Assembly: GCF_014770435.1 (NCBI RefSeq)
Contig: NZ_CP061739.1
Coordinates: 1,922,001-1,986,000 of the forward strand
DNA length: 64,000 nt
Source of the DNA: Psychrobacter sp. 28M-43
GTDB taxonomy: Bacteria; Pseudomonadota; Gammaproteobacteria; Pseudomonadales; Moraxellaceae
Direction: 5' to 3'
Shown piece after piece: positions 1 through 64,000 of the stretch; position 1 is the first letter of the stretch, and every line of letters starts with the position of its first letter. The notes beneath the pieces were generated by a model. That model searched no databases, was not told the DNA's origin, and worked only from the letters and a program-made list of their open reading frames with translations. A program made the translations under genes and the position numbers.

Positions 1-327
1 AATACTACTTTAAATGAATACACTATTATTGCTTGTACACAGTCTGTAAAAATAGGTGCTAATTGTATGTTTGCACCTTACTGTTATATCTTGGATGTAG
101 ATCATGAATTCGCAGACACATCAATTGCTATTAAAGATCAGGGCTATCGTCAAGAACCCGTTGTTATTGGCAATGATGTTTGGTTGGGAACAGGTGTTGT
201 TGTGACAAAAGGTGTAACTATTGGCGACGGCTGTATTATTGCAGCTAATAGTGTTGTAAATAAAGATATACCTGCATACAGTATTGCAGGTGGAGTCCCC
301 GCTAAAATACTGAGAAGTCGGTTATGA
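1..327 (+). CDS. Hexapeptide-repeat O-acetyltransferase, 5' end missing
   Basis: The reading frame is open from base 1, so the gene begins before the window and only the last 108 codons are present. The protein shows the [LIV]-G-x-x-x-x hexapeptide pattern of the left-handed beta-helix acyltransferases ([29 protein letters not shown]) and ends with the typical AGGVPAKI motif. Such enzymes move an acetyl group from acetyl-CoA to a sugar or a sugar nucleotide. The stop overlaps the next start by 4 bp (ATGA), so it is translated with the polysaccharide operon. Substrate cannot be read from the sequence. Confidence 0.85.
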
Positions 328-1787
328 ATTTGTCTCTAGGCAAGGGTTTTGCCTATTTAACCAGTGCTAGCTTTATCGGTACCTTTACGCAAGTAATTAA
401 AGGCAAGTTAATGGCTGTGTTTTTAGGTGCTGCAGGTGTTGGTATTTACTCACAGTTAACATATCTGTTCAATTTAATGTTCACTATTGCTAGCTTAGGT
501 TTTCGCAATGGTATTATTAAAAAAGTAAGTCAGAGTATCGATGATAATGATACTGAAGCCGTTATACAACATTATGCCAGTATCTTTATTTTTCTTTCAC
601 TTTTTTCAATTATTATTACGATAATTGTATGTTTATTTGCAAATACAGTTTCTAACTATTTATTTGCGGATTTAGGTAAAAAATCTACACTTGTAATTTT
701 AGTATTATTAGCTATCCCCTTTGCGGTATTAGCAAATACTTACCAAGCAATGCTCAGCGCATCTATGTCAATTAAACTTATTGTTAAAGCTCAGGTTATT
801 GTTGATATTTTTAGCTTACTACCATTCTCTATATTGTTATATTTTGGAGAAATTAAAGGCGCTGTAGCTGCTTTTGTTTTTTATCAGGTATTAAAATTAT
901 TAGGTAATACTTACTATTTTTATAAAAAATATGAAATAAACTTATTTCCAAAGTTTTCAGTATTTTCTTGGCAAGACATTGTAATAAATTTTAGGTTTGG
1001 TATAAGTGGGTTACTATTAGTTTCATTAAATATGCTGTTAATGATTTTTATATCAAGATATATCATAGCTGAGTTAGGCGAACAGTCTAATGGTTTCTTT
1101 GCCGTTGCTTTCAAAGTGGCAACCTTATACTTAGGGGCAGTTTATGCTAATGCTTCAAGCTATTATTTCCCGTTACTATCCAAAAGTCGTAACACTAAGA
1201 ATTTACGCGATAATGTAAACCATACCTGTCGGTTTTATTTCTATTTATTACCACCATTAATTGTTGGTATTATGGCTGGTAGCGAGTGGGTAATCAGTTT
1301 ACTTTTTAGCAAAGAATTTTTACCTGCAGCACTGCTTTTGCTGTTTTTTCTTCCAGCAGATCTACTGCGTATTACTGCTGAAACATTTGGTCTTCCATTA
1401 TTAGTAAAAGAAGAGTTTCTAGCTTATAACAGTTGCTACATAGCTTGGGCTATTTGTTATGGTTTAACGGCAATTATCTTTATAAATAAGTTTGGCCTTG
1501 TTGGTATTGGTATAGCCTACTTATTTTCACAGATTATTAATTGCTTACTGGTTTTATCCGTTGTAGCTTGGAAATTGCAGGTTTGGCCAAGTTATAGTTT
1601 TTTATGGAGCTTTTTTTTAGCAATCTCTCTAGTAGCAACTGCAGCATTTGGTAATTTCTTGTTTAGTGGCTTTGTCACCAAAATTATTATTAGTGTTTTG
1701 GCTTTATTGACTTGGTTTTTTATATCTTATAGGCAACATGAATTTCGGAATTATTTACAGCCATTATTACAAAAGATTTTAAGGTAA
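324..1787 (+). CDS. wzx: Polysaccharide flippase, Wzx-like (MATE/MVF fold)
   Basis: A 487-residue, strongly hydrophobic protein with roughly 12 to 14 membrane segments from about residue 10 to 475. It has the length and overall pattern of Wzx O-antigen/capsule flippases, which move undecaprenyl-diphosphate-linked repeat units from the cytoplasmic to the periplasmic face of the inner membrane. The start overlaps the upstream stop by 4 bp and the next gene begins 4 bp after the stop, fitting one operon. The DNA is visibly AT-rich, usual for such loci and often a sign of horizontal exchange. Wzx is inferred from length, topology and neighbours; sequence identity in this family is low. Confidence 0.85.
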
Positions 1788-1791
1788 AACG

Positions 1792-2751
1792 ATGAAAAAA
1801 AATCCTTTAGTTACTTATATCATTCCATCGTACAATCATGCACTGTATATTGAGCAAGCTATAGAAAGTGTTTTGAAACAAACATATGAACCTATAGAGT
1901 TGATTATTATTGATGACGGTTCCAAAGATAACACTAAAGAAGTTTTAATGAAGTACTCAAATCATCAAAATATCCAAATTATTTTTAATGAAATCAACCT
2001 TCGCCAAAGTGCGACAGTAAACAAAGCCCTGAAATTAGCAAAAGGTGAATTTATTGGTTTATTACCATCAGATGATTGGCTGCTGCCCAATAAGGTGCAG
2101 TTACAAATAGAAAAATTTAGTCAAGTTCATAAGAATGTTGGAGTAGTATATGGTAAAGGAGCACGGTTTTTTGAAAACAATGATGGATCTTCAGAGTTGG
2201 TTGAAACCGCTTATCATATGTATAAAGGTAAAATTACAGAGCCTCTAATATCGAATGGTAATTTCATTTACCCAATCACTCCATTATTTAGACGCAATTG
2301 CTTTCAAAAATATCCATTCGATGAATCTTATACCGCAGAAGGCGAAGCAATCTATTTGAAACTCTCTTTAAGCTTTGATTTTGATTATGTTGATGAGGTA
2401 GTGGGTGTAATGCGTGATCATATTGGCAACACAGGAAAGATCACCGACTTAATGTATGAAGAGAATTTACGCTATTTAACTGAATTTTTTGAGCGAGATG
2501 ACTTACCTCAGAACATAAAATTATTGAGAAAACCACGTATAGCGATGCTTAAAAAAATTAAGGCTATGGAAATGATGATAAATAAACGGGAATATAGAAA
2601 AGGAAGGAAACTGGCGATTCAGGCTATAAGATTACAACCTAAGTACATAGCTAACTTTAAGTTTATGACTTCTACCTTGATGACATTTTTACCTGATGTT
2701 TTAACAGATACTTTATTAGAAAACTTCTATAAGAAAAAGCGTTCTTACTAA
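1792..2751 (+). CDS. Glycosyltransferase family 2 (GT-A fold)
   Basis: A 319-residue cytoplasmic enzyme. The N-terminus has the GT2 signature: VTYIIPSYNHALYIEQAIES, then LIIIDDGSKDNT, and the DxD-type metal/nucleotide-sugar motif in LLPSDDWLLPNK near residue 100. GT2 enzymes are inverting transferases that add one sugar to the growing lipid-linked repeat unit. The C-terminal third (residues 220 to 319) is basic and lacks clear motifs; it may contact the membrane or the acceptor. It lies tightly between the flippase and an acetyltransferase, with one base separating it from the latter. Donor and acceptor sugars cannot be predicted. Confidence 0.9.
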   Translation: MKKNPLVTYIIPSYNHALYIEQAIESVLKQTYEPIELIIIDDGSKDNTKEVLMKYSNHQNIQIIFNEINLRQSATVNKALKLAKGEFIGLLPSDDWLLPNKVQLQIEKFSQVHKNVGVVYGKGARFFENNDGSSELVETAYHMYKGKITEPLISNGNFIYPITPLFRRNCFQKYPFDESYTAEGEAIYLKLSLSFDFDYVDEVVGVMRDHIGNTGKITDLMYEENLRYLTEFFERDDLPQNIKLLRKPRIAMLKKIKAMEMMINKREYRKGRKLAIQAIRLQPKYIANFKFMTSTLMTFLPDVLTDTLLENFYKKKRSY

Positions 2752-2752
2752 C

Positions 2753-3313
2753 ATGAAATTACTTAGGAAAATAGGTTCTCTATCCAAGAAAATTAATGCT
2801 AAATTTCTTGCTCACAAAATGTTTATATCCTGTATGTTTTTCAAAGAGGGGATATCTTTTGAAGGAAGCTTCTCTATGTCAGGCCCTGTTAATCTCGCCT
2901 GTACTGATGATGGTATTATTAAAATAGGTAAAAATGTGAGCTTTGGATATAATGTGAGAATTGTTGCTCAATTTGGAGAAATATATATTGGTGATGATAC
3001 CCATATTGGAGATGGAACCTTAATCGTGGCTAAGGATAATATATATATTGGTAATAATGTACTAATTGCTGAATATGTGGTTATTCGTGATCAAGATCAT
3101 AACATAGATAGTGATCCTATTAATTCTTCTGGTTTTAAGACAGCGCCAATTCATATAGAAAATAATGTTTGGCTTGCAGCTAAGTCTACAGTTTTGAGAG
3201 GCGTGCATGTAGGTGAAGGTGCAGTAGTGGCAGCGCATGCTTTAGTAAATAAATCAGTTTTATCAAGATCGATAGTTGCAGGTGTCCCTGCAAAACAGGT
3301 GGCTATGAGATGA
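2753..3313 (+). CDS. Hexapeptide-repeat acyltransferase (WcaF/Maa type)
   Basis: A 186-residue protein with many hexapeptide repeats (IGKNVSFGYNVRI, IGDDTHIGDGTLIV, IGNNVLIAEYVVI), a conserved DQDH stretch around residue 120 and the terminal AGVPAKQV motif. Related enzymes acetylate sugars in capsule, O-antigen or colanic acid. It is the second acetyltransferase of this locus and is not a copy of the first: the loop after the DQDH/DVDH motif differs in length. The next gene overlaps its stop by 4 bp. The sugar position modified is unknown. Confidence 0.88.
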   Translation: MKLLRKIGSLSKKINAKFLAHKMFISCMFFKEGISFEGSFSMSGPVNLACTDDGIIKIGKNVSFGYNVRIVAQFGEIYIGDDTHIGDGTLIVAKDNIYIGNNVLIAEYVVIRDQDHNIDSDPINSSGFKTAPIHIENNVWLAAKSTVLRGVHVGEGAVVAAHALVNKSVLSRSIVAGVPAKQVAMR

Positions 3314-4404
3314 AAAAAATTGCAATATTCCTTCCAAATCTAAAAGGGGGTGGTGCTGAAAGAGTATTCGTTAATCTCTCTAATGCTTTTGTAAAGAGAG
3401 GATTTGAAGTTGATATTATTTTGATCCAAGAGTGTGGTGAGTTATTAGATAGTCTTGATAAAGAAGTCCATATTATAGATTTGGATAAGAAAAGAATACG
3501 TCAGTCATTTATTCCTTTAATTTCTTATTTAAAAAAAAATAAACCAGACGCGTTCATAACAGTAATGTGGCCATTGACTGTTATTGGTATACTTGCGTTC
3601 CGTTTATCTAGTTGTAATGGATCGGTAATAGTTAGCGACCACAATACTTTATCCCTGTCAACAGCTGGGTTTAATAGGCTAAAAAAAGCTATTCTAGCTA
3701 AAAGTATAAAATATTTCTATCCATTAGCAGATATTCGTTTAGCAGTCTCCAAGGGTGTATCAGAAGATATCAAACATTTTTCAGGTCTGAAAAATTGTAA
3801 AATAGACGTGATTTACAATCCTGTTTTAATACATTCAGAAAACGAGTTTCTCACTAAGCCCAAAACTGAACGTCTAAGAGTTATTAATGTTGGTTCATTC
3901 AAAACTCAAAAAAATCAAAGTTTGTTAATAAAGGCATTTGCAAAAATTGCGCATATTATTGATGTAGAATTAGTCATCCTGGGTGACGGTCCTTTGAGAA
4001 CAGACTTAGAAGCGTTAGTTCAAGAATTAAATTTAAGTAACTATGTCATATTTCTTGGTTTCAAAAAAGATGTTACAGCTGAATATATAAAATCGGATCT
4101 ATTTGTATTATCTTCTGACTATGAAGGTTTCGGTAACGTATTAGTCGAAGCCATGAGCGTTGGAACTCCTGTAGTCTCCACTGATTGTAAATCTGGTCCT
4201 AGAGAGATCTTATGTGATGGCAAATATGGCAAACTAGTACCTGTAAATGATGTTGATGCTTTAGCACAAGCAATGCTGCAATCTTTGCAAGAGGAACACG
4301 ACGTTGAGGGCTTAAAAAGGCGGGCTGCTGATTTTTCAGTTGATAAAATTGCCTCCCAATATTTAGATATAATGTTTCCTGAGAGACTAGTAAAAAATGA
4401 CTAA
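3310..4404 (+). CDS. Glycosyltransferase family 4 (GT-B fold)
   Basis: A 364-residue protein with both GT-B Rossmann halves. The N-terminal half opens with PNLKGGGAERVFVNLSNAF, the acceptor-side glycine-rich motif of GT4 enzymes. The C-terminal half carries the retaining E-x7-E motif in SSDYEGFGNVLVEAMSVG (about residues 275 to 292) that binds the nucleotide-sugar donor. It probably adds one sugar to the lipid-linked repeat unit on the inner face of the membrane. It overlaps both neighbours (4 bp upstream, 8 bp downstream), which suggests coupled translation. Confidence 0.9.
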   Translation: MKKIAIFLPNLKGGGAERVFVNLSNAFVKRGFEVDIILIQECGELLDSLDKEVHIIDLDKKRIRQSFIPLISYLKKNKPDAFITVMWPLTVIGILAFRLSSCNGSVIVSDHNTLSLSTAGFNRLKKAILAKSIKYFYPLADIRLAVSKGVSEDIKHFSGLKNCKIDVIYNPVLIHSENEFLTKPKTERLRVINVGSFKTQKNQSLLIKAFAKIAHIIDVELVILGDGPLRTDLEALVQELNLSNYVIFLGFKKDVTAEYIKSDLFVLSSDYEGFGNVLVEAMSVGTPVVSTDCKSGPREILCDGKYGKLVPVNDVDALAQAMLQSLQEEHDVEGLKRRAADFSVDKIASQYLDIMFPERLVKND

Positions 4405-5599
4405 GAAAAAAATACTATACTTATCTTACACTGGTCTGATGGAGCCACTAGGTCGTTCACAGATTTTAGCCTATCTATTGCGGTTATCAGATGAATATCA
4501 ATTTACCATTATAAGTTTTGAAAAACCTGAAGACCTCAATAATATTGATGACGTAAAGGCTTTAAAACAAGAATGTGAGAGTTATGGTATCAACTGGCAG
4601 CCTAAAGCGTATCACCATAAGCCAAGATTATTAGCTACCCTATGGGACTTATCTGCACTGATTTATTACACTTGGTCATACTCATACTCTAACAGAGCTC
4701 AGTTGATACATTGCCGTAGTTACATACCAGCGATAGCAGCATGGCTCGTAGGTAAAACAACTAAAGTGCCTTTCGTTTTCGACATGCGTGCTTTGTGGCC
4801 AGAAGAGATGATCGATGCTGGACGCTTAGGCCGAGGTAGTATGATTCATCGAATACTAATCTGGTTAGAGTCCAAGCTACTAAAAGATGCGGCACATGTG
4901 GTTAGTCTTACCCAAGCTGCAGTTGATTACTTACAGGTGCAACAGCCACACTTAAAAAACCAGAATTTTTCTGTGATAACGACTTGCGTAGATTTAAACA
5001 AATTCAAACTTAATACTCCTATAAATAAGCATGAGAAGCTCGGCACGATGGGTACAGTGATTAGTGGATGGTATCATTTAGACTGGTTATTCTTATCATT
5101 AAAAACTCAATTACAAAGAGACAGTAGCGCAACCTTTAAAATTGTCACACGTGATTCAGAAAAAATACTGCGTGAAATGGCTAATAAATACGGTCTTCAG
5201 CAATCAAAATTAGAAATTATGAGCTCAAACCCTAATGACATAGCCAGTAATATTACTGACTTAAAGACAGGGTTACTTTATTTTACAGCCGGTATTAGCA
5301 AATTAGGTTCTGCACCAACTCGTATGGGAGAGTTTTTAGCTTGTGGTATTCCTGTGATCGGCAACCGTGGTGTTGGTGATATGGCTAGCTTAATAGAGAA
5401 ATACCAAGTAGGTGTGGTTATTGAAGATGGCAGTCAAAAATCTATAGAACAAGCATTAGACAACCTTGACGAGCTCTATCAAGATAAAGAATTGAGCAGA
5501 CGTTGTCGATACGCTGCAGAAGAATACTTCTCTGCAGACAAAGGTGCCGAGAAGTATCGTAAAGTTTATAAAGCAATAACTTTACTCTATAAAAAGTGA
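4397..5599 (+). CDS. Glycosyltransferase family 4-like protein
   Basis: A 400-residue putative GT-B glycosyltransferase. The N-terminal half has YLSYTGLMEPLGRSQILAY and FDMRALWPEEMIDAG, features of GT4-like capsule transferases. The usual E-x7-E motif is weak: the equivalent segment reads SAPTRMGEFLACGIPVIGNR, with one glutamate kept. It overlaps the preceding transferase by 8 bp, so both are probably made together. A 40-bp gap separates it from the next gene. Substrate unknown. Confidence 0.85.
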   Translation: MTKKKILYLSYTGLMEPLGRSQILAYLLRLSDEYQFTIISFEKPEDLNNIDDVKALKQECESYGINWQPKAYHHKPRLLATLWDLSALIYYTWSYSYSNRAQLIHCRSYIPAIAAWLVGKTTKVPFVFDMRALWPEEMIDAGRLGRGSMIHRILIWLESKLLKDAAHVVSLTQAAVDYLQVQQPHLKNQNFSVITTCVDLNKFKLNTPINKHEKLGTMGTVISGWYHLDWLFLSLKTQLQRDSSATFKIVTRDSEKILREMANKYGLQQSKLEIMSSNPNDIASNITDLKTGLLYFTAGISKLGSAPTRMGEFLACGIPVIGNRGVGDMASLIEKYQVGVVIEDGSQKSIEQALDNLDELYQDKELSRRCRYAAEEYFSADKGAEKYRKVYKAITLLYKK

Positions 5600-5639
5600 C
5601 TGCTCGTTTTTTTCATGAATATTGTAAAAAGGTTTTAAA

Positions 5640-6710
5640 ATGAAAGTGCTGGTTTTAACCAAATATCCTCGTATGGGTGCAAGTTCTCGATTAAGAACGC
5701 TACAGTTTTTACCTTTACTTGAGACTAGTGGCTTTGAGTTTACCGTTCAAAGCCTATTTGACAATACCTATCTTGAAAACCTGTATAACAACGGTAATCG
5801 ATTTAAGTTGGCAAGCGCACGCTATTACTTCAAACGTTTTCTAACGCTATTAACGGTAAAGCAATATGATCTTATCTGGATTGAAAAAGAGTTATTTCCT
5901 TATTTTCCTGCTTTTTTCGAGAAAATGCTGGCCACAATAGGTGTGAGATATATAGTAGATTACGATGATGCTATATTTCACAATTATGATTTTTCAAAAA
6001 ACAAACTAGTACAATTATTTCTTAAAAAGAAAATTGATAAAGTCATGAAGTATTCTAGCTGTGTTATGGCTGGTAATAACTATCTTGCAGCAAGAGCCAA
6101 AAGCTCAGGAGCTAAGAACATAAAGTTAAGACCTACTGTAGTCGACCATTTGAAATATAAAACCAAAGAAAACGTAAGTAAAGATCTTTTAACCATAGGT
6201 TGGATTGGTTCACCCACTACTCAAAAGTATATTACTGAAATTGCACCCATGCTATATGAAGTTAATAGACAGTGTTCGTTTCGCTTACTTTTAGTTGGTG
6301 CTACGAATGCTATTAAAAAAGATCTCCAGGGATTAGAGGTAGACATTTATCCTTGGGATGAAAATACAGAAGCTGACCTAATTCGTTTAATGGATATAGG
6401 TATCATGCCCCTGCATGATGGGCCTTGGGAAAAAGGAAAGTGCGGATATAAGCTCATTCAGTACATGGCGAGTGGCGTTCCAGTCATTGCCAGTGATGTC
6501 GGAGTGAACCGCGAAATAATAGAAAATTCAAAATCTGGTTTACTTGTCAAAGAGCAATCCGATTGGAGCAGTACTATAGTCAAGTTGATAAACTCACCAA
6601 ATTTACGTGCACAGTTTGGTGAGGCAGGTAGAGATGCTGTAGAGCAAAACTACTCTATACAAAGCCAATTACCTAAGATTAATAAGATTTTAAATAGTTT
6701 TTTGGTCTAA
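5640..6710 (+). CDS. Glycosyltransferase family 4-like protein
   Basis: A 356-residue protein of the GT-B superfamily. Visible landmarks are the N-terminal LVLTKYPRMGASSRLR (a variant acceptor loop), VDYDDAIFHNYDF near residue 107, the donor-domain start IGWIGSPTTQKYI near residue 185, and KCGYKLIQYMASGVPVIASD near residue 265, where the second glutamate of the classical motif is replaced. It is the third GT4-type enzyme in a row in this operon. It probably acts on the cytoplasmic face on undecaprenyl-linked sugars. Donor sugar unknown. Confidence 0.85.
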   Translation: MKVLVLTKYPRMGASSRLRTLQFLPLLETSGFEFTVQSLFDNTYLENLYNNGNRFKLASARYYFKRFLTLLTVKQYDLIWIEKELFPYFPAFFEKMLATIGVRYIVDYDDAIFHNYDFSKNKLVQLFLKKKIDKVMKYSSCVMAGNNYLAARAKSSGAKNIKLRPTVVDHLKYKTKENVSKDLLTIGWIGSPTTQKYITEIAPMLYEVNRQCSFRLLLVGATNAIKKDLQGLEVDIYPWDENTEADLIRLMDIGIMPLHDGPWEKGKCGYKLIQYMASGVPVIASDVGVNREIIENSKSGLLVKEQSDWSSTIVKLINSPNLRAQFGEAGRDAVEQNYSIQSQLPKINKILNSFLV

Positions 6711-6743
6711 AAATAGACTTTATAAAAGTAGAGGTAGGAATAA

Positions 6744-7901
6744 GTGTTAGACCTGAATTTGATTAATAATTATAGTTTTATAGCACTTAGACTATATGAT
6801 TTACCTGCTCTTCTTATATGCCTACTACTAATAATAATATTGGGATACAAGTTTAAGGTTCCAACAAATTATCAGTTGCTCTTAGTGTTACATTGTTTCT
6901 TACCATTTGTATTGAATGACGTATTGTTTAGCGTTCACTATATGGGTGATCAACTTAGGTATTGGCAAGGCGTAAATGCTATAAGAAATGGTGAACTAGG
7001 CTTTGTAGAGGCTCTATTTAGCGGACAAAATGTTCTACAGGCGAGTGCTTTTCTAGCCGCAATACCTTTTCCAGCACCCTTTTCCTATATAAGTTTAGGT
7101 TTCTATAACACAGCGCTTTATATCATTCTCTTCTTCATACTTTATTTCAAAAATATATTCACAAAATTTACTGTATGGTTTTATTTGCTTTTTCCGAGTG
7201 CTGCGCTTTATACAGCTTTAAGCTTAAGGGAGACACTAATTTTCTTTTTTATGATTCTGACAATTGTTTTTGCTCGAGAGTCCAAGATATTCAGAAGTAT
7301 TCTTTGTATTATCCCCATATATGTTATTAAATTTCAGAACTTTTTTATTCTAGGCCCTATCGTTTTAATGTATTTTATTTTTAGTGTTGCACAGAAAGGC
7401 ATGGGGCTAACTAAAGCACTAATCATCAGTATTATTAGTTTAACTGGACTTATTTTATCGGCTCCTATTGCTATTCCTTTGGTCAATAAATATAGAGCAG
7501 CTATGTATCTTGAGGACGGAGGAGATATTGCAGACATTACATTGATATCTGGAATAGGTGATTTTGTCATTCAAGGTCTTACTTCAGGACTATACTTCCT
7601 CTCTAAACCGTTTATATGGGAAGCACGTGGCCTACTGCCTTTCATTCAATCATTCGAGAATTTATTTGTACTAAGCACTTTGTTTCTAATTACTCGCAAT
7701 GCTTGGATAAAGAGTCCAGACAAGCTCGCTTTCTGGCTTTTATTTATGATATTGTCCATGTCTGTCTATGGCTTGGTAGTATTTAATTACGGTACTGCAG
7801 TTCGTTATCGCTATCCATTTGTCATGATTTACGTATTATTTGTTTGTGCAGACTGTAATATCCAGCAACTTTTGCCTAATAGACGTTTCCTTTTTAAATG
7901 A
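6744..7901 (+). CDS. wzy: Polysaccharide polymerase, Wzy-like membrane protein
   Basis: A 385-residue, very hydrophobic protein with about 10 predicted membrane segments and a central loop near residues 65 to 100. It has the size and topology of Wzy polymerases, which join flipped repeat units in the periplasm. Each Wzx/Wzy locus is expected to have one, and this is the only candidate here. The start is GTG at 6744, with a purine-rich ribosome site (GAGGTAGG) about 6 bases upstream. Wzy proteins share almost no sequence identity, so the call rests on topology and context. A polysaccharide-modifying membrane protein is the alternative. Confidence 0.75.
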   Translation: MLDLNLINNYSFIALRLYDLPALLICLLLIIILGYKFKVPTNYQLLLVLHCFLPFVLNDVLFSVHYMGDQLRYWQGVNAIRNGELGFVEALFSGQNVLQASAFLAAIPFPAPFSYISLGFYNTALYIILFFILYFKNIFTKFTVWFYLLFPSAALYTALSLRETLIFFFMILTIVFARESKIFRSILCIIPIYVIKFQNFFILGPIVLMYFIFSVAQKGMGLTKALIISIISLTGLILSAPIAIPLVNKYRAAMYLEDGGDIADITLISGIGDFVIQGLTSGLYFLSKPFIWEARGLLPFIQSFENLFVLSTLFLITRNAWIKSPDKLAFWLLFMILSMSVYGLVVFNYGTAVRYRYPFVMIYVLFVCADCNIQQLLPNRRFLFK

Positions 7902-7968
7902 TAACGTCTTATATCTTCATATTTGTAATGAATCCCAATATCAAGTCAAATCAGTTAGGTGAAATACT

Positions 7969-9129
7969 GTGAAATTTTTAATATATGCAAACTACTTACC
8001 TCATGTGTTGAACTTTCGAGGTAAGCTATTAGAAGCAATAGCCAATCTAGGCTACGAGGTACACGTCTTAGCACCGGATATAGATTCACATACCAAAGAT
8101 TATAATACATTACTTGCCTTAGGTTATATCGTACATGCTGTACCTATGCAGCGTACGGGAACAAACCCTATTGCTGATATGAAGACACTGATAGTTACCT
8201 ATCGATTACTGCGTGATATACAGCCTGATTATATGCTTTCTTACACTATCAAACCTATCATATATGGCACTCTAGCAGCATGGCTTGCCAAAGTACCTAA
8301 GCGTTTTGTTCTGTTATCAGGCCTTGGTTATACTTTTCAAGAAGTTGAAGAATCTGGAAAACGCAGTGGATTCCAAAAGTTAGTACATGGTCTATATCAG
8401 CAGGCATTGTCTAGATCGACTAAAGTATTTTTTCAAAATCCTGACGACTTAAACCTATTTAAAAAACTTCAGATACTAAAATCTAGTATACCTGCTGTGA
8501 TAGTCAATGGCTCAGGAGTAGATGTGGCCGACTTTAATGTACTGCCCTTCCCTACAAATGAATCTGGAAATATCATACCTTCTTTTTTACTTATCGCCCG
8601 CCTTCTCAAAGATAAAGGTATCGTTGAGTATACTGAGGCTGCCAAAATTATAAAAGAGCAATATCCTTCAGCCCAGTTTCATTTAGTGGGATGGATAGAT
8701 GAAAACCCAGCAGCAATTGATCAAGTGCAGCTAGATGAATGGATAGCAAGCGGCATCATCAACTACTGGGGCAAACTCGACGACGTTAGACCTGCTATTG
8801 CTGCCAGTTCTGTATACGTACTGCCCTCATATAGAGAAGGTACATCGCGATCTGTATTAGAAGCGATGGCTATGGGTCGGCCTATTATTACTACGGATGC
8901 GCCAGGCTGTCGTGAGACAGTGACTGAAGGCTTAAATGGTTACTTAGTACCTATTAAAACCGTGAATGAATTATCGTCCGCTATGGAGAAGTTTGTGGTA
9001 AATCTTGAGCTGATTACTACTATGGGTAAAGAGTCTCGTAAATTAACGGAAGATATCTACGATGTTCATAAAGTGAACGCTTTCATGACGGAAGAAATGG
9101 GTTTGGTAGATTTAAACCATTCAAGTTAG
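7969..9129 (+). CDS. Glycosyltransferase family 4 (PglA/WcaA-like)
   Basis: A 386-residue GT-B enzyme. The opening ANYLPHVLNFRGKLLEA resembles transferases that add the second sugar after the initiating sugar phosphate (PglA-type N-acetylgalactosaminyltransferases). The donor domain has the full E-x7-E motif in SYREGTSRSVLEAMAMGRP near residue 290. The start is GTG at 7969, preceded by TTAGGTG. Standing directly before the initiating transferase, it could act on the product of that enzyme; this is inference from order only. Confidence 0.88.
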   Translation: MKFLIYANYLPHVLNFRGKLLEAIANLGYEVHVLAPDIDSHTKDYNTLLALGYIVHAVPMQRTGTNPIADMKTLIVTYRLLRDIQPDYMLSYTIKPIIYGTLAAWLAKVPKRFVLLSGLGYTFQEVEESGKRSGFQKLVHGLYQQALSRSTKVFFQNPDDLNLFKKLQILKSSIPAVIVNGSGVDVADFNVLPFPTNESGNIIPSFLLIARLLKDKGIVEYTEAAKIIKEQYPSAQFHLVGWIDENPAAIDQVQLDEWIASGIINYWGKLDDVRPAIAASSVYVLPSYREGTSRSVLEAMAMGRPIITTDAPGCRETVTEGLNGYLVPIKTVNELSSAMEKFVVNLELITTMGKESRKLTEDIYDVHKVNAFMTEEMGLVDLNHSS

Positions 9130-9251
9130 ACTTACTCTAATTTTCCTTAAAATTACTCCTCAGCATCTGATTTAAGTTACTGAATAATTACAGTTTCTTT
9201 ATTTCTATAATAAGTTATACTTGTCGAGTTTTTCACTGTTTTTAGCACTCT

Positions 9252-10517
9252 ATGAATAAGAATTCATTTATGTTCAATAAAAGAATATTAGCGTCTTTGA
9301 AGTTTTTACCTGTTCAGCTACTCATCGGACTATTACTATGCACTTGGATCCCATACTTGTTCTTGGATTGGAGCTATTTAGACCAAGGGTTCAATACGAC
9401 AAGCACGTTTAATATTCTCATAAGTGGTATGCTTACTTCGTTAACTTTATTTACTTTGAACTTGATACGTCAGTTTCCAGGTATTAATTCGAGTTCATAT
9501 ATACTGCCTGTATTTATTTTTTGGTTTGCTTTAGTTTTTGTGCCTGCTGAATTGACTAAGTATTCTTTTTCTTTGATTTATTACTGCATCAGTGGCATAT
9601 GCTTACTGAGTTATCTTTTCATTATTAATATAATTAACCGTCGTTATACCATTCAAACTCTTGCTTATATTCCAGTGGGTAGAGCGATAAATATGCCAGA
9701 ACAAGTGCCCTCTGCAGATTGGTTAAAGCTAGATACAACCAACTTAGGTCAGCATGTAAATGGCATAGTAACGGATCTTCATAGTTACGATTTGACTGAT
9801 GATTGGCAAGAGTTCATCGCTCATCAGACTTTGCAAGGCATTCCGGTATACCATCATCGTCATATTCGTGAATCACTCACTGGTAGAGTTAAAATCAACC
9901 ATATGTATGAAAACGAGCTTGGCTCATTGCTACCTTGTGAAAACTATATGATGGTCAAATATTGTTTTGACTTTCTGATTATCTTAGCGCTATTACCGAT
10001 GACTCTCATCATTTTTCTATTCACTGCGATAGCAATAAAACTCGAAGACAATGGCAAGGTTTTTTATACCCAGTTACGCGTTGGTCATCGAGGTAAGAGT
10101 ATCAAAGTCTATAAATTTCGTAGTATGCGTGAGAAAGCTAAAGAAGTCCTGACCGTTGATAACGATGACCGTATTACCAAAGTTGGTTATTTTCTCCGTA
10201 GAACGAGAATTGATGAGCTTCCTCAGTTTATTAATGTCCTCAAAGGTGAGATGAGCTTGATTGGTCCTAGGGCTGAGTTTATTGATTTTGCCCTCAAACT
10301 TGAACAGCAAGTTCCCTTCTTTAATTATCGTCATATTGTAAAACCTGGCATATCTGGTTGGGCTCAAGTCAATCAAGGATATGCGACTGGTGCCGAAGAA
10401 ACTAAATTAAAAATCGAATATGACTTTTATTATATAAAGCACATATCATTTACATTGGATTTGCTAATTTTCTTTAGAACCATTCATACCACGCTTACAG
10501 GTTTCGGTTCACGGTAA
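9252..10517 (+). CDS. Initiating sugar-phosphate transferase (undecaprenyl-phosphate, WcaJ/WbaP type)
   Basis: A 421-residue membrane enzyme of the bacterial sugar transferase family (PF02397). The N-terminal half has about four membrane helices and a soluble loop (residues 130 to 225). A further hydrophobic segment at 235 to 258 precedes the catalytic domain, which contains FYTQLRVGHRGKSIKVYKFR, the DDRITKVGYFLRRTRIDELP segment and SLIGPRAEF. It transfers a sugar-1-phosphate onto undecaprenyl phosphate and so starts repeat-unit synthesis. It is separated from upstream genes by 122 AT-rich bases that may hold its own promoter. Confidence 0.9.
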   Translation: MNKNSFMFNKRILASLKFLPVQLLIGLLLCTWIPYLFLDWSYLDQGFNTTSTFNILISGMLTSLTLFTLNLIRQFPGINSSSYILPVFIFWFALVFVPAELTKYSFSLIYYCISGICLLSYLFIINIINRRYTIQTLAYIPVGRAINMPEQVPSADWLKLDTTNLGQHVNGIVTDLHSYDLTDDWQEFIAHQTLQGIPVYHHRHIRESLTGRVKINHMYENELGSLLPCENYMMVKYCFDFLIILALLPMTLIIFLFTAIAIKLEDNGKVFYTQLRVGHRGKSIKVYKFRSMREKAKEVLTVDNDDRITKVGYFLRRTRIDELPQFINVLKGEMSLIGPRAEFIDFALKLEQQVPFFNYRHIVKPGISGWAQVNQGYATGAEETKLKIEYDFYYIKHISFTLDLLIFFRTIHTTLTGFGSR

Positions 10518-10576
10518 GGCCATGAAATTAATTAATCATCTGTTTCGCTAACACTATAGATTATGAGTAAACTACT

Positions 10577-12049
10577 ATGACAAAACAACTGCCCTACCAC
10601 CGCTTACATAATTTAAAAGTAATAAGCATTTTATTGAGTTTTGGCATAGTAAGTACATACGCTACTGCTCAAAACATATACGTCAACGATATGAGCCTAA
10701 AATCAGAACTGAACTGGTTGAACTCACAAGGTGTCATTCAAATAAGTACTAGTACATGGCCATTAACTGCAAATGAAATTAAGCGCGTACTTAGTCTAGC
10801 TAAAGTAAAAACTTCAGAACAACAGCAGATAATACAGTCAATACAGCTTACATTAGGGCAAAAACCCAAATCGCTTGTTAACGCACAAGTTGGTCTATAC
10901 GCTCAAACTGATAGACAGCATTTACCACAAACTTTTGCTGATAATAAAATGTCTACAGTACAAGCTAGTTTACAAGCTGGTGTTAGTGAAGAAGATTGGG
11001 AGCTCAATCTACAGGCCAACCTTAAAGATGATGACCTAATAAATGATGACGATGTGAGTTTTGAAGGCTCTTATATAGCAGGCAAATTTGCTAATCAATG
11101 GCTAATAGCTGGACAAATTCCAACTTGGTGGGGCCCTGGACATGATGGTAGCCTAATTCGGGGAGATGCAAGTCTTCCTATCGTAGGTTTGACCCTGCAG
11201 CGTGATGAGCAAAGTGTACCAACCTCTCCCTATTTATCTTGGGTAGGTCCTTGGCAGTATCAATTATTTGCAGGACAGTTGGACGATTATGAAGCGGTAC
11301 CAGATGCTAAACTTTTTGGTGCGCGTCTTACTGCTAGTCCATGGCCTTGGTTAGAAGTTGGAGCTTCTCGTACTTTTATGTGGGGAGGAGAAGGACGACC
11401 TGAGAGCTTTAGCTCATTTAGTGATGCTCTGTTAGGAACAAGAGATAATGATACTACTTCTGGTAATACTGACCAAGATCCTGCCAACCAACTAGGAGGG
11501 TTTGATGCTCGCGTTAACTTAATGCCATTAGTAGGTGTACCGACTGGTATTTATGCACAGTATATCGGTGAAGATGAAGCTGGTGGCTTACCTGCCAAAA
11601 ACATGTATTTAGCGGGTATAGACTATGCTTCAAGTATAAATGCTCTGCCTTATCAATTATATGCTGAATATACCGATACTCGTTCTAGCGGTGAAGCACG
11701 CGGCATATCTTATGATCACTTTCTCTATACAGATGGTTATTATCAGCATGGCTATCCGCTAGGATATGGATTGGGTGGTGACGCCGAAAGTGTAGCGCTT
11801 GGTGGTAAGCTTTGGGTAGATAACCAAAACTTTATCTCTACTAAGCTACAATACGCTAAGGTTAATCAATCGAATGAGAGTGACAACCAAGCTTTTCCTG
11901 AGCCAGAAACTTTGAAAGTAGCTGATATAGCTTGGGAGCATCAAATGAATCCAAAAACGCTCATTTCTAGTCGAGTCTGGGCGCTAGATTCGAACAAACA
12001 GTCAACTGATGTAGGTGCTGGTGTTGGTCTTGAATTTACTAATTTCTAG
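10577..12049 (+). CDS. wzi: Capsule assembly protein Wzi, outer-membrane beta-barrel
   Basis: A 490-residue protein with an N-terminal signal peptide (hydrophobic stretch ending near residue 31, ATA/QNIYV) followed by a small helical N-terminal region and long alternating beta-strands ending in an aromatic residue. The ADDKMS/GQIPTWWGPGHDGSLI segment is typical of Wzi, the barrel that helps hold capsule on the cell surface. Its presence argues for a true capsule rather than only O-antigen. It is the last gene of the locus, ending 38 bp before a strong terminator. Confidence 0.88.
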   Translation: MTKQLPYHRLHNLKVISILLSFGIVSTYATAQNIYVNDMSLKSELNWLNSQGVIQISTSTWPLTANEIKRVLSLAKVKTSEQQQIIQSIQLTLGQKPKSLVNAQVGLYAQTDRQHLPQTFADNKMSTVQASLQAGVSEEDWELNLQANLKDDDLINDDDVSFEGSYIAGKFANQWLIAGQIPTWWGPGHDGSLIRGDASLPIVGLTLQRDEQSVPTSPYLSWVGPWQYQLFAGQLDDYEAVPDAKLFGARLTASPWPWLEVGASRTFMWGGEGRPESFSSFSDALLGTRDNDTTSGNTDQDPANQLGGFDARVNLMPLVGVPTGIYAQYIGEDEAGGLPAKNMYLAGIDYASSINALPYQLYAEYTDTRSSGEARGISYDHFLYTDGYYQHGYPLGYGLGGDAESVALGGKLWVDNQNFISTKLQYAKVNQSNESDNQAFPEPETLKVADIAWEHQMNPKTLISSRVWALDSNKQSTDVGAGVGLEFTNF

Positions 12050-12087
12050 TGTGAAAATTATAGTTTAATAAAAAGACGCCAGTTAGA

Positions 12088-12125
12088 AGCCCTTTATAGA
12101 ATTTACGTTCTATAAAGGGCTTTTT
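12088..12125 (+). terminator. Rho-independent terminator of the polysaccharide operon
   Basis: A perfect 14-bp stem (AGCCCTTTATAGAA pairing with TTCTATAAAGGGCT) around a 6-base loop TTTACG is followed directly by a run of T. It lies 38 bp after the wzi stop codon. Confidence 0.92.
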
Positions 12126-12487
12126 GCATTTATACAGGTTAGGCAAATCTCTATAGCGCAAAATAAACGTTAAATGTGTCGACAGACTCAATCAAACGTA
12201 CGCAAATCGGCCTTCTTTAACCTAACATTGCTGGTTTAGTTAAAGAAAGTAACCTAGCGCTATAATTGCTAGAATATGGATATAATCAACTTGAACAGTT
12301 ATTCAATAACTACTACAATGCGTTTTTAGTACATTTTGTGGTAATACTTTGTTTATTTTTGAGTAATCACTCAACATTGTTCATATTTTACCTGTGTTTG
12401 TTACCTGATAGTTCGGTGCCATCGTGCCCGTTTTATTTGCTTAATTTGTTCCAATTCACTTTACTTTTTCTCAAAAAGAGATAATCC
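12126..12487. other. Gene-free stretch after the capsule locus
   Basis: About 360 AT-rich bases. A TATAAT hexamer at 12261 to 12266 could be the -10 of the following gene, but no good -35 stands at the right distance. A 72-codon open frame beginning with TTG inside this stretch has no ribosome site and looks accidental. Nothing else recognised. Confidence 0.5.
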
Positions 12488-12892
12488 ATGCCAAAACATT
12501 TACCACTCTCACTATTGTTTCTTCGCCTTGGTGTTTTCATCGTATTCTTCTTCTGGACACTCGATAAATTCGTAAATCCTGAGCATGCCGCCAATGTATT
12601 TGCTAAATTCTACGCTTTAGAAAACTTGGGCATCACTATTGTTTACCTGATTGGTAGCTTACAAATCATTCTTATCTTCTCGTTTGTCATGGGTTTATTC
12701 AAAAAATGGACCTACGGCATCATTTTATTACTACATGCCGCTTCTACATTTGCCTCCTTTGGTCTTTATCTAACGCCTTTTGATAACTTGTTGTTCTTTG
12801 CTGCATGGCCAATGCTGGCAGCCTGTTTGGCGCTATTCCTAATGAGAGACTATGACACCCTAACATTGGATAAAAATACGTCTCCAGCATAA
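12488..12892 (+). CDS. Small DoxX-like integral membrane protein
   Basis: A 134-residue protein with four hydrophobic segments (about residues 8 to 26, 46 to 66, 72 to 92 and 98 to 116). The FLRLGVFIVFFFWTLDKFVNPE opening and the overall four-helix pattern resemble the DoxX/SURF4 group. The AAGAGA purine stretch a few bases before ATG serves as ribosome site. Function of this subgroup is poorly known. It is followed by 229 bases without a gene that contain an imperfect hairpin without a T-tract, so it may or may not be cotranscribed with the next gene. Confidence 0.7.
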   Translation: MPKHLPLSLLFLRLGVFIVFFFWTLDKFVNPEHAANVFAKFYALENLGITIVYLIGSLQIILIFSFVMGLFKKWTYGIILLLHAASTFASFGLYLTPFDNLLFFAAWPMLAACLALFLMRDYDTLTLDKNTSPA

Positions 12893-13121
12893 ATGTCGGT
12901 GGCAGTGCTTATTGCTTAAATAGTATAAATGTCAGACAACAAGACATAATTTATATACTATTAAGACTGCCGACTTAAATTTTTTATCGTAGTTAGGCGA
13001 TTCAGACGATTCGATTTGACCACCACCATTACTCAAACAGGGTTACTCAGGGATAAGTGTTCTACTGTTTGAGCAATAACTACGGTTTTAGCCTTCGCTC
13101 CCTTATTTGGCCGGACTTTTC

Positions 13122-15275
13122 ATGATTAAAAGAATATTTTTAATACTATTAATATTGATATTAGCGGCAAGCTTTTTTTATTTTGACCTAAATCAATTAT
13201 TGACGCTTGATGGCTTAAAAGGGTCGATGGCGCAATTTAATGAATACAAAGCGCAGTCACCGCTATTGATTATCGGTGGGTTTTTCTTACTATATGTCGT
13301 TGTTACTGCCCTCTCCTTACCAGGCGCTGCGATTTTGACGCTAGCCGCTGGTGCGCTATTTGGTTTGGTTCAGGGCTTACTCGTTGCCTCATTTGCATCG
13401 AGTATTGGTGCTACCATTGCCTTCTTGGCATCGCGGTATTTACTGCGTGACACCATCAAACAGCGCTTTCCTGAGCGGTTGGCAGCTATTGATGCAGGCG
13501 TCGAAAAAGAAGGTGGGTTTTATTTATTTACCTTACGTCTGGTACCCATATTTCCATTCTTTTTAATCAACCTATTGATGGGTGTAACGTCTATTAAAAC
13601 ATGGACTTATTACTGGGTCAGTCAAATCGGCATGCTGGCTGGGACGTTTGTCTTTGTCAATGCAGGGACACAGCTGGCACAGATAGATAGCTTATCGGGT
13701 ATTTTATCTTTCAACTTAATTGTCTCGTTTGCATTATTAGGTTTCTTTCCATTAATAGCAAAAGGAGTGTTGAACATGTTTAAAAAACGCCGTGTCTATA
13801 AAGGCCACACCAAACCTAAAAAGTTCGATCGCAATATGATTGTGATTGGCGCAGGCGCTGGTGGATTGGTCACAAGCTACATTGCCGCCGCAGTAAAGGC
13901 AAAAGTCACACTGATTGAAGCAGGTGAGATGGGCGGCGATTGTCTTAATTATGGTTGTGTACCTAGTAAAGCCATCATTAAGAGCGCAAAAATCGCTGAT
14001 CAGATTCGCCATGGGGAAAACTACGGTCTAGAGAACACTGTACCGCAGTTTTCATTCAAAAAAGTGATGGCACGCGTACAGCAAGTAGTGGCTGATATCG
14101 CACCGCACGATAGTGTTGAACGTTATACCAATCTGGGCGTCGATGTGGTCAAAGGCTATGCCAAATTAGTTGATCCTTGGACAGTAGAGATTCAACTGAA
14201 TGACGGCGGCATGCAGACCCTAACAGCGCGCACCATCGTCATTGCCACTGGCGCTCGCCCATTTGTACCACCTCTGCCAGGTATAGAAGAAACTGGCTAC
14301 GTAACCAGTGACACGCTATGGACCAAGTTTGCTGAGCTAGAAGAAGCTCCGAAAAAGCTAGTAGTACTGGGCGGTGGTCCAATCGGTAGCGAGCTTGCTC
14401 AAAGCTTTGCTCGATTGGGTTCTAATGTGACGCAAATTGAGATGAGCGATCGCATTATGGGTAAAGAAGACCTTGAAGTGTCTACCTTTGCTCACAAATC
14501 GCTTGCTGATAGTGGTGTTAATATTTTGACCTCGCATCAAGCGATGCGCTGCGAGATGCGTGATGGCAAAAGATACATTATCGTCAAACACAATGAAACA
14601 GAAATCGATATCGAGTATGATGAGCTACTTTGTGCCGTTGGCCGTAGCGCACGCCTTGAAGGTTATGGTTTAGAGGCACTAGGTATCGAAACCAATCGTA
14701 CGATCGTGACCAACGAATATCTCGAGACGTTATATCCTAATATTTTTGCTGCAGGCGATATCGTTGGCCCATACCAGTTTACTCATGTCGCTGCCCATCA
14801 GGGCTGGTACGCCGCAGTGAATGGTTTATTTGGTAATCTGAAGAAGTTTAAAGTAGATTATCGCGTGATTCCTTGGGTTACGTTTATCGACCCAGAAGTC
14901 GCTCGTGTCGGTATCAACGAGCAAGAAGCCATTGATAAAGGCATCGATTACGAGATTACTCGTTTTGAGTTTGAAGAGCTGGATCGTGCCATTACAGATA
15001 GCGCGGCTAAAGGCTTTATCAAAGTCATCACGCCAAAAGGTAAAGACAAAATATTGGGCGTTACGGTGGTGTCTGAACATGCAGGCGACCTAATCGCTGA
15101 GTTTGTACTGGCCATGAAACATGGTCTGGGTCTCAATAAGATTTTGGGCACCATTCATAGCTACCCTACTTGGGCAGAAGGTAACAAATACGCCGCTGGT
15201 GAGTGGAAACGTGCTCACGCCCCTGAGACCGTATTAAGTTGGTTAGAAAAATACCATACTTGGCGTCGCGGTTAA
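13122..15275 (+). CDS. TVP38/TMEM64 membrane domain fused to class I FAD disulfide oxidoreductase
   Basis: A 717-residue two-part protein. Residues 1 to about 220 form a TVP38/TMEM64 (VTT) membrane module with the GAxxG/FLASRY type repeat and a LRLVPIFPFFLINLLMG segment. Residues about 235 to 717 form a mercuric reductase/dihydrolipoamide dehydrogenase-like enzyme: FAD motif VIGAGAGGLV, the redox-active disulfide in GGDCLNYGCVPSK (cysteines near 273 and 278), the NAD(P)H motif VLGGGPIGSELAQ and the C-terminal HSYPTWAE with the catalytic His-Glu pair. ATG at 13122 is preferred over an in-frame TTG 15 bases upstream. Its partner and electron acceptor are unknown; see the neighbouring YnjBCD-like genes. 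Confidence 0.9.
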   Translation: MIKRIFLILLILILAASFFYFDLNQLLTLDGLKGSMAQFNEYKAQSPLLIIGGFFLLYVVVTALSLPGAAILTLAAGALFGLVQGLLVASFASSIGATIAFLASRYLLRDTIKQRFPERLAAIDAGVEKEGGFYLFTLRLVPIFPFFLINLLMGVTSIKTWTYYWVSQIGMLAGTFVFVNAGTQLAQIDSLSGILSFNLIVSFALLGFFPLIAKGVLNMFKKRRVYKGHTKPKKFDRNMIVIGAGAGGLVTSYIAAAVKAKVTLIEAGEMGGDCLNYGCVPSKAIIKSAKIADQIRHGENYGLENTVPQFSFKKVMARVQQVVADIAPHDSVERYTNLGVDVVKGYAKLVDPWTVEIQLNDGGMQTLTARTIVIATGARPFVPPLPGIEETGYVTSDTLWTKFAELEEAPKKLVVLGGGPIGSELAQSFARLGSNVTQIEMSDRIMGKEDLEVSTFAHKSLADSGVNILTSHQAMRCEMRDGKRYIIVKHNETEIDIEYDELLCAVGRSARLEGYGLEALGIETNRTIVTNEYLETLYPNIFAAGDIVGPYQFTHVAAHQGWYAAVNGLFGNLKKFKVDYRVIPWVTFIDPEVARVGINEQEAIDKGIDYEITRFEFEELDRAITDSAAKGFIKVITPKGKDKILGVTVVSEHAGDLIAEFVLAMKHGLGLNKILGTIHSYPTWAEGNKYAAGEWKRAHAPETVLSWLEKYHTWRRG

Positions 15276-15457
15276 TTAATGGCTGTTAGTTAATGGCAGT
15301 TTGCTGATCAACGTCATTAAATGACGCGATTGGTAGCAAAGTTCTAAAAGACTCCAATAAAGCTGGTTTAGATTTTGTGATATCTGTTTGGTTTGATATG
15401 ACAGACTATGAAATCTTTATCAGCTTTACTAACATTTAAATCATAACGGAAACTTGA

Positions 15458-16756
15458 ATGCGCGTTATTGCCACTTTACCAATGCTCAAACGTCTTACGC
15501 GATATAGCACCTACGCTATGGTGATGAGCATTTGTATTGGTATATCAGCAAGCACAGCATCGCCAACTACTGCCAATGTTAACCAAGACTTGTCACCTTG
15601 GCAGCAGATAGAAGCCCAAGGTAGCAATCAAGATGTTTATTTCTATGCATGGGGCGGTGATCCACAGATTAACGCTTATCTACAATGGGTCGCCGATCAA
15701 GTCGATGATAAATATAATATCAACTTAGTCCATGTCAAATTGAGTGACACCAGTGAAGCAGTCAGTCGGGTACTCGCAGAAAAATCCGCCCACAATGACG
15801 ATCAAGGCAGTGTTGATTTGGTCTGGATTAATGGTGCTAACTTTGCCACCATGAGTGAAAACTCGTTATTACTTAAACAATGGGCAAACAAACTGCCCAA
15901 TTTTGCGTTGACTGATCCGGACAATAATCCAATCGTAAACTTTGACTTTGGTGTGCCGACCAACGGTATGGAAGCACCTTGGGGACAAGCCTCTCTGACG
16001 TTTTATTATGACAGCTTATCGACCAGTAAACCGCCAACAACGCTAAATGAACTGGCTACTTGGACAGCACAAAACCCTGGCCGTTTTAGCTACCCAAAAC
16101 CACCTGATTTTTTGGGTATGAGTTTCTTAAAATACGTCTTAGTTATGCTGCATGAACGACAAGACGCTCAAACGGGTAAAGACATTAGCGCACAGCTTAA
16201 CTTGCCTGCCACTGAAGAAAACACCGCACTCGTATTAGACCCGCTATGGGAATTTTTGGATAATTTTCATCCAACCTTATGGCGTAATGGCGAGCAGTTC
16301 GTACAGACAGGTGCGCAGATGCGGCGCTTGGTCGATGATACGGAGCTGAGTCTCGCGTTTACCTTTTCGGCACCAGAGGTTCCTGCGGCCGTACAGCGCT
16401 ATGACTTACCCCAGAGCATTCGCAGCTATGCCATGAGCGACGGCAGCTTAAGCAATACTCATTTTGTCGCCATTCCTTATAACGCTAGCCATCCTCAGGC
16501 GGCACAATTAGTAGCCAACTTTTTGATGAGTCCAGAAGCCCAAGCAAAAAAACAAACCCCCTCGGTATGGGGTGACAAAAGCGTACTGGTTCAATCTACA
16601 CTTAGCCCTGCACACCAAGCATTATTCAAAACCAAGCAGCCCCATCCAAGCGCCCTGCCCTTTGATAGTGTCAAACGCACGGTAAGCGAGCCGCATCCAA
16701 GTTGGGTAGAGGCCATCCAGCAAGGCTGGCAAGCACGTTATGGGGTGAGTCCATGA
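15458..16756 (+). CDS. ynjB: ABC transporter substrate-binding protein, YnjB-like
   Basis: A 432-residue exported protein. A signal peptide is present (hydrophobic core about residues 19 to 33, ending ASTASPTTA). The mature part has the YnjB-type features VYFYAWGGDPQINAYLQWV and DLVWINGANFATM, and the extracytoplasmic solute-binding fold of group 1 proteins. It delivers an unknown ligand to the permease encoded next. The permease start overlaps its stop by 4 bp (ATGA). In E. coli the equivalent genes are ynjB, ynjC and ynjD; the substrate there is also unproven. Confidence 0.85.
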   Translation: MRVIATLPMLKRLTRYSTYAMVMSICIGISASTASPTTANVNQDLSPWQQIEAQGSNQDVYFYAWGGDPQINAYLQWVADQVDDKYNINLVHVKLSDTSEAVSRVLAEKSAHNDDQGSVDLVWINGANFATMSENSLLLKQWANKLPNFALTDPDNNPIVNFDFGVPTNGMEAPWGQASLTFYYDSLSTSKPPTTLNELATWTAQNPGRFSYPKPPDFLGMSFLKYVLVMLHERQDAQTGKDISAQLNLPATEENTALVLDPLWEFLDNFHPTLWRNGEQFVQTGAQMRRLVDDTELSLAFTFSAPEVPAAVQRYDLPQSIRSYAMSDGSLSNTHFVAIPYNASHPQAAQLVANFLMSPEAQAKKQTPSVWGDKSVLVQSTLSPAHQALFKTKQPHPSALPFDSVKRTVSEPHPSWVEAIQQGWQARYGVSP

Positions 16757-18516
16757 GCCAAGGTTTTGATAAAATAACGAAAAAAGGTGATAGCCCTAGA
16801 CCTATTATGCTTGAGAAAAAAGATCTGTTTACGCGTATCGTGTCTTTTAGTCCCAAACTCTTAATTCTCATACTAATACTACCGGTACTCTGTGGCCTCA
16901 TCTGTGTACTGTTGCCTGCCCTGAGCTGGCTTCCTGCCCTAGAAAAAACGACCTTGAATCTGCAAGGGTTTATAGACCTGTGGCAAACGCCTGGCATCAC
17001 GCAGATGGCTGCATTAAGCCTGGCTACAGGACTTATCAGCACCCTACTTGCTTTTGTCATTGCCCTGATGATATTAGCCGCGTTCTTTAACAGTGTTTGG
17101 TTGCAGCGTATTGAGCATTTATTAAGCCCCATCTTAGTCATTCCTCATGCAGCTGCAGCCATTGCCGTTGGGTTTTTGATTGCGCCGTCAGGTATGTTTG
17201 CACGGCTCATCTCCCCGTGGCTAACTGGTTGGGAGATGGCACCCGATGGTATGTTTCCACATGATCCATACGGTATCAGCATCATCTTGGGTTTAACCTT
17301 AAAGGAGCTGCCGTTTTTATTATTAATGGCACTGGGCGCGCTTGCTCAGCCTGAGCTTGGTAAAAAACTGCGTCAACAGTATACCGTTGCGCTCAATTTA
17401 GGTTATTACCCAATTACTGCTTTTTTTAAGGCGGTCTTGCCTCTGTTATATCCTTTTCTACGTTTACCAATTTTAGCAGTGCTTGCCTATGCCAGTGCGA
17501 GCGTTGAGATGCCGTTGATATTGGGCCCTAATACACCGCCAACGCTTGCCGTCTCTATCATACAATGGTTCAACGATGTCGATCTTACATTGCGTATCAA
17601 GGCATCAGCAGGCGCATTATTACAACTCGTATTGACAGCAGGTTTAGTCGCCTTTTGGCTGGGCGGCGAAAAAGCTATCAAAACAATATTTAGTGTTTCG
17701 TCAGTTAATGGCAAACGTCATTATGCAGACGCTATCTGGCAAAAAGTCACCGCTATGCTTACCGTAGGCGTGATTGGTTTTATGTTACTGTCACTCTCTG
17801 GCCTCGTTTTATGGGCATTTGCAGGATTTTGGCGGTTTCCAGCGATGCTACCAGAGCAATTCGTGCTATTACACTTTCAAAGTGCCTTTACCCAAATGAG
17901 CACACCATTGGTCAATACGCTTAGCATTGGGGCCGTCAGTACTGCCTTTGCTGTTTTTCTGACTTTGCTATGCTTGGAAGCTGAGCAATTGAGTGCTAAA
18001 CCACTGTCACACTTCACCAGTTTTATTATTTACTTACCGCTACTGGTACCAAGTATCGCGTTTTTATTTGGCTTGGTATGGTTACAGCAGTTAGCCAATT
18101 ATCAATCAGAATTTTTTAACGTGGCATTTGCCCATCTTTTATTCGTGCTACCGTACGTGTTTTTATCATTGGCCAGTAGTTATCGGCGCTTAGATCCTCG
18201 TTTTGCTCATGTGGCCGCTAGCCTTGGTGCTGCACCCATCAAGGTCTTTTTCCAGATAAAACTGCCGCAGTTATTTGCCCCTATTTTGATTGCCATTGCT
18301 CTCGGTCTAGCGATTAGCTTTGGTCAGTATTTACCAACTCTATTGGCGGGTGGCGGACGTATTGCTACTATCACGACAGAAGCGGTGACACTGGCGAATG
18401 GAGCCAGTAGACGTACCAGTGCTGTCTACGCAATTATGCAAATGGCGCTACCGCTCATCGGTTTTATAGTGGCTTGGATGCTACCCAAATACTTCTTTAG
18501 AAGTGGCGCACGGTAG
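16753..18516 (+). CDS. ynjC: ABC transporter permease, fused double domain, YnjC-like
   Basis: A 587-residue inner-membrane protein made of two tandem permease units, each with the cytoplasmic coupling-helix pattern (near GALAQPELGKKLRQQYTVAL in the first half and VAASLGAAPIKVFFQIKLPQ in the second). About 12 membrane segments are visible. The ATG at 16753 overlaps the stop of the binding-protein gene and is preferred to an in-frame TTG 51 bases upstream. This single-chain permease should pair with the YnjD-like ATPase downstream. Confidence 0.88.
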   Translation: MSQGFDKITKKGDSPRPIMLEKKDLFTRIVSFSPKLLILILILPVLCGLICVLLPALSWLPALEKTTLNLQGFIDLWQTPGITQMAALSLATGLISTLLAFVIALMILAAFFNSVWLQRIEHLLSPILVIPHAAAAIAVGFLIAPSGMFARLISPWLTGWEMAPDGMFPHDPYGISIILGLTLKELPFLLLMALGALAQPELGKKLRQQYTVALNLGYYPITAFFKAVLPLLYPFLRLPILAVLAYASASVEMPLILGPNTPPTLAVSIIQWFNDVDLTLRIKASAGALLQLVLTAGLVAFWLGGEKAIKTIFSVSSVNGKRHYADAIWQKVTAMLTVGVIGFMLLSLSGLVLWAFAGFWRFPAMLPEQFVLLHFQSAFTQMSTPLVNTLSIGAVSTAFAVFLTLLCLEAEQLSAKPLSHFTSFIIYLPLLVPSIAFLFGLVWLQQLANYQSEFFNVAFAHLLFVLPYVFLSLASSYRRLDPRFAHVAASLGAAPIKVFFQIKLPQLFAPILIAIALGLAISFGQYLPTLLAGGGRIATITTEAVTLANGASRRTSAVYAIMQMALPLIGFIVAWMLPKYFFRSGAR

Positions 18517-18641
18517 CAGGTTGACCCTGAATAAGTATAGTTGTGAAAAGCATCAGCTATCGAAAACAGCCGTTATGAAAAAACTAGCCACTGAAAATAC
18601 TAAAATCATTAGTCGTAAAAAACGCAAACAAAGGGTTCCTG

Positions 18642-19274
18642 ATGCCATCATCTTTACAGATAAAAGACTTACAACTGTTTCGTCAAAATGAGCAGTTATT
18701 GAGTATTAATGAGCACATCGCTGGTGGTGATATCCTAACCGTGATGGGCCCTTCTGGTAGTGGTAAGTCCAGCTTACTGAACTGGCTAACAGGCACTTTG
18801 GCGAGCGATTTTACCGCGACGGGTACTGTCTGTTTAAACGATAAAAATGTGACTCACCTGCCTGCGCATTTGCGACGTATTGGTGTGCTGTATCAAGACG
18901 CACTGCTGTTTTCACACCTATCTGTCGCGGGTAATATTGCTTTTGCCATGCCAAAAGGAAACAAAAAACAGCGTGTTGAAAAAATAGCGCAATCTTTAGC
19001 GCAAGTGGGCTTAGAAGGGATGGGAGATCGTCATCCTGATAACCTATCAGGTGGTCAACAAGCACGTGTCGCCTTATTACGCACGCTACTGAGTGAGCCC
19101 AAAGCGATACTACTTGATGAGCCATTTAGCAAACTTGATACTCAGTTGAGAATGGATACGCGGCAATTGGTATTCGATCAGATTCGTACTCATAAGTTGC
19201 CTGCTATTATGGTCACGCACGACCAAAGTGACGCTGAAGCAGCCAATGGCAAAGTTATTCATGTAGGACAATAG
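18642..19274 (+). CDS. ynjD: ABC transporter ATP-binding protein, YnjD-like
   Basis: A 210-residue ATPase, a little short for the class. It has Walker A (GPSGSGKSS, about residues 33 to 41), a Q-loop (VLYQDALLF), the signature LSGGQQARVALLR, Walker B with catalytic glutamate (AILLDEPFSKLD) and the switch histidine (VTHDQSDAE). It powers the upstream YnjB/YnjC-like importer. There are 125 bases between the permease stop and this start with no recognisable gene, and the ribosome site is weak. Confidence 0.9.
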   Translation: MPSSLQIKDLQLFRQNEQLLSINEHIAGGDILTVMGPSGSGKSSLLNWLTGTLASDFTATGTVCLNDKNVTHLPAHLRRIGVLYQDALLFSHLSVAGNIAFAMPKGNKKQRVEKIAQSLAQVGLEGMGDRHPDNLSGGQQARVALLRTLLSEPKAILLDEPFSKLDTQLRMDTRQLVFDQIRTHKLPAIMVTHDQSDAEAANGKVIHVGQ

Positions 19275-19340
19275 TCTTGTAGATTAAAGTCAAAAATCCA
19301 GCTAAAGCAACAAGAAAGCAAAACATAAAAGGCAGCTCGC

Positions 19341-19967
19341 ATGTTAGACAAGTTTATTACGCCCTTTATCAAGCCGCTGCTAACCCCAATAGTAGCGACA
19401 TTACATAAGCTCGGTATTACGGCTGATCAGCTTACGGTAGCTGGATTCTTGGTCGGTATGTTGGCATTACCACTACTTGCGTTTGAGCTATGGTATGGCG
19501 CACTGGCAGCGATAACATTGAATCGTATTTTTGATGGGCTAGATGGTGCGATGGCACGCTATGCACAGCAAAGCTCAAGTGCAGGCGGTTATCTCGATAT
19601 TACCCTCGACTTTCTGTTTTATGCAGCTGTACCACTCGGGTTTATCTTGGCCAACCCTGCACAAAACGCTATTGCAGGCGCGTTGTTGTTAGCAGCATTT
19701 ATTGGGACAGGTTCGAGCTTTTTGGCCTTTGCGATTTCTGCAGAAAAATTTCAATTAGACAAGCCGCAGTTTAAATATAAAAGCTTTTATTATCTTAATG
19801 GTCTTACTGAAGGCACCGAGACCATTGCTCTTTTTATTGCTCTTTGCATTTGGCCTCAGCATTTTGTGCTACTGGCTGGTATCTTTGCTACTGCCTGCGC
19901 TGTTACTATTTTCACTCGTATACATGGTGGGTATCATACCCTCAAGCAGCTCGAATCTACCAAGTAA
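19341..19967 (+). CDS. ynjF: CDP-alcohol phosphatidyltransferase family protein, YnjF-like
   Basis: A 208-residue inner-membrane protein with about five or six membrane segments. The family motif D-G-x2-A-R-x8-G-x3-D-x3-D is present in FDGLDGAMARYAQQSSSAGG followed by YLDITLDFLF, so the metal-binding aspartates are kept. Family members exchange CMP on a CDP-alcohol for another alcohol, usually in phospholipid synthesis. Its place next to YnjBCD-like genes matches E. coli ynjF. The alcohol substrate is unknown. Confidence 0.85.
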   Translation: MLDKFITPFIKPLLTPIVATLHKLGITADQLTVAGFLVGMLALPLLAFELWYGALAAITLNRIFDGLDGAMARYAQQSSSAGGYLDITLDFLFYAAVPLGFILANPAQNAIAGALLLAAFIGTGSSFLAFAISAEKFQLDKPQFKYKSFYYLNGLTEGTETIALFIALCIWPQHFVLLAGIFATACAVTIFTRIHGGYHTLKQLESTK

Positions 19968-20011
19968 GCGTCTAGAGATATACGCCGTATCAAAACCCAG
20001 TCATCATACCG

Positions 20012-20623
20012 CTAAGCATTTACCGAATCATCGAGTCGCAGTGCTTCTATAGATAAAGCCATATCTTCAGCAAGGGCGTGTACCGTCGAGCTCTCTATGT
20101 CACGCTGTGCAAAGGCACGCAGTCCCATGACTTCTGCCTGTAAGCGGCGACCAAGTCTAACCGGATCAAGCTCACTATCCATCTCACCGACATTCTGCGC
20201 TTCTCTAAAGCATTCTATAAATCGCGTCTCCATACCTGCCAGCAGCATTTCCACCTTGGTTAACGCTGTCTGCTCACGCGCGCCCAGCTCCAGTAAGCTT
20301 TTGACCAACATACAGGCTCGGCTCGGTAATGCTTTGTCACGAATCCCGCCAAGCTGACGTATATAAGCGGCCAGTCCTAATAAAGGCGTCTTATGATGGC
20401 TCAATACTCGCTCAAGCTCGGTCAACCCTAAACGCGCATAGTATTCTAGCGCTTCTTGAAACAAGCCTTCTTTATTACCAAAAGCGGCATAGATACTGCC
20501 TGGGCGCATATCGAGTGCTTGCTCGATGTCTTTTAGAGACGTGGCATGAAAGCCCTTTTGCCAAAAAAGCTGTAGCGCACGCTCCAAGGCGTCATGACGG
20601 TTGTAAAGTGCGGTGCGTGACAT
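20012..20623 (-). CDS. TetR-family transcriptional regulator
   Basis: A 203-residue regulator with an N-terminal helix-turn-helix (about residues 8 to 52, with TSLKDIEQALDMRPGSIYAAF) and a C-terminal ligand domain. The start chosen is the ATG at 20623, which has GGGG 7 bases upstream; an earlier in-frame ATG at 20635 is possible. It converges with the ynjF-like gene, leaving 44 bases between stops. It stands upstream of the catabolic minus-strand block but 249 bases before it, and no matching operator was found, so its targets are uncertain. Confidence 0.88.
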   Translation of the reverse strand: MSRTALYNRHDALERALQLFWQKGFHATSLKDIEQALDMRPGSIYAAFGNKEGLFQEALEYYARLGLTELERVLSHHKTPLLGLAAYIRQLGGIRDKALPSRACMLVKSLLELGAREQTALTKVEMLLAGMETRFIECFREAQNVGEMDSELDPVRLGRRLQAEVMGLRAFAQRDIESSTVHALAEDMALSIEALRLDDSVNA

Positions 20624-20871
20624 AATGTGCCCCATTTAAAAAGCCGTGACCTCATATAAAAATGGGCACGGCTATAAAACTTGAATGATTGCTCAATTTT
20701 ATCCTGAATGGGTGCGACAGTAAAGTTAATATAAGAAACGGTCTGGTAAGCAAACGTAATGCTAGGGCGCGACTTAGCTATCAACCATCACTCTACAATA
20801 ATTCAACAATCATGCTGATAGCTAGTAAATGGTCTCTACAGTGGCTAGTGATAATCTAGTCAAAAATCCAA

Positions 20872-22398
20872 TTAATCAGTCAGTAATACGTGTTTGCTCT
20901 TCTGATAAGCGGACAAACCATCACCGCCCAACTCACGGCCGATACCGCTGTGTTTGAACCCGCCCCACCCTGCTTCTGGCAGTACGATTTGTTGCTCGTT
21001 AATCCAGATATGCCCGGCTTTGATTTGTAGCGCCATCTCGAGTGCGGCAGTCTCATCGGGGCTCACAATGGTTGCTGCTAGAGCAAACTTACTATCATTA
21101 GCTAGACGGATAGCCTCTGCGCCGTCAGTAAAGGTTGCACAGACTAATACAGGCCCAAACACTTCCTCCATCCATAATTGACTGGTCGCTGGCACATTTG
21201 TATAGATAGTTGGCTTTACAAAATAGCCAGATGCTTCTAATAACTCACCACCAGTTAAGCAATTTAGATTTTCAGCTGTCGCAATATTAAAGAATTTCTT
21301 AACTTGATTCAGCTGCTGCTCGCTCACCAATGGACCCATTTGTGTATCTGTCGCGAAACCATCACCAATTTGCAGACTTTCCGTTTTTACTTTTAACGTC
21401 TCAAACAGCTGTGTAGCGATATCTTGATGGACAACCAAACGCGACGTGGCCGAGCATATCTGACCTGCATTGGTAAATATGCCGCCAATGATTAAATCAC
21501 AAGCATAATCAATATCAGCATCTGCGCAGACCACAATAGCAGACTTACCGCCAAGCTCTAGGCTAATGTCTTTGATGCCTTTTGCTGCTTGAACCATCAC
21601 CTTTTCACCGACTATATTACTACCAGTAAACGATACTTTGTCAATCAGTGGATGACTGGTCATAGCAGTACCCACTTCCGCAGCGCCCGGTAAAATATTA
21701 ACCACCCCTTTTGGCAAGCCAATCTCAGATAAGATATTACCTAGCATAAGCTCTGGTAATAATGTCACTTCAGACGGTTTCAATAGCACGGTACAACCTG
21801 CCGCTAGCGCAGGTGCCAGCTTCCAAGAGGTCGTTACCATTGGGAAATTCCAAGGGGTAATCAGCGCACAAATACCCACTGGCGAGTATGTCTTTAACAA
21901 ACGAATACCCGACTCAAGCGTTGAGACCTTAGACCACGTTGCCTGATCTGTGATGAAGTTGGCATAGTAGCGATAGCAAGCAATGGCGTCCCCTACGTCT
22001 ATCTTTGCTTCTTCAATTGGCTTACCGTTGTTTAATACAGACAGCCCAACCAACTTATCGAATTGCTGCTCCATAGACTCTGCAATCGCATTTAGATAGC
22101 GGGCGCGCTCACTTACACTAGTCTGTGACCATCCAGCAAAGGCTTCATCAGCTGCTTTAACTGCCTGCTCTACATGGGAACTGGTGCATAAGCGCGTCGT
22201 TGCAATCACCTCGCCTGAATTTGGATCATACAACACATGGTTATTTGTATTATCAAAGCTTGCATCACCAGAATCGGTCGCGAGCGCTTCAATCGTAACC
22301 CAGTCACCATTGATATAAGCGGCATTGAGTACAACTTCGTTTTGAGCCGTTTGTATGGCAGTTTCTCTGGTTAAATCTGTAGAGTTCAGCATTTCCAT
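20872..22398 (-). CDS. NAD(P)+-dependent aldehyde dehydrogenase, possibly 4-guanidinobutyraldehyde dehydrogenase
   Basis: A 508-residue enzyme of the ALDH superfamily. It has the cofactor-site segment ITPWNFPMVTTSWKLAPAL, the glutamate motif LELGGKSAIVV and the catalytic cysteine in NAGQICSATSR (near residue 313). The ATG at 22398 is preferred over a TTG at 22407 because the AAGG ribosome site is too close to the TTG. It is the last gene of the minus-strand catabolic block. With an AruI-like decarboxylase and guanidinobutyrase upstream, it fits the oxidation of 4-guanidinobutyraldehyde to 4-guanidinobutyrate. That assignment is inference; family membership is certain. Confidence 0.85.
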   Translation of the reverse strand: MEMLNSTDLTRETAIQTAQNEVVLNAAYINGDWVTIEALATDSGDASFDNTNNHVLYDPNSGEVIATTRLCTSSHVEQAVKAADEAFAGWSQTSVSERARYLNAIAESMEQQFDKLVGLSVLNNGKPIEEAKIDVGDAIACYRYYANFITDQATWSKVSTLESGIRLLKTYSPVGICALITPWNFPMVTTSWKLAPALAAGCTVLLKPSEVTLLPELMLGNILSEIGLPKGVVNILPGAAEVGTAMTSHPLIDKVSFTGSNIVGEKVMVQAAKGIKDISLELGGKSAIVVCADADIDYACDLIIGGIFTNAGQICSATSRLVVHQDIATQLFETLKVKTESLQIGDGFATDTQMGPLVSEQQLNQVKKFFNIATAENLNCLTGGELLEASGYFVKPTIYTNVPATSQLWMEEVFGPVLVCATFTDGAEAIRLANDSKFALAATIVSPDETAALEMALQIKAGHIWINEQQIVLPEAGWGGFKHSGIGRELGGDGLSAYQKSKHVLLTD

Positions 22399-22467
22399 AA
22401 TGGTCAATCGCCTTATATTTTTGATCTAATTTTCTTTATGTTCGTAACGTCCGTAACGTGATTGGCT

Positions 22468-22507
22468 AAATGGTCGGTCTAACTGACTACAGAAAAACCG
22501 ACCATTT
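22468..22507. terminator. Intercistronic stem-loop
   Basis: An 11-bp perfect stem (AAATGGTCGGT with ACCGACCATTT) with an 18-base loop lies between the YjiH-like gene and the aldehyde dehydrogenase. No T-tract follows on the minus strand, so it could be an attenuator or an RNA-stability element rather than a simple terminator. Confidence 0.45.
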
Positions 22508-22553
22508 GTATATTATCGTTAGGCTAGATGCCTTGTGAATACTAGATACGCCA

Positions 22554-23960
22554 CTAATACAGTAGATGCGCCACTGACGTGATGACTACCAAGCTGATAA
22601 GCGTGCGAAGGATGAAGATTAAAAATAGCTCTAATACATTCAGCTTAATATTTGACTTCAAAATCAGCGCACCTACTTCAGACATGTAGATAATCTGAGT
22701 AATTGAGGCAGCACCAACGATAAATCGTGTCATCTCACTTTCGATACTTTTTCCGACCAAAGCTGGCAAGTACATATCCGCAAAGCCCATAATCATGGCT
22801 GGGCCAGCTTTGGCCGCTTCTGGAATCTGCAACCATTCAAGTACTGGCACTAACGGTGTCGCTATCCAGTTAAAGACAGGCGTGTACTCTGCTAAACCAA
22901 GACCAATCGTACCGATAGCGAAGGTTACTGGAATTAGTCCCAAGTAGATATCAAATAGATTATGGACACTGCGCTTGAACACTTTACCTAAGCTAGGCAT
23001 AGAGTGCGCACGAGTGACGGCACGATTGACCGCCCATTGGTACGTTGTATATTCAGCAGGGATGCCTTCATCTAGCATGCTTTTGCCAGAATGATACGTA
23101 TCAGGCTTGAGAGACAATGGCGGTATACGTGGCATGATAATCGCAGCGATGAAACCGGTTAGCGCAATGGTCAGATAAAAGAAGACGAAGTTATTGTCTA
23201 CGCCGATGGTTTTGGCAACCACATAGGTAAAGGCGATAGAAGTGACTGAAAATGTGGTCGCGATAATGGCGGCTTCGCGTTGGCTGTAAAAGCTTTTATC
23301 ATACTCTTGCATAGTGACTAGCAAGCCGATAGACGCGGCACCAAACCAAGAAGACATCGCATCGACAGCAGAACGACCAGGCAATTTGAAAAGTTTGATA
23401 AATACTTTACTGGCTAAAGTACCCAAAAACTCCATCAAGCCAAAATCAGTCAAAAATGGCAGGGATAGAATGGCAAAGAAGAACAACGGAATCAAAACAG
23501 GAATCAAATCTTCAAAAATGACACCGCCCGTATTACGGTTGATAATAAACTCAGGACCGACCTGTAGAAAAATCATCCAGACAAATGCCATACCTAAAAA
23601 CCGAATAGCAAGCCAAAACCACTCAATATCAAAGAGTTTTTTGGCAAGCGAACCTTCACTCAGATTGGGCTTCAATACTTTGACTGCTAGCGCACCGATA
23701 AAGGATATCGTCACGAGCGCCATCGTGATATAGGTCACCAAACCACCTAAGGCGGTTTGTAGCGTATCCGTCAACACACCCAATAAAATCGTGACTTTAC
23801 CATCCCACTCAAACGGTATGATAAATAACGCAATACCCAATGCTGAAAACAACAAAAATTTCCACATTGCTGCACGCCACTGTCCTGCTTTTGGCGTCTC
23901 TGGATCGACCGTATTATTCCCTAAAATCGGCTGCTGCGACTTATCCATATAACTCGTCAT
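22554..23960 (-). CDS. YjiH-like membrane protein with nucleoside-recognition (Gate) domains
   Basis: A 468-residue inner-membrane protein with about 11 hydrophobic segments. It resembles the YjiH family, which carries two Gate (nucleoside recognition) regions such as LPGRSAVDAMSSWFGAASIG and AKAGPAMIMGFADMYLPALV. It is probably a transporter for a substrate or product of the pathway encoded around it. The start lies 20 bp inside the end of the upstream oxidoreductase gene, with AAGGAG 7 bases before ATG, so the two are likely coupled. Confidence 0.78.
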   Translation of the reverse strand: MTSYMDKSQQPILGNNTVDPETPKAGQWRAAMWKFLLFSALGIALFIIPFEWDGKVTILLGVLTDTLQTALGGLVTYITMALVTISFIGALAVKVLKPNLSEGSLAKKLFDIEWFWLAIRFLGMAFVWMIFLQVGPEFIINRNTGGVIFEDLIPVLIPLFFFAILSLPFLTDFGLMEFLGTLASKVFIKLFKLPGRSAVDAMSSWFGAASIGLLVTMQEYDKSFYSQREAAIIATTFSVTSIAFTYVVAKTIGVDNNFVFFYLTIALTGFIAAIIMPRIPPLSLKPDTYHSGKSMLDEGIPAEYTTYQWAVNRAVTRAHSMPSLGKVFKRSVHNLFDIYLGLIPVTFAIGTIGLGLAEYTPVFNWIATPLVPVLEWLQIPEAAKAGPAMIMGFADMYLPALVGKSIESEMTRFIVGAASITQIIYMSEVGALILKSNIKLNVLELFLIFILRTLISLVVITSVAHLLY

Positions 23961-25791
23961 TTAACTTCTCCTTGATGGGCGATGATTGCCAGTTTTTCCA
24001 TTTCTCTGTCTGACCAATACCTGGGTTGAGCGAATTGGTTGGATCCAGTTTTTTATAAAAATAATTTAGCTCAGTTTTAGCAGGATACACATGCCCCACA
24101 TTGTGTTCGGCAGGATACTCAATATGACGCTTATCATAAAATGCCAGCAGCTCATCCTTGAATTGCTTGGCATTGGTCATCGGTTTCAATAAATAGTCTT
24201 GGTGCATGACATGGCAAAAAAAATGCCCCAAATAAAAGGTTTTACTGACTTGTTCTTTTAAGTATGCAGGTAGAATCTCGTCCCAATCTGTCGCGTTTCT
24301 TGGTAAGGCAATATCAGTCGCTAACAGCTCGCCAAACTTGTCTTGATTTAAATTATGATAACGGAACATAGCAGCGGTCGCGGCACTGCGAAATACCAAC
24401 AGTGATTGCGATTCAAGCTCTGTACACACATGCAGCGCACCTTGATATTGCTGTAGATGATTTTGCAAAAAATCCTGCGCAGCAGCGATATTGTTGCCAT
24501 CAGTTTTATTAAAATCTTTATTAATGCCTTTATCAAAGCTGTTATTAATGCCATTATCAAAGTCGTTATCAAAACCATTTGCGACTTTTATAATCAAATG
24601 GTATTTATATGAGCGTGCCTGCGTACTCAAAACTGCAGGTAACGATGGCGGCATAAATGCAGATGATAGTTGCAGTATCCGATCTGGCAGCGTCTTTGGG
24701 AGGTGCCATTTATTCAGATAGTAGCCAATTTTTGCTTGCAGTCGATACAGCGACCCTATCTTGCTGGCGGGTAATGAGCGCATACTCAGACAAGTATCTC
24801 GGCCATAGTGCATCGTAATGTCGTTATAGTCTTTGTGCATATACTCTGCCAACACGGGCAGATTTAACTCACTTTTTAGCCATTGTTGCCTGAGTGTGGT
24901 TAAGGTATCAGCGTCGTTGGTCGAAACATAAAACGTTTTCTCTTGCTTGGGCTTGGCAAAGGTCGCTACCCTCACCGCAAATACAATGATCTTGCCAGCT
25001 GAGCCAGACGCTTCATACAGACCATTGGGATCATTGTTAAATCTCGCAGGTGTATCCGCTTCGCAATCACGTACTTTGTGCTGATAATGATGGTTGGTAC
25101 AGGCTTTACTGTCACTCGTGCTATTTGAGACCTTATTAAACGTGCCAGCTTGCAGGTTCTCTAGCATTTCCTCTGGCTGAGTACCTAAATCCAGTCCCAG
25201 ATGATTGATTAACTCAAACTGACCTAAGCTGTTACGTCTGGCAAATAACGCCATCTCAGTATAAGCAGGTCCACGCTGCACCAACATCCCGCCCGAACTG
25301 TTGCAGATGCCACCTATCACTGATGCACCTACGCAACTAGAGCCCAGCACTGAATGCGGCTCACGCCCTAATGGCGCAAGGATAGACTCTAATTGCTGAA
25401 GGGTGGCAGCTGGCAAAGCGATGAGTTCTGTCGCGTCATTGAGCAGATAAATACCACTCAATAACTGCATCGAGATGATAACCAGCGGTCGGTCATACTC
25501 ACCATTCGGAGTTGAGCCACCCGTCAGACCAGTATTGGCCGCTTGAGCAATAATAATCACATCAAAAGCGGCACAGATATTAATGACGCGCCATAGTGCC
25601 ACAAGAGAGTGCGGTATCACAACTGCAATGGTAGCGTCTGTGATAGCCTCAATTGCACCTTGCACATAAGACTGCTGTTGGCTAGGTTTTGTCAATACAT
25701 TGGTCGTACCAACGACAGCAGCAAGCGCCGTCAACAAACGCGGTATTTGCTCATGTCTACTTTCTGACATTTCTCTAGCATTGGGCGTCAT
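23941..25791 (-). CDS. dld: FAD-linked D-2-hydroxyacid (D-lactate) dehydrogenase, Dld-like
   Basis: A 616-residue protein of the quinone-dependent D-lactate dehydrogenase group (PCMH-type FAD domain plus Dld membrane-binding C-terminus). Landmarks are IIAQAANTGLTGGSTPNG, LGSSCVGASVIGGICNSSGG and RGPAYTEMALFARR for FAD binding, and NVGHVYPAKTELNYFYKKLD near the end. Family members oxidise D-2-hydroxy acids to 2-oxo acids at the inner membrane. An Asn/Asp-rich repeat insertion lies near residues 403 to 429. AAGGAAG precedes the ATG. In this cluster it may supply the 2-oxo acid for the following decarboxylase; ordinary D-lactate oxidation is the alternative. Confidence 0.85.
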   Translation of the reverse strand: MTPNAREMSESRHEQIPRLLTALAAVVGTTNVLTKPSQQQSYVQGAIEAITDATIAVVIPHSLVALWRVINICAAFDVIIIAQAANTGLTGGSTPNGEYDRPLVIISMQLLSGIYLLNDATELIALPAATLQQLESILAPLGREPHSVLGSSCVGASVIGGICNSSGGMLVQRGPAYTEMALFARRNSLGQFELINHLGLDLGTQPEEMLENLQAGTFNKVSNSTSDSKACTNHHYQHKVRDCEADTPARFNNDPNGLYEASGSAGKIIVFAVRVATFAKPKQEKTFYVSTNDADTLTTLRQQWLKSELNLPVLAEYMHKDYNDITMHYGRDTCLSMRSLPASKIGSLYRLQAKIGYYLNKWHLPKTLPDRILQLSSAFMPPSLPAVLSTQARSYKYHLIIKVANGFDNDFDNGINNSFDKGINKDFNKTDGNNIAAAQDFLQNHLQQYQGALHVCTELESQSLLVFRSAATAAMFRYHNLNQDKFGELLATDIALPRNATDWDEILPAYLKEQVSKTFYLGHFFCHVMHQDYLLKPMTNAKQFKDELLAFYDKRHIEYPAEHNVGHVYPAKTELNYFYKKLDPTNSLNPGIGQTEKWKNWQSSPIKEKLNDELYG

Positions 25792-25894
25792 GAACGTGCT
25801 TCCTTGCGTAACCAGCGTTTGTCATTTTTTTGTCTTTTTTAGACCTGTGACTATCGGTCTCGTGATTATTCGTGGCGTTTGAGCCAGTATTACT

Positions 25895-27616
25895 TTAACT
25901 AAAATAAGTCACTGTCTTAGCCATTTCTTTTAGAAAGTCGTCCGCTTCATCAATCTCATAAATGATTGGCTGTTTACCCTTTGTGTCTGTCTTTAATGCG
26001 TCTAGCAATTGCTGCTTATCAGTGATTCTACGATAGCCAGCGCCAAACCCTGCGGCTAGTGACTCAAAGTTTGGCGTTTTGATGTTAACGCCAATCAGTG
26101 GTAAACCGCCCTCTTCCATGTAACGACGAATCTCACCGTAGCCTTGGTTGTTCCATAGCAAAACGATCAATGGTAGCTCAAGCTCGGCTGCGCAGATGAG
26201 CTCGGCAATCGTAAATTGAATACCGCCATCACCCATTAGACTGACCACAGGCAGGTTTGAGCCAACCATGGCCCCGATAGCGGCAGGCAAACCATAACCT
26301 AATGTGCCAAAACCTGTCGACGAGTTAAACCATTTACGCGTCGCCAAGGCTTCAAGACCAAGGTTACCGCTATAAACAGGCTGCGTTGAATCACCAACGA
26401 AAATGACGTCTTCTACCTCATCTCTAATCAGCTTCAGTAAAGCATTTTGACCCGCAAAGTCTGTCGTTACATCCTTCAAGATGGCCTGCTTTGCTTCGTT
26501 TACTCGTGACAGTGCTTGATGATCGAATGTCTGACCTTCTAAGCGGCTGCATAAACCACTAATCGCCATCTGCGCATCGGACAGTACCGCGATATCTGCT
26601 CTAAATGGACGCTGCAATTGTTGGGCATCACAGTCGATACGTACTAGCGTGCCGTTGATTTTGAACTCACCATTAAAGAACACATCATAGTCAGTCTCGC
26701 CAAGCTCAGTACCAATCGCTAACACCCAATCCGCCTCGGTAATCACGGCTCGGCCTGCTTCTAATGACTGGTTGCTACCTAAACTTAATGGATGACCAGG
26801 TGGCAGCAAGCCTTTTGCATTAATCGTCAAAAACGTTGGCGCATCTATCAGCTCTGCCAATCGCTGTGCATCGTGATCGACATCGACACAGCCGCCTCCA
26901 TAAAGTATTACAGGATTTTTTGCGGTTTTTAATGACTGTACGATTAGGTCTAACTGCGTAGGATTCGGCAATGGTCTTGTGACCTGCGGTAGGCTCACAC
27001 TATTTGTACCAGCTTCGCTATTTGCTACAGCATTTAACTTAGGCGGCTTGGCAACATGACGGGCATCAGCAGTGATGACATCGATAGGCAGCTGAATATG
27101 CACAGGGCCAGGACGCGCACCATTAAATAAGGCAAAAGCTTCTGCAATGACTTTCGGTAGCGATTCAGGTTGCCAAATAGTCTTACTCGTCAATGCTACT
27201 TTGCTAATCATACCTTGCTGATCATGCAATTCATGCAAATGCCCTTCGCCACTACCCGTGTCTTTGACTTTATTGACACTAGATATCACTAGCATCGGTA
27301 TCGAATCAGCCAGTGCTTGCGCCATCGCCGTCATAATATTGGTCATACCAGGGCCAGTGATAATAAAGCATACGCCAATCTTGCCAGAGGCACGGTAGTA
27401 ACCATCTGCCATAAACCCAGCGCCTTGCTCGTGACGCGGCGTCACGTGACGAATATTGGTATTTGGCAGGCCGCGATACAGCTCTACCGTATGTACACCA
27501 GGAATACCAAAAACGGTCTCTACACCATAATATTCTAGCCACTGCACCAATAGCTCACCACAGGTCAATGATGATGTGTCAGACAAAGAAGAAGGCGTTT
27601 GCGTCAATTGGGTCAT
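25895..27616 (-). CDS. aruI: TPP-dependent 2-oxo acid decarboxylase, AruI-like (5-guanidino-2-oxopentanoate decarboxylase)
   Basis: A 573-residue three-domain thiamine-diphosphate enzyme. The N-terminal domain has VETVFGIPGVHTVELYRGLP and the catalytic glutamate in RHEQGAGFMADGYY (Glu63). The C-terminal domain has the TPP/Mg motif GDGGIQFTIAEL ending in LLWNN. These stretches, especially GIPGVHT-ELYRGLP, closely match Pseudomonas AruI as I recall it. AruI converts 2-ketoarginine to 4-guanidinobutyraldehyde. Guanidinobutyrase and an aldehyde dehydrogenase in the same block support that role. Acetolactate-synthase-like enzymes of other specificity remain possible. Confidence 0.8.
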   Translation of the reverse strand: MTQLTQTPSSLSDTSSLTCGELLVQWLEYYGVETVFGIPGVHTVELYRGLPNTNIRHVTPRHEQGAGFMADGYYRASGKIGVCFIITGPGMTNIMTAMAQALADSIPMLVISSVNKVKDTGSGEGHLHELHDQQGMISKVALTSKTIWQPESLPKVIAEAFALFNGARPGPVHIQLPIDVITADARHVAKPPKLNAVANSEAGTNSVSLPQVTRPLPNPTQLDLIVQSLKTAKNPVILYGGGCVDVDHDAQRLAELIDAPTFLTINAKGLLPPGHPLSLGSNQSLEAGRAVITEADWVLAIGTELGETDYDVFFNGEFKINGTLVRIDCDAQQLQRPFRADIAVLSDAQMAISGLCSRLEGQTFDHQALSRVNEAKQAILKDVTTDFAGQNALLKLIRDEVEDVIFVGDSTQPVYSGNLGLEALATRKWFNSSTGFGTLGYGLPAAIGAMVGSNLPVVSLMGDGGIQFTIAELICAAELELPLIVLLWNNQGYGEIRRYMEEGGLPLIGVNIKTPNFESLAAGFGAGYRRITDKQQLLDALKTDTKGKQPIIYEIDEADDFLKEMAKTVTYFS

Positions 27617-27708
27617 GGGTCAGTCATCCTGAAAAATATAATTAGTATTAAGTTAAAATTTTTATATTGGCTGATGGTTTATTTTTAATCGTTATTGAGT
27701 GCTATTCA

Positions 27709-28452
27709 TTACAAGTCATGGTGCCGTAACCAATCATCAATCATGATGTTTAAACGTTTACCTGAAAAGCTAGGGAAATGCCCACCATGAACGACTCGCA
27801 CTGGCAATGCGTTTAAGCGGCGCATGCTCTTGGCGTAGTCAGCCATGTTGCTATGCCACGTATCTTCAATTAATGGGCCATCATAGATAAGGTCACCAGA
27901 AATCAGCGTTTCGCTAGCAGCTTCCCACAAGGCAATACCACCTGGAGAATGACCTGGCGTATGAATCACTTCAAACTGACGATTGCCCAAATCAATCACG
28001 TCACCATCTTCAAGCTGCATAATTTTCGCTGGTGCAGCAATTTTATAACCGCAATGGGCATAAGGTTCAGGCGGTAGCGCGTCAAACATCTCATCGTTAA
28101 CAAACATATCTGCCAAAGTACGAGCATTGTCTGGTTCAGCTAAGATGTGTGCTTCAGCAGAATGGACATGACAGCAGTCAAACTCATTTGCTGCGCCAAT
28201 GTGGTCAAAATGGGTGTGACTGGCAACACCAACGATATCGCGATCAGCGAGCAAAGCGACATGGCGGCGCAATGGTACAGCACCTAACCCAAAATCTACT
28301 AATAAATCGCGTTCGCTACCCCGTACGTGCCACAGATTGCAGCGGAAAAACGGCTTAATCCATGGCTCATCGATAAGTGTGACTCCGTCACTGAGGGTGG
28401 TGGTTCGATACCAGTTTTCTGGATTGATTCGAGGTAATAGCTGTTCACTCAT
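27709..28452 (-). CDS. MBL-fold metallo-hydrolase
   Basis: A 247-residue metallo-beta-lactamase-fold protein with the metal-binding HxHxDH motif in SHTHFDHIGAANEF, the later histidine in HTPGHSPGGIALW, an aspartate in LISGDLIYDG and a final histidine in VVHGGHFPSF. These ligands suggest an active dinuclear hydrolase, of glyoxalase II or lactonase type. Its start overlaps the stop of the amidase gene by 4 bp, so the two are cotranslated. Substrate unknown; a lactone or thioester intermediate of the guanidino-acid pathway is a guess from context. Confidence 0.85.
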   Translation of the reverse strand: MSEQLLPRINPENWYRTTTLSDGVTLIDEPWIKPFFRCNLWHVRGSERDLLVDFGLGAVPLRRHVALLADRDIVGVASHTHFDHIGAANEFDCCHVHSAEAHILAEPDNARTLADMFVNDEMFDALPPEPYAHCGYKIAAPAKIMQLEDGDVIDLGNRQFEVIHTPGHSPGGIALWEAASETLISGDLIYDGPLIEDTWHSNMADYAKSMRRLNALPVRVVHGGHFPSFSGKRLNIMIDDWLRHHDL

Positions 28453-29249
28453 AAGTCAGCTCCATTAACGACATGAGTATCTTTAAGAACACGCAGGTCC
28501 TTAAGATAATTTTGATGCATACGACTCTCATCAATACGGGCGATATCGATATCTACTATCATCGTGCCAGCGGTCAAACCAAGCCTTCCGATTACCTCGC
28601 CATCGGGACCAGCGACGATGCTATTGCCACAGTAATGAAGAGTGTCTTCTACGCCTGAGCGGTTGATACAAGCAACAAAGCATTGATTGTCAATGGCACG
28701 AGCGCGAATTTGCAGTACTTGACGCTCTGCATTTGGCAGCATATTTGCTGTCGGTGACAGGATGACCTCTGCGCCTGCTTGTGCCAACTCTCGTGCCACC
28801 TCTGGGAACTCATTATCGTAGCAAATCATTAAACCTAACTTGCCAAATCTAGTATCAACCACGCAGGACTTTTTACCTGCTGTAAAGAACTCGTTTTCAC
28901 GATCCCATAAATGACGCTTATTATAAGTCGCAAGGTGTTTTCCATTGTCATCTAGCAGTATGGCAGAGTTGCTTAACTCACCATTAGACTGGCGCTCAGC
29001 GAAACCAAACAATAGATGCAAGTTATATCTATCAGCAAGCCTAGCTGCTTCAGTGACAATTGGACCATCGATAGTCTGCGCTAGCGTATCAAGACGCTCA
29101 AAGATGTTGTAGCCTGTAAATGCAAGCTCTGGCAACGCGAGCAGATCTACTTTTTCCTCTACTGCTAGGCGACAAAGCGACTCTAAAGCTTCTAGATTGG
29201 CCGTCGCTTCAGCCAGTAAAGGATTGGTTTGAGCAATCATCAATTTCAT
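28449..29249 (-). CDS. Carbon-nitrogen hydrolase (nitrilase superfamily amidase)
   Basis: A 266-residue enzyme with the full nitrilase-superfamily triad: Glu41 in LALPELAFTGYN, Lys111 in YNKRHLW and Cys143 in LMICYDNEFPE. Members hydrolyse amides or carbamoyl groups. In this cluster a 4-guanidinobutyramide or omega-amide hydrolase would fit, giving the acid that guanidinobutyrase uses; this is inference. The gene overlaps both neighbours by 4 bp (permease upstream, metallo-hydrolase downstream). Confidence 0.85.
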   Translation of the reverse strand: MKLMIAQTNPLLAEATANLEALESLCRLAVEEKVDLLALPELAFTGYNIFERLDTLAQTIDGPIVTEAARLADRYNLHLLFGFAERQSNGELSNSAILLDDNGKHLATYNKRHLWDRENEFFTAGKKSCVVDTRFGKLGLMICYDNEFPEVARELAQAGAEVILSPTANMLPNAERQVLQIRARAIDNQCFVACINRSGVEDTLHYCGNSIVAGPDGEVIGRLGLTAGTMIVDIDIARIDESRMHQNYLKDLRVLKDTHVVNGADL

Positions 29250-30592
29250 AATGATGGCTCCTTTTGAGCTGAAGTGATAGCGCTATTAGGACGAGTAAAC
29301 AAAGTCGCACCTAACCAGTAAAGACCACCAGTAATAATAAAGACAGGTAATGAAGCACCGAAAGATGGAGGCGCTATCAAAGTCCAGTATGCGGCGAGCG
29401 CTGCACCGATTAGATAGGCTGCGATAGCAATCTTTGCAGTAGGACGACCTAACTGTTTGGTAGAGTCAAGCAGCTTTGCGGTATAGCCTTCTTGACCAAC
29501 AAGATAATAATCGACAATCATGACTGAAAATGCTGGGATAAATAGTGCACCTACGATTAATAAGAAGTTTTGAAACTGGTCTAAAATACCTGGTATCAGC
29601 GCCCCAAAGATAGTGACCAAACCAATGATAAGTGCAGGTTTCCAAAAGCTCATGTTAGGAGCGATGTTCATGCAGGATAGCGTTGCGCTATAGACTGCCA
29701 TTACATTGGTTGTCATGACTGAAAAGAAGATAACTAGAGCAGCTGGCAGGCCAAAACCAAAGTCAGCAAGTAGACGAGTTGGGTCGTAAGTCTGTTCCAT
29801 ACCGTTTAAGATAGAAAGCCCTGATATCGTCGCACCCAAACCCATGGCAACGATAGCCGCCATAATGTAGCCAAAGTAAGTACCCCATACGGCAATCTTT
29901 GAAGTCTTACAGTTACGGTTGTAATCAGCTGCCGAGGACATCCAAGAGAATGCAGTAGCAATGACAATATCAAACGCAATACCTAGCGTAATACCATTGC
30001 GTGATTCAACTGGCATCTCAAACAGGGTCGATACATCATAATGTTGGTTAAGTTGATAAAGCACGACGACCGTAAGACCTGCCATGGCTAGTGCCGCCCA
30101 GCGCTCGACCAGCTCAATACCGAGGTGACCACGTAACACAATTAGCACCACGACGGTCTCACACAAGATCACAAATAGTGGCAGGTTACTATAACCTGTG
30201 GTCGCCTCAATCGCGTAGTTCAGACTCATACCAGCGAGCAGCGCCTGAATACAGCTCCACGCAATAAGTACGCCCATGTTTACCAGTGAGATCAACTGGC
30301 TACCAAGTGGTCCATAAGCTCTACGTGTTAGCGCCATCGATGGCAAACCGGTACGCTGGCCCATCAAACCAACCAAAAGCAGTGGAATTGCACCGATTAA
30401 AGAACCAATGAGTACGGTCGTAATAGCAGTGGTAAATCGTAGATCTGGTACCAACAACATCCCAGTTAAGATGGTTGTGACTACGATATTGGCACCAAAC
30501 CACAGCGCAAACGTACCAATTGAACCCAAACTGTGTCCAGCTTCATTTGGAGAGAGGGTATCTTGACCAAAAAATGAAGAAGGTTTACTCAT
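29246..30592 (-). CDS. NCS1-family permease (cytosine/purine permease type)
   Basis: A 448-residue inner-membrane protein with about 12 helices, of the nucleobase:cation symporter-1 family (CodB-like). Family stretches seen are FALWFGANIVVTTILTGMLL, GQRTGLPSMALTRRAYGPLG and SAADYNRNCKTSKIAVWGTY. The ATG at 30592 has AAGGAAG 6 bases upstream and is preferred to an in-frame ATG 39 bases earlier that has no ribosome site. Location directly after guanidinobutyrase suggests uptake of a guanidino compound rather than a nucleobase. Confidence 0.85.
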   Translation of the reverse strand: MSKPSSFFGQDTLSPNEAGHSLGSIGTFALWFGANIVVTTILTGMLLVPDLRFTTAITTVLIGSLIGAIPLLLVGLMGQRTGLPSMALTRRAYGPLGSQLISLVNMGVLIAWSCIQALLAGMSLNYAIEATTGYSNLPLFVILCETVVVLIVLRGHLGIELVERWAALAMAGLTVVVLYQLNQHYDVSTLFEMPVESRNGITLGIAFDIVIATAFSWMSSAADYNRNCKTSKIAVWGTYFGYIMAAIVAMGLGATISGLSILNGMEQTYDPTRLLADFGFGLPAALVIFFSVMTTNVMAVYSATLSCMNIAPNMSFWKPALIIGLVTIFGALIPGILDQFQNFLLIVGALFIPAFSVMIVDYYLVGQEGYTAKLLDSTKQLGRPTAKIAIAAYLIGAALAAYWTLIAPPSFGASLPVFIITGGLYWLGATLFTRPNSAITSAQKEPSL

Positions 30593-30731
30593 TAGTGTCT
30601 TCCTTAACTGAGTTATATTAATACCAGTCATTGCACTGGTGCCGATAAAGCTACTCTATGCTCTACATCTCACCCATAAGAGACTGTCAATAACCCATTC
30701 CTTTTACGGTTATCATGTTGAGATATAACGA

Positions 30732-31700
30732 CTAGTAAACCGCCTTAACCTTGTCGTCATAGCGTACGCCCGGCAGGATGCATAGCATCTCGAACAATAA
30801 GTTCGCCGCCAATACCGAGGTGTTACCAAATGGATCATACGGTGGTGATACTTCGACTAAATCCCCGCCGACCACGTCTAGGCCACGCATACCGCGAATG
30901 ATTTCGATACCTTGAGTAGAGGTCAAACCGCCGATTTCAGCAGTGCCTGTACCTGGGGCAAATGCAGGATCAATACCGTCGATATCGAAGCTCAAGTAGA
31001 CAGGACCATCGCCTAGCTTTTCGCGTACTTCAGCCATGAGCGGTGTTAGCGACTTATACCAACACTCTTCAGCAGGTACCACACGGAATCCTTGCTCAGT
31101 TGACCAGTCAAACTCTTCAGCGCTATAGCCTGTACCACGTAGGCCAATCTGTACCACACGATTGCCATCGATGAGGTTTTCTTCAACAGCACGGCGGAAT
31201 GGCGTACCATGAGCGATTTTTTCGCCAAACATATCATCATTGATATCAGCATGAGCATCGATATGTACCATACCGACAGGGCCATGTTTTTTGGCAAGTG
31301 CACGCAGAATAGGCAACGCGATAGTATGATCGCCACCTAGTGTTAGAGGAATCGCGCCGTGTTTGACGATTTTATCGGTATAGAATTTTTCGATGATATC
31401 AACGCTTTTTAGCAGATTGAACGTATTGATAGGCACATCGCCGATGTCAGCGACTTGTAATGACTCAAAAGGCGCAGCGCGAGTGGCCACATTATAGGGA
31501 CGAATCATTCTTGACTCATCACGAATCTGTCTAGGACCCAATCTTGCACCGCTACGGTTGGATGCACCAATATCCAAAGGTACGCCAACGAACGCCACAT
31601 CTAACCCTTCAGCATCGGCTTGAGTTGGCAGACGCATCATAGAAGCGAAACCGCCAAATCTTGGCATATCATTGCCGCTTAATGGTTGATTGAATGTCAT
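30732..31700 (-). CDS. gbuA: Guanidinobutyrase (ureohydrolase family)
   Basis: A 322-residue Mn-dependent ureohydrolase. Metal ligands are visible: His125 in LGGDHTIALP, Asp148, His150 and Asp152 in HIDAHADIND, and the aspartates in SFDIDGIDPAFAPG. The specificity loop NDDMFGEKIAHG carries a methionine (Met157) at the position equivalent to Met161 of Pseudomonas aeruginosa GbuA, where guanidinopropionase has tyrosine. The whole protein follows GbuA closely, from MPRFGGFASMMRLP to DLVEVSPPYD. It should split 4-guanidinobutyrate into 4-aminobutyrate and urea. AAGGAAG precedes the ATG. A LysR regulator is divergent, as in Pseudomonas. Confidence 0.92.
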   Translation of the reverse strand: MTFNQPLSGNDMPRFGGFASMMRLPTQADAEGLDVAFVGVPLDIGASNRSGARLGPRQIRDESRMIRPYNVATRAAPFESLQVADIGDVPINTFNLLKSVDIIEKFYTDKIVKHGAIPLTLGGDHTIALPILRALAKKHGPVGMVHIDAHADINDDMFGEKIAHGTPFRRAVEENLIDGNRVVQIGLRGTGYSAEEFDWSTEQGFRVVPAEECWYKSLTPLMAEVREKLGDGPVYLSFDIDGIDPAFAPGTGTAEIGGLTSTQGIEIIRGMRGLDVVGGDLVEVSPPYDPFGNTSVLAANLLFEMLCILPGVRYDDKVKAVY

Positions 31701-31793
31701 AAGTTACTTCCTTGTTCTATTTGGTTTAAGTACACAATTTGCTACATGCCATTGACAATACATAAATATAAGAGAAGGAACCATGGTAAAATT

Positions 31794-31854
31794 TAGAAGT
31801 AAACTTCTATTTTTTCGTAGTAAAGTGCGCTTATAGGTCACTATCAGAAGTTTA
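31794..31854. promoter_or_regulatory. Candidate LysR-regulator binding site in the gbuA intergenic region
   Basis: The 212-bp divergent region contains the perfect palindrome TAGAAGTAAACTTCTA (31794 to 31809, two 7-base arms around AA). A further half-site, AGAAGTTTA, lies at 31846 to 31854. An interrupted dyad plus a nearby half-site is the usual architecture for LysR-type regulators. Binding itself is not shown. Confidence 0.55.
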
Positions 31855-31912
31855 TGAAAAGCAGTATCGATTAAAAAAAGATGATATTGATTTAGTAAAT
31901 AAGGAGCCGCTT

Positions 31913-32815
31913 TTGATATTGGATGAACTGATAAAGATAGACATCAAAACACTACGTAGCTTTATGGCTATCGTAGAGTGTCAAGGCGTGACGGCCGCTC
32001 AGTCACGTTTGAATGTCACTACTTCTGTGATCAGTGGACACTTAACCCACTTAGAAGATCGCTTAGGCATGACGCTGTGTCATCGTGGTCGAGCAGGATT
32101 TAAACTCACAGAGGACGGTGCCGCTGTTTACGAGGCATGTTTGGGCTTTACCGAATCAGTCGCCAGCTTTCAACATCAGCTGCATTACATTAAACAATTA
32201 GACTCAGTTCACGGCGGGCACATCAGGCTTTGCTTGATTGATCAGATGCCCAAATTTTTTTATGATGCACTTAGACAACGTCTAGCCAACAGCTACCGCA
32301 ATAACCCACTAATACACTTCTCTATCGACGTACAAAGCCCTGAGAGCATGTTAGAAAAGCTCTTAAGTAACGAGAGTGACATTGGTGTGGGTTATTTTGG
32401 CAGCTTTCCACCTTTACTGACTTTTAAGCCAGCATTTGTTGAAAAACAAGTGGTCTGCTGTGGACGCGAGCATGGGCTGTTTTATAACTCGGAAGGATTA
32501 ACTTTTGAAGACCTAGAACAGAACTATCCGTGGATAAAAAGAGGCTATGTGGTAGAGCATCATATCAATCATATTCGCCCCAAGACGTTAAGCGCGACTA
32601 CTTATCATATGGAGGCGACAGCGCAGCTTATCCTTGCGGGTCACCATGTTGGCTACTTGCCGCGTGATTTAGCAAAGCGTTATGAGGGTATGGGACTGAT
32701 GAAAATACTACTGCCTGATGAGGCAAGCTATGATGTTGAGCACCATTGGGCATATCGAGAAAATCAGCCTAAACAAGCAGCTGACTTTTTGAATAAGATG
32801 ATGAACTTGTTATAA
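31913..32815 (+). CDS. gbuR: LysR-family regulator of the guanidinobutyrate block
   Basis: A 300-residue LysR-type regulator with an N-terminal winged helix (LRSFMAIVECQGVTAAQSRL, residues 14 to 33) and a C-terminal substrate-binding fold. The start is TTG at 31913: AAGGAG stands 6 bases upstream and no better start is available. It is divergent from gbuA, the arrangement known for GbuR in Pseudomonas aeruginosa, where 4-guanidinobutyrate is the inducer. The gbuR name is given by position and family, not by direct similarity. Confidence 0.82.
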   Translation: MILDELIKIDIKTLRSFMAIVECQGVTAAQSRLNVTTSVISGHLTHLEDRLGMTLCHRGRAGFKLTEDGAAVYEACLGFTESVASFQHQLHYIKQLDSVHGGHIRLCLIDQMPKFFYDALRQRLANSYRNNPLIHFSIDVQSPESMLEKLLSNESDIGVGYFGSFPPLLTFKPAFVEKQVVCCGREHGLFYNSEGLTFEDLEQNYPWIKRGYVVEHHINHIRPKTLSATTYHMEATAQLILAGHHVGYLPRDLAKRYEGMGLMKILLPDEASYDVEHHWAYRENQPKQAADFLNKMMNLL

Positions 32816-32831
32816 GATACCACTAGATTTA

Positions 32832-34622
32832 TTACACTACTACAGACGGTTGTTGGTACTTTAGACCAATGGTTCTTAGCTTCCCTTTGTCATCGACTTC
32901 CTTAATAACCAATGACCACTCGTCACTCACCACAACGGTATCGCCCGACACTGGCGCGGTACCTAAGTGTGATTTCACGTACTCGGCCACCGTTTGCTCC
33001 CACATGTTTTTTGCGCTGTCTTCATCAGACGTTTTGAGTGTTTTTACCAATGTCTCAGATGCCATAATTCCTGTAAAAAACGGCAAATCACCAAGCTTAA
33101 CACTCGGTGATAGCAACCAATCGCCATAGAAGTCATCGATAGCTTTGCGATCTAATGTTGTGTCATTGAAAATCTTGGCGATTTTGCTCGCGTGATTACC
33201 TCTCATCGCATACCAGACACTGTCACCGAATTTTAGCTTTGTGTTGTCATCGACTACTACGATTTGCTGATTACGGACTAGCGCAAAGACACTGATTTCA
33301 TCTGGGTTAATACCTTTGGAGATACCCATAGGATGACGCCCAATGGCAAATGCGCCCGACTTTGCCTCAAACTCATACAGCGTGATACTGGCCTTATCGG
33401 ATACCCAGACTTCATGCTCCTCTTTTGGGTCTTTATTGGTTGGAATACGTACCTTAAACAGATTGGCCATCGTCGGGATGGTTGTGCCTTGCAAAATCAA
33501 CGACAGAACCACGACGCCAAAGGCAATATCAAACAGCATAAAGGCGTTATCTATCCCAGCCATGACGGGTAAAATTGCCAAGGTAATAGGCACTGCACCG
33601 CGCAAGCCAACCCAAGAGATAAACCCAATCTCTCTGTCTTTAAATTTGAAAGGTTTTACGCTGGTATAGACGGCAATAGGACGCGCGACAAAGATCATAA
33701 AGAGCGCGATTGCAACCGAATAATGCCAGACATTGAGGACGTTTGACGGAGTGACCAATAGTCCTAATACTACGAAAAGCACGGCCTGCGACAGCCAAGC
33801 AAAGCTGTCCATCACTCGCATGACATGCTCTGTCGAGCGCACCTTATGGTTGCCGATTAACACACCAGTGAGGTATACCGCCAAAAATCCACTGCCACCA
33901 ATGAGATTGGTCGCGGCGAACACAGCCAAGCCAGCAGAGAGGATTAAAATGGCGTACATGCCTTCTGCTAAATGTACCTTGGGCAATAATCGGGATAGAA
34001 AATAACCGAACAATAAGCCCATGCCGAGACCAAAGCTCAGCTGCTGTAGCAATAAAACTAAAAAGCCAAATACTGTCTGACCAGCAGGATCTACATTTAG
34101 GGCAATCAAACCAGTAACTAATAAAATAGCCAAGGGATCGTTGGCACCAGACTCAAGTTCAAGCGTTGCTTGTACACGGTCGTTAAGCTTGACGCCGCCA
34201 TTACGTAATAGAGAAAATACCGCTGCTGCATCGGTCGAGCCGACAATCGCTGCCATCAGTAAACCAAAGCGCCAATCGACATCGAGCAGCCAAGTGACAA
34301 AGACCCCTAGCACCATGACCGTGACCAACACGCCCCATGTGGCCAGCGTAATCGCAGGTTTTAGCCCTACTCGAAACGATTTAAAGGACGTACGTAAACC
34401 ACCATCTAGCAAGATACAGGCTAAGGCTGCCTGCCCAACGAAATTGGCTAGCGCATATTGAGAGAACTCAATACCCAAGATACCCTGCTCGCCTGCCAAC
34501 ATACCCACTATCAAAAACAGCAACAACAATGGTACGCCTAAGCGCGCCGATAATGTACTCGCCATGATACTGGCGAAAATTAGTACTGCGCCTACGAGAT
34601 ACAGGATATTTAAGGTATCCAT
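32832..34622 (-). CDS. nhaP2: K+/H+ antiporter, NhaP2 (CvrA) type
   Basis: A 596-residue CPA1-family antiporter. The membrane part (residues 1 to about 390, around 12 helices) has GGLRTSFKSFRVGLKPAITL and the transport motifs IVGSTDAAAVFSLLRNGGVK and LESGANDPLAILLV. The cytoplasmic part has a TrkA-C regulatory domain (about 395 to 475) and a CorC/HlyC-type C-terminal domain. It exports K+ (and perhaps Na+) in exchange for protons at the inner membrane. It converges with the LysR gene with only 16 bases between stops. Confidence 0.9.
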   Translation of the reverse strand: MDTLNILYLVGAVLIFASIMASTLSARLGVPLLLLFLIVGMLAGEQGILGIEFSQYALANFVGQAALACILLDGGLRTSFKSFRVGLKPAITLATWGVLVTVMVLGVFVTWLLDVDWRFGLLMAAIVGSTDAAAVFSLLRNGGVKLNDRVQATLELESGANDPLAILLVTGLIALNVDPAGQTVFGFLVLLLQQLSFGLGMGLLFGYFLSRLLPKVHLAEGMYAILILSAGLAVFAATNLIGGSGFLAVYLTGVLIGNHKVRSTEHVMRVMDSFAWLSQAVLFVVLGLLVTPSNVLNVWHYSVAIALFMIFVARPIAVYTSVKPFKFKDREIGFISWVGLRGAVPITLAILPVMAGIDNAFMLFDIAFGVVVLSLILQGTTIPTMANLFKVRIPTNKDPKEEHEVWVSDKASITLYEFEAKSGAFAIGRHPMGISKGINPDEISVFALVRNQQIVVVDDNTKLKFGDSVWYAMRGNHASKIAKIFNDTTLDRKAIDDFYGDWLLSPSVKLGDLPFFTGIMASETLVKTLKTSDEDSAKNMWEQTVAEYVKSHLGTAPVSGDTVVVSDEWSLVIKEVDDKGKLRTIGLKYQQPSVVV

Positions 34623-34799
34623 TTTTTTGAGCCCTATTTTTTATTATTAAGAATAGTAATTGATTGCGATGGGGTTTTCGTTATCTTGCTGTTAGTAGAT
34701 ATTACACCAGTGAGCCTATTATAAGCGGCCATTATTCAAAATATGAATGACAATTATTTATGATGATATTAGCATCACCATCAGAACTAACAGCCAATA

Positions 34800-34975
34800 C
34801 TAGGGCGTGTCTTCATTTCAAAAATGGTGATAAAAATGAGATAAATTGCCGTCAAACAAGAAAAATAGCGCAGATAATATCGGGATATTAAGCAGCTATT
34901 TGACGCTGTTTGGCAAGATTTAGCCATTTTTAGCCCATTTAGATGACTATCGGGTGAATTGAAGACACGCCCTAG
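34800..34975. mobile_element. MITE-like element, family 1, copy 1
   Basis: A 176-bp non-coding element bounded by inverted repeats: CTAGGGCGTGTCTTCA at the left and its exact complement at the right. The interior is an imperfect inverted repeat along its whole length (for example ATGGTGATAAAAATGAGATAAA against the complement of TTTAGCCATTTTTAGCCCAT), so it can fold as one long hairpin. A second copy of identical length is at 62291 to 62466. It lies between the antiporter and the GlpM-like gene; the rest of this 450-base gap holds nothing recognisable. Confidence 0.85.
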
Positions 34976-35071
34976 ATCAACAAAAATACCTCAAGAGAAA
35001 ACGCTCAAATATTACAGTGAAGCCCACAAAATTCCATTGCTATGCTAAAAGAGTTTACGTCTTAATATCAC

Positions 35072-35407
35072 TTAACCCTGAATGTATTGCCATGTCAGTA
35101 CCAGAATCGCAGCCGCAACCGTCCAAGCGACCACACCTAATAGCAGTGCCTTGTATAAACTCATATAACTGATGCTAAAAAACACCACAAAGGTATAAAT
35201 CAAATGCGGTATGACGCCAAGCATACTGAATATCAACGCGACCTTTAAATCTGCGGGACTGCGCTCAGTACCAACGATAAAGTGACTGATTAACGTAAAG
35301 GTGGGGAATAGTGGCGCAAGTGCCGCCAAATAGAAAAATCGGGTTTGGGCGAACATTTGAATCGCCAGTACCATCAATGCGCCGATAAGCATTTTTAACC
35401 AAATCAC
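35072..35407 (-). CDS. glpM: GlpM-family inner membrane protein
   Basis: A 111-residue protein with four hydrophobic segments. The central LAPLFPTFTLISHFIVGTER segment is the hallmark of the GlpM family. The start is GTG at 35407, with AGGAG 12 bases upstream; this gives the family's usual length, whereas the next ATG would remove the first helix residues. In Pseudomonas GlpM has been linked to alginate and glycerol metabolism, but the molecular function is unknown. No operon partner is evident. Confidence 0.8.
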   Translation of the reverse strand: MIWLKMLIGALMVLAIQMFAQTRFFYLAALAPLFPTFTLISHFIVGTERSPADLKVALIFSMLGVIPHLIYTFVVFFSISYMSLYKALLLGVVAWTVAAAILVLTWQYIQG

Positions 35408-35525
35408 GACGGGTCTATCTCCTGTTGACTATCAAGGCTGAACGTAGCCCAATCCGCCATGATACTAAAGTCTGTAAACTTACATAAGAGCAATCGCTAA
35501 TTAATTAATCCATATGATAAAAAAT

Positions 35526-35561
35526 ACAAAAAACCCCATCTAGCTACTTTGCTAAATGGGG
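35526..35561 (-). terminator. Rho-independent terminator of the 2-oxo acid decarboxylase gene
   Basis: On the minus strand, CCCCAT-x-TAGC pairs with GCTA-x-ATGGGG around a 6-base loop and is followed by a T-run. It is 36 bp after the stop of the decarboxylase gene. Confidence 0.88.
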
Positions 35562-35596
35562 CTGTTACTTTTATTCAGTAAGCTTCTACGAGTTAT

Positions 35597-37267
35597 TTAA
35601 TCCTTTTTTGGCTTTAGTGCCGCGCTGATGTCTGCTAGCAATGGCGGTATATCATGCTTGTCTGCGATTACCTCAATCATTATAAGCTTATCGGTAGTCG
35701 CAGCAGCTTTTTCGAAAGCAGATTTTAGCTCGCCTGCTGTCTCTGCTTTGAGTAGTACACTATTTTCTTCTGTCGCGCCAAACGCTCGCGGCATGATTTG
35801 CCAATCGCATTTAGGGATATCGTTATAGTATTGGTTTTCGCCATGAATTGCGCGCTCTACCGTATAGCCGTCGTTATTGATTAAGACGATCACAGGATTG
35901 ATGCGCTCTTGAATCATGACCGCCAACTCTTGGATCGTTAGCAATGCTGAACCGTCCCCAATTAATAACACACTACGCTTATCTGGCGATGCGATTGCCG
36001 CGCCCAAGCTGGCAGGCAACGTATAGCCAATTGAGCCCCACATCGGCTGTCCATATGACGTCACCCCTTCTGGCAGGCGCACATCACTGATACCAAAATA
36101 GGCTGTCCCTTGTTCAGAAAACACCAAATTATTGTGGTCTAAGCGGTCAGCGATAATGTGCCATAGGTCATCTTGGCGGATAGCCTCACTGTCTTTGCCT
36201 TTTTGTTCGTGCGGCTTAACTTCTTCACAGAAAGGTTTTGGCACGATATTAATGCCGGAGGTCATCACTTCATGTAGGGCTTGCAGCGCGTCTTTTAGCG
36301 CAATCGGTGCAAAGTTCTTACCACTGATAGAAGCACGCTCATAATGCAAGTCTACGACCACATCTTCATTGATATCTTGGCTAAACCCTGCGGTAGTAGT
36401 GTCAGTATATTGCACCCCTACTTTGATGAGACATTCGCAGTTTTCTACCGCATCTTTGACAATTGGACGCGAAGCAACACCCGCATAAGTACCTGCCCAA
36501 CGATCACTATTTTCATCAAGCAGTGTCTTGCCCCAAGATAGCGTGGTATAAGGAATATCTGTCTCAGCGATCAATGCTTTGAGCTGTGACTGCAATCCCA
36601 AACGATGCACCATCAAATCTGCCATCAGTGTGGTAGTCTTGTTTGGCAAAAACTCGGTTAGGGCTTGCTTAAAATCTGATAATGCTGCTTGGCTAGTAAT
36701 GTCTTCTTGACTATCGATCAGCTTGGTCGTTGGTGGATAGATAGGCTGACGCGCGACGTCTGGTGATAATAGTAAGTAACCTGGACGATGCTTTTTGAGA
36801 ATCAAGCGAATCACTCTATCAATTTCTGAGGCAGCATTTTCAGGAGTAAGCTGCGCACGGGCTACCGTCACTGGCTCGACCATCTTAATAAAATGGTTGA
36901 ATACACCATCACCAAGCGAATGATGAATACGGCGCTTTGAGTCTTGTAGCGCTGTGCTTGGTGCACCGACAATATGCAATACCGGCGCATACTCAGCAAA
37001 AGAACCTGCGGTTGCGTTAATCGCTGACAGCTCGCCTACGCCAAAGGTCGTCACCATGGCGGCAAATCCACGCTCGCGTGCATAGCCATCGGCAGCATAA
37101 CCAGCATTTAGCTCATTGGTATTACCCACCCAGCGTAGCTTGTCAGAGGCTAGAACGTTATCCAAAAAAGTTAAATTGAAATCACCAGGTACGCCAAATA
37201 TCTCAGATGCACCCGCTTCTGCGACACGATCAAACAAATAATCAGCGATGGTATATTGTTGACTCAT
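35597..37267 (-). CDS. ipdC: Indolepyruvate/2-oxo acid decarboxylase (TPP-dependent)
   Basis: A 556-residue enzyme of the pyruvate/indolepyruvate decarboxylase family. It shows EIFGVPGDFNLTFLDNVL, the catalytic glutamate in NELNAGYAADGYAR, the HH pair in RRIHHSLGDGVFNHF and the TPP motif GDGSALLTIQEL ending VLINNDGYTVERAIHG. It decarboxylates aromatic or branched 2-oxo acids to aldehydes, for example indolepyruvate to indoleacetaldehyde. The exact substrate preference cannot be read here. It is a single-gene transcription unit with its own terminator, divergent from tRNA-Gly. Confidence 0.88.
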   Translation of the reverse strand: MSQQYTIADYLFDRVAEAGASEIFGVPGDFNLTFLDNVLASDKLRWVGNTNELNAGYAADGYARERGFAAMVTTFGVGELSAINATAGSFAEYAPVLHIVGAPSTALQDSKRRIHHSLGDGVFNHFIKMVEPVTVARAQLTPENAASEIDRVIRLILKKHRPGYLLLSPDVARQPIYPPTTKLIDSQEDITSQAALSDFKQALTEFLPNKTTTLMADLMVHRLGLQSQLKALIAETDIPYTTLSWGKTLLDENSDRWAGTYAGVASRPIVKDAVENCECLIKVGVQYTDTTTAGFSQDINEDVVVDLHYERASISGKNFAPIALKDALQALHEVMTSGINIVPKPFCEEVKPHEQKGKDSEAIRQDDLWHIIADRLDHNNLVFSEQGTAYFGISDVRLPEGVTSYGQPMWGSIGYTLPASLGAAIASPDKRSVLLIGDGSALLTIQELAVMIQERINPVIVLINNDGYTVERAIHGENQYYNDIPKCDWQIMPRAFGATEENSVLLKAETAGELKSAFEKAAATTDKLIMIEVIADKHDIPPLLADISAALKPKKD

Positions 37268-37462
37268 TTTTTATCCTTATGACTTATCTTTGTAAGTATT
37301 GATAATTGTGAATGTGATTACGATTAAATTATAAAGTGCGTCCCAGCTTATTTATGTACTACAAAGCTTTTGGAATACATATTATAATAAACCGTTATAA
37401 CATATATCCATGGCCAGAAGACATGCCTATTTTAATAACTTTAATTTTTTTCGTCATAGGTG

Positions 37463-37490
37463 TTGACACCTAAAAAAAACTGCGTATAAT
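37463..37490 (+). promoter_or_regulatory. Sigma-70 promoter of tRNA-Gly
   Basis: A consensus -35 TTGACA (37463 to 37468) and a consensus -10 TATAAT (37485 to 37490) are separated by 16 bases, 38 bases before the mature tRNA. A GC-rich base group follows the -10, as is usual for stable-RNA promoters. Confidence 0.9.
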
Positions 37491-37527
37491 ACGCCTTCAT
37501 CAGCTGACGATAGTTAATTGATAATTA

Positions 37528-37602
37528 GCGGGAATAGCTCAGTGGTAGAGCATAACCTTGCCAAGGTTGGGGTCGAGAGTTCGAATCTCTTTTCCCGCTC
37601 CA
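37528..37602 (+). tRNA. tRNA-Gly (anticodon GCC)
   Basis: A 75-base cloverleaf with an encoded CCA end. The acceptor arms GCGGGAA and TTCCCGC pair fully, the D-arm is AGCTCAGTGGTAGAGC, the anticodon arm is ACCTTGCCAAGGT with GCC in the loop, and the T-loop GTTCGAATC is canonical. It stands alone, with its own promoter and terminator. Confidence 0.97.
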
Positions 37603-37623
37603 AATATGGCTTGAAAAAGCACT

Positions 37624-37663
37624 AAAATCCTCACTCCTTAAATAGGAAGTGAGGATTTTTTTT
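37624..37663 (+). terminator. Rho-independent terminator after tRNA-Gly
   Basis: ATCCTCACTCCT pairs with AGGAAGTGAGGAT around a short AT loop with one bulge, followed by a run of eight or nine T. Confidence 0.9.
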
Positions 37664-38019
37664 GTCTAATTTTCAGGGGCTACAGCGTTTTTATATCTAA
37701 TTGACCAATCAAACTATAATGAAAAAGCACCTATTGTTTATAGAGGTAGAAGACGACTACCCCTTTATATAGTCAGCCATTCAAGCCCTAACGTCTAAGA
37801 TTGTCTACATGCCTTAGAACCCGCAATCGAAGGATACAAGGTACACAGATCAAGGCACTCCTACCTTCATACAGTAAAGCAATGAATGTATCGATTTTCT
37901 GAAAACACCTCCGGCATGGTTATAGTCTATTTCGCTCTGCTAATGATAGGAGAGCTATTATTTGATAACTCTACATGGGTAAAAGCAACCCACATAGGGG
38001 GTTTGCTACATGCTGCTTA
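37664..38019. other. Gene-free stretch between tRNA-Gly and the sorbosone dehydrogenase
   Basis: About 356 bases. Open frames here are short, lack ribosome sites and run into the antisense of the next gene. No repeat of the tRNA 3' end and no terminator for the minus-strand gene was recognised. Confidence 0.5.
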
Positions 38020-39315
38020 TCAATTTGGGGTCACCCGCCAAATGGTATTAGAAAGGTCATCGGCAACGATGAGTGCCCCTTTTGGATCCACTGTCACGCC
38101 TACTGGTCGACCAAAGGTCTTACCATTTTCGCCCTGGAATCCAGTGACAAAGTTAACTGGGTCTCCGGCTGGCTTACCGTTGCTAAATGGGACGAACACT
38201 ACGTCATAACCCGCTGGGTCTGAACGGTTCCAGCTGCCATGCTCACCGATGAATGCGCCTTCGCTGAACTTGCCGCCCATGGTTGTCGTTGAGAACGCTA
38301 TGCCCAAAGGAGCTTTGTGCGACCCAAGGCTGTAGTCTGGAGCAATCGCGGCGGCTACCATATCAGGTTGCTCTGGCTTGACCCGCGGATCGACATTTTG
38401 TCCCCAATAGCTGTAGGGCCAACCATAAAACTTACCCTCTTGAACTGAGGTCAAGTAATCAGGTACCAGTCGTGGACCGAGCTCATCACGTTCGTTGATC
38501 ACGGCCCATAACTGGCTAGTGCCAGGCAAGATAGCTAACGCCGTTGGATTGCGCAGACCGGTTGCATAAGGTCGGTGAGCACCGCTTTTGGCATCGATCT
38601 CCCAGACCATGGCGCGATCCGCCTCTACATCCAGTCCGTTTTCAGTAATATTGCTGTTGGAACCAATGCCCACGTACAGGAATTGCCCATCCGGACTGGC
38701 CGTCATCGCCTTGGTCCAGTGATGATTGACCATGCTAGGCAGGTCGGTGAGTTTGCGTGGCGGTCCACTAGCGGTGGTCTGTCCGGGCTGATAATCGAAT
38801 TGCACTACCGCATCTTGATTGGCAACGTACAGTTGGTCTTCGATTAGTGCAAGACCATAAGGCGCATTCAGATTCTCGGCGAATACAGTACGTGTCTCGT
38901 AAGTGCCGTCGTCATTACTGTCGCGCAGAAGAGTCAGACGGTTACCTCCTTTGACGGATGTAGTACCTTTAGCCTTGAAATAAGTAGCAATAATGTCTTT
39001 AGGACGTAGCTTGGGTGCACCACCGCCCTTGCCCTCAGCAATCAGTATGTCACCATTAGGCAAGACTAGCGTCTGCCGTGGAATCTGAAGGTCAGTGGCA
39101 ATAGCTGTGATTTCATAACCTGACGGCACTATAGGGCGGTTATCTCCCCAACCTGCTGGCTCAGCGATTTTCAAAGTGGGTAATAGGCCCCGTTGAGATT
39201 CGGGCAAGGTTGGATTGGCACCTAACTGTTCTGCATCGTTTACATTATTTTCGCCACATGCGCTTAAGAGAGCAGCGACTAAAAAAGATATCGATAAGAT
39301 ATTGAGTGATTTCAT
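38020..39315 (-). CDS. Sorbosone dehydrogenase-family lipoprotein (PQQ-type beta-propeller)
   Basis: A 431-residue exported protein. The N-terminus is a lipoprotein signal with lipobox LLSAC (Cys20). The rest is a beta-propeller of the soluble glucose/sorbosone dehydrogenase type: LPNGDILIAEGKGGGAPKLR, GLALIEDQLYVANQDAV, TGLRNPTALAILPGTSQLW, WPYSYWGQNVDPR and APLGIAFSTTTMG. Relatives oxidise sugars or aldehydes with pyrroloquinoline quinone (PQQ) at the cell envelope. The gene overlaps the upstream DUF2231-like gene by 4 bp. The region looks richer in GC than its flanks. A pqqA gene stands 880 bp away on the opposite strand. Confidence 0.88.
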   Translation of the reverse strand: MKSLNILSISFLVAALLSACGENNVNDAEQLGANPTLPESQRGLLPTLKIAEPAGWGDNRPIVPSGYEITAIATDLQIPRQTLVLPNGDILIAEGKGGGAPKLRPKDIIATYFKAKGTTSVKGGNRLTLLRDSNDDGTYETRTVFAENLNAPYGLALIEDQLYVANQDAVVQFDYQPGQTTASGPPRKLTDLPSMVNHHWTKAMTASPDGQFLYVGIGSNSNITENGLDVEADRAMVWEIDAKSGAHRPYATGLRNPTALAILPGTSQLWAVINERDELGPRLVPDYLTSVQEGKFYGWPYSYWGQNVDPRVKPEQPDMVAAAIAPDYSLGSHKAPLGIAFSTTTMGGKFSEGAFIGEHGSWNRSDPAGYDVVFVPFSNGKPAGDPVNFVTGFQGENGKTFGRPVGVTVDPKGALIVADDLSNTIWRVTPN

Positions 39316-39740
39316 CTTGTACCTCCAATGCGCCAGCTTGTGAGGCCAATCCAGGTTGCAATGCAGGCCAGAATGACAGTGATAACAGATAGAATAAGCC
39401 CAGTCGGCATACTGGCCCAGACATCCTTTGCATGGATAAATGAGTTGAGGATACCTAGTACAAAAGTGACCAGTAGCAACAGAAAATAAGCCATTGGTGT
39501 ACCCATGCGCTTATCAGCGCGAACTAGAGATAAAATTGAGCCTAGCATGGCCAAACCATTAAATACCAGCGCACCTATAAGCATCCAAGAAGCGAAGTTC
39601 TTCCATTGAAGCTCGTAGCTGGACCAATAGGCGTAATCGTTAAGTAAGACCCCGATAAACAGAGGCACCATTCCGGCCAAAAAAAACGCATGCAGCGGGT
39701 GCAGCGCGGTGCCGGAGTGTCGGGCAACAGCACTAGTCAT
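39312..39740 (-). CDS. Small membrane protein, DUF2231-like
   Basis: A 142-residue protein with four membrane segments (about residues 18 to 35, 50 to 70, 83 to 103 and 113 to 133). The SGTALHPLHAFFLAGMVPLF opening with its HP motif fits the DUF2231 group of predicted inner-membrane proteins, which often accompany PQQ-type sorbosone dehydrogenases and may pass electrons onward. It overlaps the dehydrogenase start by 4 bp (ATGA), so the two form one operon. Function unproven. Confidence 0.78.
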   Translation of the reverse strand: MTSAVARHSGTALHPLHAFFLAGMVPLFIGVLLNDYAYWSSYELQWKNFASWMLIGALVFNGLAMLGSILSLVRADKRMGTPMAYFLLLLVTFVLGILNSFIHAKDVWASMPTGLILSVITVILACIATWIGLTSWRIGGTR

Positions 39741-40194
39741 GGCAGTTTCCTTGTTGATAGTAAATGAGGATTCGATCGACCGTACTAATTGTACTGGCCC
39801 GAACTACGCGTGATAGAATTTAAATTACATGAAATCAAAGCATGGCTTGAAACATACCAAAGCCAAGAGAGTTCTTCAATCTTTTTTTGGTTATTTAATG
39901 AACATAAGCTGGTTATTATTTCTTAAATGAGCATTAGCTACAGTCTTTTTTGAATCACAGAACCTGAAGTCCACAATTAGCGCACTCCATCGACAACCTC
40001 TAAATACTAACTTCACAATTAGGGTTTATATTTATAAACATAAGTAAACTTTACTGTTGCCGCTAAACTTCATAGCTAAAATATTCTAAGTTAACATCTA
40101 ATAAATTGACAGCAGGGGTCAGGTTGTAATAGCATGAGGTATCCCCTTTATTAATCTTGCATATCAACTAGTAACATCATTCAGGAGAAATCTC
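39741..40194. other. AT-rich intergenic region between two divergent units
   Basis: About 450 bases separating the dehydrogenase operon from pqqA. A TTGACA hexamer at 40106 to 40111 has no -10 at proper distance. No gene, repeat or clear operator was found. Confidence 0.45.
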
Positions 40195-40269
40195 ATGCAG
40201 TGGACCAAACCAGCTTTTCAAGACATCCGTATCGGTTTTGAAGTTACTATGTATTTCGAAGCCCGTTAA
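40195..40269 (+). CDS. pqqA: PQQ precursor peptide PqqA, 24 residues, intact
   Basis: A short open frame that encodes a complete PqqA: it begins MQWTKPAF and ends with EVTMYFEAR. Glu16 and Tyr20, the two residues that are cross-linked and cut out to form pyrroloquinoline quinone, are at the canonical positions and spacing (E-x3-Y). CAGGAGAAA precedes the ATG by a few bases. The 24-residue form with Gln2 matches the Acinetobacter type as I recall it. It is followed by a stem-loop and then a decayed pqqB; pqqC, D and E are absent from this window. Confidence 0.93.
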
Positions 40270-40288
40270 AATTTACTAAACTTACATC

Positions 40289-40324
40289 CATTAAAAAGTC
40301 TTAGTGATCTAGGGCTTTTTAATG
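40289..40324 (+). terminator. Stem-loop between pqqA and the pqqB remnant
   Basis: A perfect 10-bp stem, CATTAAAAAG with CTTTTTAATG, encloses a 16-base loop. A hairpin after pqqA is common in pqq operons, where it favours the short pqqA transcript. The T-tract here is part of the stem. Confidence 0.65.
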
Positions 40325-40325
40325 A

Positions 40326-40795
40326 ATGTACTGATTTATTTATACTTATGTTTTGGATTCTTCTGCTGATATTATTTTTTCGTCCCAGAGTTGCAATTGC
40401 CATAACTATCACGGTATTCGGCTAGGAACCATACAGGAAAAGCCCTGCACCCAATCTTCAATAGCCATATCAGAAAATACCATAGATTCGATTTCATTCA
40501 ATATAATAGCTGACATTAGTCAGTAATTATTCGAATTTAAGTCTTTAGCGCTAGCACGTCAATTGAGAAATGCTGACATCATCAATGTGGCCCTGATAGA
40601 CAGTCAGCTTGACCATGTGGCGGGGTTATCAACTCTGTGTGAAGGTTGTTCGATTCTTGTTTGGCGCACTAACATGGTCTGTCAAGATCTAACGACAAGA
40701 GTCCCTTTCTTAATATGTTGAAGCACTGGAATGACGGTTTGCAAAACCTATTAGCCAAGTATGTCAATTACCTCAGCCAAAAATTCAATAGATAG
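40326..40795 (+). pseudogene. pqqB: Decayed pqqB (PQQ biosynthesis, MBL-fold protein), truncated
   Basis: Translated from 40353, the frame reads LDSSADIIFSS then SCNCHNYHGIRLGTIQEKP, CTQSSIAISEN and, after an in-frame TAA at 40524, [20 protein letters not shown] and [12 protein letters not shown] -1 shift near 40709 then restores [11 protein letters not shown]. These blocks align in order with the PqqB N-terminus (LGSAAGGGFPQWNCNC, TQSSIAIS, DSQIDHTTGLLSLREG, DLTTGFP, MLKHWN). The glycine-rich start has lost its glycines, a stop and a frameshift interrupt the frame, and the C-terminal half is missing. It lies 56 bp after intact pqqA. Not functional. Confidence 0.88.
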
Positions 40796-41091
40796 CTTTA
40801 TAAGGCACGCTAATCAATTTAGAATTTCTTTACAAAGATGAAGCTATATCACGCTTTTTGTACTTGATATGATAAATTAGCCCTTTGTTTTATGAGCTCT
40901 ATCCATTTGGCTTCTCGTATTTTTTGATTTAATTGATGACAAGTCGTAATTAATATTAGAAGAATACATAGTACTATTAGAGTTGACTATCACTACAGTG
41001 CATTCTAATCAACGACATAGGTTGCGCAATATTTATATCGTTAGTATCATTTCAGTTTTGAAATGACTCAATTATAACTAGGAAAAACCTT

Positions 41092-41403
41092 ATGGCAAAA
41101 TTAGAATCAAACATCGAGTTAGAAGCGGCAGCATTCCGTCGTTTACTAGCTCATTTAGACGAGCGTAAAGATGTACAAAACATCGAGCTGATGAACCTTG
41201 CCGACTTTTGTCGTAACTGTTTATCCAAATGGTATAAGGCGGCTGGTGAAGAACGTGGGATTGAAATCGAATACGAGGATGCGCGCGAGCTTGTTTATGG
41301 TATGCCTTATGCCGAGTGGAAAGAGAAGTATCAACAGAAAGCAACGCCAGAGCAGTTAGCGCGCTTTAACGAGATTGAAGCTGCTAAGAATAAAATGGAT
41401 TAA
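41092..41403 (+). CDS. DUF1244-domain protein
   Basis: A 103-residue soluble protein that matches the small DUF1244 family in length and in the segment LMNLADFCRNCLSKWYKAAG followed by YEDARELVYGMPYAEWKEKY. Function is unknown; the two conserved cysteines of CRNC could bind metal. It starts at the first ATG, is preceded by an AGGAAAA ribosome site and stands alone, convergent with the SRPBCC gene. Confidence 0.8.
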   Translation: MAKLESNIELEAAAFRRLLAHLDERKDVQNIELMNLADFCRNCLSKWYKAAGEERGIEIEYEDARELVYGMPYAEWKEKYQQKATPEQLARFNEIEAAKNKMD

Positions 41404-41478
41404 AACTGATAGTGATGGCTCAAATAAAATAAGCCATCTCTAGAGAGTAATATCAAAAAATCTAACATTGCCGCTAGA

Positions 41479-41922
41479 TTAGCGGCTTTCTATAGATTTG
41501 AGTATGCTACTAAAACCTATAGTTCCTTGTTTCTGCATTTGACGGTCAAACAGGCGACCGACTAATGGCAGTGGTACAATCAATCGTCCCTCAGATACCC
41601 AAGTCACGTGTGTGGTGCCATCGCCCAAGTCTTTTAAATCAATGATACCTTTATCATGCTGCATTTTGATGGGTTTAGATTTTTCGATTTGGTATTGCAT
41701 ATGAGTAGGACGCTCAAACGCTGTAATCCGCTCCCAGAACTTAACGGGTCCCGTTTGAATGCTACGTAAAGCCCCAACGCCATTGCGCTCCTCATTACCT
41801 TCAGCTACTAATTTAGCAACCCCCACCGCTTTAAATGAGCCATAACTGGCATGGTCACTCAGTGCTTCAAATACCTCATCAATCGGTTTTTTGACAATGC
41901 GCTCTACTTTTATTTTAAACAT
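41479..41922 (-). CDS. SRPBCC-family protein (START-like lipid-binding fold)
   Basis: A 147-residue protein with the polyketide-cyclase/START-like pattern: an N-terminal strand then VKKPIDEVFEALSDHASYG-like helix, several strands (THMQYQIEKSKPIKMQHDKG, GTTHVTWVSEGRLIVPLP) and a long C-terminal helix. Such proteins bind hydrophobic ligands or act as cyclases or hydrolases. No catalytic residues are obvious. Single-gene unit upstream of nothing in particular. Confidence 0.8.
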   Translation of the reverse strand: MFKIKVERIVKKPIDEVFEALSDHASYGSFKAVGVAKLVAEGNEERNGVGALRSIQTGPVKFWERITAFERPTHMQYQIEKSKPIKMQHDKGIIDLKDLGDGTTHVTWVSEGRLIVPLPLVGRLFDRQMQKQGTIGFSSILKSIESR

Positions 41923-42003
41923 AATATGATCTCGTTAAGACTAAAGTTATTTAGCTTACTGCTATTTTAGAAATAAATATAGCCGTCACATTGTGAAAAA
42001 TTA

Positions 42004-43008
42004 TTACCGTGAAGAGCCTCTTCCTTTTGAAGGACGCCTGCCATTGGTAGTAGGTTTGCCATTGCCTCCGGACTTACCATTACCCCCTGACGGCTTACCA
42101 CGACCAGTAGGACGTCCATCCCTACCTTTAGAACCTGCTGGTTTTCTAGCATCATCCTTAGCGTATTTGTTACGCCCCTTTGCTGCACCTGCTGATTTTG
42201 TAGATGGTTTTGACTTTGACGAAGCATCAGCACGAGGTTTCTTTCGTGGTGTATTGCGAGATTTCTTGCTCGAATGATTGTCTTGCGAAGAGGAATCTTC
42301 TACAGATTTAAGTAACACAGACAGCTCTTTTGGGGTTAAGTCTCGCCAGTCACCAACGGGAAGACCCTTGAGACTTACATTCATAATCCGCGTACGTTCA
42401 AGCTTGACGACTTCGTAGCCAAAGTGCTCACACATACGGCGAATTTGACGATTCAAGCCTTGAACGAGCGTGATGTTAAATACATTAGGAGCTACTTTAG
42501 TCACTGGGCATTTTTTGGTCATCTTGCCAAGCATCGGTACACCGCCCGCCAAACCTTCGATAACACTATCCGTTAACAGCTTGTTTACTGTAACTAGATA
42601 TTCTTTTTCATGGTTATTACCAGCACGTAGCACCTTATTGACCAAATCACCATTATTAGTCAAAAAGATCAAACCTTGAGAATCTTTGTCCAAACGGCCA
42701 ATCGGAAAAATACGTAAACTATGTCGCACAAAATCGACAATATTATTTTTCTCAGAGCTTTCCGTGGTGCTCACAATGCCCACTGGCTTGTTCAACGCAA
42801 TAAAAATAAAATCATCAGGCTCTCTTGGCTCAATAAGCTGCCCGTTGACTTTTACCGCATCTCCAGCAACCACTTGATCGCCTACCGACGCACGTTTGCC
42901 ATTGATGTATACATTACCTTGTTCAATAAAGCGGTCAGCGTCTCGCCTAGAGCAAATACCACTTTCGCTGATGTATTTATTTAAACGAGTCGAGGAAGCG
43001 TTGAACAT
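42004..43008 (-). CDS. rluF: 23S rRNA pseudouridine synthase RluF with low-complexity basic tail
   Basis: A 334-residue protein. An N-terminal S4 RNA-binding domain (residues 6 to 60, [20 protein letters not shown]) is followed by the RsuA/RluB/E/F catalytic domain with the active-site aspartate in [20 protein letters not shown] and the [17 protein letters not shown] motif. It modifies U2604 (E. coli numbering) of 23S rRNA. The last 95 residues are a Lys/Arg/Ser/Gly-rich disordered tail ([19 protein letters not shown]) with a short repeated unit, seen in some related RluF proteins and likely to bind RNA. Confidence 0.9.
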
Positions 43009-43208
43009 AAAGCACCGTTTTACCTGATAAGAAGCGTTTTTTGCTAAGAAAAAAGCCTAAATTGAATGAATCAACAATAACGAAATAGCTCACATTATAT
43101 AGGAAATCGACTGACCCTTTGAGGGGAGATGGGTAAAAACCTAGAAATGTATAGCGTCATGTAATTTTGGATGATGTCTAAAGAACTTATTTATGAGGTT
43201 GTGAGTTT

Positions 43209-43250
43209 AAAAAGCCTCACCATTCATCATACGAGCAGTGAGGCTTTTTT
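43209..43250 (-). terminator. Rho-independent terminator, probably bidirectional
   Basis: AAAAAGCCTCAC pairs with GTGAGGCTTTTT around a 17-base loop, giving a T-run on both strands. It ends the minus-strand acidic hypothetical gene. The remaining bases between this and rluF (43009 to 43208) show nothing else. Confidence 0.85.
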
Positions 43251-43314
43251 CTAGTTTTTTATTTTCAAATCTATTCTTTTGACGTTAGATCACTTTATTA
43301 ACTTATCTTTCACA

Positions 43315-44019
43315 CTACTCAGCATCATCTAACAGTTTATTAAGCTCGTCTACCATTGGGTCGTCAATGATACTGCCTTCTACATAGCTGATTATCTCAT
43401 CTACAGTCGTCAGATCCATTTCACGAATGCCTAAACTGGCTAGTTGCGCATTAATCGATTCTAAGCTGTCATTATCTTCAGCGTCATCTAATAAATCCTC
43501 TTCAAATCTACCTCTGACAAACCAATACATTTTTTCTAGTACGGTTTCTTTTTTGGTCAAAGTAGAATAACCGTCGCCATAAATGAATAGGTTGAAATGA
43601 TAAGGTATTTCTACATCATTGATAAAAAATGTACGTTGGCACTCTAATGTATAGGCTTGAATCTCTTCACTCTCAGCGCTTTCATCACTTTTGTTGTCTT
43701 CATCATATTCAATCGCCTCTTCTATCAACTCACCTAATATTTGATAGTCGCCGACTTTGATTTTGTGATTATAAATGATAGCAGAGTCTGCGATTGCATC
43801 AAAAATAATGGCACTGACATCTAAGGTATGATTATCGATATCATAGAATGCTTTTAACGCTGGCAAAAACTCGGTCAGCTCTTCTTCTGGCACTTGAATG
43901 AGAAACTGCTGCTCGTATATTTTAATCATATCTTCAGGAGCATAGGTATTAGCAGTATTGGTCTCGTTTCTACCTGTTGGCTGCAAAGGTAAAAAATTAT
44001 ACGGGTTATGTTTGGTCAT
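43315..44019 (-). CDS. Acidic hypothetical protein, 234 residues
   Basis: I do not recognise a family. The protein is very acidic, with Asp/Glu clusters near residues 103 to 118 (EYDEDNKSDESAESEE) and 173 to 185 (EEDLLDDAEDND), and has no signal peptide or membrane segment. Regions at 31 to 60 and 125 to 165 are better structured (TLECQRTFFINDVEIPYHFN). It is a single-gene unit with its own terminator. The coding pattern resembles its neighbours, so it is probably a real cytoplasmic protein. Confidence 0.7.
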   Translation of the reverse strand: MTKHNPYNFLPLQPTGRNETNTANTYAPEDMIKIYEQQFLIQVPEEELTEFLPALKAFYDIDNHTLDVSAIIFDAIADSAIIYNHKIKVGDYQILGELIEEAIEYDEDNKSDESAESEEIQAYTLECQRTFFINDVEIPYHFNLFIYGDGYSTLTKKETVLEKMYWFVRGRFEEDLLDDAEDNDSLESINAQLASLGIREMDLTTVDEIISYVEGSIIDDPMVDELNKLLDDAE

Positions 44020-44237
44020 TCAGAACTGCCTTTTTGCTTAAGTTAAATTTATTAAATGTCTGTGTTGCTCGATCTCTAAGAGCCTTTGAACGTGCTACTA
44101 TTGTTCAATACCGTAAGACTTTGGGATTTATGAGTGTATTGTCTCTTATTCAGGCAATTTTAGATAGACAGTTATAAATATACAAGTTCAATCACTCTGG
44201 TTTAGACAGGTAGTCAGAATAATACAGACTAAAAAGA

Positions 44238-44266
44238 CGATACCAGCCAGCAGCGGCTTGGTATCG
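44238..44266 (-). terminator. Rho-independent terminator of the beta-oxidation operon
   Basis: On the minus strand CGATACCAAGCC pairs with GGCTGGTATCG (one bulge) around a short loop, followed by TCTTTTT. It is 46 bp after the stop of the CoA-transferase-family gene. Confidence 0.85.
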
Positions 44267-44311
44267 CCTTCAAATTTTCACTCTTCTTCAGAGCTACTTA
44301 CATACCAATTA

Positions 44312-45451
44312 TCAACTTACTTGTTGCCACCCTGACGTCGCATGATGTTCATCTTGATGTGCAAATAAAGGGTGAGCTTTGGCTTCATGTAAACTCAGTA
44401 CAGGGGTCACACAGACATCTGTTGCTGAAAATACACGTTGCCAATACTCAAGCGTTTGACTGGCAAATTTTTCCGCGATTGTGTTGGTCGCGGCTTCACT
44501 CTCGGGTCTATTGGGCATGATACCAAGTTGCCAGTGTATTTCTTTAAGCGACGGTAGCTCCAATACCTCACATAGCCCTTGCCAAAATTTCAACTCCAAT
44601 GCACCAACCGCCATATGCCGCTTATCAGCGGTTTGATACAATCGATAGCATGGTAATGCACCCCCCAAAAAGTCATGCTGCGGCAGTAGAGTATCGTTTA
44701 AGCCATTTCCTGAAAGGCTATTAATCAGTTTGCCTGTGACCTTTGGCATGACCATATGATTGTAAAGGCTATGCGTCATGCTAATAGCAATGTGTCGTCC
44801 CCTACCCGTACGCTGCGCGGCAAATACGGCAGCCAACAGTGCTATCACGGCTGTGTCACTACCACCTGCCAAATCCGCAAACTGGATATTGGGCATGGCC
44901 TGCTCACCCTGCGCTGTTTTTAGCTGATCAAGCACACCACTCATAGCCATAAAGTTGATATCATGACCGGCCTTATCAGACCAGTCATGATTCACTTGAG
45001 AGCTATCTTTTGACTCAGCACTTTCTAAGTAGACACCTTCTGTTGAGTGGCCATCTGCTAAGCCATAACCAGTAATAGATACCATTACTAGCTTTGGGTT
45101 GATGGTATGCAAGGTCTTAGCATCTAGTCCCATTTCCGCCAATACACCTGGGCGAAAGCTATCTAGCATCACATCAGCTTCTTCAAGATGTGCTTTTATA
45201 GCTTCAATCGCTTTGGGATCATGAAAGTCATGCTTTTCGGTCGTCTTACCGTGGTTTAGAGCTACGAAGAGCTCACCAAACACCCGAGCAGGATCACCTT
45301 GTTTGGGCTCGATTTTAAGGACGTCCGCACCCAAATCTGCAAGCAAACGCGTGGCAAAAGGCCCAGGTAGGTTACGAGTCAGATCGATCACTCGTAACCC
45401 TTGTAGACAGTCCGCCATTTGATCATGATTTGATACATGCATGTCAGTCAT
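44312..45451 (-). CDS. CaiB/BaiF-family CoA-transferase or alpha-methylacyl-CoA racemase
   Basis: A 379-residue family III enzyme with the N-terminal LRVIDLTRNLPGPFATRLLA, ADVLKIEPKQGDPAR and the later LDSFRPGVLAEMGLDAKTL and VSITGYG segments. Members either move CoA between acids or racemise 2-methylacyl-CoA. The size and the GP-F-AT-R-LADLGADV pattern suit an alpha-methylacyl-CoA racemase. In an operon with acyl-CoA dehydrogenase, thiolase and a FadB-like enzyme, a racemase preparing branched acyl-CoA for oxidation is a reasonable inference. The start overlaps the upstream gene by 8 bp. Confidence 0.82.
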   Translation of the reverse strand: MTDMHVSNHDQMADCLQGLRVIDLTRNLPGPFATRLLADLGADVLKIEPKQGDPARVFGELFVALNHGKTTEKHDFHDPKAIEAIKAHLEEADVMLDSFRPGVLAEMGLDAKTLHTINPKLVMVSITGYGLADGHSTEGVYLESAESKDSSQVNHDWSDKAGHDINFMAMSGVLDQLKTAQGEQAMPNIQFADLAGGSDTAVIALLAAVFAAQRTGRGRHIAISMTHSLYNHMVMPKVTGKLINSLSGNGLNDTLLPQHDFLGGALPCYRLYQTADKRHMAVGALELKFWQGLCEVLELPSLKEIHWQLGIMPNRPESEAATNTIAEKFASQTLEYWQRVFSATDVCVTPVLSLHEAKAHPLFAHQDEHHATSGWQQVS

Positions 45452-47633
45452 CGGAGAACGCCTCGCCTTTGGCTGCCATATCTAGCAAAATCTGAGCAGG
45501 CTCAAAACGTTCACCATATTTCGCAGCCAGCTCACGGCTACGCTCAACAAACGCACTCACGCCCATTCCATTGATAAACTGTAGCGTACCACCGTGCTGC
45601 GGTGCAAAACCCCAACCAAAGATAGACCCTATATTGGTATCGGCCACTGAGCGCACTACGTTTTCCTCATAGCATTTAGCAGATTCATTGGCTTGAATAA
45701 ACATCAGGCGATCAACCAAATCTTGCTGCGAGGGTTGCTCTGATTTTGGCGGATATAAATTTACCAATTCAGGCCATAGATGCTTATCACCCTCTATTGG
45801 ATAGTCGTAGAAGCCCTTGCCATTTTTCTTACCTTCGCGCCCATGCTCATTAACCAATGTTTTTAGTATGTCATAAGAAGGTCGCACTACAATTGGCTTA
45901 CCTTCGGCTGCCATATCCGCTTGCTGCTGTTCGCTGACATGCAATGCGAGGCTCAACGACACTTCATCTTGCAATGCTAAGGGCGGCATTGGCATACCTG
46001 TTTTCATACCGGCAACTTCGATGCTACGCGGATGCACCCCCTCTCCTAGCATTGCGATACCCTCTGAAACATAAGTGCCAAATACCCGCGAGGTATAAAA
46101 GCCATGACTGTCATTGACGACGATAGGCGTTTTACCTATTTGCACAACATAGTCGAAAGCTTTGGCCAATGTTGCATCGTCGGTTTGCTCGCCCATGATA
46201 ATCTCAACGAGCGGCATCTTGTCTACTGGGGAGAAAAAATGCAGACCAATAAACTGGTTTGGTCGCGTGCTGGCTTTTGCCAATCCTGTAATTGGTAGTG
46301 TTGAGGTGTTAGATGCATAGACGGCCGTGTTTGAAATCACCGCTTCACTTTGCTGGGTACACTTGGCTTTGATTTCTCGGTTTTCAAACACCGCTTCGAT
46401 AACAAGATCGCAATCTGCCAAATCATCGTAAGAAACTGTTGGCGTGATGCGTTCTAAGAGAGTTTGTTTTTTCTCTTCGGTAGCACGCTGTCGGCTAATG
46501 GCTTTATCCAAAATACTAGCAGAATACGCTTTGCCTTTTTCTGCATTAGCAATCTCTGTGTCCAATAGCACGACCTCTATCCCTGCCTTGGCAGTGACAT
46601 AAGCAATACCAGCGCCCATCATGCCAGCCCCTAAAATACCGACCTTTTTAATTTGGGTTCGCTCAAACCCTTGAGGGCGAGACTGACCTTTTTTGATACT
46701 ATTCAGCTGCGTCCATAAGGTGTTAATCATGTTTTTAGATTCAGTGGACAGTACGCAAGCGGCAAAATAACGCGACTCAATTTCAAGCCCTGTATCAATA
46801 TCCACTAGGCATCCTTCAAACACACAAGACATAATATGAGTGATCGCTGGATAGTTGCCATGTGATTTTTGATTGGCCATGGCTGGTGCGATAGAAAATA
46901 TAGGCACTACCTTTGGATGCTTGCTATCGCCGCCAGGAATTTTAAAGCCTTTCTTATCCCATCGCTGCTGCGCACTTGGATTATTTTGGATCCAGTCTTT
47001 AGCTTGCTTCAGCATGTCTGCTCGATCAGTGGCTATTGCATCAATAAGTCCAATGTCTTTTGCGGCAGATGGTCGTAATTCTTTGCCTTGCGTCATCAGC
47101 TCCAGTGCCACTTGAATACCGACCAATCGCGGTAAACGCTGAGTACCTCCGCCACCAGGTAATAAGCCCAGTTTCACCTCAGGCAAACCAAGCTTGGTCT
47201 TGGGCGTGTCAATGGTAATACGATAATGACAGGCAAGTGCCAGCTCTAAACCACCACCCAGTGCGGTTCCTGTCATAGCAGCAACCACAGGTTTACCTGA
47301 AATCTCAAGCTTACGCAAACTACCTTTTAATTCTTCAGTCAGTGCAAATGCTTGCTCGGCTGTCTTTATCTGGTTCAATTGATCGATATCTGCGCCAACC
47401 ACGAAGGTTTCTTTAGCCGATGTGATAATTAAGCCTGTAGCTGAATCATCATTGATAAAACTATCCACCATCGTGGCAAACGACTCCGTAAAGCCGTCAC
47501 CGATGACATTCATTTTGCGTTTGCTTTGGTCAATCGTGACCGTGACGATACCATCGTTGTCATACTGGGCAGAGAAGTTTTCTAGTACATTAATGGCTGT
47601 TACGCTATCTGCTGTCTGGTTATTTGTTATCAT
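45444..47633 (-). CDS. Enoyl-CoA hydratase / 3-hydroxyacyl-CoA dehydrogenase (FadB-like)
   Basis: A 729-residue bifunctional beta-oxidation enzyme. Residues 1 to about 200 are the hydratase (ITSAKETFVVGADIDQLNQI, GGGLELALACHYRI, PEVKLGLLPGGGGTQRLPRL, with the two conserved glutamates). From about residue 330 follows the dehydrogenase with the NAD motif VGILGAGMMGAGIAYVTAKA and the catalytic histidine in FIGLHFFSPVDKMPLVEI. It carries out hydration and oxidation of 2-enoyl-CoA. AAGGGAT precedes the ATG. It lies between thiolase and the CaiB-like gene in a four-gene operon. Confidence 0.92.
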   Translation of the reverse strand: MITNNQTADSVTAINVLENFSAQYDNDGIVTVTIDQSKRKMNVIGDGFTESFATMVDSFINDDSATGLIITSAKETFVVGADIDQLNQIKTAEQAFALTEELKGSLRKLEISGKPVVAAMTGTALGGGLELALACHYRITIDTPKTKLGLPEVKLGLLPGGGGTQRLPRLVGIQVALELMTQGKELRPSAAKDIGLIDAIATDRADMLKQAKDWIQNNPSAQQRWDKKGFKIPGGDSKHPKVVPIFSIAPAMANQKSHGNYPAITHIMSCVFEGCLVDIDTGLEIESRYFAACVLSTESKNMINTLWTQLNSIKKGQSRPQGFERTQIKKVGILGAGMMGAGIAYVTAKAGIEVVLLDTEIANAEKGKAYSASILDKAISRQRATEEKKQTLLERITPTVSYDDLADCDLVIEAVFENREIKAKCTQQSEAVISNTAVYASNTSTLPITGLAKASTRPNQFIGLHFFSPVDKMPLVEIIMGEQTDDATLAKAFDYVVQIGKTPIVVNDSHGFYTSRVFGTYVSEGIAMLGEGVHPRSIEVAGMKTGMPMPPLALQDEVSLSLALHVSEQQQADMAAEGKPIVVRPSYDILKTLVNEHGREGKKNGKGFYDYPIEGDKHLWPELVNLYPPKSEQPSQQDLVDRLMFIQANESAKCYEENVVRSVADTNIGSIFGWGFAPQHGGTLQFINGMGVSAFVERSRELAAKYGERFEPAQILLDMAAKGEAFSDD

Positions 47634-47705
47634 TTTTATCCCTTAAATGATTCTTTATCTATTATTTCTTAATCTAATTGGTTTTCAGTCTATTTTAGAA
47701 AAAAA

Positions 47706-48914
47706 TTAAACACGCTCGATAATAGTGGCAATTCCCATACCACCGCCTACACATAGCGTAATCATCGCGGTCTGTAGATCGCGTCGTTCTAGCTCATCAA
47801 GGACGGTCGTCATGAGCATCGCGCCAGTTGCTCCAAGCGGATGACCCATGGATATCGCACCACCGTTGACGTTGACGATATCAAACGAGATGCCAAAATC
47901 ATCAGCAGTATTCATCGGCACAGCAGCGAAGGCTTCGTTGATTTCCCAAAGGTCTATGTCAGAGGCTTGCATGCCTGCTTTATCGAGGGCTTTTTGGCAA
48001 GCTGGCGTTGGACCTGTCAGCATAATGGCAGGCTCTGAGCCAATGACTGAGGCCATTGTGATCTTGGCGCGTGGTTTTAACCCTGCTTTTTGACCAGCCG
48101 CCGCGCTGCCAACCAAACAGATAGCTGCCCCATCAACGATGCCTGAAGAGTTACCCGCATGGTGTACGTGGTTTACGGTTTCAATCGTGGTATATCTGTC
48201 TAATATCACACTATCAAAGCCCATTTTGCCCGGCATAATAAAAGAAGGTTTTAGCCCAGCTAAGGTCTCGACATTGGTATTAGGACGGATAGTTTCATCT
48301 TTATCCAATAGCATCATGCCATTGATATCGGTGACAGGGACGACCGATTTATCATAATAGCCCTTCTCCCACGCCTGTGCAGCGCGGCGATGCGACTCGG
48401 TAGCAAAGGCATCGACATCACTACGACTAAAGCCTTTGAGCGTCGCGATGGTATCCGCGCCCACGCCTTGCGGTACGAAATGCGTGGCTTCATTGACCCG
48501 TGGATCCATGTACCAAGCACCACCATCAGATCCCATCGGCACACGGCTCATAGACTCCACACCGCCTGCCACTACCATGTCTTCCATACCTGACATGACT
48601 TTGGCAGCAGCTAAATTAATAGACTCTAGACCAGAGGCACAAAATCGAGATAAGGTAAGACCTGCCACACTTTGCGCCCAGCCAGCGTCAATAACGGCAA
48701 TACGGGCAATATCAGAGCCTTGCTCACCCACTGGCGTCACACAGCCAAGTACCACATCATCGACCAAACTGGTATCCAAGTTGTGGCGCTGTTGCATTTC
48801 TTTTAGTAAAGTTCGCGTCAGCCAAATCGGTGATGCCTGATACAAAGAGCCATCTTTTTTGCCTTTGCCACGTGGCGTGCGAATGGCATCATAAATGTAA
48901 GCGGTCTCAGTCAT
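47706..48914 (-). CDS. Acetyl-CoA C-acyltransferase (thiolase)
   Basis: A 402-residue thiolase with the three catalytic elements: Cys in [20 protein letters not shown] (nucleophile), His in [20 protein letters not shown] and Cys in [24 protein letters not shown] is also present. It cleaves 3-ketoacyl-CoA to acetyl-CoA and a shortened acyl-CoA, the last step of the cycle. AAGGA stands 6 bases before the ATG. It is the second gene of the operon, after acyl-CoA dehydrogenase. Confidence 0.93.
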
Positions 48915-48976
48915 AAAAAATCCTTTTTTTATTTTTTAAATAAACAATAGTTATTGTAGTCTTATAATATAAGCGT

Positions 48977-50128
48977 CTACATAAAGCGTGAAGCCAGCTC
49001 TTTCATAATCTCATTGGTGCCGCCATAGATTTTTTGCACGCGCGCATCGGCATATAAACGTGCGATAGGATACTCTGTCATATAGCCATAGCCACCAAAC
49101 AGCTGCACGCATTCGTCGATGACTTCGCACTGTTTTTCGGTGACCCAATATTTGATTAATGAGGCATGCGGTACAGACAGTTTGCCATCTAACATCGCAT
49201 CGACTGCTGCATCACACATGGTACTGGCAGCGAGATAATCGGCATAGCATTCCGCCATCTTAAAGCGCGTGTTTTGAAACTTCCAAATAGGTTTACCAAA
49301 GGCTTCACGGCCTTTTACGTAATCTAAAGTTAAATTGATCGCCAGCTTCATCGAGCCAACCCCAGATAATGCAATGATTAAGCGCTCACGCGGCAGCTCC
49401 TGCATCATCTGGATAAAACCCATACCTTCTACCGTGCCGAGCAGGTTAGTTTGTGGCACACGTACATTGCTAAAGAACAACTCTGAGGTATCCTGCGAGG
49501 TCAGACCAATCTTATCTAGGTTACGTCCACGCTCAAACCCTTCTACTTTGTCCGTTTCTACGATAATAAGTGAGACACCTTGCGCGCCTTTTTCACGGTC
49601 TGTTTTGCACGCTAATAGGATAAGATTGGCATGCTGACCATTAGTAATAAAGGTCTTAGAGCCATTGATAATATAATCATCACCGTCTTTTACTGCATAG
49701 GTTTTGATGTTTTGTAGGTCGGAGCCAGTGCCAGGCTCGGTCATGGCGATAGCGCCGATATATTCGCCCGTTGCCATTTTTGGTAGCCACGCTTGTTTTT
49801 GCTCTTCAGTACCGTGGTCTAAAATATAAGGCGCGACAATGCCCGAATGCACCATACCGCCAAATCCCGATTGATTGGCCTCAGTCTGTGCGTAGATGAG
49901 CGCCGCTTCGTGACCGAAATCGCCGCCGCCGCCGCCATATTCAGCTGGTATCGCTGCACACAAGAACCCCATCTCGCCCGCCTCTTCCCACGCAGCGCGA
50001 TCAATCATGCCATTCTTGCGCCACTGCTCATCTTTAGGATCCCAAGATTGAAACATTTTTAAGGCGCTGTCGTGCACCATCTGATGCTCTTCGGTCATCC
50101 AGTTTGGGGTGAACTTTTCGATACTCAT
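48977..50128 (-). CDS. Acyl-CoA dehydrogenase
   Basis: A 383-residue FAD flavoprotein with IAMTEPGTGSDLQNIKTYAV and the acyl-CoA dehydrogenase C-terminal signature QLFGGYGYMTEYPIARLYAD followed by KIYGGTNEIMKELASR, where the glutamate of GGTNEI is a candidate catalytic base. It makes the first double bond in beta-oxidation. The start is the ATG at 50128, preceded by AAGGATAG; a longer open frame to 50215 runs into a mobile element and is not believed. It is the promoter-proximal gene of the operon, which continues with thiolase, FadB-like and CaiB-like genes. Confidence 0.92.
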   Translation of the reverse strand: MSIEKFTPNWMTEEHQMVHDSALKMFQSWDPKDEQWRKNGMIDRAAWEEAGEMGFLCAAIPAEYGGGGGDFGHEAALIYAQTEANQSGFGGMVHSGIVAPYILDHGTEEQKQAWLPKMATGEYIGAIAMTEPGTGSDLQNIKTYAVKDGDDYIINGSKTFITNGQHANLILLACKTDREKGAQGVSLIIVETDKVEGFERGRNLDKIGLTSQDTSELFFSNVRVPQTNLLGTVEGMGFIQMMQELPRERLIIALSGVGSMKLAINLTLDYVKGREAFGKPIWKFQNTRFKMAECYADYLAASTMCDAAVDAMLDGKLSVPHASLIKYWVTEKQCEVIDECVQLFGGYGYMTEYPIARLYADARVQKIYGGTNEIMKELASRFM

Positions 50129-50165
50129 GATGTCTATCCTTGACAAGGTGGAGTGAATAACAACT

Positions 50166-50274
50166 ATATAGTCAAGTCTATATAAATCCGCTACATCGTC
50201 ATCCTCGCTCAGCATACTAATGTATAACTTGCACTCGGTTTCCTTGTATCGAAATTATATTGAACTGACTATAT
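50166..50274. mobile_element. MITE-like element, family 2, copy A
   Basis: About 109 bp bounded by ATATAGTC at the left and GACTATAT at the right; the similarity extends inward (ATATAGTCAAGTCTATATAA against the complement of TTATATTGAACTGACTATAT). It lies 38 bp upstream of the acyl-CoA dehydrogenase start, within the divergent promoter region. Two further copies are at 62213 to 62490 (interrupted) and 63588 to 63698 (inverted). Confidence 0.8.
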
Positions 50275-50293
50275 CTAAGCCATTTTGTAAATT

Positions 50294-50422
50294 ATGGTAA
50301 TTTATATTACCATTATATATATACGATAAATTCTTTGTATTTATTAATATATGAGTCTTATACTAGGCTACGAAAAACCACTTCGCAATCAATTAAATAA
50401 AAATGGTAATTTACATTACTTG
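50294..50422. promoter_or_regulatory. Pair of operator-like sites between the beta-oxidation operon and tetR
   Basis: Site 1 (50294 to 50313) is ATGGTAATTTATATTACCAT, with 8-base inverted arms. Site 2 (50403 to 50422) is ATGGTAATTTACATTACTTG, matching site 1 at 16 of 20 positions. They are 109 bp apart in the divergent region. An AT-rich dyad (TAATTTAA and TTAAATTA) follows at 50424 to 50444. They are the obvious candidates for binding the adjacent TetR protein. Binding not shown. Confidence 0.6.
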
Positions 50423-50506
50423 TTAATTTAATCATGTTAAATTATCGAGTAAATTATTTAACTGGTAGGACGTATCAAATAGCCAATACTTTAAGAAGCG
50501 ATAAAT

Positions 50507-51145
50507 ATGGAAACCTTTAATCAGTCAGATAGCCTCACGCAAACTCGATCTCTAGCGCCCCTATCCGATATGCGGCCCGCAACTTTGGATAAAATTGAAC
50601 AGGCCGTTCGTAAAGTCTTTGCAGGATTTGACGCTAATGAGGTGACGATGGCGCAGATTGCAAAGTCTGCCAACGTCTCTTTGCAAACGCTCTACAAGTA
50701 TTTCGGAGACAAGCAAACGCTGTTTTATACCATTATGGATATTGTGCTAGGCAGATTAGCCGCTCGAATTATGGATCATCTGCAAGGGATTGATAGCGTA
50801 CAAGATCGTCTACGTAAGACGTTGTGGGTCTGCTTTGATTTTGTAGACTCGCATCCAGATGCGGTGATGGTGCTGTCTTCTGTCTCGGCCTCGCGTATAC
50901 GTAATATCGCGATCTATGAAAACAAAGAGCTAATTGGCGCGTTTTTGGCGGTATTAGAAGATGGGCAAAATCGTGGGGTGCTTAATGACACCGTTCCACT
51001 GCACATACTGTTCGATGTGTTTATGGGGTTTATCAGTCGACTTGGTTTAATGCATACCATTCGCCAAACAGAAACACCGTTAAATGCAGAGTTTGATGCG
51101 CTATTTGTGATTTTATGGCGCGCCATCTCTAAACCTGAAGCTTAA
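50507..51145 (+). CDS. TetR-family regulator, divergent from the beta-oxidation operon
   Basis: A 212-residue regulator. The helix-turn-helix spans about residues 28 to 72 (MAQIAKSANVSLQTLYKYFG), preceded by an unstructured 20-residue lead. The C-terminal helical domain probably binds a ligand such as an acyl-CoA. It is divergent from the acyl-CoA dehydrogenase operon, and two related palindromes lie between them, so repression of both units is likely. Ligand inferred only from context. Confidence 0.88.
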   Translation: METFNQSDSLTQTRSLAPLSDMRPATLDKIEQAVRKVFAGFDANEVTMAQIAKSANVSLQTLYKYFGDKQTLFYTIMDIVLGRLAARIMDHLQGIDSVQDRLRKTLWVCFDFVDSHPDAVMVLSSVSASRIRNIAIYENKELIGAFLAVLEDGQNRGVLNDTVPLHILFDVFMGFISRLGLMHTIRQTETPLNAEFDALFVILWRAISKPEA

Positions 51146-51218
51146 AGCTTAAAGCTTAAAATGAATTTTATAAAACTGATATTTAGCAGTGTTTGATTCT
51201 TAAAAGATAACCTAACGT

Positions 51219-51247
51219 AAAAAACCCCACGATAAAGTGAGGCTTTT
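51219..51247 (+). terminator. Rho-independent terminator after the TetR gene
   Basis: AAAAACCCCAC and GTGAGGCTTTTTT form a stem with one mismatch around a 6-base loop, followed by T-rich sequence. Confidence 0.75.
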
Positions 51248-51324
51248 TTATATTTTTTTTCAGTCAATATGATTATTCAATCAATGTAATTAACAGCTCG
51301 TGCTGCTTATACACTCAAAGCTTT

Positions 51325-51960
51325 TTAGATACTGCTAGACTTTGGCAATCCATACTCTGCATGATCGACCACATGGTTGTTTTGTTCAATAGTCAGTCGA
51401 TAGCCTTTGATAATACCGTCGTATGGCAAACTGCCCTCATACTGCTGATAATGCTCGCAAATGCTGTCTTGAATCACTGATTTACGTGCAGCATCGTCTA
51501 ATTTGGCAAAACCGCTAGGCAGATGTACTTGCGCAAAACGTGAAGCCGCGCCACGAGACATCCAATTGTCAGCACTCGTAAATGTGAAATTTACTTCCGC
51601 TCGTAAGCTATATCTGGGTAACGTATCAGAATAATTTGCCAAGTCATATTTAATCTGCGCAATATCTTCTGCGAATGGCTGATACGGTATCTCAAGCACG
51701 GCAAACAGTTTTGCCAAAAACTCATCAGCGGTAAAGTGTTTGTCCATATAGCTACCATCAAGCCCAAGGAATTTGCTCGACAGTACATGGCGCAGGCGGT
51801 CATAGGCAGGTATGGTATGTTTAAGAGGATAGCCCATTTGCTTGACGATATCTTGCGGGCGCAGCTCAAGCGACTCTATTTGATTGATAATATATTGCGC
51901 TAGAGAATGGCGTGGGTGATAACGACGGGTATATTTAGATGGGTTAGCAATGTGGCTCAT
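51325..51960 (-). CDS. Hypothetical protein, 211 residues
   Basis: No family recognised. The protein is cytoplasmic in character. Residues 15 to 60 (LAQYIINQIESLELRPQDIV followed by KQMGYPLKHTIPAYDRL) look like a helical, possibly helix-turn-helix-like, unit with a Lys-x-MGY turn; the rest mixes strands and helices. The ATG at 51960 is preferred to a GTG 12 bases upstream. It is a single-gene unit convergent with the TetR gene. Confidence 0.7.
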   Translation of the reverse strand: MSHIANPSKYTRRYHPRHSLAQYIINQIESLELRPQDIVKQMGYPLKHTIPAYDRLRHVLSSKFLGLDGSYMDKHFTADEFLAKLFAVLEIPYQPFAEDIAQIKYDLANYSDTLPRYSLRAEVNFTFTSADNWMSRGAASRFAQVHLPSGFAKLDDAARKSVIQDSICEHYQQYEGSLPYDGIIKGYRLTIEQNNHVVDHAEYGLPKSSSI

Positions 51961-52363
51961 GATATTGAACACCTTAGACTCCTGTTACTCCGACGAAAAA
52001 GTATGATATACGCCCAAATAGGCAAAAAATCAGGCACAAATGAGGTTGTCGGAGTACAGGCTCATGCGCTTTACCAGAGTTGTTTTATATCGTGCTGGAA
52101 GTTGCAAGGTTTGTCACGCCGCCATGAGACTATTGTCATGGTCGGCGATAACAAAACTGTTAAACCCACGATAGTTCGTTCAACGATGATAGCACATCAG
52201 ATGACAAAAAATAAATACCGATATTTGTGACCGTTTGTGAATAATTTTTTTTCACTTTGATCATTCAATCTTAGACGTTTCGATGTACCATTTATTCATG
52301 TGCTAACACGAGGTTCAACATCGAAATATTAAGGTTGAAGTATTAAAAGTTATGCTTGATAGC

Positions 52364-53347
52364 CTAACGATTGACATCAACGACTATTCGACCACGAACC
52401 TTGCCATCCAATAACTCGCTTGCTGTCGGAATGACTTCGCTTAGACCAATCTCTCTGGTGATTGCATCCAATTGCGTCATATCCAAACTTGTACTCAAAC
52501 GCTGCCATGCTTCTACACGCTCATCATAAGGTCGTGTCACACTATTGATACCAAGCAAACTGACACCGCGTAAAATAAATGGCGCAACAGTAGCAGGGAA
52601 ATCCATGCCTTGAGCCAGTCCACAAGTAGCGACTAAACCATCTTCATACGTACTGGCACAAACGTTGGCCAGCGTATGACTACCAACAGAATCAATTGCG
52701 GCAGCCCATTTCTCCTTACCAAGTGCACGTCCCGGACTATTCAACTCTGCTCGGTCAATGATCGTCGTTGCACCAAGGCTTTTTAAGTATTCTGCTTCCT
52801 CTAGGCGACCCGTAGAAGCCGTGACAGAGTAGCCTTGGTTTGCTAAAAGTGCGATGGCAAAGCTACCAACACCGCCATTAGCACCCGTCACCAATACTTC
52901 GCCACGCTCTGGTGTCAGTCCATTACGCTCTAACGCGATCAAGCAAAGCATCGCAGTATATCCTGCCGTACCTATTGCCATTGCTTGACGTTCAGTCATC
53001 GATTCAGGGAGCAGGATAAGCCAGTCACCGTTTAATCGCGCTTTTTGTGACAGACCGCCCCAATACTTCTCACCCACACTCCAACCATTTAACAACACCT
53101 TGTCGCCAGCTTTGTAGCGAGGATGGCTGCTTGTTTCGACAGTGCCCGCTAAATCAATCCCTGGAACCATGGGGAATGTGCGTACCACAGGACTACGACC
53201 CGTGATAGCCAGTCCATCTTTATAATTGAGCGTGCTATATGCCACACGAACTGTGACATCGCCTTCTGGCAATTGTGTATCCTGTATCTCTGTCAGATTA
53301 GACTGATAAACATCATCATTTTTTTCAATTAATATTGCATTGAACAT
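52364..53347 (-). CDS. acuI: Acrylyl-CoA reductase (NADPH), AcuI/YhdH family
   Basis: A 327-residue medium-chain dehydrogenase/reductase without the zinc site. Family features are AYSTLNYKDGLAITGRSPVV, FPMVPGIDLAGTV, GWSVGEKYWGGLSQKARL and the NADPH motif VTGANGGVGSFAIALL. It reduces acrylyl-CoA to propionyl-CoA, which removes a toxic electrophile. Located just downstream of an AcuR-like regulator on the same strand, with two operator-like palindromes directly before its start. Confidence 0.9.
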   Translation of the reverse strand: MFNAILIEKNDDVYQSNLTEIQDTQLPEGDVTVRVAYSTLNYKDGLAITGRSPVVRTFPMVPGIDLAGTVETSSHPRYKAGDKVLLNGWSVGEKYWGGLSQKARLNGDWLILLPESMTERQAMAIGTAGYTAMLCLIALERNGLTPERGEVLVTGANGGVGSFAIALLANQGYSVTASTGRLEEAEYLKSLGATTIIDRAELNSPGRALGKEKWAAAIDSVGSHTLANVCASTYEDGLVATCGLAQGMDFPATVAPFILRGVSLLGINSVTRPYDERVEAWQRLSTSLDMTQLDAITREIGLSEVIPTASELLDGKVRGRIVVDVNR

Positions 53348-53360
53348 AGTAGCTCCTATT

Positions 53361-53410
53361 TAGACCAATCGTCTATAAATGAGTAAAAAATAATTTAGAC
53401 CAGTCGTCTA
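53361..53410. promoter_or_regulatory. Two AcuR-type operator sites upstream of acuI
   Basis: TAGACCAATCGTCTA (53361 to 53375) and TAGACCAGTCGTCTA (53396 to 53410) differ at one base and have TAGAC/GTCTA inverted arms. Their centres are 35 bp apart. The first begins 14 bp upstream of the acuI start codon. A third related site precedes the regulator gene. Confidence 0.7.
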
Positions 53411-53427
53411 AAAATATAGATAAAAAA

Positions 53428-54060
53428 TTACTTCTGTATTCCTGCTACAAAACCTCGGAAAAAAGTATCTAATGGACCGACATCTTGCACCAACTTAGCA
53501 CGCAGAACCGCACCTTCCCAACCGATCCAAAAAAAAGCAGCCAGCTCATCACAATCACTATTAGGATGTATTTGTCCTTGTTGTATTGCAAGACGCAAGC
53601 AAGCCGCTAAACGCTTTTGCCAATCAAGCAGTATGTTTTCTAACTCACAACGAAAACTCTCAGGCAACACGACAATCTCTTGACCTAAGTTGCCTACTAA
53701 GCAGCCGCGTCGAAATTCATGCTTGATCATTCCCGACTTAGCATCTTCAACAAAGTCACTAATACGCTGCATGGGAGATACTTGCTCATTCAAAAAACAA
53801 TGATCTAGCTTGCGAGCGAAATACAACGCGTATTGCCGCAATACCTCCTGTCCAAATGCTTCTTTGTTTTTGAAGTAATTATAGAAAGAACCCTTAGGCA
53901 CATTGATACGTTTGAGTATGGCATCGATACCAGTGGTCGCAAAACCTTGCTCTGTCAGCATCTCCATCCCAGATCTCAAAAGAGCTTCACGGGTATCCGT
54001 AAACTCGCGTTCAACATTGGGTGGACGCCCTCGACGGGCTTTTGGCTTAGTAATCGTCAT
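53428..54060 (-). CDS. acuR: TetR-family regulator, AcuR-like
   Basis: A 210-residue regulator starting with a basic arm (KARRGRPPN) and a helix-turn-helix with TGIDAILKRINVPKGSFYNYFKNKE. The segments FRRGCLVGNLGQEIVVLPESF and FFWIGWEGAVLRAKL match the acrylate-responsive AcuR of Rhodobacter as I recall it. The ATG at 54060 is chosen; a TTG 6 bases upstream is less likely. It lies upstream of acuI in the same direction, so the pair can be read as one repressor-enzyme module. Confidence 0.85.
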   Translation of the reverse strand: MTITKPKARRGRPPNVEREFTDTREALLRSGMEMLTEQGFATTGIDAILKRINVPKGSFYNYFKNKEAFGQEVLRQYALYFARKLDHCFLNEQVSPMQRISDFVEDAKSGMIKHEFRRGCLVGNLGQEIVVLPESFRCELENILLDWQKRLAACLRLAIQQGQIHPNSDCDELAAFFWIGWEGAVLRAKLVQDVGPLDTFFRGFVAGIQK

Positions 54061-54071
54061 GCACAAATATT

Positions 54072-54086
54072 ATGACCGATCGTCTT
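54072..54086. promoter_or_regulatory. Third AcuR-type operator, upstream of acuR
   Basis: ATGACCGATCGTCTT shares GACC-x-ATCGTCT with the acuI sites and begins 11 bp before the acuR start codon, which suggests autoregulation. Confidence 0.6.
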
Positions 54087-54157
54087 TAATGTCAATCAAT
54101 TATTTTTAGCGGTCTATTTATCCATCAGTCGCGACAGTTTTTTGACTGCCCTTGCTA

Positions 54158-54742
54158 TTAGTCTTCACCATGATATGTTGCCTCATCCATCCAAACGATG
54201 GGATCTTCGCACAGATGAGTTACGTGATACCAAATATCACTACTACGAGCGATACGGTGATGACCGCCTGCAAAATAATCGACGTCCCAGCTATCAGGTA
54301 GATTCACTAAGGTTCGTCTAGCCACTGCCACATCAAGACTTTCATCATCGACTTCTACCATCACCCGCACCATCTCGGTATTGGTCGTGGGAAAAGACAG
54401 CTTCATATCAGCCACTACTGGGATACGGTCAGCCAATACCTCATTTGGATAGATACAAGGCGCAATCAATAGCGCGTGCAAGTTATATTTATGGGCAAAA
54501 TGATTGGCAAACCAGCCGCCAAGCGAATGCCCTGCCAACACCACACGCGGATACCGTGCGATTTTCTCACGAATCAAAGCATCATAAATCTCAAATATTT
54601 CTGCAAAACTCTCTCGATAATTGACCGTTTGGCAATATTTAGGCTCACGTGTGATACAGGTATATTTACTGGTCTCATTGCTTAAATCAAGGCCATGAAA
54701 AAACAATAAAAACGTATCTTTATTTTCGATAGGACACATCAT
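54158..54742 (-). CDS. Alpha/beta-hydrolase, YqiA-like esterase
   Basis: A 194-residue small hydrolase. The nucleophile elbow GHSLGG stands near residue 71 (VVLAGHSLGGWFANHFAHKY), an early LFFHGLDLS provides the oxyanion region, and the YFAGGHHRIARSSD segment near residue 162 supplies the catalytic histidine. Length and layout fit the YqiA/UPF0227 group. AAGGAG is 6 bases before ATG. It lies 57 bp downstream of the unknown 304-residue gene on the same strand, so the two may form an operon. Substrate unknown. Confidence 0.8.
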   Translation of the reverse strand: MMCPIENKDTFLLFFHGLDLSNETSKYTCITREPKYCQTVNYRESFAEIFEIYDALIREKIARYPRVVLAGHSLGGWFANHFAHKYNLHALLIAPCIYPNEVLADRIPVVADMKLSFPTTNTEMVRVMVEVDDESLDVAVARRTLVNLPDSWDVDYFAGGHHRIARSSDIWYHVTHLCEDPIVWMDEATYHGED

Positions 54743-54799
54743 AAGGTTCTCCTTTTTTAATCATTATTTAGGTTTACTCTTGGTAATTTAGTTTATAAA

Positions 54800-55714
54800 T
54801 TAAACTGGTTTTTGGGTGGCAACCTGCGCTTGGTACAAGCTTAAAAGCTCCTCACAAGCCTGCATTGAGATATTTTTTGCAAAACCTTCGTTAAACCAAA
54901 AATCATAAACCGCTTGAACAACGGCTTTTACCGCTTTCGCATTTTCTGGCTTTTGTTCTATTAGTTTCATCGCAATGTCTTGTGCTTGTATATCCGACTC
55001 ACTATAGGGCGCGCTCCAGCCCACGCCATAACGATAAAGCACATCATTGATTGCCAATATGAATATAGCATTGGACACCCCAAATGAACCGATAAGCCTG
55101 TCAAGCATTGCACAGCGCTCTTCATAAATACTGATCTCTATCGGCATATCAGCCCGCTCAGACAGACAATCACAACTCACCATGTGCGAGGGTTGACTAA
55201 AATCATCCCATAGCAATGGATAAGTTCCGCGAATCCCGCCTTTTTCCACTACATTAAATTGCCAGATCACATAATGAGTATCTGGCCCCTTATAAGGCAC
55301 ATGTACGAACCACTGCATCATCACATCACTGTCATACATGATATGAGTACTACCAATTCGCACACCCTGCTTAGGCAGTACATCCTGATATACGCTATTT
55401 ATATCATCACTATAGAACTTTACTTTACGTAAGTTTTCATCACTGGTATCGCCTAACTTCGCTCGTGCTTCGTTTATATTTCGATAGGGTTTAAAGGGTG
55501 CTACCCATCTGAGCGGCTCATCCGTATTGTTCACAAAGTAAATATCATCTTCATAACTGTCTATAGAAACCGTTTCGAGGTAAAACAATGGCTGTTTTCG
55601 TATTCGGCCTTTCTCATCATTTGCCAGTGCCGTTATACCAGATAGCTTTGAGCCATCCGACCACTTAAAGTTATCTAACCGTTTTTGCTCAAACTGATAC
55701 GTTAATGTCGTCAT
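54800..55714 (-). CDS. Hypothetical protein, 304 residues
   Basis: No family recognised. There is no signal peptide or membrane segment. Residues 10 to 190 look rich in beta-strands with many aromatic residues (MMQWFVHVPYKGPDTHYVIW); residues 200 to 304 look helical (SDIQAQDIAMKLIEQKPENA). A cysteine pair stands in SCDCLSERAD near residue 180. The gene precedes the YqiA-like hydrolase with a short gap, suggesting joint expression. Its codon use looks like that of its neighbours. Function unknown. Confidence 0.65.
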   Translation of the reverse strand: MTTLTYQFEQKRLDNFKWSDGSKLSGITALANDEKGRIRKQPLFYLETVSIDSYEDDIYFVNNTDEPLRWVAPFKPYRNINEARAKLGDTSDENLRKVKFYSDDINSVYQDVLPKQGVRIGSTHIMYDSDVMMQWFVHVPYKGPDTHYVIWQFNVVEKGGIRGTYPLLWDDFSQPSHMVSCDCLSERADMPIEISIYEERCAMLDRLIGSFGVSNAIFILAINDVLYRYGVGWSAPYSESDIQAQDIAMKLIEQKPENAKAVKAVVQAVYDFWFNEGFAKNISMQACEELLSLYQAQVATQKPV

Positions 55715-56450
55715 ATTTATATCCTTATTATTTTGATTTCGGTTTGCATGTCGCTTTATTTTTATTGTCTGGTCTGAGTGCTGATTTCAAGCCAGCCGAG
55801 TCTATTCGCCATTGTTTAAATGACGTCATTATCTATAAAGTTGAGTAAATTAATCGACTTGGTAAGGTAGTAATTTTTAATTCTGATAGACTTTTTAGCC
55901 ACAGTTTTTCGCTGTTACATTGCTAATATTTTTGCAACGCCAACGAGCTTTTTTCTGCTAGGTTTTTTATTTATTAATAAATATAATTTTTTGGGTTTGT
56001 ACAGGCGTAGAAGTTTAGGACTAAACGTAAATAACACTACTAGAAAGACTTCGCTAAAATAGCGTTTCAAAAACTTAGTTAAGAAGTGAAGCGTTGCGCT
56101 CCGAGGGTTAACTGGTTTTTATCTCATGTCATTTTGCCTGACCTAATAACTATAGTATAAGCTCACATAAAAATAAAGCTGTTTAAAACCTTCTACGACA
56201 ACTGGTGTCGCTTTTCTTTAAATGAATTGTAGTTTAGTCATTAGCAAGTATCCCAACGCATTAAATATGATTAACGATAGTTTCATATTACTCAAGTATC
56301 CTCAATAAACGTCCAATTAACAATCCTTATCAAAAAACACCTTTCACGATTGATGTTAGCTTGCTATCTTGCCTCGCAAACCTTGTATTCTAATTAAGCC
56401 TGCCCCACTTTGACCTATCACACGTAGTATTCGCATCTGTATTGGATTTT
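55715..56450. other. Long gene-free, AT-rich stretch
   Basis: About 735 bases without a convincing gene. It contains small dyads such as GTTTAGGACTAAAC near 56011 and a GCTA/TAGC hairpin near 56052, but no T-tract or RNA gene that I can recognise. The promoters of the two flanking divergent genes must lie here. Confidence 0.5.
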
Positions 56451-57650
56451 ATGACACATAACCTTGAGGCCAGCTCAAACGCTCGCCGAACTCAGTATTT
56501 TCAAGTATTTTTGATGGGCGTTAGTGCCTTTATTATGAACACCACAGAATTTGTCCCTGTGGCCCTGTTGAGCGATATTGCCCAAGACTTCTCTATTACG
56601 GCGGCAGAGACTGGCTGGATGTTGACACTCTATGCTTGGATTGTCGCAGCAATGTCATTGCCACTAATGCTATTGACCAGTCGATTTGAGCGCAAGCGCT
56701 TGCTCTTGGGGCTTTTTGCCGTATTTATTGCCAGTCACGTACTTTCCGTATTTGCATGGAGCTTTGATGTGCTGCTCATTAGTCGAGTGGGGATTGCTTT
56801 ATCGCATGCGATATTTTGGTCGATCACAGCTGCTATCGCGATACGCGTCGCACCTGAAGGCAAAAAAGCCATGGCGCTTAGCGTACTGGCGACGGGTACG
56901 TCGTTAGCAATGGTACTGGGTGTACCACTGGGCCGTTTAGTCGGACAATGGTTTGGTTGGCGGGCTACATTTGGCGGTATTGGCGTCATTGCCTTAATTG
57001 TATTTATTCTACAAGCGAGACTCTTACCAACGCTACCTAGTATGTTTGAAGGGTCTTTTAGAAAGATTCCAGAACTCCTCAAAAATCCCTTATTGGTCTG
57101 TCTGTACCTGCTTATCTTATTGGTCTTTACAGCGCACTATACGGCTTATTCTTATATAGAACCATTCATGCGCCAAGTCGGTAATATCAGTGAAAACGCT
57201 GCAACTTTTGTACTGTTATTATTCGGTGCAGCTGGAATTGTAGGCAGTGTTATTTTCAGTCGGTGGGGCGATCGGTTCAATACCAGATTGATGCTAATAT
57301 CGACCATACTGATGCTCGTGTCTATGCTTGCGCTGTTGCTAGCAGTGACCTCTGTATGGGCGCTCAGCTTTATCGCCTTACTGTGGGGCGCGGCACTCAT
57401 GCTACTTATTATCTCAATGCAGGCCAAAGTCATCATGGTCGATGTCAATGCGCAAGACATGCTGATGTCGATGTTCTCAGGTATTATTAATTTAGGAATT
57501 GGTACGGGTGCGCTATTTGGTGGTTATGCCGTCACGCACATTTCACTATCTAGCGTAGGGTACACAGGTGCGGCTATCGCAGTTGTGGCATTATTCTTAA
57601 TGCTATTTATGATCAAACGTTTTCCTGAATTGAGTAAGCGACTTGGCTAG
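56451..57650 (+). CDS. sotB: MFS sugar efflux transporter, SotB-like
   Basis: A 399-residue major facilitator protein with 12 membrane segments. Family features are SAFIMNTTEFVPVALLSDIA near the start, GWMLTLYAWIVAAMSLPLML, ALATGTSLAMVLGVPLGRLVGQ-type motif and the SMQAKVIMVDVNAQDMLMSM segment. SotB exports arabinose and related sugars or small drugs. The ATG at 56451 is preferred over an in-frame TTG 9 bases upstream. It is a single-gene unit with its own terminator. Confidence 0.85.
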   Translation: MTHNLEASSNARRTQYFQVFLMGVSAFIMNTTEFVPVALLSDIAQDFSITAAETGWMLTLYAWIVAAMSLPLMLLTSRFERKRLLLGLFAVFIASHVLSVFAWSFDVLLISRVGIALSHAIFWSITAAIAIRVAPEGKKAMALSVLATGTSLAMVLGVPLGRLVGQWFGWRATFGGIGVIALIVFILQARLLPTLPSMFEGSFRKIPELLKNPLLVCLYLLILLVFTAHYTAYSYIEPFMRQVGNISENAATFVLLLFGAAGIVGSVIFSRWGDRFNTRLMLISTILMLVSMLALLLAVTSVWALSFIALLWGAALMLLIISMQAKVIMVDVNAQDMLMSMFSGIINLGIGTGALFGGYAVTHISLSSVGYTGAAIAVVALFLMLFMIKRFPELSKRLG

Positions 57651-57721
57651 CTAATAAGCCTATATTGAAGGATAGCCAAAAAATAGCAGTCGGGAAGGAA
57701 TCGTCAGAGAACAATAAGCAG

Positions 57722-57756
57722 AATGCCAGCCATATAAATGGGCTGGCATTTTCTTT
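57722..57756 (+). terminator. Rho-independent terminator after the SotB-like gene
   Basis: AATGCCAGCC pairs perfectly with GGCTGGCATT around a 9-base loop, followed by a T-rich tail. Confidence 0.85.
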
Positions 57757-57814
57757 ATGCGTGAATACAACACTGTAGCCTATGAATCATAACGATGATT
57801 GCTTAGATACTCAT

Positions 57815-57828
57815 TGAACGAACGTTCA
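57815..57828. promoter_or_regulatory. Palindrome upstream of the YbfB-like transporter
   Basis: TGAACGAACGTTCA is a perfect 6-2-6 palindrome of the kind bound by TetR-type repressors. It lies about 190 bp before the transporter start. No regulator gene is adjacent. Confidence 0.45.
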
Positions 57829-57928
57829 GCTACAGTTATACTAATTTTATTGGACATAAGTATGCTTAGGCTATAAGTATATTTAATAAAGGACTGATAG
57901 GGATTAAGCACAAAAGGATGGGTGTGAA

Positions 57929-58021
57929 ATGGATACTATTCAAAACAAGGAAGTCATTGCCTACGATTTAAATTTAGTGACGATATATATTGCGAATTTT
58001 CAACTTGTTGGAGATTCGTGA
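57929..58021 (+). CDS. Possible 30-residue leader peptide overlapping the transporter start
   Basis: A short frame beginning MDTIQNKEVIAYDL ends in TGA that shares its last base with the ATG of the next gene (TGATG). An AGGATGGG stretch precedes it. This layout is typical of translational coupling. It may be a leader peptide or only a chance frame; no similarity is recognised. Confidence 0.3.
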   Translation: MDTIQNKEVIAYDLNLVTIYIANFQLVGDS

Positions 58022-59298
58022 TGCCTGATGGAATGACTCAACAAGACAGTCCAGATCAAAGAAATCATGATAACACTGCGCCTCTTAAGCTAGGCAGATT
58101 ACATTACGCTTGGATCGTTGCTGCAACAGGCTCTGTAGCAATGTTCTGCGGACTAGGATTGGGACGATTCGCATTTGGCATGTTACTGCCATCCATGTCA
58201 TCCTCTTTAGGATTAAATTATACTCAAAGCGGAATCTTGGGATTCACTAACCTAATAGGATATCTCGTTGCGGTGCTTTTAAGCCATTTTATGCTGCCTC
58301 GGTTGGGTACTCGAACGACTGCGACGGCAAGCCTTCTCTTGATTACAGTCTCTATGCTTGGTATGGCTTTTACCACCAGTTTTCCAATACTTTGCGCACT
58401 CTATGTGCTGACGGGTATTGGTAGCGGCGGCGTAGTCTTACCAATGATGAGCGTCATGTCGCATTGGTTTTTTCCTTCACACCGCGGGCTTGCTCTAGGA
58501 CTGGTCATGGCTGGGCCTGGATTTGGTATCATTTTATCGGGCTTTGTCGTACCCAAACTCTTACCTATCTCTACTCTACTGTCTTGGCAGACAGGTTGGC
58601 TAATTTTTGCCGTGATTAATATTGCGGTGGCTTGGCTTACTTTCGCTTTGATTCGCAATCATCCAGACGATGTCAGCCAAAGCCCTTTTGGGCGCGCACC
58701 TACCTTACCTGTTAAAAATAAGAAAAAGCTAGAACGTAGCAATATTAAGCTGCTCGTACATTTAGGTGTCATCTTTGCTATTTATGGTGCTACTTATATG
58801 GTTTACGTTACCTTCATCGTGACCAGCATGGTTGGCTCGTATCAATTAAGTGAAGCAGCTGCTGGTAGTGTTTGGGCATGGATTGGACTGCTTAGCATGT
58901 TTTCAGGGATGTTATTTGGCTGGATTTCTGACCATATTGGTAGACGCCTTGGTCTGGCGCTGGCTTTTTTCTTTCTAGCCATCGCTTATCTGCTAGTCGG
59001 ACTGACTGATTGGAGTTTGGGACTATATTTGTCCATTATCTTGTTTGGTTTAGTAGTGTGGAGTGTGCCTGTCATTATGGCAGCTTCTGCAGGCGATTAT
59101 TTCGGTCCTGCGGCGGCGGCAAGTGCACTCGCAGCGCTGACTTTTGCTTTTTCAGGTGGACAGGCTCTCGGGCCAGTGGCAGCAGGCTATCTCGCAGAAG
59201 TCACTGGTGACTTTAGTATTAGTTATATGATATCTGGTATCGCAGCTTTTGTAGCGCTTGGACTTGCCTTATTATTGCGTCCACAAAAACAAGCTTAA
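58021..59298 (+). CDS. MFS transporter, YbfB/YjiJ-like
   Basis: A 425-residue major facilitator protein with 12 membrane segments and a cytoplasmic loop near residue 225. The opening LHYAWIVAATGSVAMFCGLG and GLGRFAFGMLLPSMSSSLGL are typical of the YbfB/YjiJ group; GLALGLVMAGPGFGIILSGF is the later motif. The substrate of this group is not known. The ATG at 58021 is favoured over an overlapping GTG at 58018 because GGAG lies 7 bases upstream. A small leader frame overlaps its start. Confidence 0.85.
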   Translation: MPDGMTQQDSPDQRNHDNTAPLKLGRLHYAWIVAATGSVAMFCGLGLGRFAFGMLLPSMSSSLGLNYTQSGILGFTNLIGYLVAVLLSHFMLPRLGTRTTATASLLLITVSMLGMAFTTSFPILCALYVLTGIGSGGVVLPMMSVMSHWFFPSHRGLALGLVMAGPGFGIILSGFVVPKLLPISTLLSWQTGWLIFAVINIAVAWLTFALIRNHPDDVSQSPFGRAPTLPVKNKKKLERSNIKLLVHLGVIFAIYGATYMVYVTFIVTSMVGSYQLSEAAAGSVWAWIGLLSMFSGMLFGWISDHIGRRLGLALAFFFLAIAYLLVGLTDWSLGLYLSIILFGLVVWSVPVIMAASAGDYFGPAAAASALAALTFAFSGGQALGPVAAGYLAEVTGDFSISYMISGIAAFVALGLALLLRPQKQA

Positions 59299-59711
59299 TT
59301 CCAGTCTCTATAGTATTGATACTCCTAACTATACTTTGCTCTTGCTGCCAGTGACATCTGTATACGCATTTGGCCTGATTATCTTATTATGGAGTGCTGA
59401 GTTTATACTATATATAATTGGGCAGTTACTTGGGTTAAACAAGCAATATCAATAGATAAGTCTTATACTTTTTAATAAAAACAACTTAATAAAAATCAGT
59501 TGCTTACAGCATAATTACATAGAAGGAAACAAAATATTATGTGAGCGAGACAGTATGATTTTTTAATACTTACTCTCCCTTTTTTATGCTCTAAAAACTT
59601 GTTTAAATAAGGCAATATTCTTGCAATTTTGCAATCAAAACGATTGCTAGCTTTCTAAAAAGTGGTTACACTCGATTGACAAACTATTACATTGATGACA
59701 AGGAAGTCGCT
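59299..59711. other. Gene-free stretch before the autotransporter esterase
   Basis: About 410 AT-rich bases. The element TTGCAATTTTGCAA (59621 to 59634) repeats the self-complementary hexamer TTGCAA twice and could be a regulator site. No terminator of the MFS gene with a T-tract and no RNA gene were recognised. Confidence 0.45.
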
Positions 59712-61598
59712 ATGCCTCGTAATACCTCACGTTCTAAAATTAGCCATACCACTCTTAAAACTTTTACCAAAAGCATGCTTGCTATCAGCCTATCTATCGC
59801 TGGTATTTCTCACGCAAATGCTTATGACAGTGTCACCTTTTTCGGTGACAGCCTGACCGATGGGGGCTATTTTAGTCAAGTTGTACCAGGTCCTGCTCAG
59901 TTTACCACCAACCCTGACAACACCTGGGCAACCTCATTCGCTGAGCAGCTAGGTACCACAGCTGTTCCCGTTGTCTATCTTGGAAATCAAACTGGTAACA
60001 ACTACGCTATCGGCGGTGCAAGAGCAGGCGAAGAAGCGCTTTTCCCTGGTGGTATTCCTATTGCTTCTGCCAATAGCCAAGTTGATAGTTATCTCGCTAA
60101 TAACACAGTAGACCCTAACGGACTCTATGTCGTATGGGCAGGGGCAAATGACCTGCTTGCTGCAGGTGAAGCTGAAAATCCTGCTAGTGCCCAAGCGACC
60201 ATACTAGGTGCAGTAGCTAGCCAAACCGAAACGATTAAAGCACTAAAGGACAATGGTGCCAAATATATCTTGGTACCTAATATCCCTGATGTCGGTCTAA
60301 CCCCTAGATTCACTCCAGACCCTGGTCTTGAAGGTCAAGATCTTATAGATGCGTTGACAGCCCAAGCATCTGCAACTGGTGCAGCCAGTCTCTACAATCA
60401 GTTTATGCTTAGTGGCGTCGCAGGTACTGGGGCAAATATCATACCGCTCGATGTGTTTAGCTTATCAAAAGCGATAATTTCGTCACCTACTCAGTATGGT
60501 TTTACTAATGTCACCGATGAGGCTTGTGGAGATGCCAGCTCTCTCACTTGCGGCCGTGATACTCTTGTAGAAACAAATGCCAACGAAACCTACTTTTTCG
60601 CTGATGGCATTCACCCGACCGGTCAAGCGCATCAAATGATCGCCGACTATGCAAATGCTGTTGTCACTGCGCCTAGCTTAATCGGTGTACTGCCTCATAT
60701 TGCAACGACAACCGGACTTGCAACCAATGAGCGCTTACAGTCACACATCAATCAAATTCAAAGCAGTGAGCAAAAACCTGCTCGTACACTATGGGCCGTC
60801 GGTGAAGTGGCCAATCAAGAAATTGCAGGGTTTGATGGTGATAATAATACTCAAGTATTGCTTGGTGTGGATTTTGCTCATCCTAACTCAGCAAATGCAG
60901 TGACAGGCTTATACGGCAACATCACTCAGAAAGACTTTGAAAACTCAGACGTTGGCACAGGTTTGAGTGATATTGATCTGGGAGAAGTTGGTTTTGGTGT
61001 CTATCACAGCAACAAATTTGGTGGTTTACAGATCAATGGTGCTGCAGGATTTGGCAACATGGATGTCGATGTCACACGTGCTGTGACACTAGGCAGTAAC
61101 CAACAGCAGTTTAAGTCAAATGCTGATGGCAAGCGCTTTTATGCCAACTTGCAGGCAGGCTATCCGATGCAAGTGAGCAATATTGCTGTCACGCCTTATA
61201 TCGGTGCAACAGCGAGCCGCGTAAAAATTGACGGACTCAAAGAAAAAGAGATGTCTGGCATTGCTATGCAGTTCGATGAGCAGAAATACTCTACGACATA
61301 TGGCAAGCTTGGTCTCAAAGCCAATCATAGCTTGATGGAGAACCTTAACTTATTTGGTGATATTCATTACCAAAAGCAGCTGAGTGATAATCGCGAAGCA
61401 GTAACCGCACGTTTGAATACGCTACCAAATATCAGCTTTGAGACGCCTATGGTCGAAACTGATGATGATAACGTTGCTATGACACTTGGCCTATCTAGAA
61501 GCTTTGGTCTATTGAATGCCAACGCTGGTGTCACACATTCACAAGGTAATGACGATGACTCAACCAGCCTATTTGTTGGACTTAATGGTGCATTCTAA
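59712..61598 (+). CDS. estA: GDSL-family autotransporter esterase (EstA-like)
   Basis: A 628-residue surface enzyme. It has a signal peptide cleaved after about Ala37 (ISHANA/YDS). The SGNH-hydrolase passenger follows, with block I FFGDSLTDGG (catalytic Ser47), block III in VWAGANDLLAAGE and block V DGIHPTGQAH (Asp298 and His301). A C-terminal beta-barrel (about residues 365 to 628) ends in Phe. It should sit in the outer membrane with the esterase facing outward, as in Pseudomonas EstA. AAGGAAG precedes the ATG at 59712; an in-frame TTG 36 bases upstream is less likely. Confidence 0.92.
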   Translation: MPRNTSRSKISHTTLKTFTKSMLAISLSIAGISHANAYDSVTFFGDSLTDGGYFSQVVPGPAQFTTNPDNTWATSFAEQLGTTAVPVVYLGNQTGNNYAIGGARAGEEALFPGGIPIASANSQVDSYLANNTVDPNGLYVVWAGANDLLAAGEAENPASAQATILGAVASQTETIKALKDNGAKYILVPNIPDVGLTPRFTPDPGLEGQDLIDALTAQASATGAASLYNQFMLSGVAGTGANIIPLDVFSLSKAIISSPTQYGFTNVTDEACGDASSLTCGRDTLVETNANETYFFADGIHPTGQAHQMIADYANAVVTAPSLIGVLPHIATTTGLATNERLQSHINQIQSSEQKPARTLWAVGEVANQEIAGFDGDNNTQVLLGVDFAHPNSANAVTGLYGNITQKDFENSDVGTGLSDIDLGEVGFGVYHSNKFGGLQINGAAGFGNMDVDVTRAVTLGSNQQQFKSNADGKRFYANLQAGYPMQVSNIAVTPYIGATASRVKIDGLKEKEMSGIAMQFDEQKYSTTYGKLGLKANHSLMENLNLFGDIHYQKQLSDNREAVTARLNTLPNISFETPMVETDDDNVAMTLGLSRSFGLLNANAGVTHSQGNDDDSTSLFVGLNGAF

Positions 61599-61618
61599 AT
61601 AAGTATTTAATATAGAGT

Positions 61619-61653
61619 AATGGTATAGGTGATAATTAATCGCCTATACCATT
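61619..61653 (+). terminator. Strong stem-loop after estA
   Basis: A 15-bp stem (AATGGTATAGGTGAT with ATCGCCTATACCATT, one G-T pair) with a 5-base loop begins 21 bp after the estA stop. No T-tract follows, so it may protect the 3' end or act as a Rho-linked stop rather than a classical terminator. Confidence 0.6.
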
Positions 61654-61750
61654 CTAAATTCAAAAAAACCTCATAGCCTATTACAGCTTTTGCTCTATAA
61701 GTTTTCTACTGCACAACTTCTCAACGACAAAACCTAATATCAGAAACTCT

Positions 61751-62164
61751 CTAAAAATCCACTTTACCGCGCAAAGCCTTTGTCTTACCGCGCTGGGTCT
61801 TTTTATCCACCCGTTTACGTTTGGCATTTCTGCTTGGCTTGGTAGGCCTTCTCGTTTTATTCACGTGAGTGGCTTTGGCAATAAAACTTTGCAAACGTTC
61901 AAGCGCATCTATTTTATTGCGCTCTTGCGTTCGAAACTGCTGCGCCTTGATAATTAGCACGCCTTCCTTGGTTATTCGGCTATCTTTGCTATTTAGCAGT
62001 CGCTGCTTGTACTCATCGCTCAGACTTGAGTTGTTGATATTAAAACGCAGGTGAATGGCAGAAGATACTTTGTTGACATTCTGCCCACCTGCGCCTTGCG
62101 CTCGTATGGCGCTGATCTCTACCTCATTATCATTGAGGCTAATATTATTATTAATGAAAATCAT
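61751..62164 (-). CDS. arfB: Ribosome rescue factor ArfB (peptidyl-tRNA hydrolase)
   Basis: A 137-residue protein with the GGQ motif (residues 26 to 28) in RAQGAGGQNVNKVSSAIHLR, shared with class I release factors. The basic C-terminal tail (TRRPTKPSRNAKRKRVDKKT) is the part that enters the empty mRNA channel. It releases peptides from stalled ribosomes without a stop codon. Full-length for the family. Mobile elements lie directly upstream. Confidence 0.93.
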   Translation of the reverse strand: MIFINNNISLNDNEVEISAIRAQGAGGQNVNKVSSAIHLRFNINNSSLSDEYKQRLLNSKDSRITKEGVLIIKAQQFRTQERNKIDALERLQSFIAKATHVNKTRRPTKPSRNAKRKRVDKKTQRGKTKALRGKVDF

Positions 62165-62212
62165 AGTTTGCTTTTATCGAATATGAATAGATATGGTTTA
62201 TGATAAAGCATT

Positions 62213-62490
62213 ATATAGTCAATCCTATATAAATTAGGTACGGTGTCAGTCTCGCTTAGTATACTGCTTGTAATACTTCTACTCGGCTTTCTAGGGCGTG
62301 TCCTCGTTTTAAAAATGGTGATAAAAATGAGATAAATCGCAGTCAAACAAGGAAAATAGCGCAGATAATATCGAGATATTAGTCAGCTATTTGACGCCAT
62401 TTGGCAAGATTTAGCCATTTTTAACCCATTTAGATAACTATCGATTGAATTGAGGACACGCCCTAGTATCCAAATTATATTGAACCGACT
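62213..62490. mobile_element. MITE-like element, family 2, copy B, interrupted by family 1
   Basis: The left part (62213 to about 62290) begins ATATAGTC and includes TACGGTGTCAGTCTCGCTTA, similar to copy A. The right part (62467 to 62490) continues TATCCAAATTATATTGAACCGACT. Removing the family-1 insertion gives a copy close to the length of copy A. The right terminal repeat is degraded after GACT. Confidence 0.78.
62291..62466. mobile_element. MITE-like element, family 1, copy 2
   Basis: A 176-bp element with ends CTAGGGCGTGTCCTC and its complement, the same length as copy 1 and highly similar inside. Both ends read CCTC where copy 1 reads CTTC. It is inserted in a family-2 element. Confidence 0.85.
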
Positions 62491-62521
62491 GCTTATATTT
62501 AACTGAATATGGATTGGTCTG

Positions 62522-63364
62522 CTACTTTGCCAACAGTTGACGACTGCGCTCAATCACTGGCGCATCTACCATCTCGCCATCTATTTTGAATACTGCCTGC
62601 CCGCTCCGCTTATATTCTTCAATCACACGCTGTGCAAATAACAAGGCCTCATCTGTTGGTTGCAATGTTTGTTGGACAACTGCCACTTGCTTGGGATGGA
62701 TACATAGCATTCCTGACATCCCCATTTGTGACCATAGCTGTACTCGCTCGCTCAGTCCAACTTCATTGTTGAAGTCAGGATAAATGGTATCGATGGGTGG
62801 CGATAATTGGTGCACTTTTGACGTCAGGATTAGTTGATAGCGAATTTGATTGGCGATGATATCTGCGGCAGGCGTTCCTACTTGTACTTGCAAATCATTG
62901 CACAGATCTAAAAATCCATAACTAAACGCGGCTAGCCCGACTGCTTTTGCCATACTATCGATTTGATATAATCCAATCGCACTCTCAATCAGTGCAATCA
63001 CAGGTAAATTGGTAAGCTGATGCACGCTTTCTATATCATCTATTTGCTCGGCTTTAGCCAATAACACGCCAGCCAAATTAGGCATCTTCTGACAAAGCAC
63101 GATGTCTTTGAAAAATTCTTCGCTACCTGCCTTATTAATACGCACCCAAATTGGCTGATAATCTGCACTATCATAATATTGTTGTAATGCTTCGCGTGCG
63201 GATGCTTTATCCTCTGGCGCAACGGCATCCTCTAAATCCACAATAACCGCATCTGCACCACTAGCAAAGGCTTTCGCTACTCTATCGATGCGAGTCGCTG
63301 GCACAAACAGCCATGTTTTATTTTGAGAAATCGTATTTATTTTATTGTGGATAATTGAATCCAT
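62522..63364 (-). CDS. CoA ester lyase, CitE/HpcH-like
   Basis: A 280-residue TIM-barrel enzyme of the HpcH/HpaI aldolase/citrate lyase family. It shows WLFVPATRIDRVAKAFASGA and AVIVDLEDAVAPEDK (metal site), the ALIESAIGLYQIDSMAKAV segment with the conserved glutamate, the variant SYGFLDLCNDLQV in place of the usual FGxxD, and MLCIHPKQVAVVQQ. It may cleave malyl-, citramalyl- or a similar CoA ester. The ATG at 63364 is favoured because GGAG lies 6 bases upstream; in-frame starts at 63376 to 63388 have none. Confidence 0.85.
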   Translation of the reverse strand: MDSIIHNKINTISQNKTWLFVPATRIDRVAKAFASGADAVIVDLEDAVAPEDKASAREALQQYYDSADYQPIWVRINKAGSEEFFKDIVLCQKMPNLAGVLLAKAEQIDDIESVHQLTNLPVIALIESAIGLYQIDSMAKAVGLAAFSYGFLDLCNDLQVQVGTPAADIIANQIRYQLILTSKVHQLSPPIDTIYPDFNNEVGLSERVQLWSQMGMSGMLCIHPKQVAVVQQTLQPTDEALLFAQRVIEEYKRSGQAVFKIDGEMVDAPVIERSRQLLAK

Positions 63365-63503
63365 GCGTGACTCCATCATATTGTCCAAGTAGCTATTAGC
63401 ATATTTATTATGCCACTATACAGCTGATGCTCATTTAAAATTAGCAATTTATTCGATAGTGCAAAACCAAGATTACTTAGACACTCCATCAAAAACCCAA
63501 ATC

Positions 63504-63537
63504 AAAAAAACCGCATGAAATAATTATTCATGCGGTT
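63504..63537 (-). terminator. Rho-independent terminator of the short-chain dehydrogenase gene
   Basis: AACCGCATGAA pairs perfectly with TTCATGCGGTT around 7 bases; on the minus strand a seven-T run follows. It lies 172 bp beyond the dehydrogenase stop, with a family-2 element between. Confidence 0.82.
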
Positions 63538-63587
63538 CTTGAGTCTCATGCAGTTTTAAACAATTACTTTCTTATCTAACCTATGTC

Positions 63588-63698
63588 TTATAGTCGATTC
63601 AATTTAAAAGTAGTACAAGGCAACCGAGTGTAGATGTATATGTAATACTTCAAGCGAGGTTAACGCTGTAATACTTTTTATAGTGGAATGACTATATA
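63588..63698. mobile_element. MITE-like element, family 2, copy C (inverted)
   Basis: About 111 bp, in the opposite orientation to copies A and B. Its reverse complement starts CTATATAGTCATTCCACTAT, contains CACTCGGTTGCCTTGTACTA and ends AAATTGAATCGACTATA, matching copy A throughout. Its edge lies 11 bp after the stop of the short-chain dehydrogenase gene. Confidence 0.8.
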
Positions 63699-63708
63699 GA
63701 TTATCTAA

Positions 63709-64000
63709 TTAAGCTAGCATGCCACCATCGACAACGATAGTCGCGCCTGTGGTATAGCTTGAGGCATCCGACACTAGATACAATACCGTACCAGCCATTT
63801 CATCAGGTTCAGCCACACGTCCTAGCGGAATTGAGTGTAGCGCCATTTTTAAGACTTTATCATTGGTCGTCAATGCAGAGGCAAACTTAGTATCCGTCAA
63901 ACCTGGCAATAGCGCATTAACACGGATGTTAAGTGGGCCACATTCTTTAGCAAATGCTTTGGTCATGCTAATGACTGCCGCTTTGGTAATTGAGTAGATA
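63709..64000 (-). CDS. Short-chain dehydrogenase/reductase, 5' end missing
   Basis: The frame is open to the window edge, so only the C-terminal 96 residues are present. The active-site YxxxK motif appears at the very edge (YSITKAAVISMTKAFAKE), followed by IRVNALLPGLTDTKF and the C-terminal DASSYTTGATIVVDGG signature of classical SDRs. It is an NAD(P)-dependent oxidoreductase acting on an alcohol or ketone; substrate unknown. The gene is on the minus strand, followed by a family-2 element and a terminator. Confidence 0.9.
   Translation of the reverse strand, partial: IYSITKAAVISMTKAFAKECGPLNIRVNALLPGLTDTKFASALTTNDKVLKMALHSIPLGRVAEPDEMAGTVLYLVSDASSYTTGATIVVDGGMLA

Follow-up and report, generated by a model that had tools for sequence, protein, structure and literature searches.

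A 24-codon pqqA gene standing apart from its pathway in a 64-kb stretch of Psychrobacter DNA (the window, G000:C1:1922001-1986000 in the 3.12-Mb single-contig genome G000) appears, judging from its conservation in six genomes, to be an extra precursor gene kept by purifying selection. This orphan is probably what survives of the front of a second, decayed pqq operon, and we consider it likely to have been kept to feed the enzymes of the intact operon in trans.

The orphan pqqA and the complete operon

The orphan pqqA (40195..40269, + strand) was identified by its translation, by profile matches and by the constraint on its codon positions. A first-pass annotation had read it as an intact PqqA of 24 residues with Glu16, Tyr20 and a good ribosome site, and this reading was borne out. 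The peptide scored 44.1 bits against Pfam PF08042 (cut-off 21.1) and 45.2 bits against NCBIfam TIGR02107 (curated cut-off 20), and with scores above both cut-offs the open reading frame is not due to chance. The ribosome-binding site, AGGAG, was read 7 nt 5' of the ATG (40183..40187, +); in an alignment of the six loci with an orphan pqqA (here called stumps), it is changed to AAGAG in G059. Glu and Tyr at E-x3-Y spacing are the residues of PqqA that are turned into PQQ, and this spacing (E16, Y20) is kept in all 48 pqqA loci read.

A very short intact gene, with the rest of its pathway missing from 64 kb of DNA, was puzzling, and the puzzle was gone once the whole genome was searched. G000 carries two pqqA genes. 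The second (G000:C1:1555679-1555735, on the opposite strand) heads a complete pqqABCDE operon (locus L006) about 0.4 Mb from the orphan. This operon consists of pqqA, pqqB (303 aa), pqqC (255 aa), pqqD (98 aa), pqqE (390 aa) and a dipeptidase-family (M19) gene of 351 aa, with PqqB, PqqC, PqqD and PqqE all scoring above their NCBIfam curated cut-offs. The enzymes PqqB, C, D and E are thus encoded in the same genome as the orphan, which is an intact pqqA unlinked to working pqqBCDE in a genome that possesses such a set, in other words an orphan copy. The earlier proposal that the other genes lay elsewhere was correct, and the option of enzymes supplied from outside is unnecessary. That the orphan could be the only pqqA of its genome, or could depend on borrowed enzymes, is ruled out by the same operon. 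The two PqqA peptides of G000 are identical, and their genes differ at 5 third positions. Because the peptides are identical, the product of the orphan should be usable by enzymes encoded elsewhere.

The last gene of the operon (L006:5367-6422, -) belongs to the M19 membrane-dipeptidase family (PF01244, 286.9 bits) and lies 3' of pqqE in all 16 operon loci listed. It could provide a peptide-trimming step of PQQ synthesis. The family of PQQ-dependent membrane glucose dehydrogenases is represented in G000 by one gene (1312082-1314526), so that a use for PQQ exists there.

The decayed operon front around the orphan

The orphan lies within a stretch that can be aligned to the front of the complete operon (40092..40744, +; 500 of 664 aligned positions identical) and that covers the promoter region, pqqA and the first part of pqqB of L006. 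Directly behind pqqA is the front part of a pqqB relic (40338..40744, +), in which alignment to the operon revealed the loss of the start codon, a stop within the reading frame and a change of frame. A DUF1244 gene lies downstream. No intact pqqB, pqqC, pqqD or pqqE was seen near the orphan, in agreement with the first-pass annotation. Remnants of pqqC, pqqD, pqqE or the dipeptidase gene were not found within 1.1 kb from pqqA in the six stumps at E values up to 1, the search behind pqqA giving no such remnant but only matches of E 0.25 to 0.83. Where the sequence 3' of pqqA can be aligned to the operon of its own genome, the identity is just 70.6-75.8% across the six genomes, which does not fit the earlier suggestion of a recent leftover.

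Several features of the operon front have stayed around the orphan. A promoter-like pair of motifs, TTGACA and TAGCAT with a spacing of 18 nt, was read at 40106..40135 (+), and TTGAC[A/T] occurs 5' of pqqA in 48 of 48 loci; a promoter scan of the window region gave no excess of sites (7 versus a shuffle mean of 5.4). A hairpin (40283..40330, +; -22.2 kcal/mol, z -7.8) is located directly 3' of pqqA, at the same place as in the operon copy. In the window this hairpin has a T run within its stem and no free T run, and it is absent from the terminator scan list. An Rfam scan of 39700-41100 at gathering scores produced no match. The orphan is thus like the L006 operon in its upstream TTGACA motif, its identical peptide and the hairpin behind pqqA, and unlike it in having no working pqqB, no pqqC-E and, upstream of about -103, an unrelated sequence.

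On the upstream side lie two genes of the opposite orientation, a DUF2231 membrane protein gene recognized by profile match (39312..39740, -) and a glucose/sorbosone-dehydrogenase-like gene (38020..39315, -; PF07995, 40.1 bits). Among solved structures, PQQ sugar dehydrogenases matched the dehydrogenase-like protein weakly, as did NHL chains of the TRIM family.

Distribution and origin of the orphan

Genes for PqqA were found in 42 of 105 Psychrobacter genomes, and pqqE was found in the same 42, so none carries pqqA alone. A second pqqA is present in six of these 42 (G000, G043, G059, G064, G069 and G099). All six second copies are intact and all six are followed by the same decayed pqqB. A DNA search of the 105 genomes with the relic alone recovered no stump that had lost its pqqA. 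In the wider family, 85 of 348 genomes (including the 105) have pqqA, with one match each except in the six. The orphan is absent from 36 of the 42 pqq-bearing Psychrobacter genomes and is hence dispensable for PQQ synthesis in general.

Genes of the membrane glucose dehydrogenase family occur in G005, G045 and G047, which gave no pqqA or pqqE match, so their glucose dehydrogenases would need PQQ from outside; the pqq-bearing genome G096 is missing such a gene.

A FastTree tree was built from the pqqB front (48 rows, of which three are identical over this part). The six relics grouped in one clade with support of 1.000, which has a long branch and is separate from the operon copies that these genomes carry. 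This tree shows the six stumps to share descent, as far as can be read from pqqB. The nearest neighbor of the relic clade was G083, by a weakly supported join (0.631).

The dehydrogenase-like gene gives an indication of what once stood at this site. It is present in nine of the 105 Psychrobacter genomes, all of them pqq-bearing, and it adjoins the orphan in four of the six stumps (G000, G043, G059 and G069). In G096 it adjoins a complete operon. In G103 a glucose dehydrogenase gene separates it from a complete operon downstream. A further case may be G068, in which exactly 77 nt at the start of a 4.5-kb operon contig recur at each end of another contig, with the dehydrogenase-like gene at one of these ends and a membrane glucose dehydrogenase gene at the opposite one. 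The arrangement suggests that two pqq operon copies were probably collapsed in the assembly, although the other end of this operon contig is present in only one further contig. In two relatives, then, the site of the orphan is occupied by a complete operon, and the same is probably true of a third. The dehydrogenase-like gene has no pqq neighbors in G026 and G088. Several genes that flank the orphan in the window are also present in G088, with no pqqA between them; only the part on the DUF2231 side could be aligned.

The simplest history would be that a complete operon once stood at the site in the window and was redundant with the one now elsewhere. We infer that a whole operon stood there, and not a front fragment brought in from another place.

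The dehydrogenase-like and DUF2231 genes are also adjacent to each other in Pseudomonas, Oxalicibacterium and Azospirillum (13 loci), and on this comparison of gene order they are a conserved two-gene unit.

Another proposal is that the orphan is a dedicated precursor supply for the dehydrogenase-like gene, co-expressed with it from the shared intergenic region. The confinement of the gene to pqq-bearing Psychrobacter genomes and its position beside four of the orphans would agree with this. However, G064 and G099 keep the orphan in the absence of the dehydrogenase-like gene, which weakens this gene as the reason for retention, and G026 and G088 show the reverse situation. In addition, at all 13 loci outside Psychrobacter the roughly 6 kb around the dehydrogenase-like gene are free of pqq genes, and the membership of its product in a PQQ-enzyme family is weak. 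We therefore regard a dedicated supply as unlikely. A similarly low probability is given to a duplicate operon reduced by selection to a free-standing precursor gene that would now be separately regulated, or in which PqqA would have a role beyond bulk PQQ supply.

Conservation of the orphan pqqA

The six stumps were aligned, and of the pqqB relic the 337 ungapped columns were used and the 88 gapped ones left out. Ninety of these 337 columns are variable. Upstream of -103 the count is 92 of 347, so that the neutral yardstick is not dependent on the relic alone. The -103..-1 region is also at the neutral level (27 of 103 columns variable). Within pqqA, third codon positions varied as in the relic (6 of 24 columns; Fisher p = 1.0), whereas codon positions 1 and 2 were almost invariant (1 of 48; Fisher p = 3.4e-5). 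The sole peptide change across the six orphans, V17I, is at a residue that is also variable among operon copies. When neutral evolution of pqqA was simulated 20,000 times along the tree of the relic, a mean of 14.0 residues and a minimum of 4 became variable, and none of the 20,000 yielded the observed number of one or fewer. Intactness alone would have been unremarkable, as 18% of the neutral simulations were free of stops in all six sequences. It is the PqqA peptide encoded by the orphan that is constrained at the protein level.

These data bear directly on the possibility that the orphan is a plain remnant, left over neutrally from a lost operon and spared by mutation only because the gene is so short. 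The rest of the second operon copy is dead or gone, most pqq-bearing relatives have no orphan, and the genome has a complete operon with its own pqqA. The first-pass annotation had considered that such a complete set would make the orphan a plain remnant. The set exists, but the conclusion does not follow from it, as pqqB decays and third positions drift while the peptide has changed only at V17I. The nonsynonymous decay in sister strains that was proposed as a sign of neutral loss was likewise not observed in our comparison, which was made between species in six genomes. A neutral rate of change at third positions and not at positions 1 and 2, together with the absence of any simulation as conserved, makes the remnant very unlikely. 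We reject a neutral remnant or pseudogene on the ground that the coding sequence did not evolve at the neutral rate (1/48 versus 90/337) beside a pqqB that is dead.

Conservation could also be imposed by gene conversion, if recombination with the operon copy, and not selection on the orphan, kept the two genes in step. In G069 the orphan and the operon pqqA differ at one position only, and the exact 77-nt match of both contig ends of G068 to the start of its operon could be read in the same way. However, conversion would have erased the differences found in the other five genomes, namely 5 in G000, 6 in G043, 7 in G059, 6 in G064 and 6 in G099. Five or six of these are at third positions in each genome, no genome of the six having more than one difference outside them, and the two genes are about as diverged as their surroundings. 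Gene conversion is thus ruled out for all genomes but G069, and as a general explanation it is highly improbable. Taken together, the codon-position pattern and the divergence between orphan and operon copies indicate that the orphan is old, conserved in its peptide and, in five of six genomes, not homogenized. A function of the peptide outside PQQ synthesis, such as metal uptake or signaling, is hardly credible despite the part in lanthanide uptake suggested for PqqA of Methylorubrum extorquens in the available text of PMC11317620, as the orphan peptide is the same as the operon PqqA or one residue away and no genome has pqqA in the absence of pqqE.

A possible function in precursor supply

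Retention in the service of the intact operon, the explanation that we prefer, would involve the following steps. A second pqq operon would have stood beside the dehydrogenase-like gene in the ancestor of the six sampled species. Being redundant with the complete pqqABCDE, it would have lost pqqC-E, and its pqqB would have decayed, the unit of promoter, pqqA and hairpin staying in place. The orphan peptide would then be converted to PQQ in trans by PqqE, PqqD, PqqB and PqqC of the intact operon.

In this pathway, PqqE with PqqD cross-links the Glu and Tyr of PqqA, and trimming and oxidation to PQQ follow. One PqqA is spent for each PQQ, and the enzymes are reused. Since the precursor is consumed and the enzymes are not, an extra pqqA copy may raise the supply of precursor or place it under separate regulation. 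The likeliest benefit, as far as gene content allows it to be judged, would be more precursor, or precursor made from a second promoter.

Extra pqqA copies in other bacteria

Additional pqqA genes have been described in several methylotrophs, including Beijerinckiaceae RH AL1 (PMC11317620, PMC9851590, PMC4109929, PMC6520949, PMC10848612; here and below, as far as the available text of these papers goes). Methylorubrum extorquens AM1 carries pqqA2 and pqqA3 outside its pqq operon, in a genome with the full pathway (PMC11317620, PMC6520949). The Psychrobacter orphan is similar in lying outside the pqq operon of a genome that has the full pathway. It differs in being one extra copy, in being followed by a decayed pqqB from which its origin can be read, and in belonging to a gammaproteobacterial genus.

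Several pqqA genes are also found in Methylovorus MP688, in Hyphomicrobium strain FJNU-6 and in Methylophilaceae (3 to 12 copies), and these methylotrophs usually have a single set of the remaining pqq genes (PMC11317620, PMC9851590, PMC4109929). More than one pqqA with one working set of the other pqq genes is the situation in Psychrobacter as well. Psychrobacter differs from these organisms in that its copies number two in total, and this in 6 of the 42 genomes with pqq genes. A literature search, with most subscription journals outside its coverage, found no published description of a Psychrobacter orphan pqqA. The orphan is of a kind already known from methylotrophs, of which Psychrobacter is a further case.

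With the six stumps, nature offers a test of which component is limiting for PQQ. In all six, the catalytic genes died and the consumed precursor alone survived. This outcome agrees with the availability of PqqA being rate-determining, as reported for Methylovorus (PMC11317620, citing Ge 2015, in the text available). It also suggests a route by which orphan pqqA genes may have originated in other bacteria, in which duplication of the operon is followed by the loss of all of its genes but pqqA.
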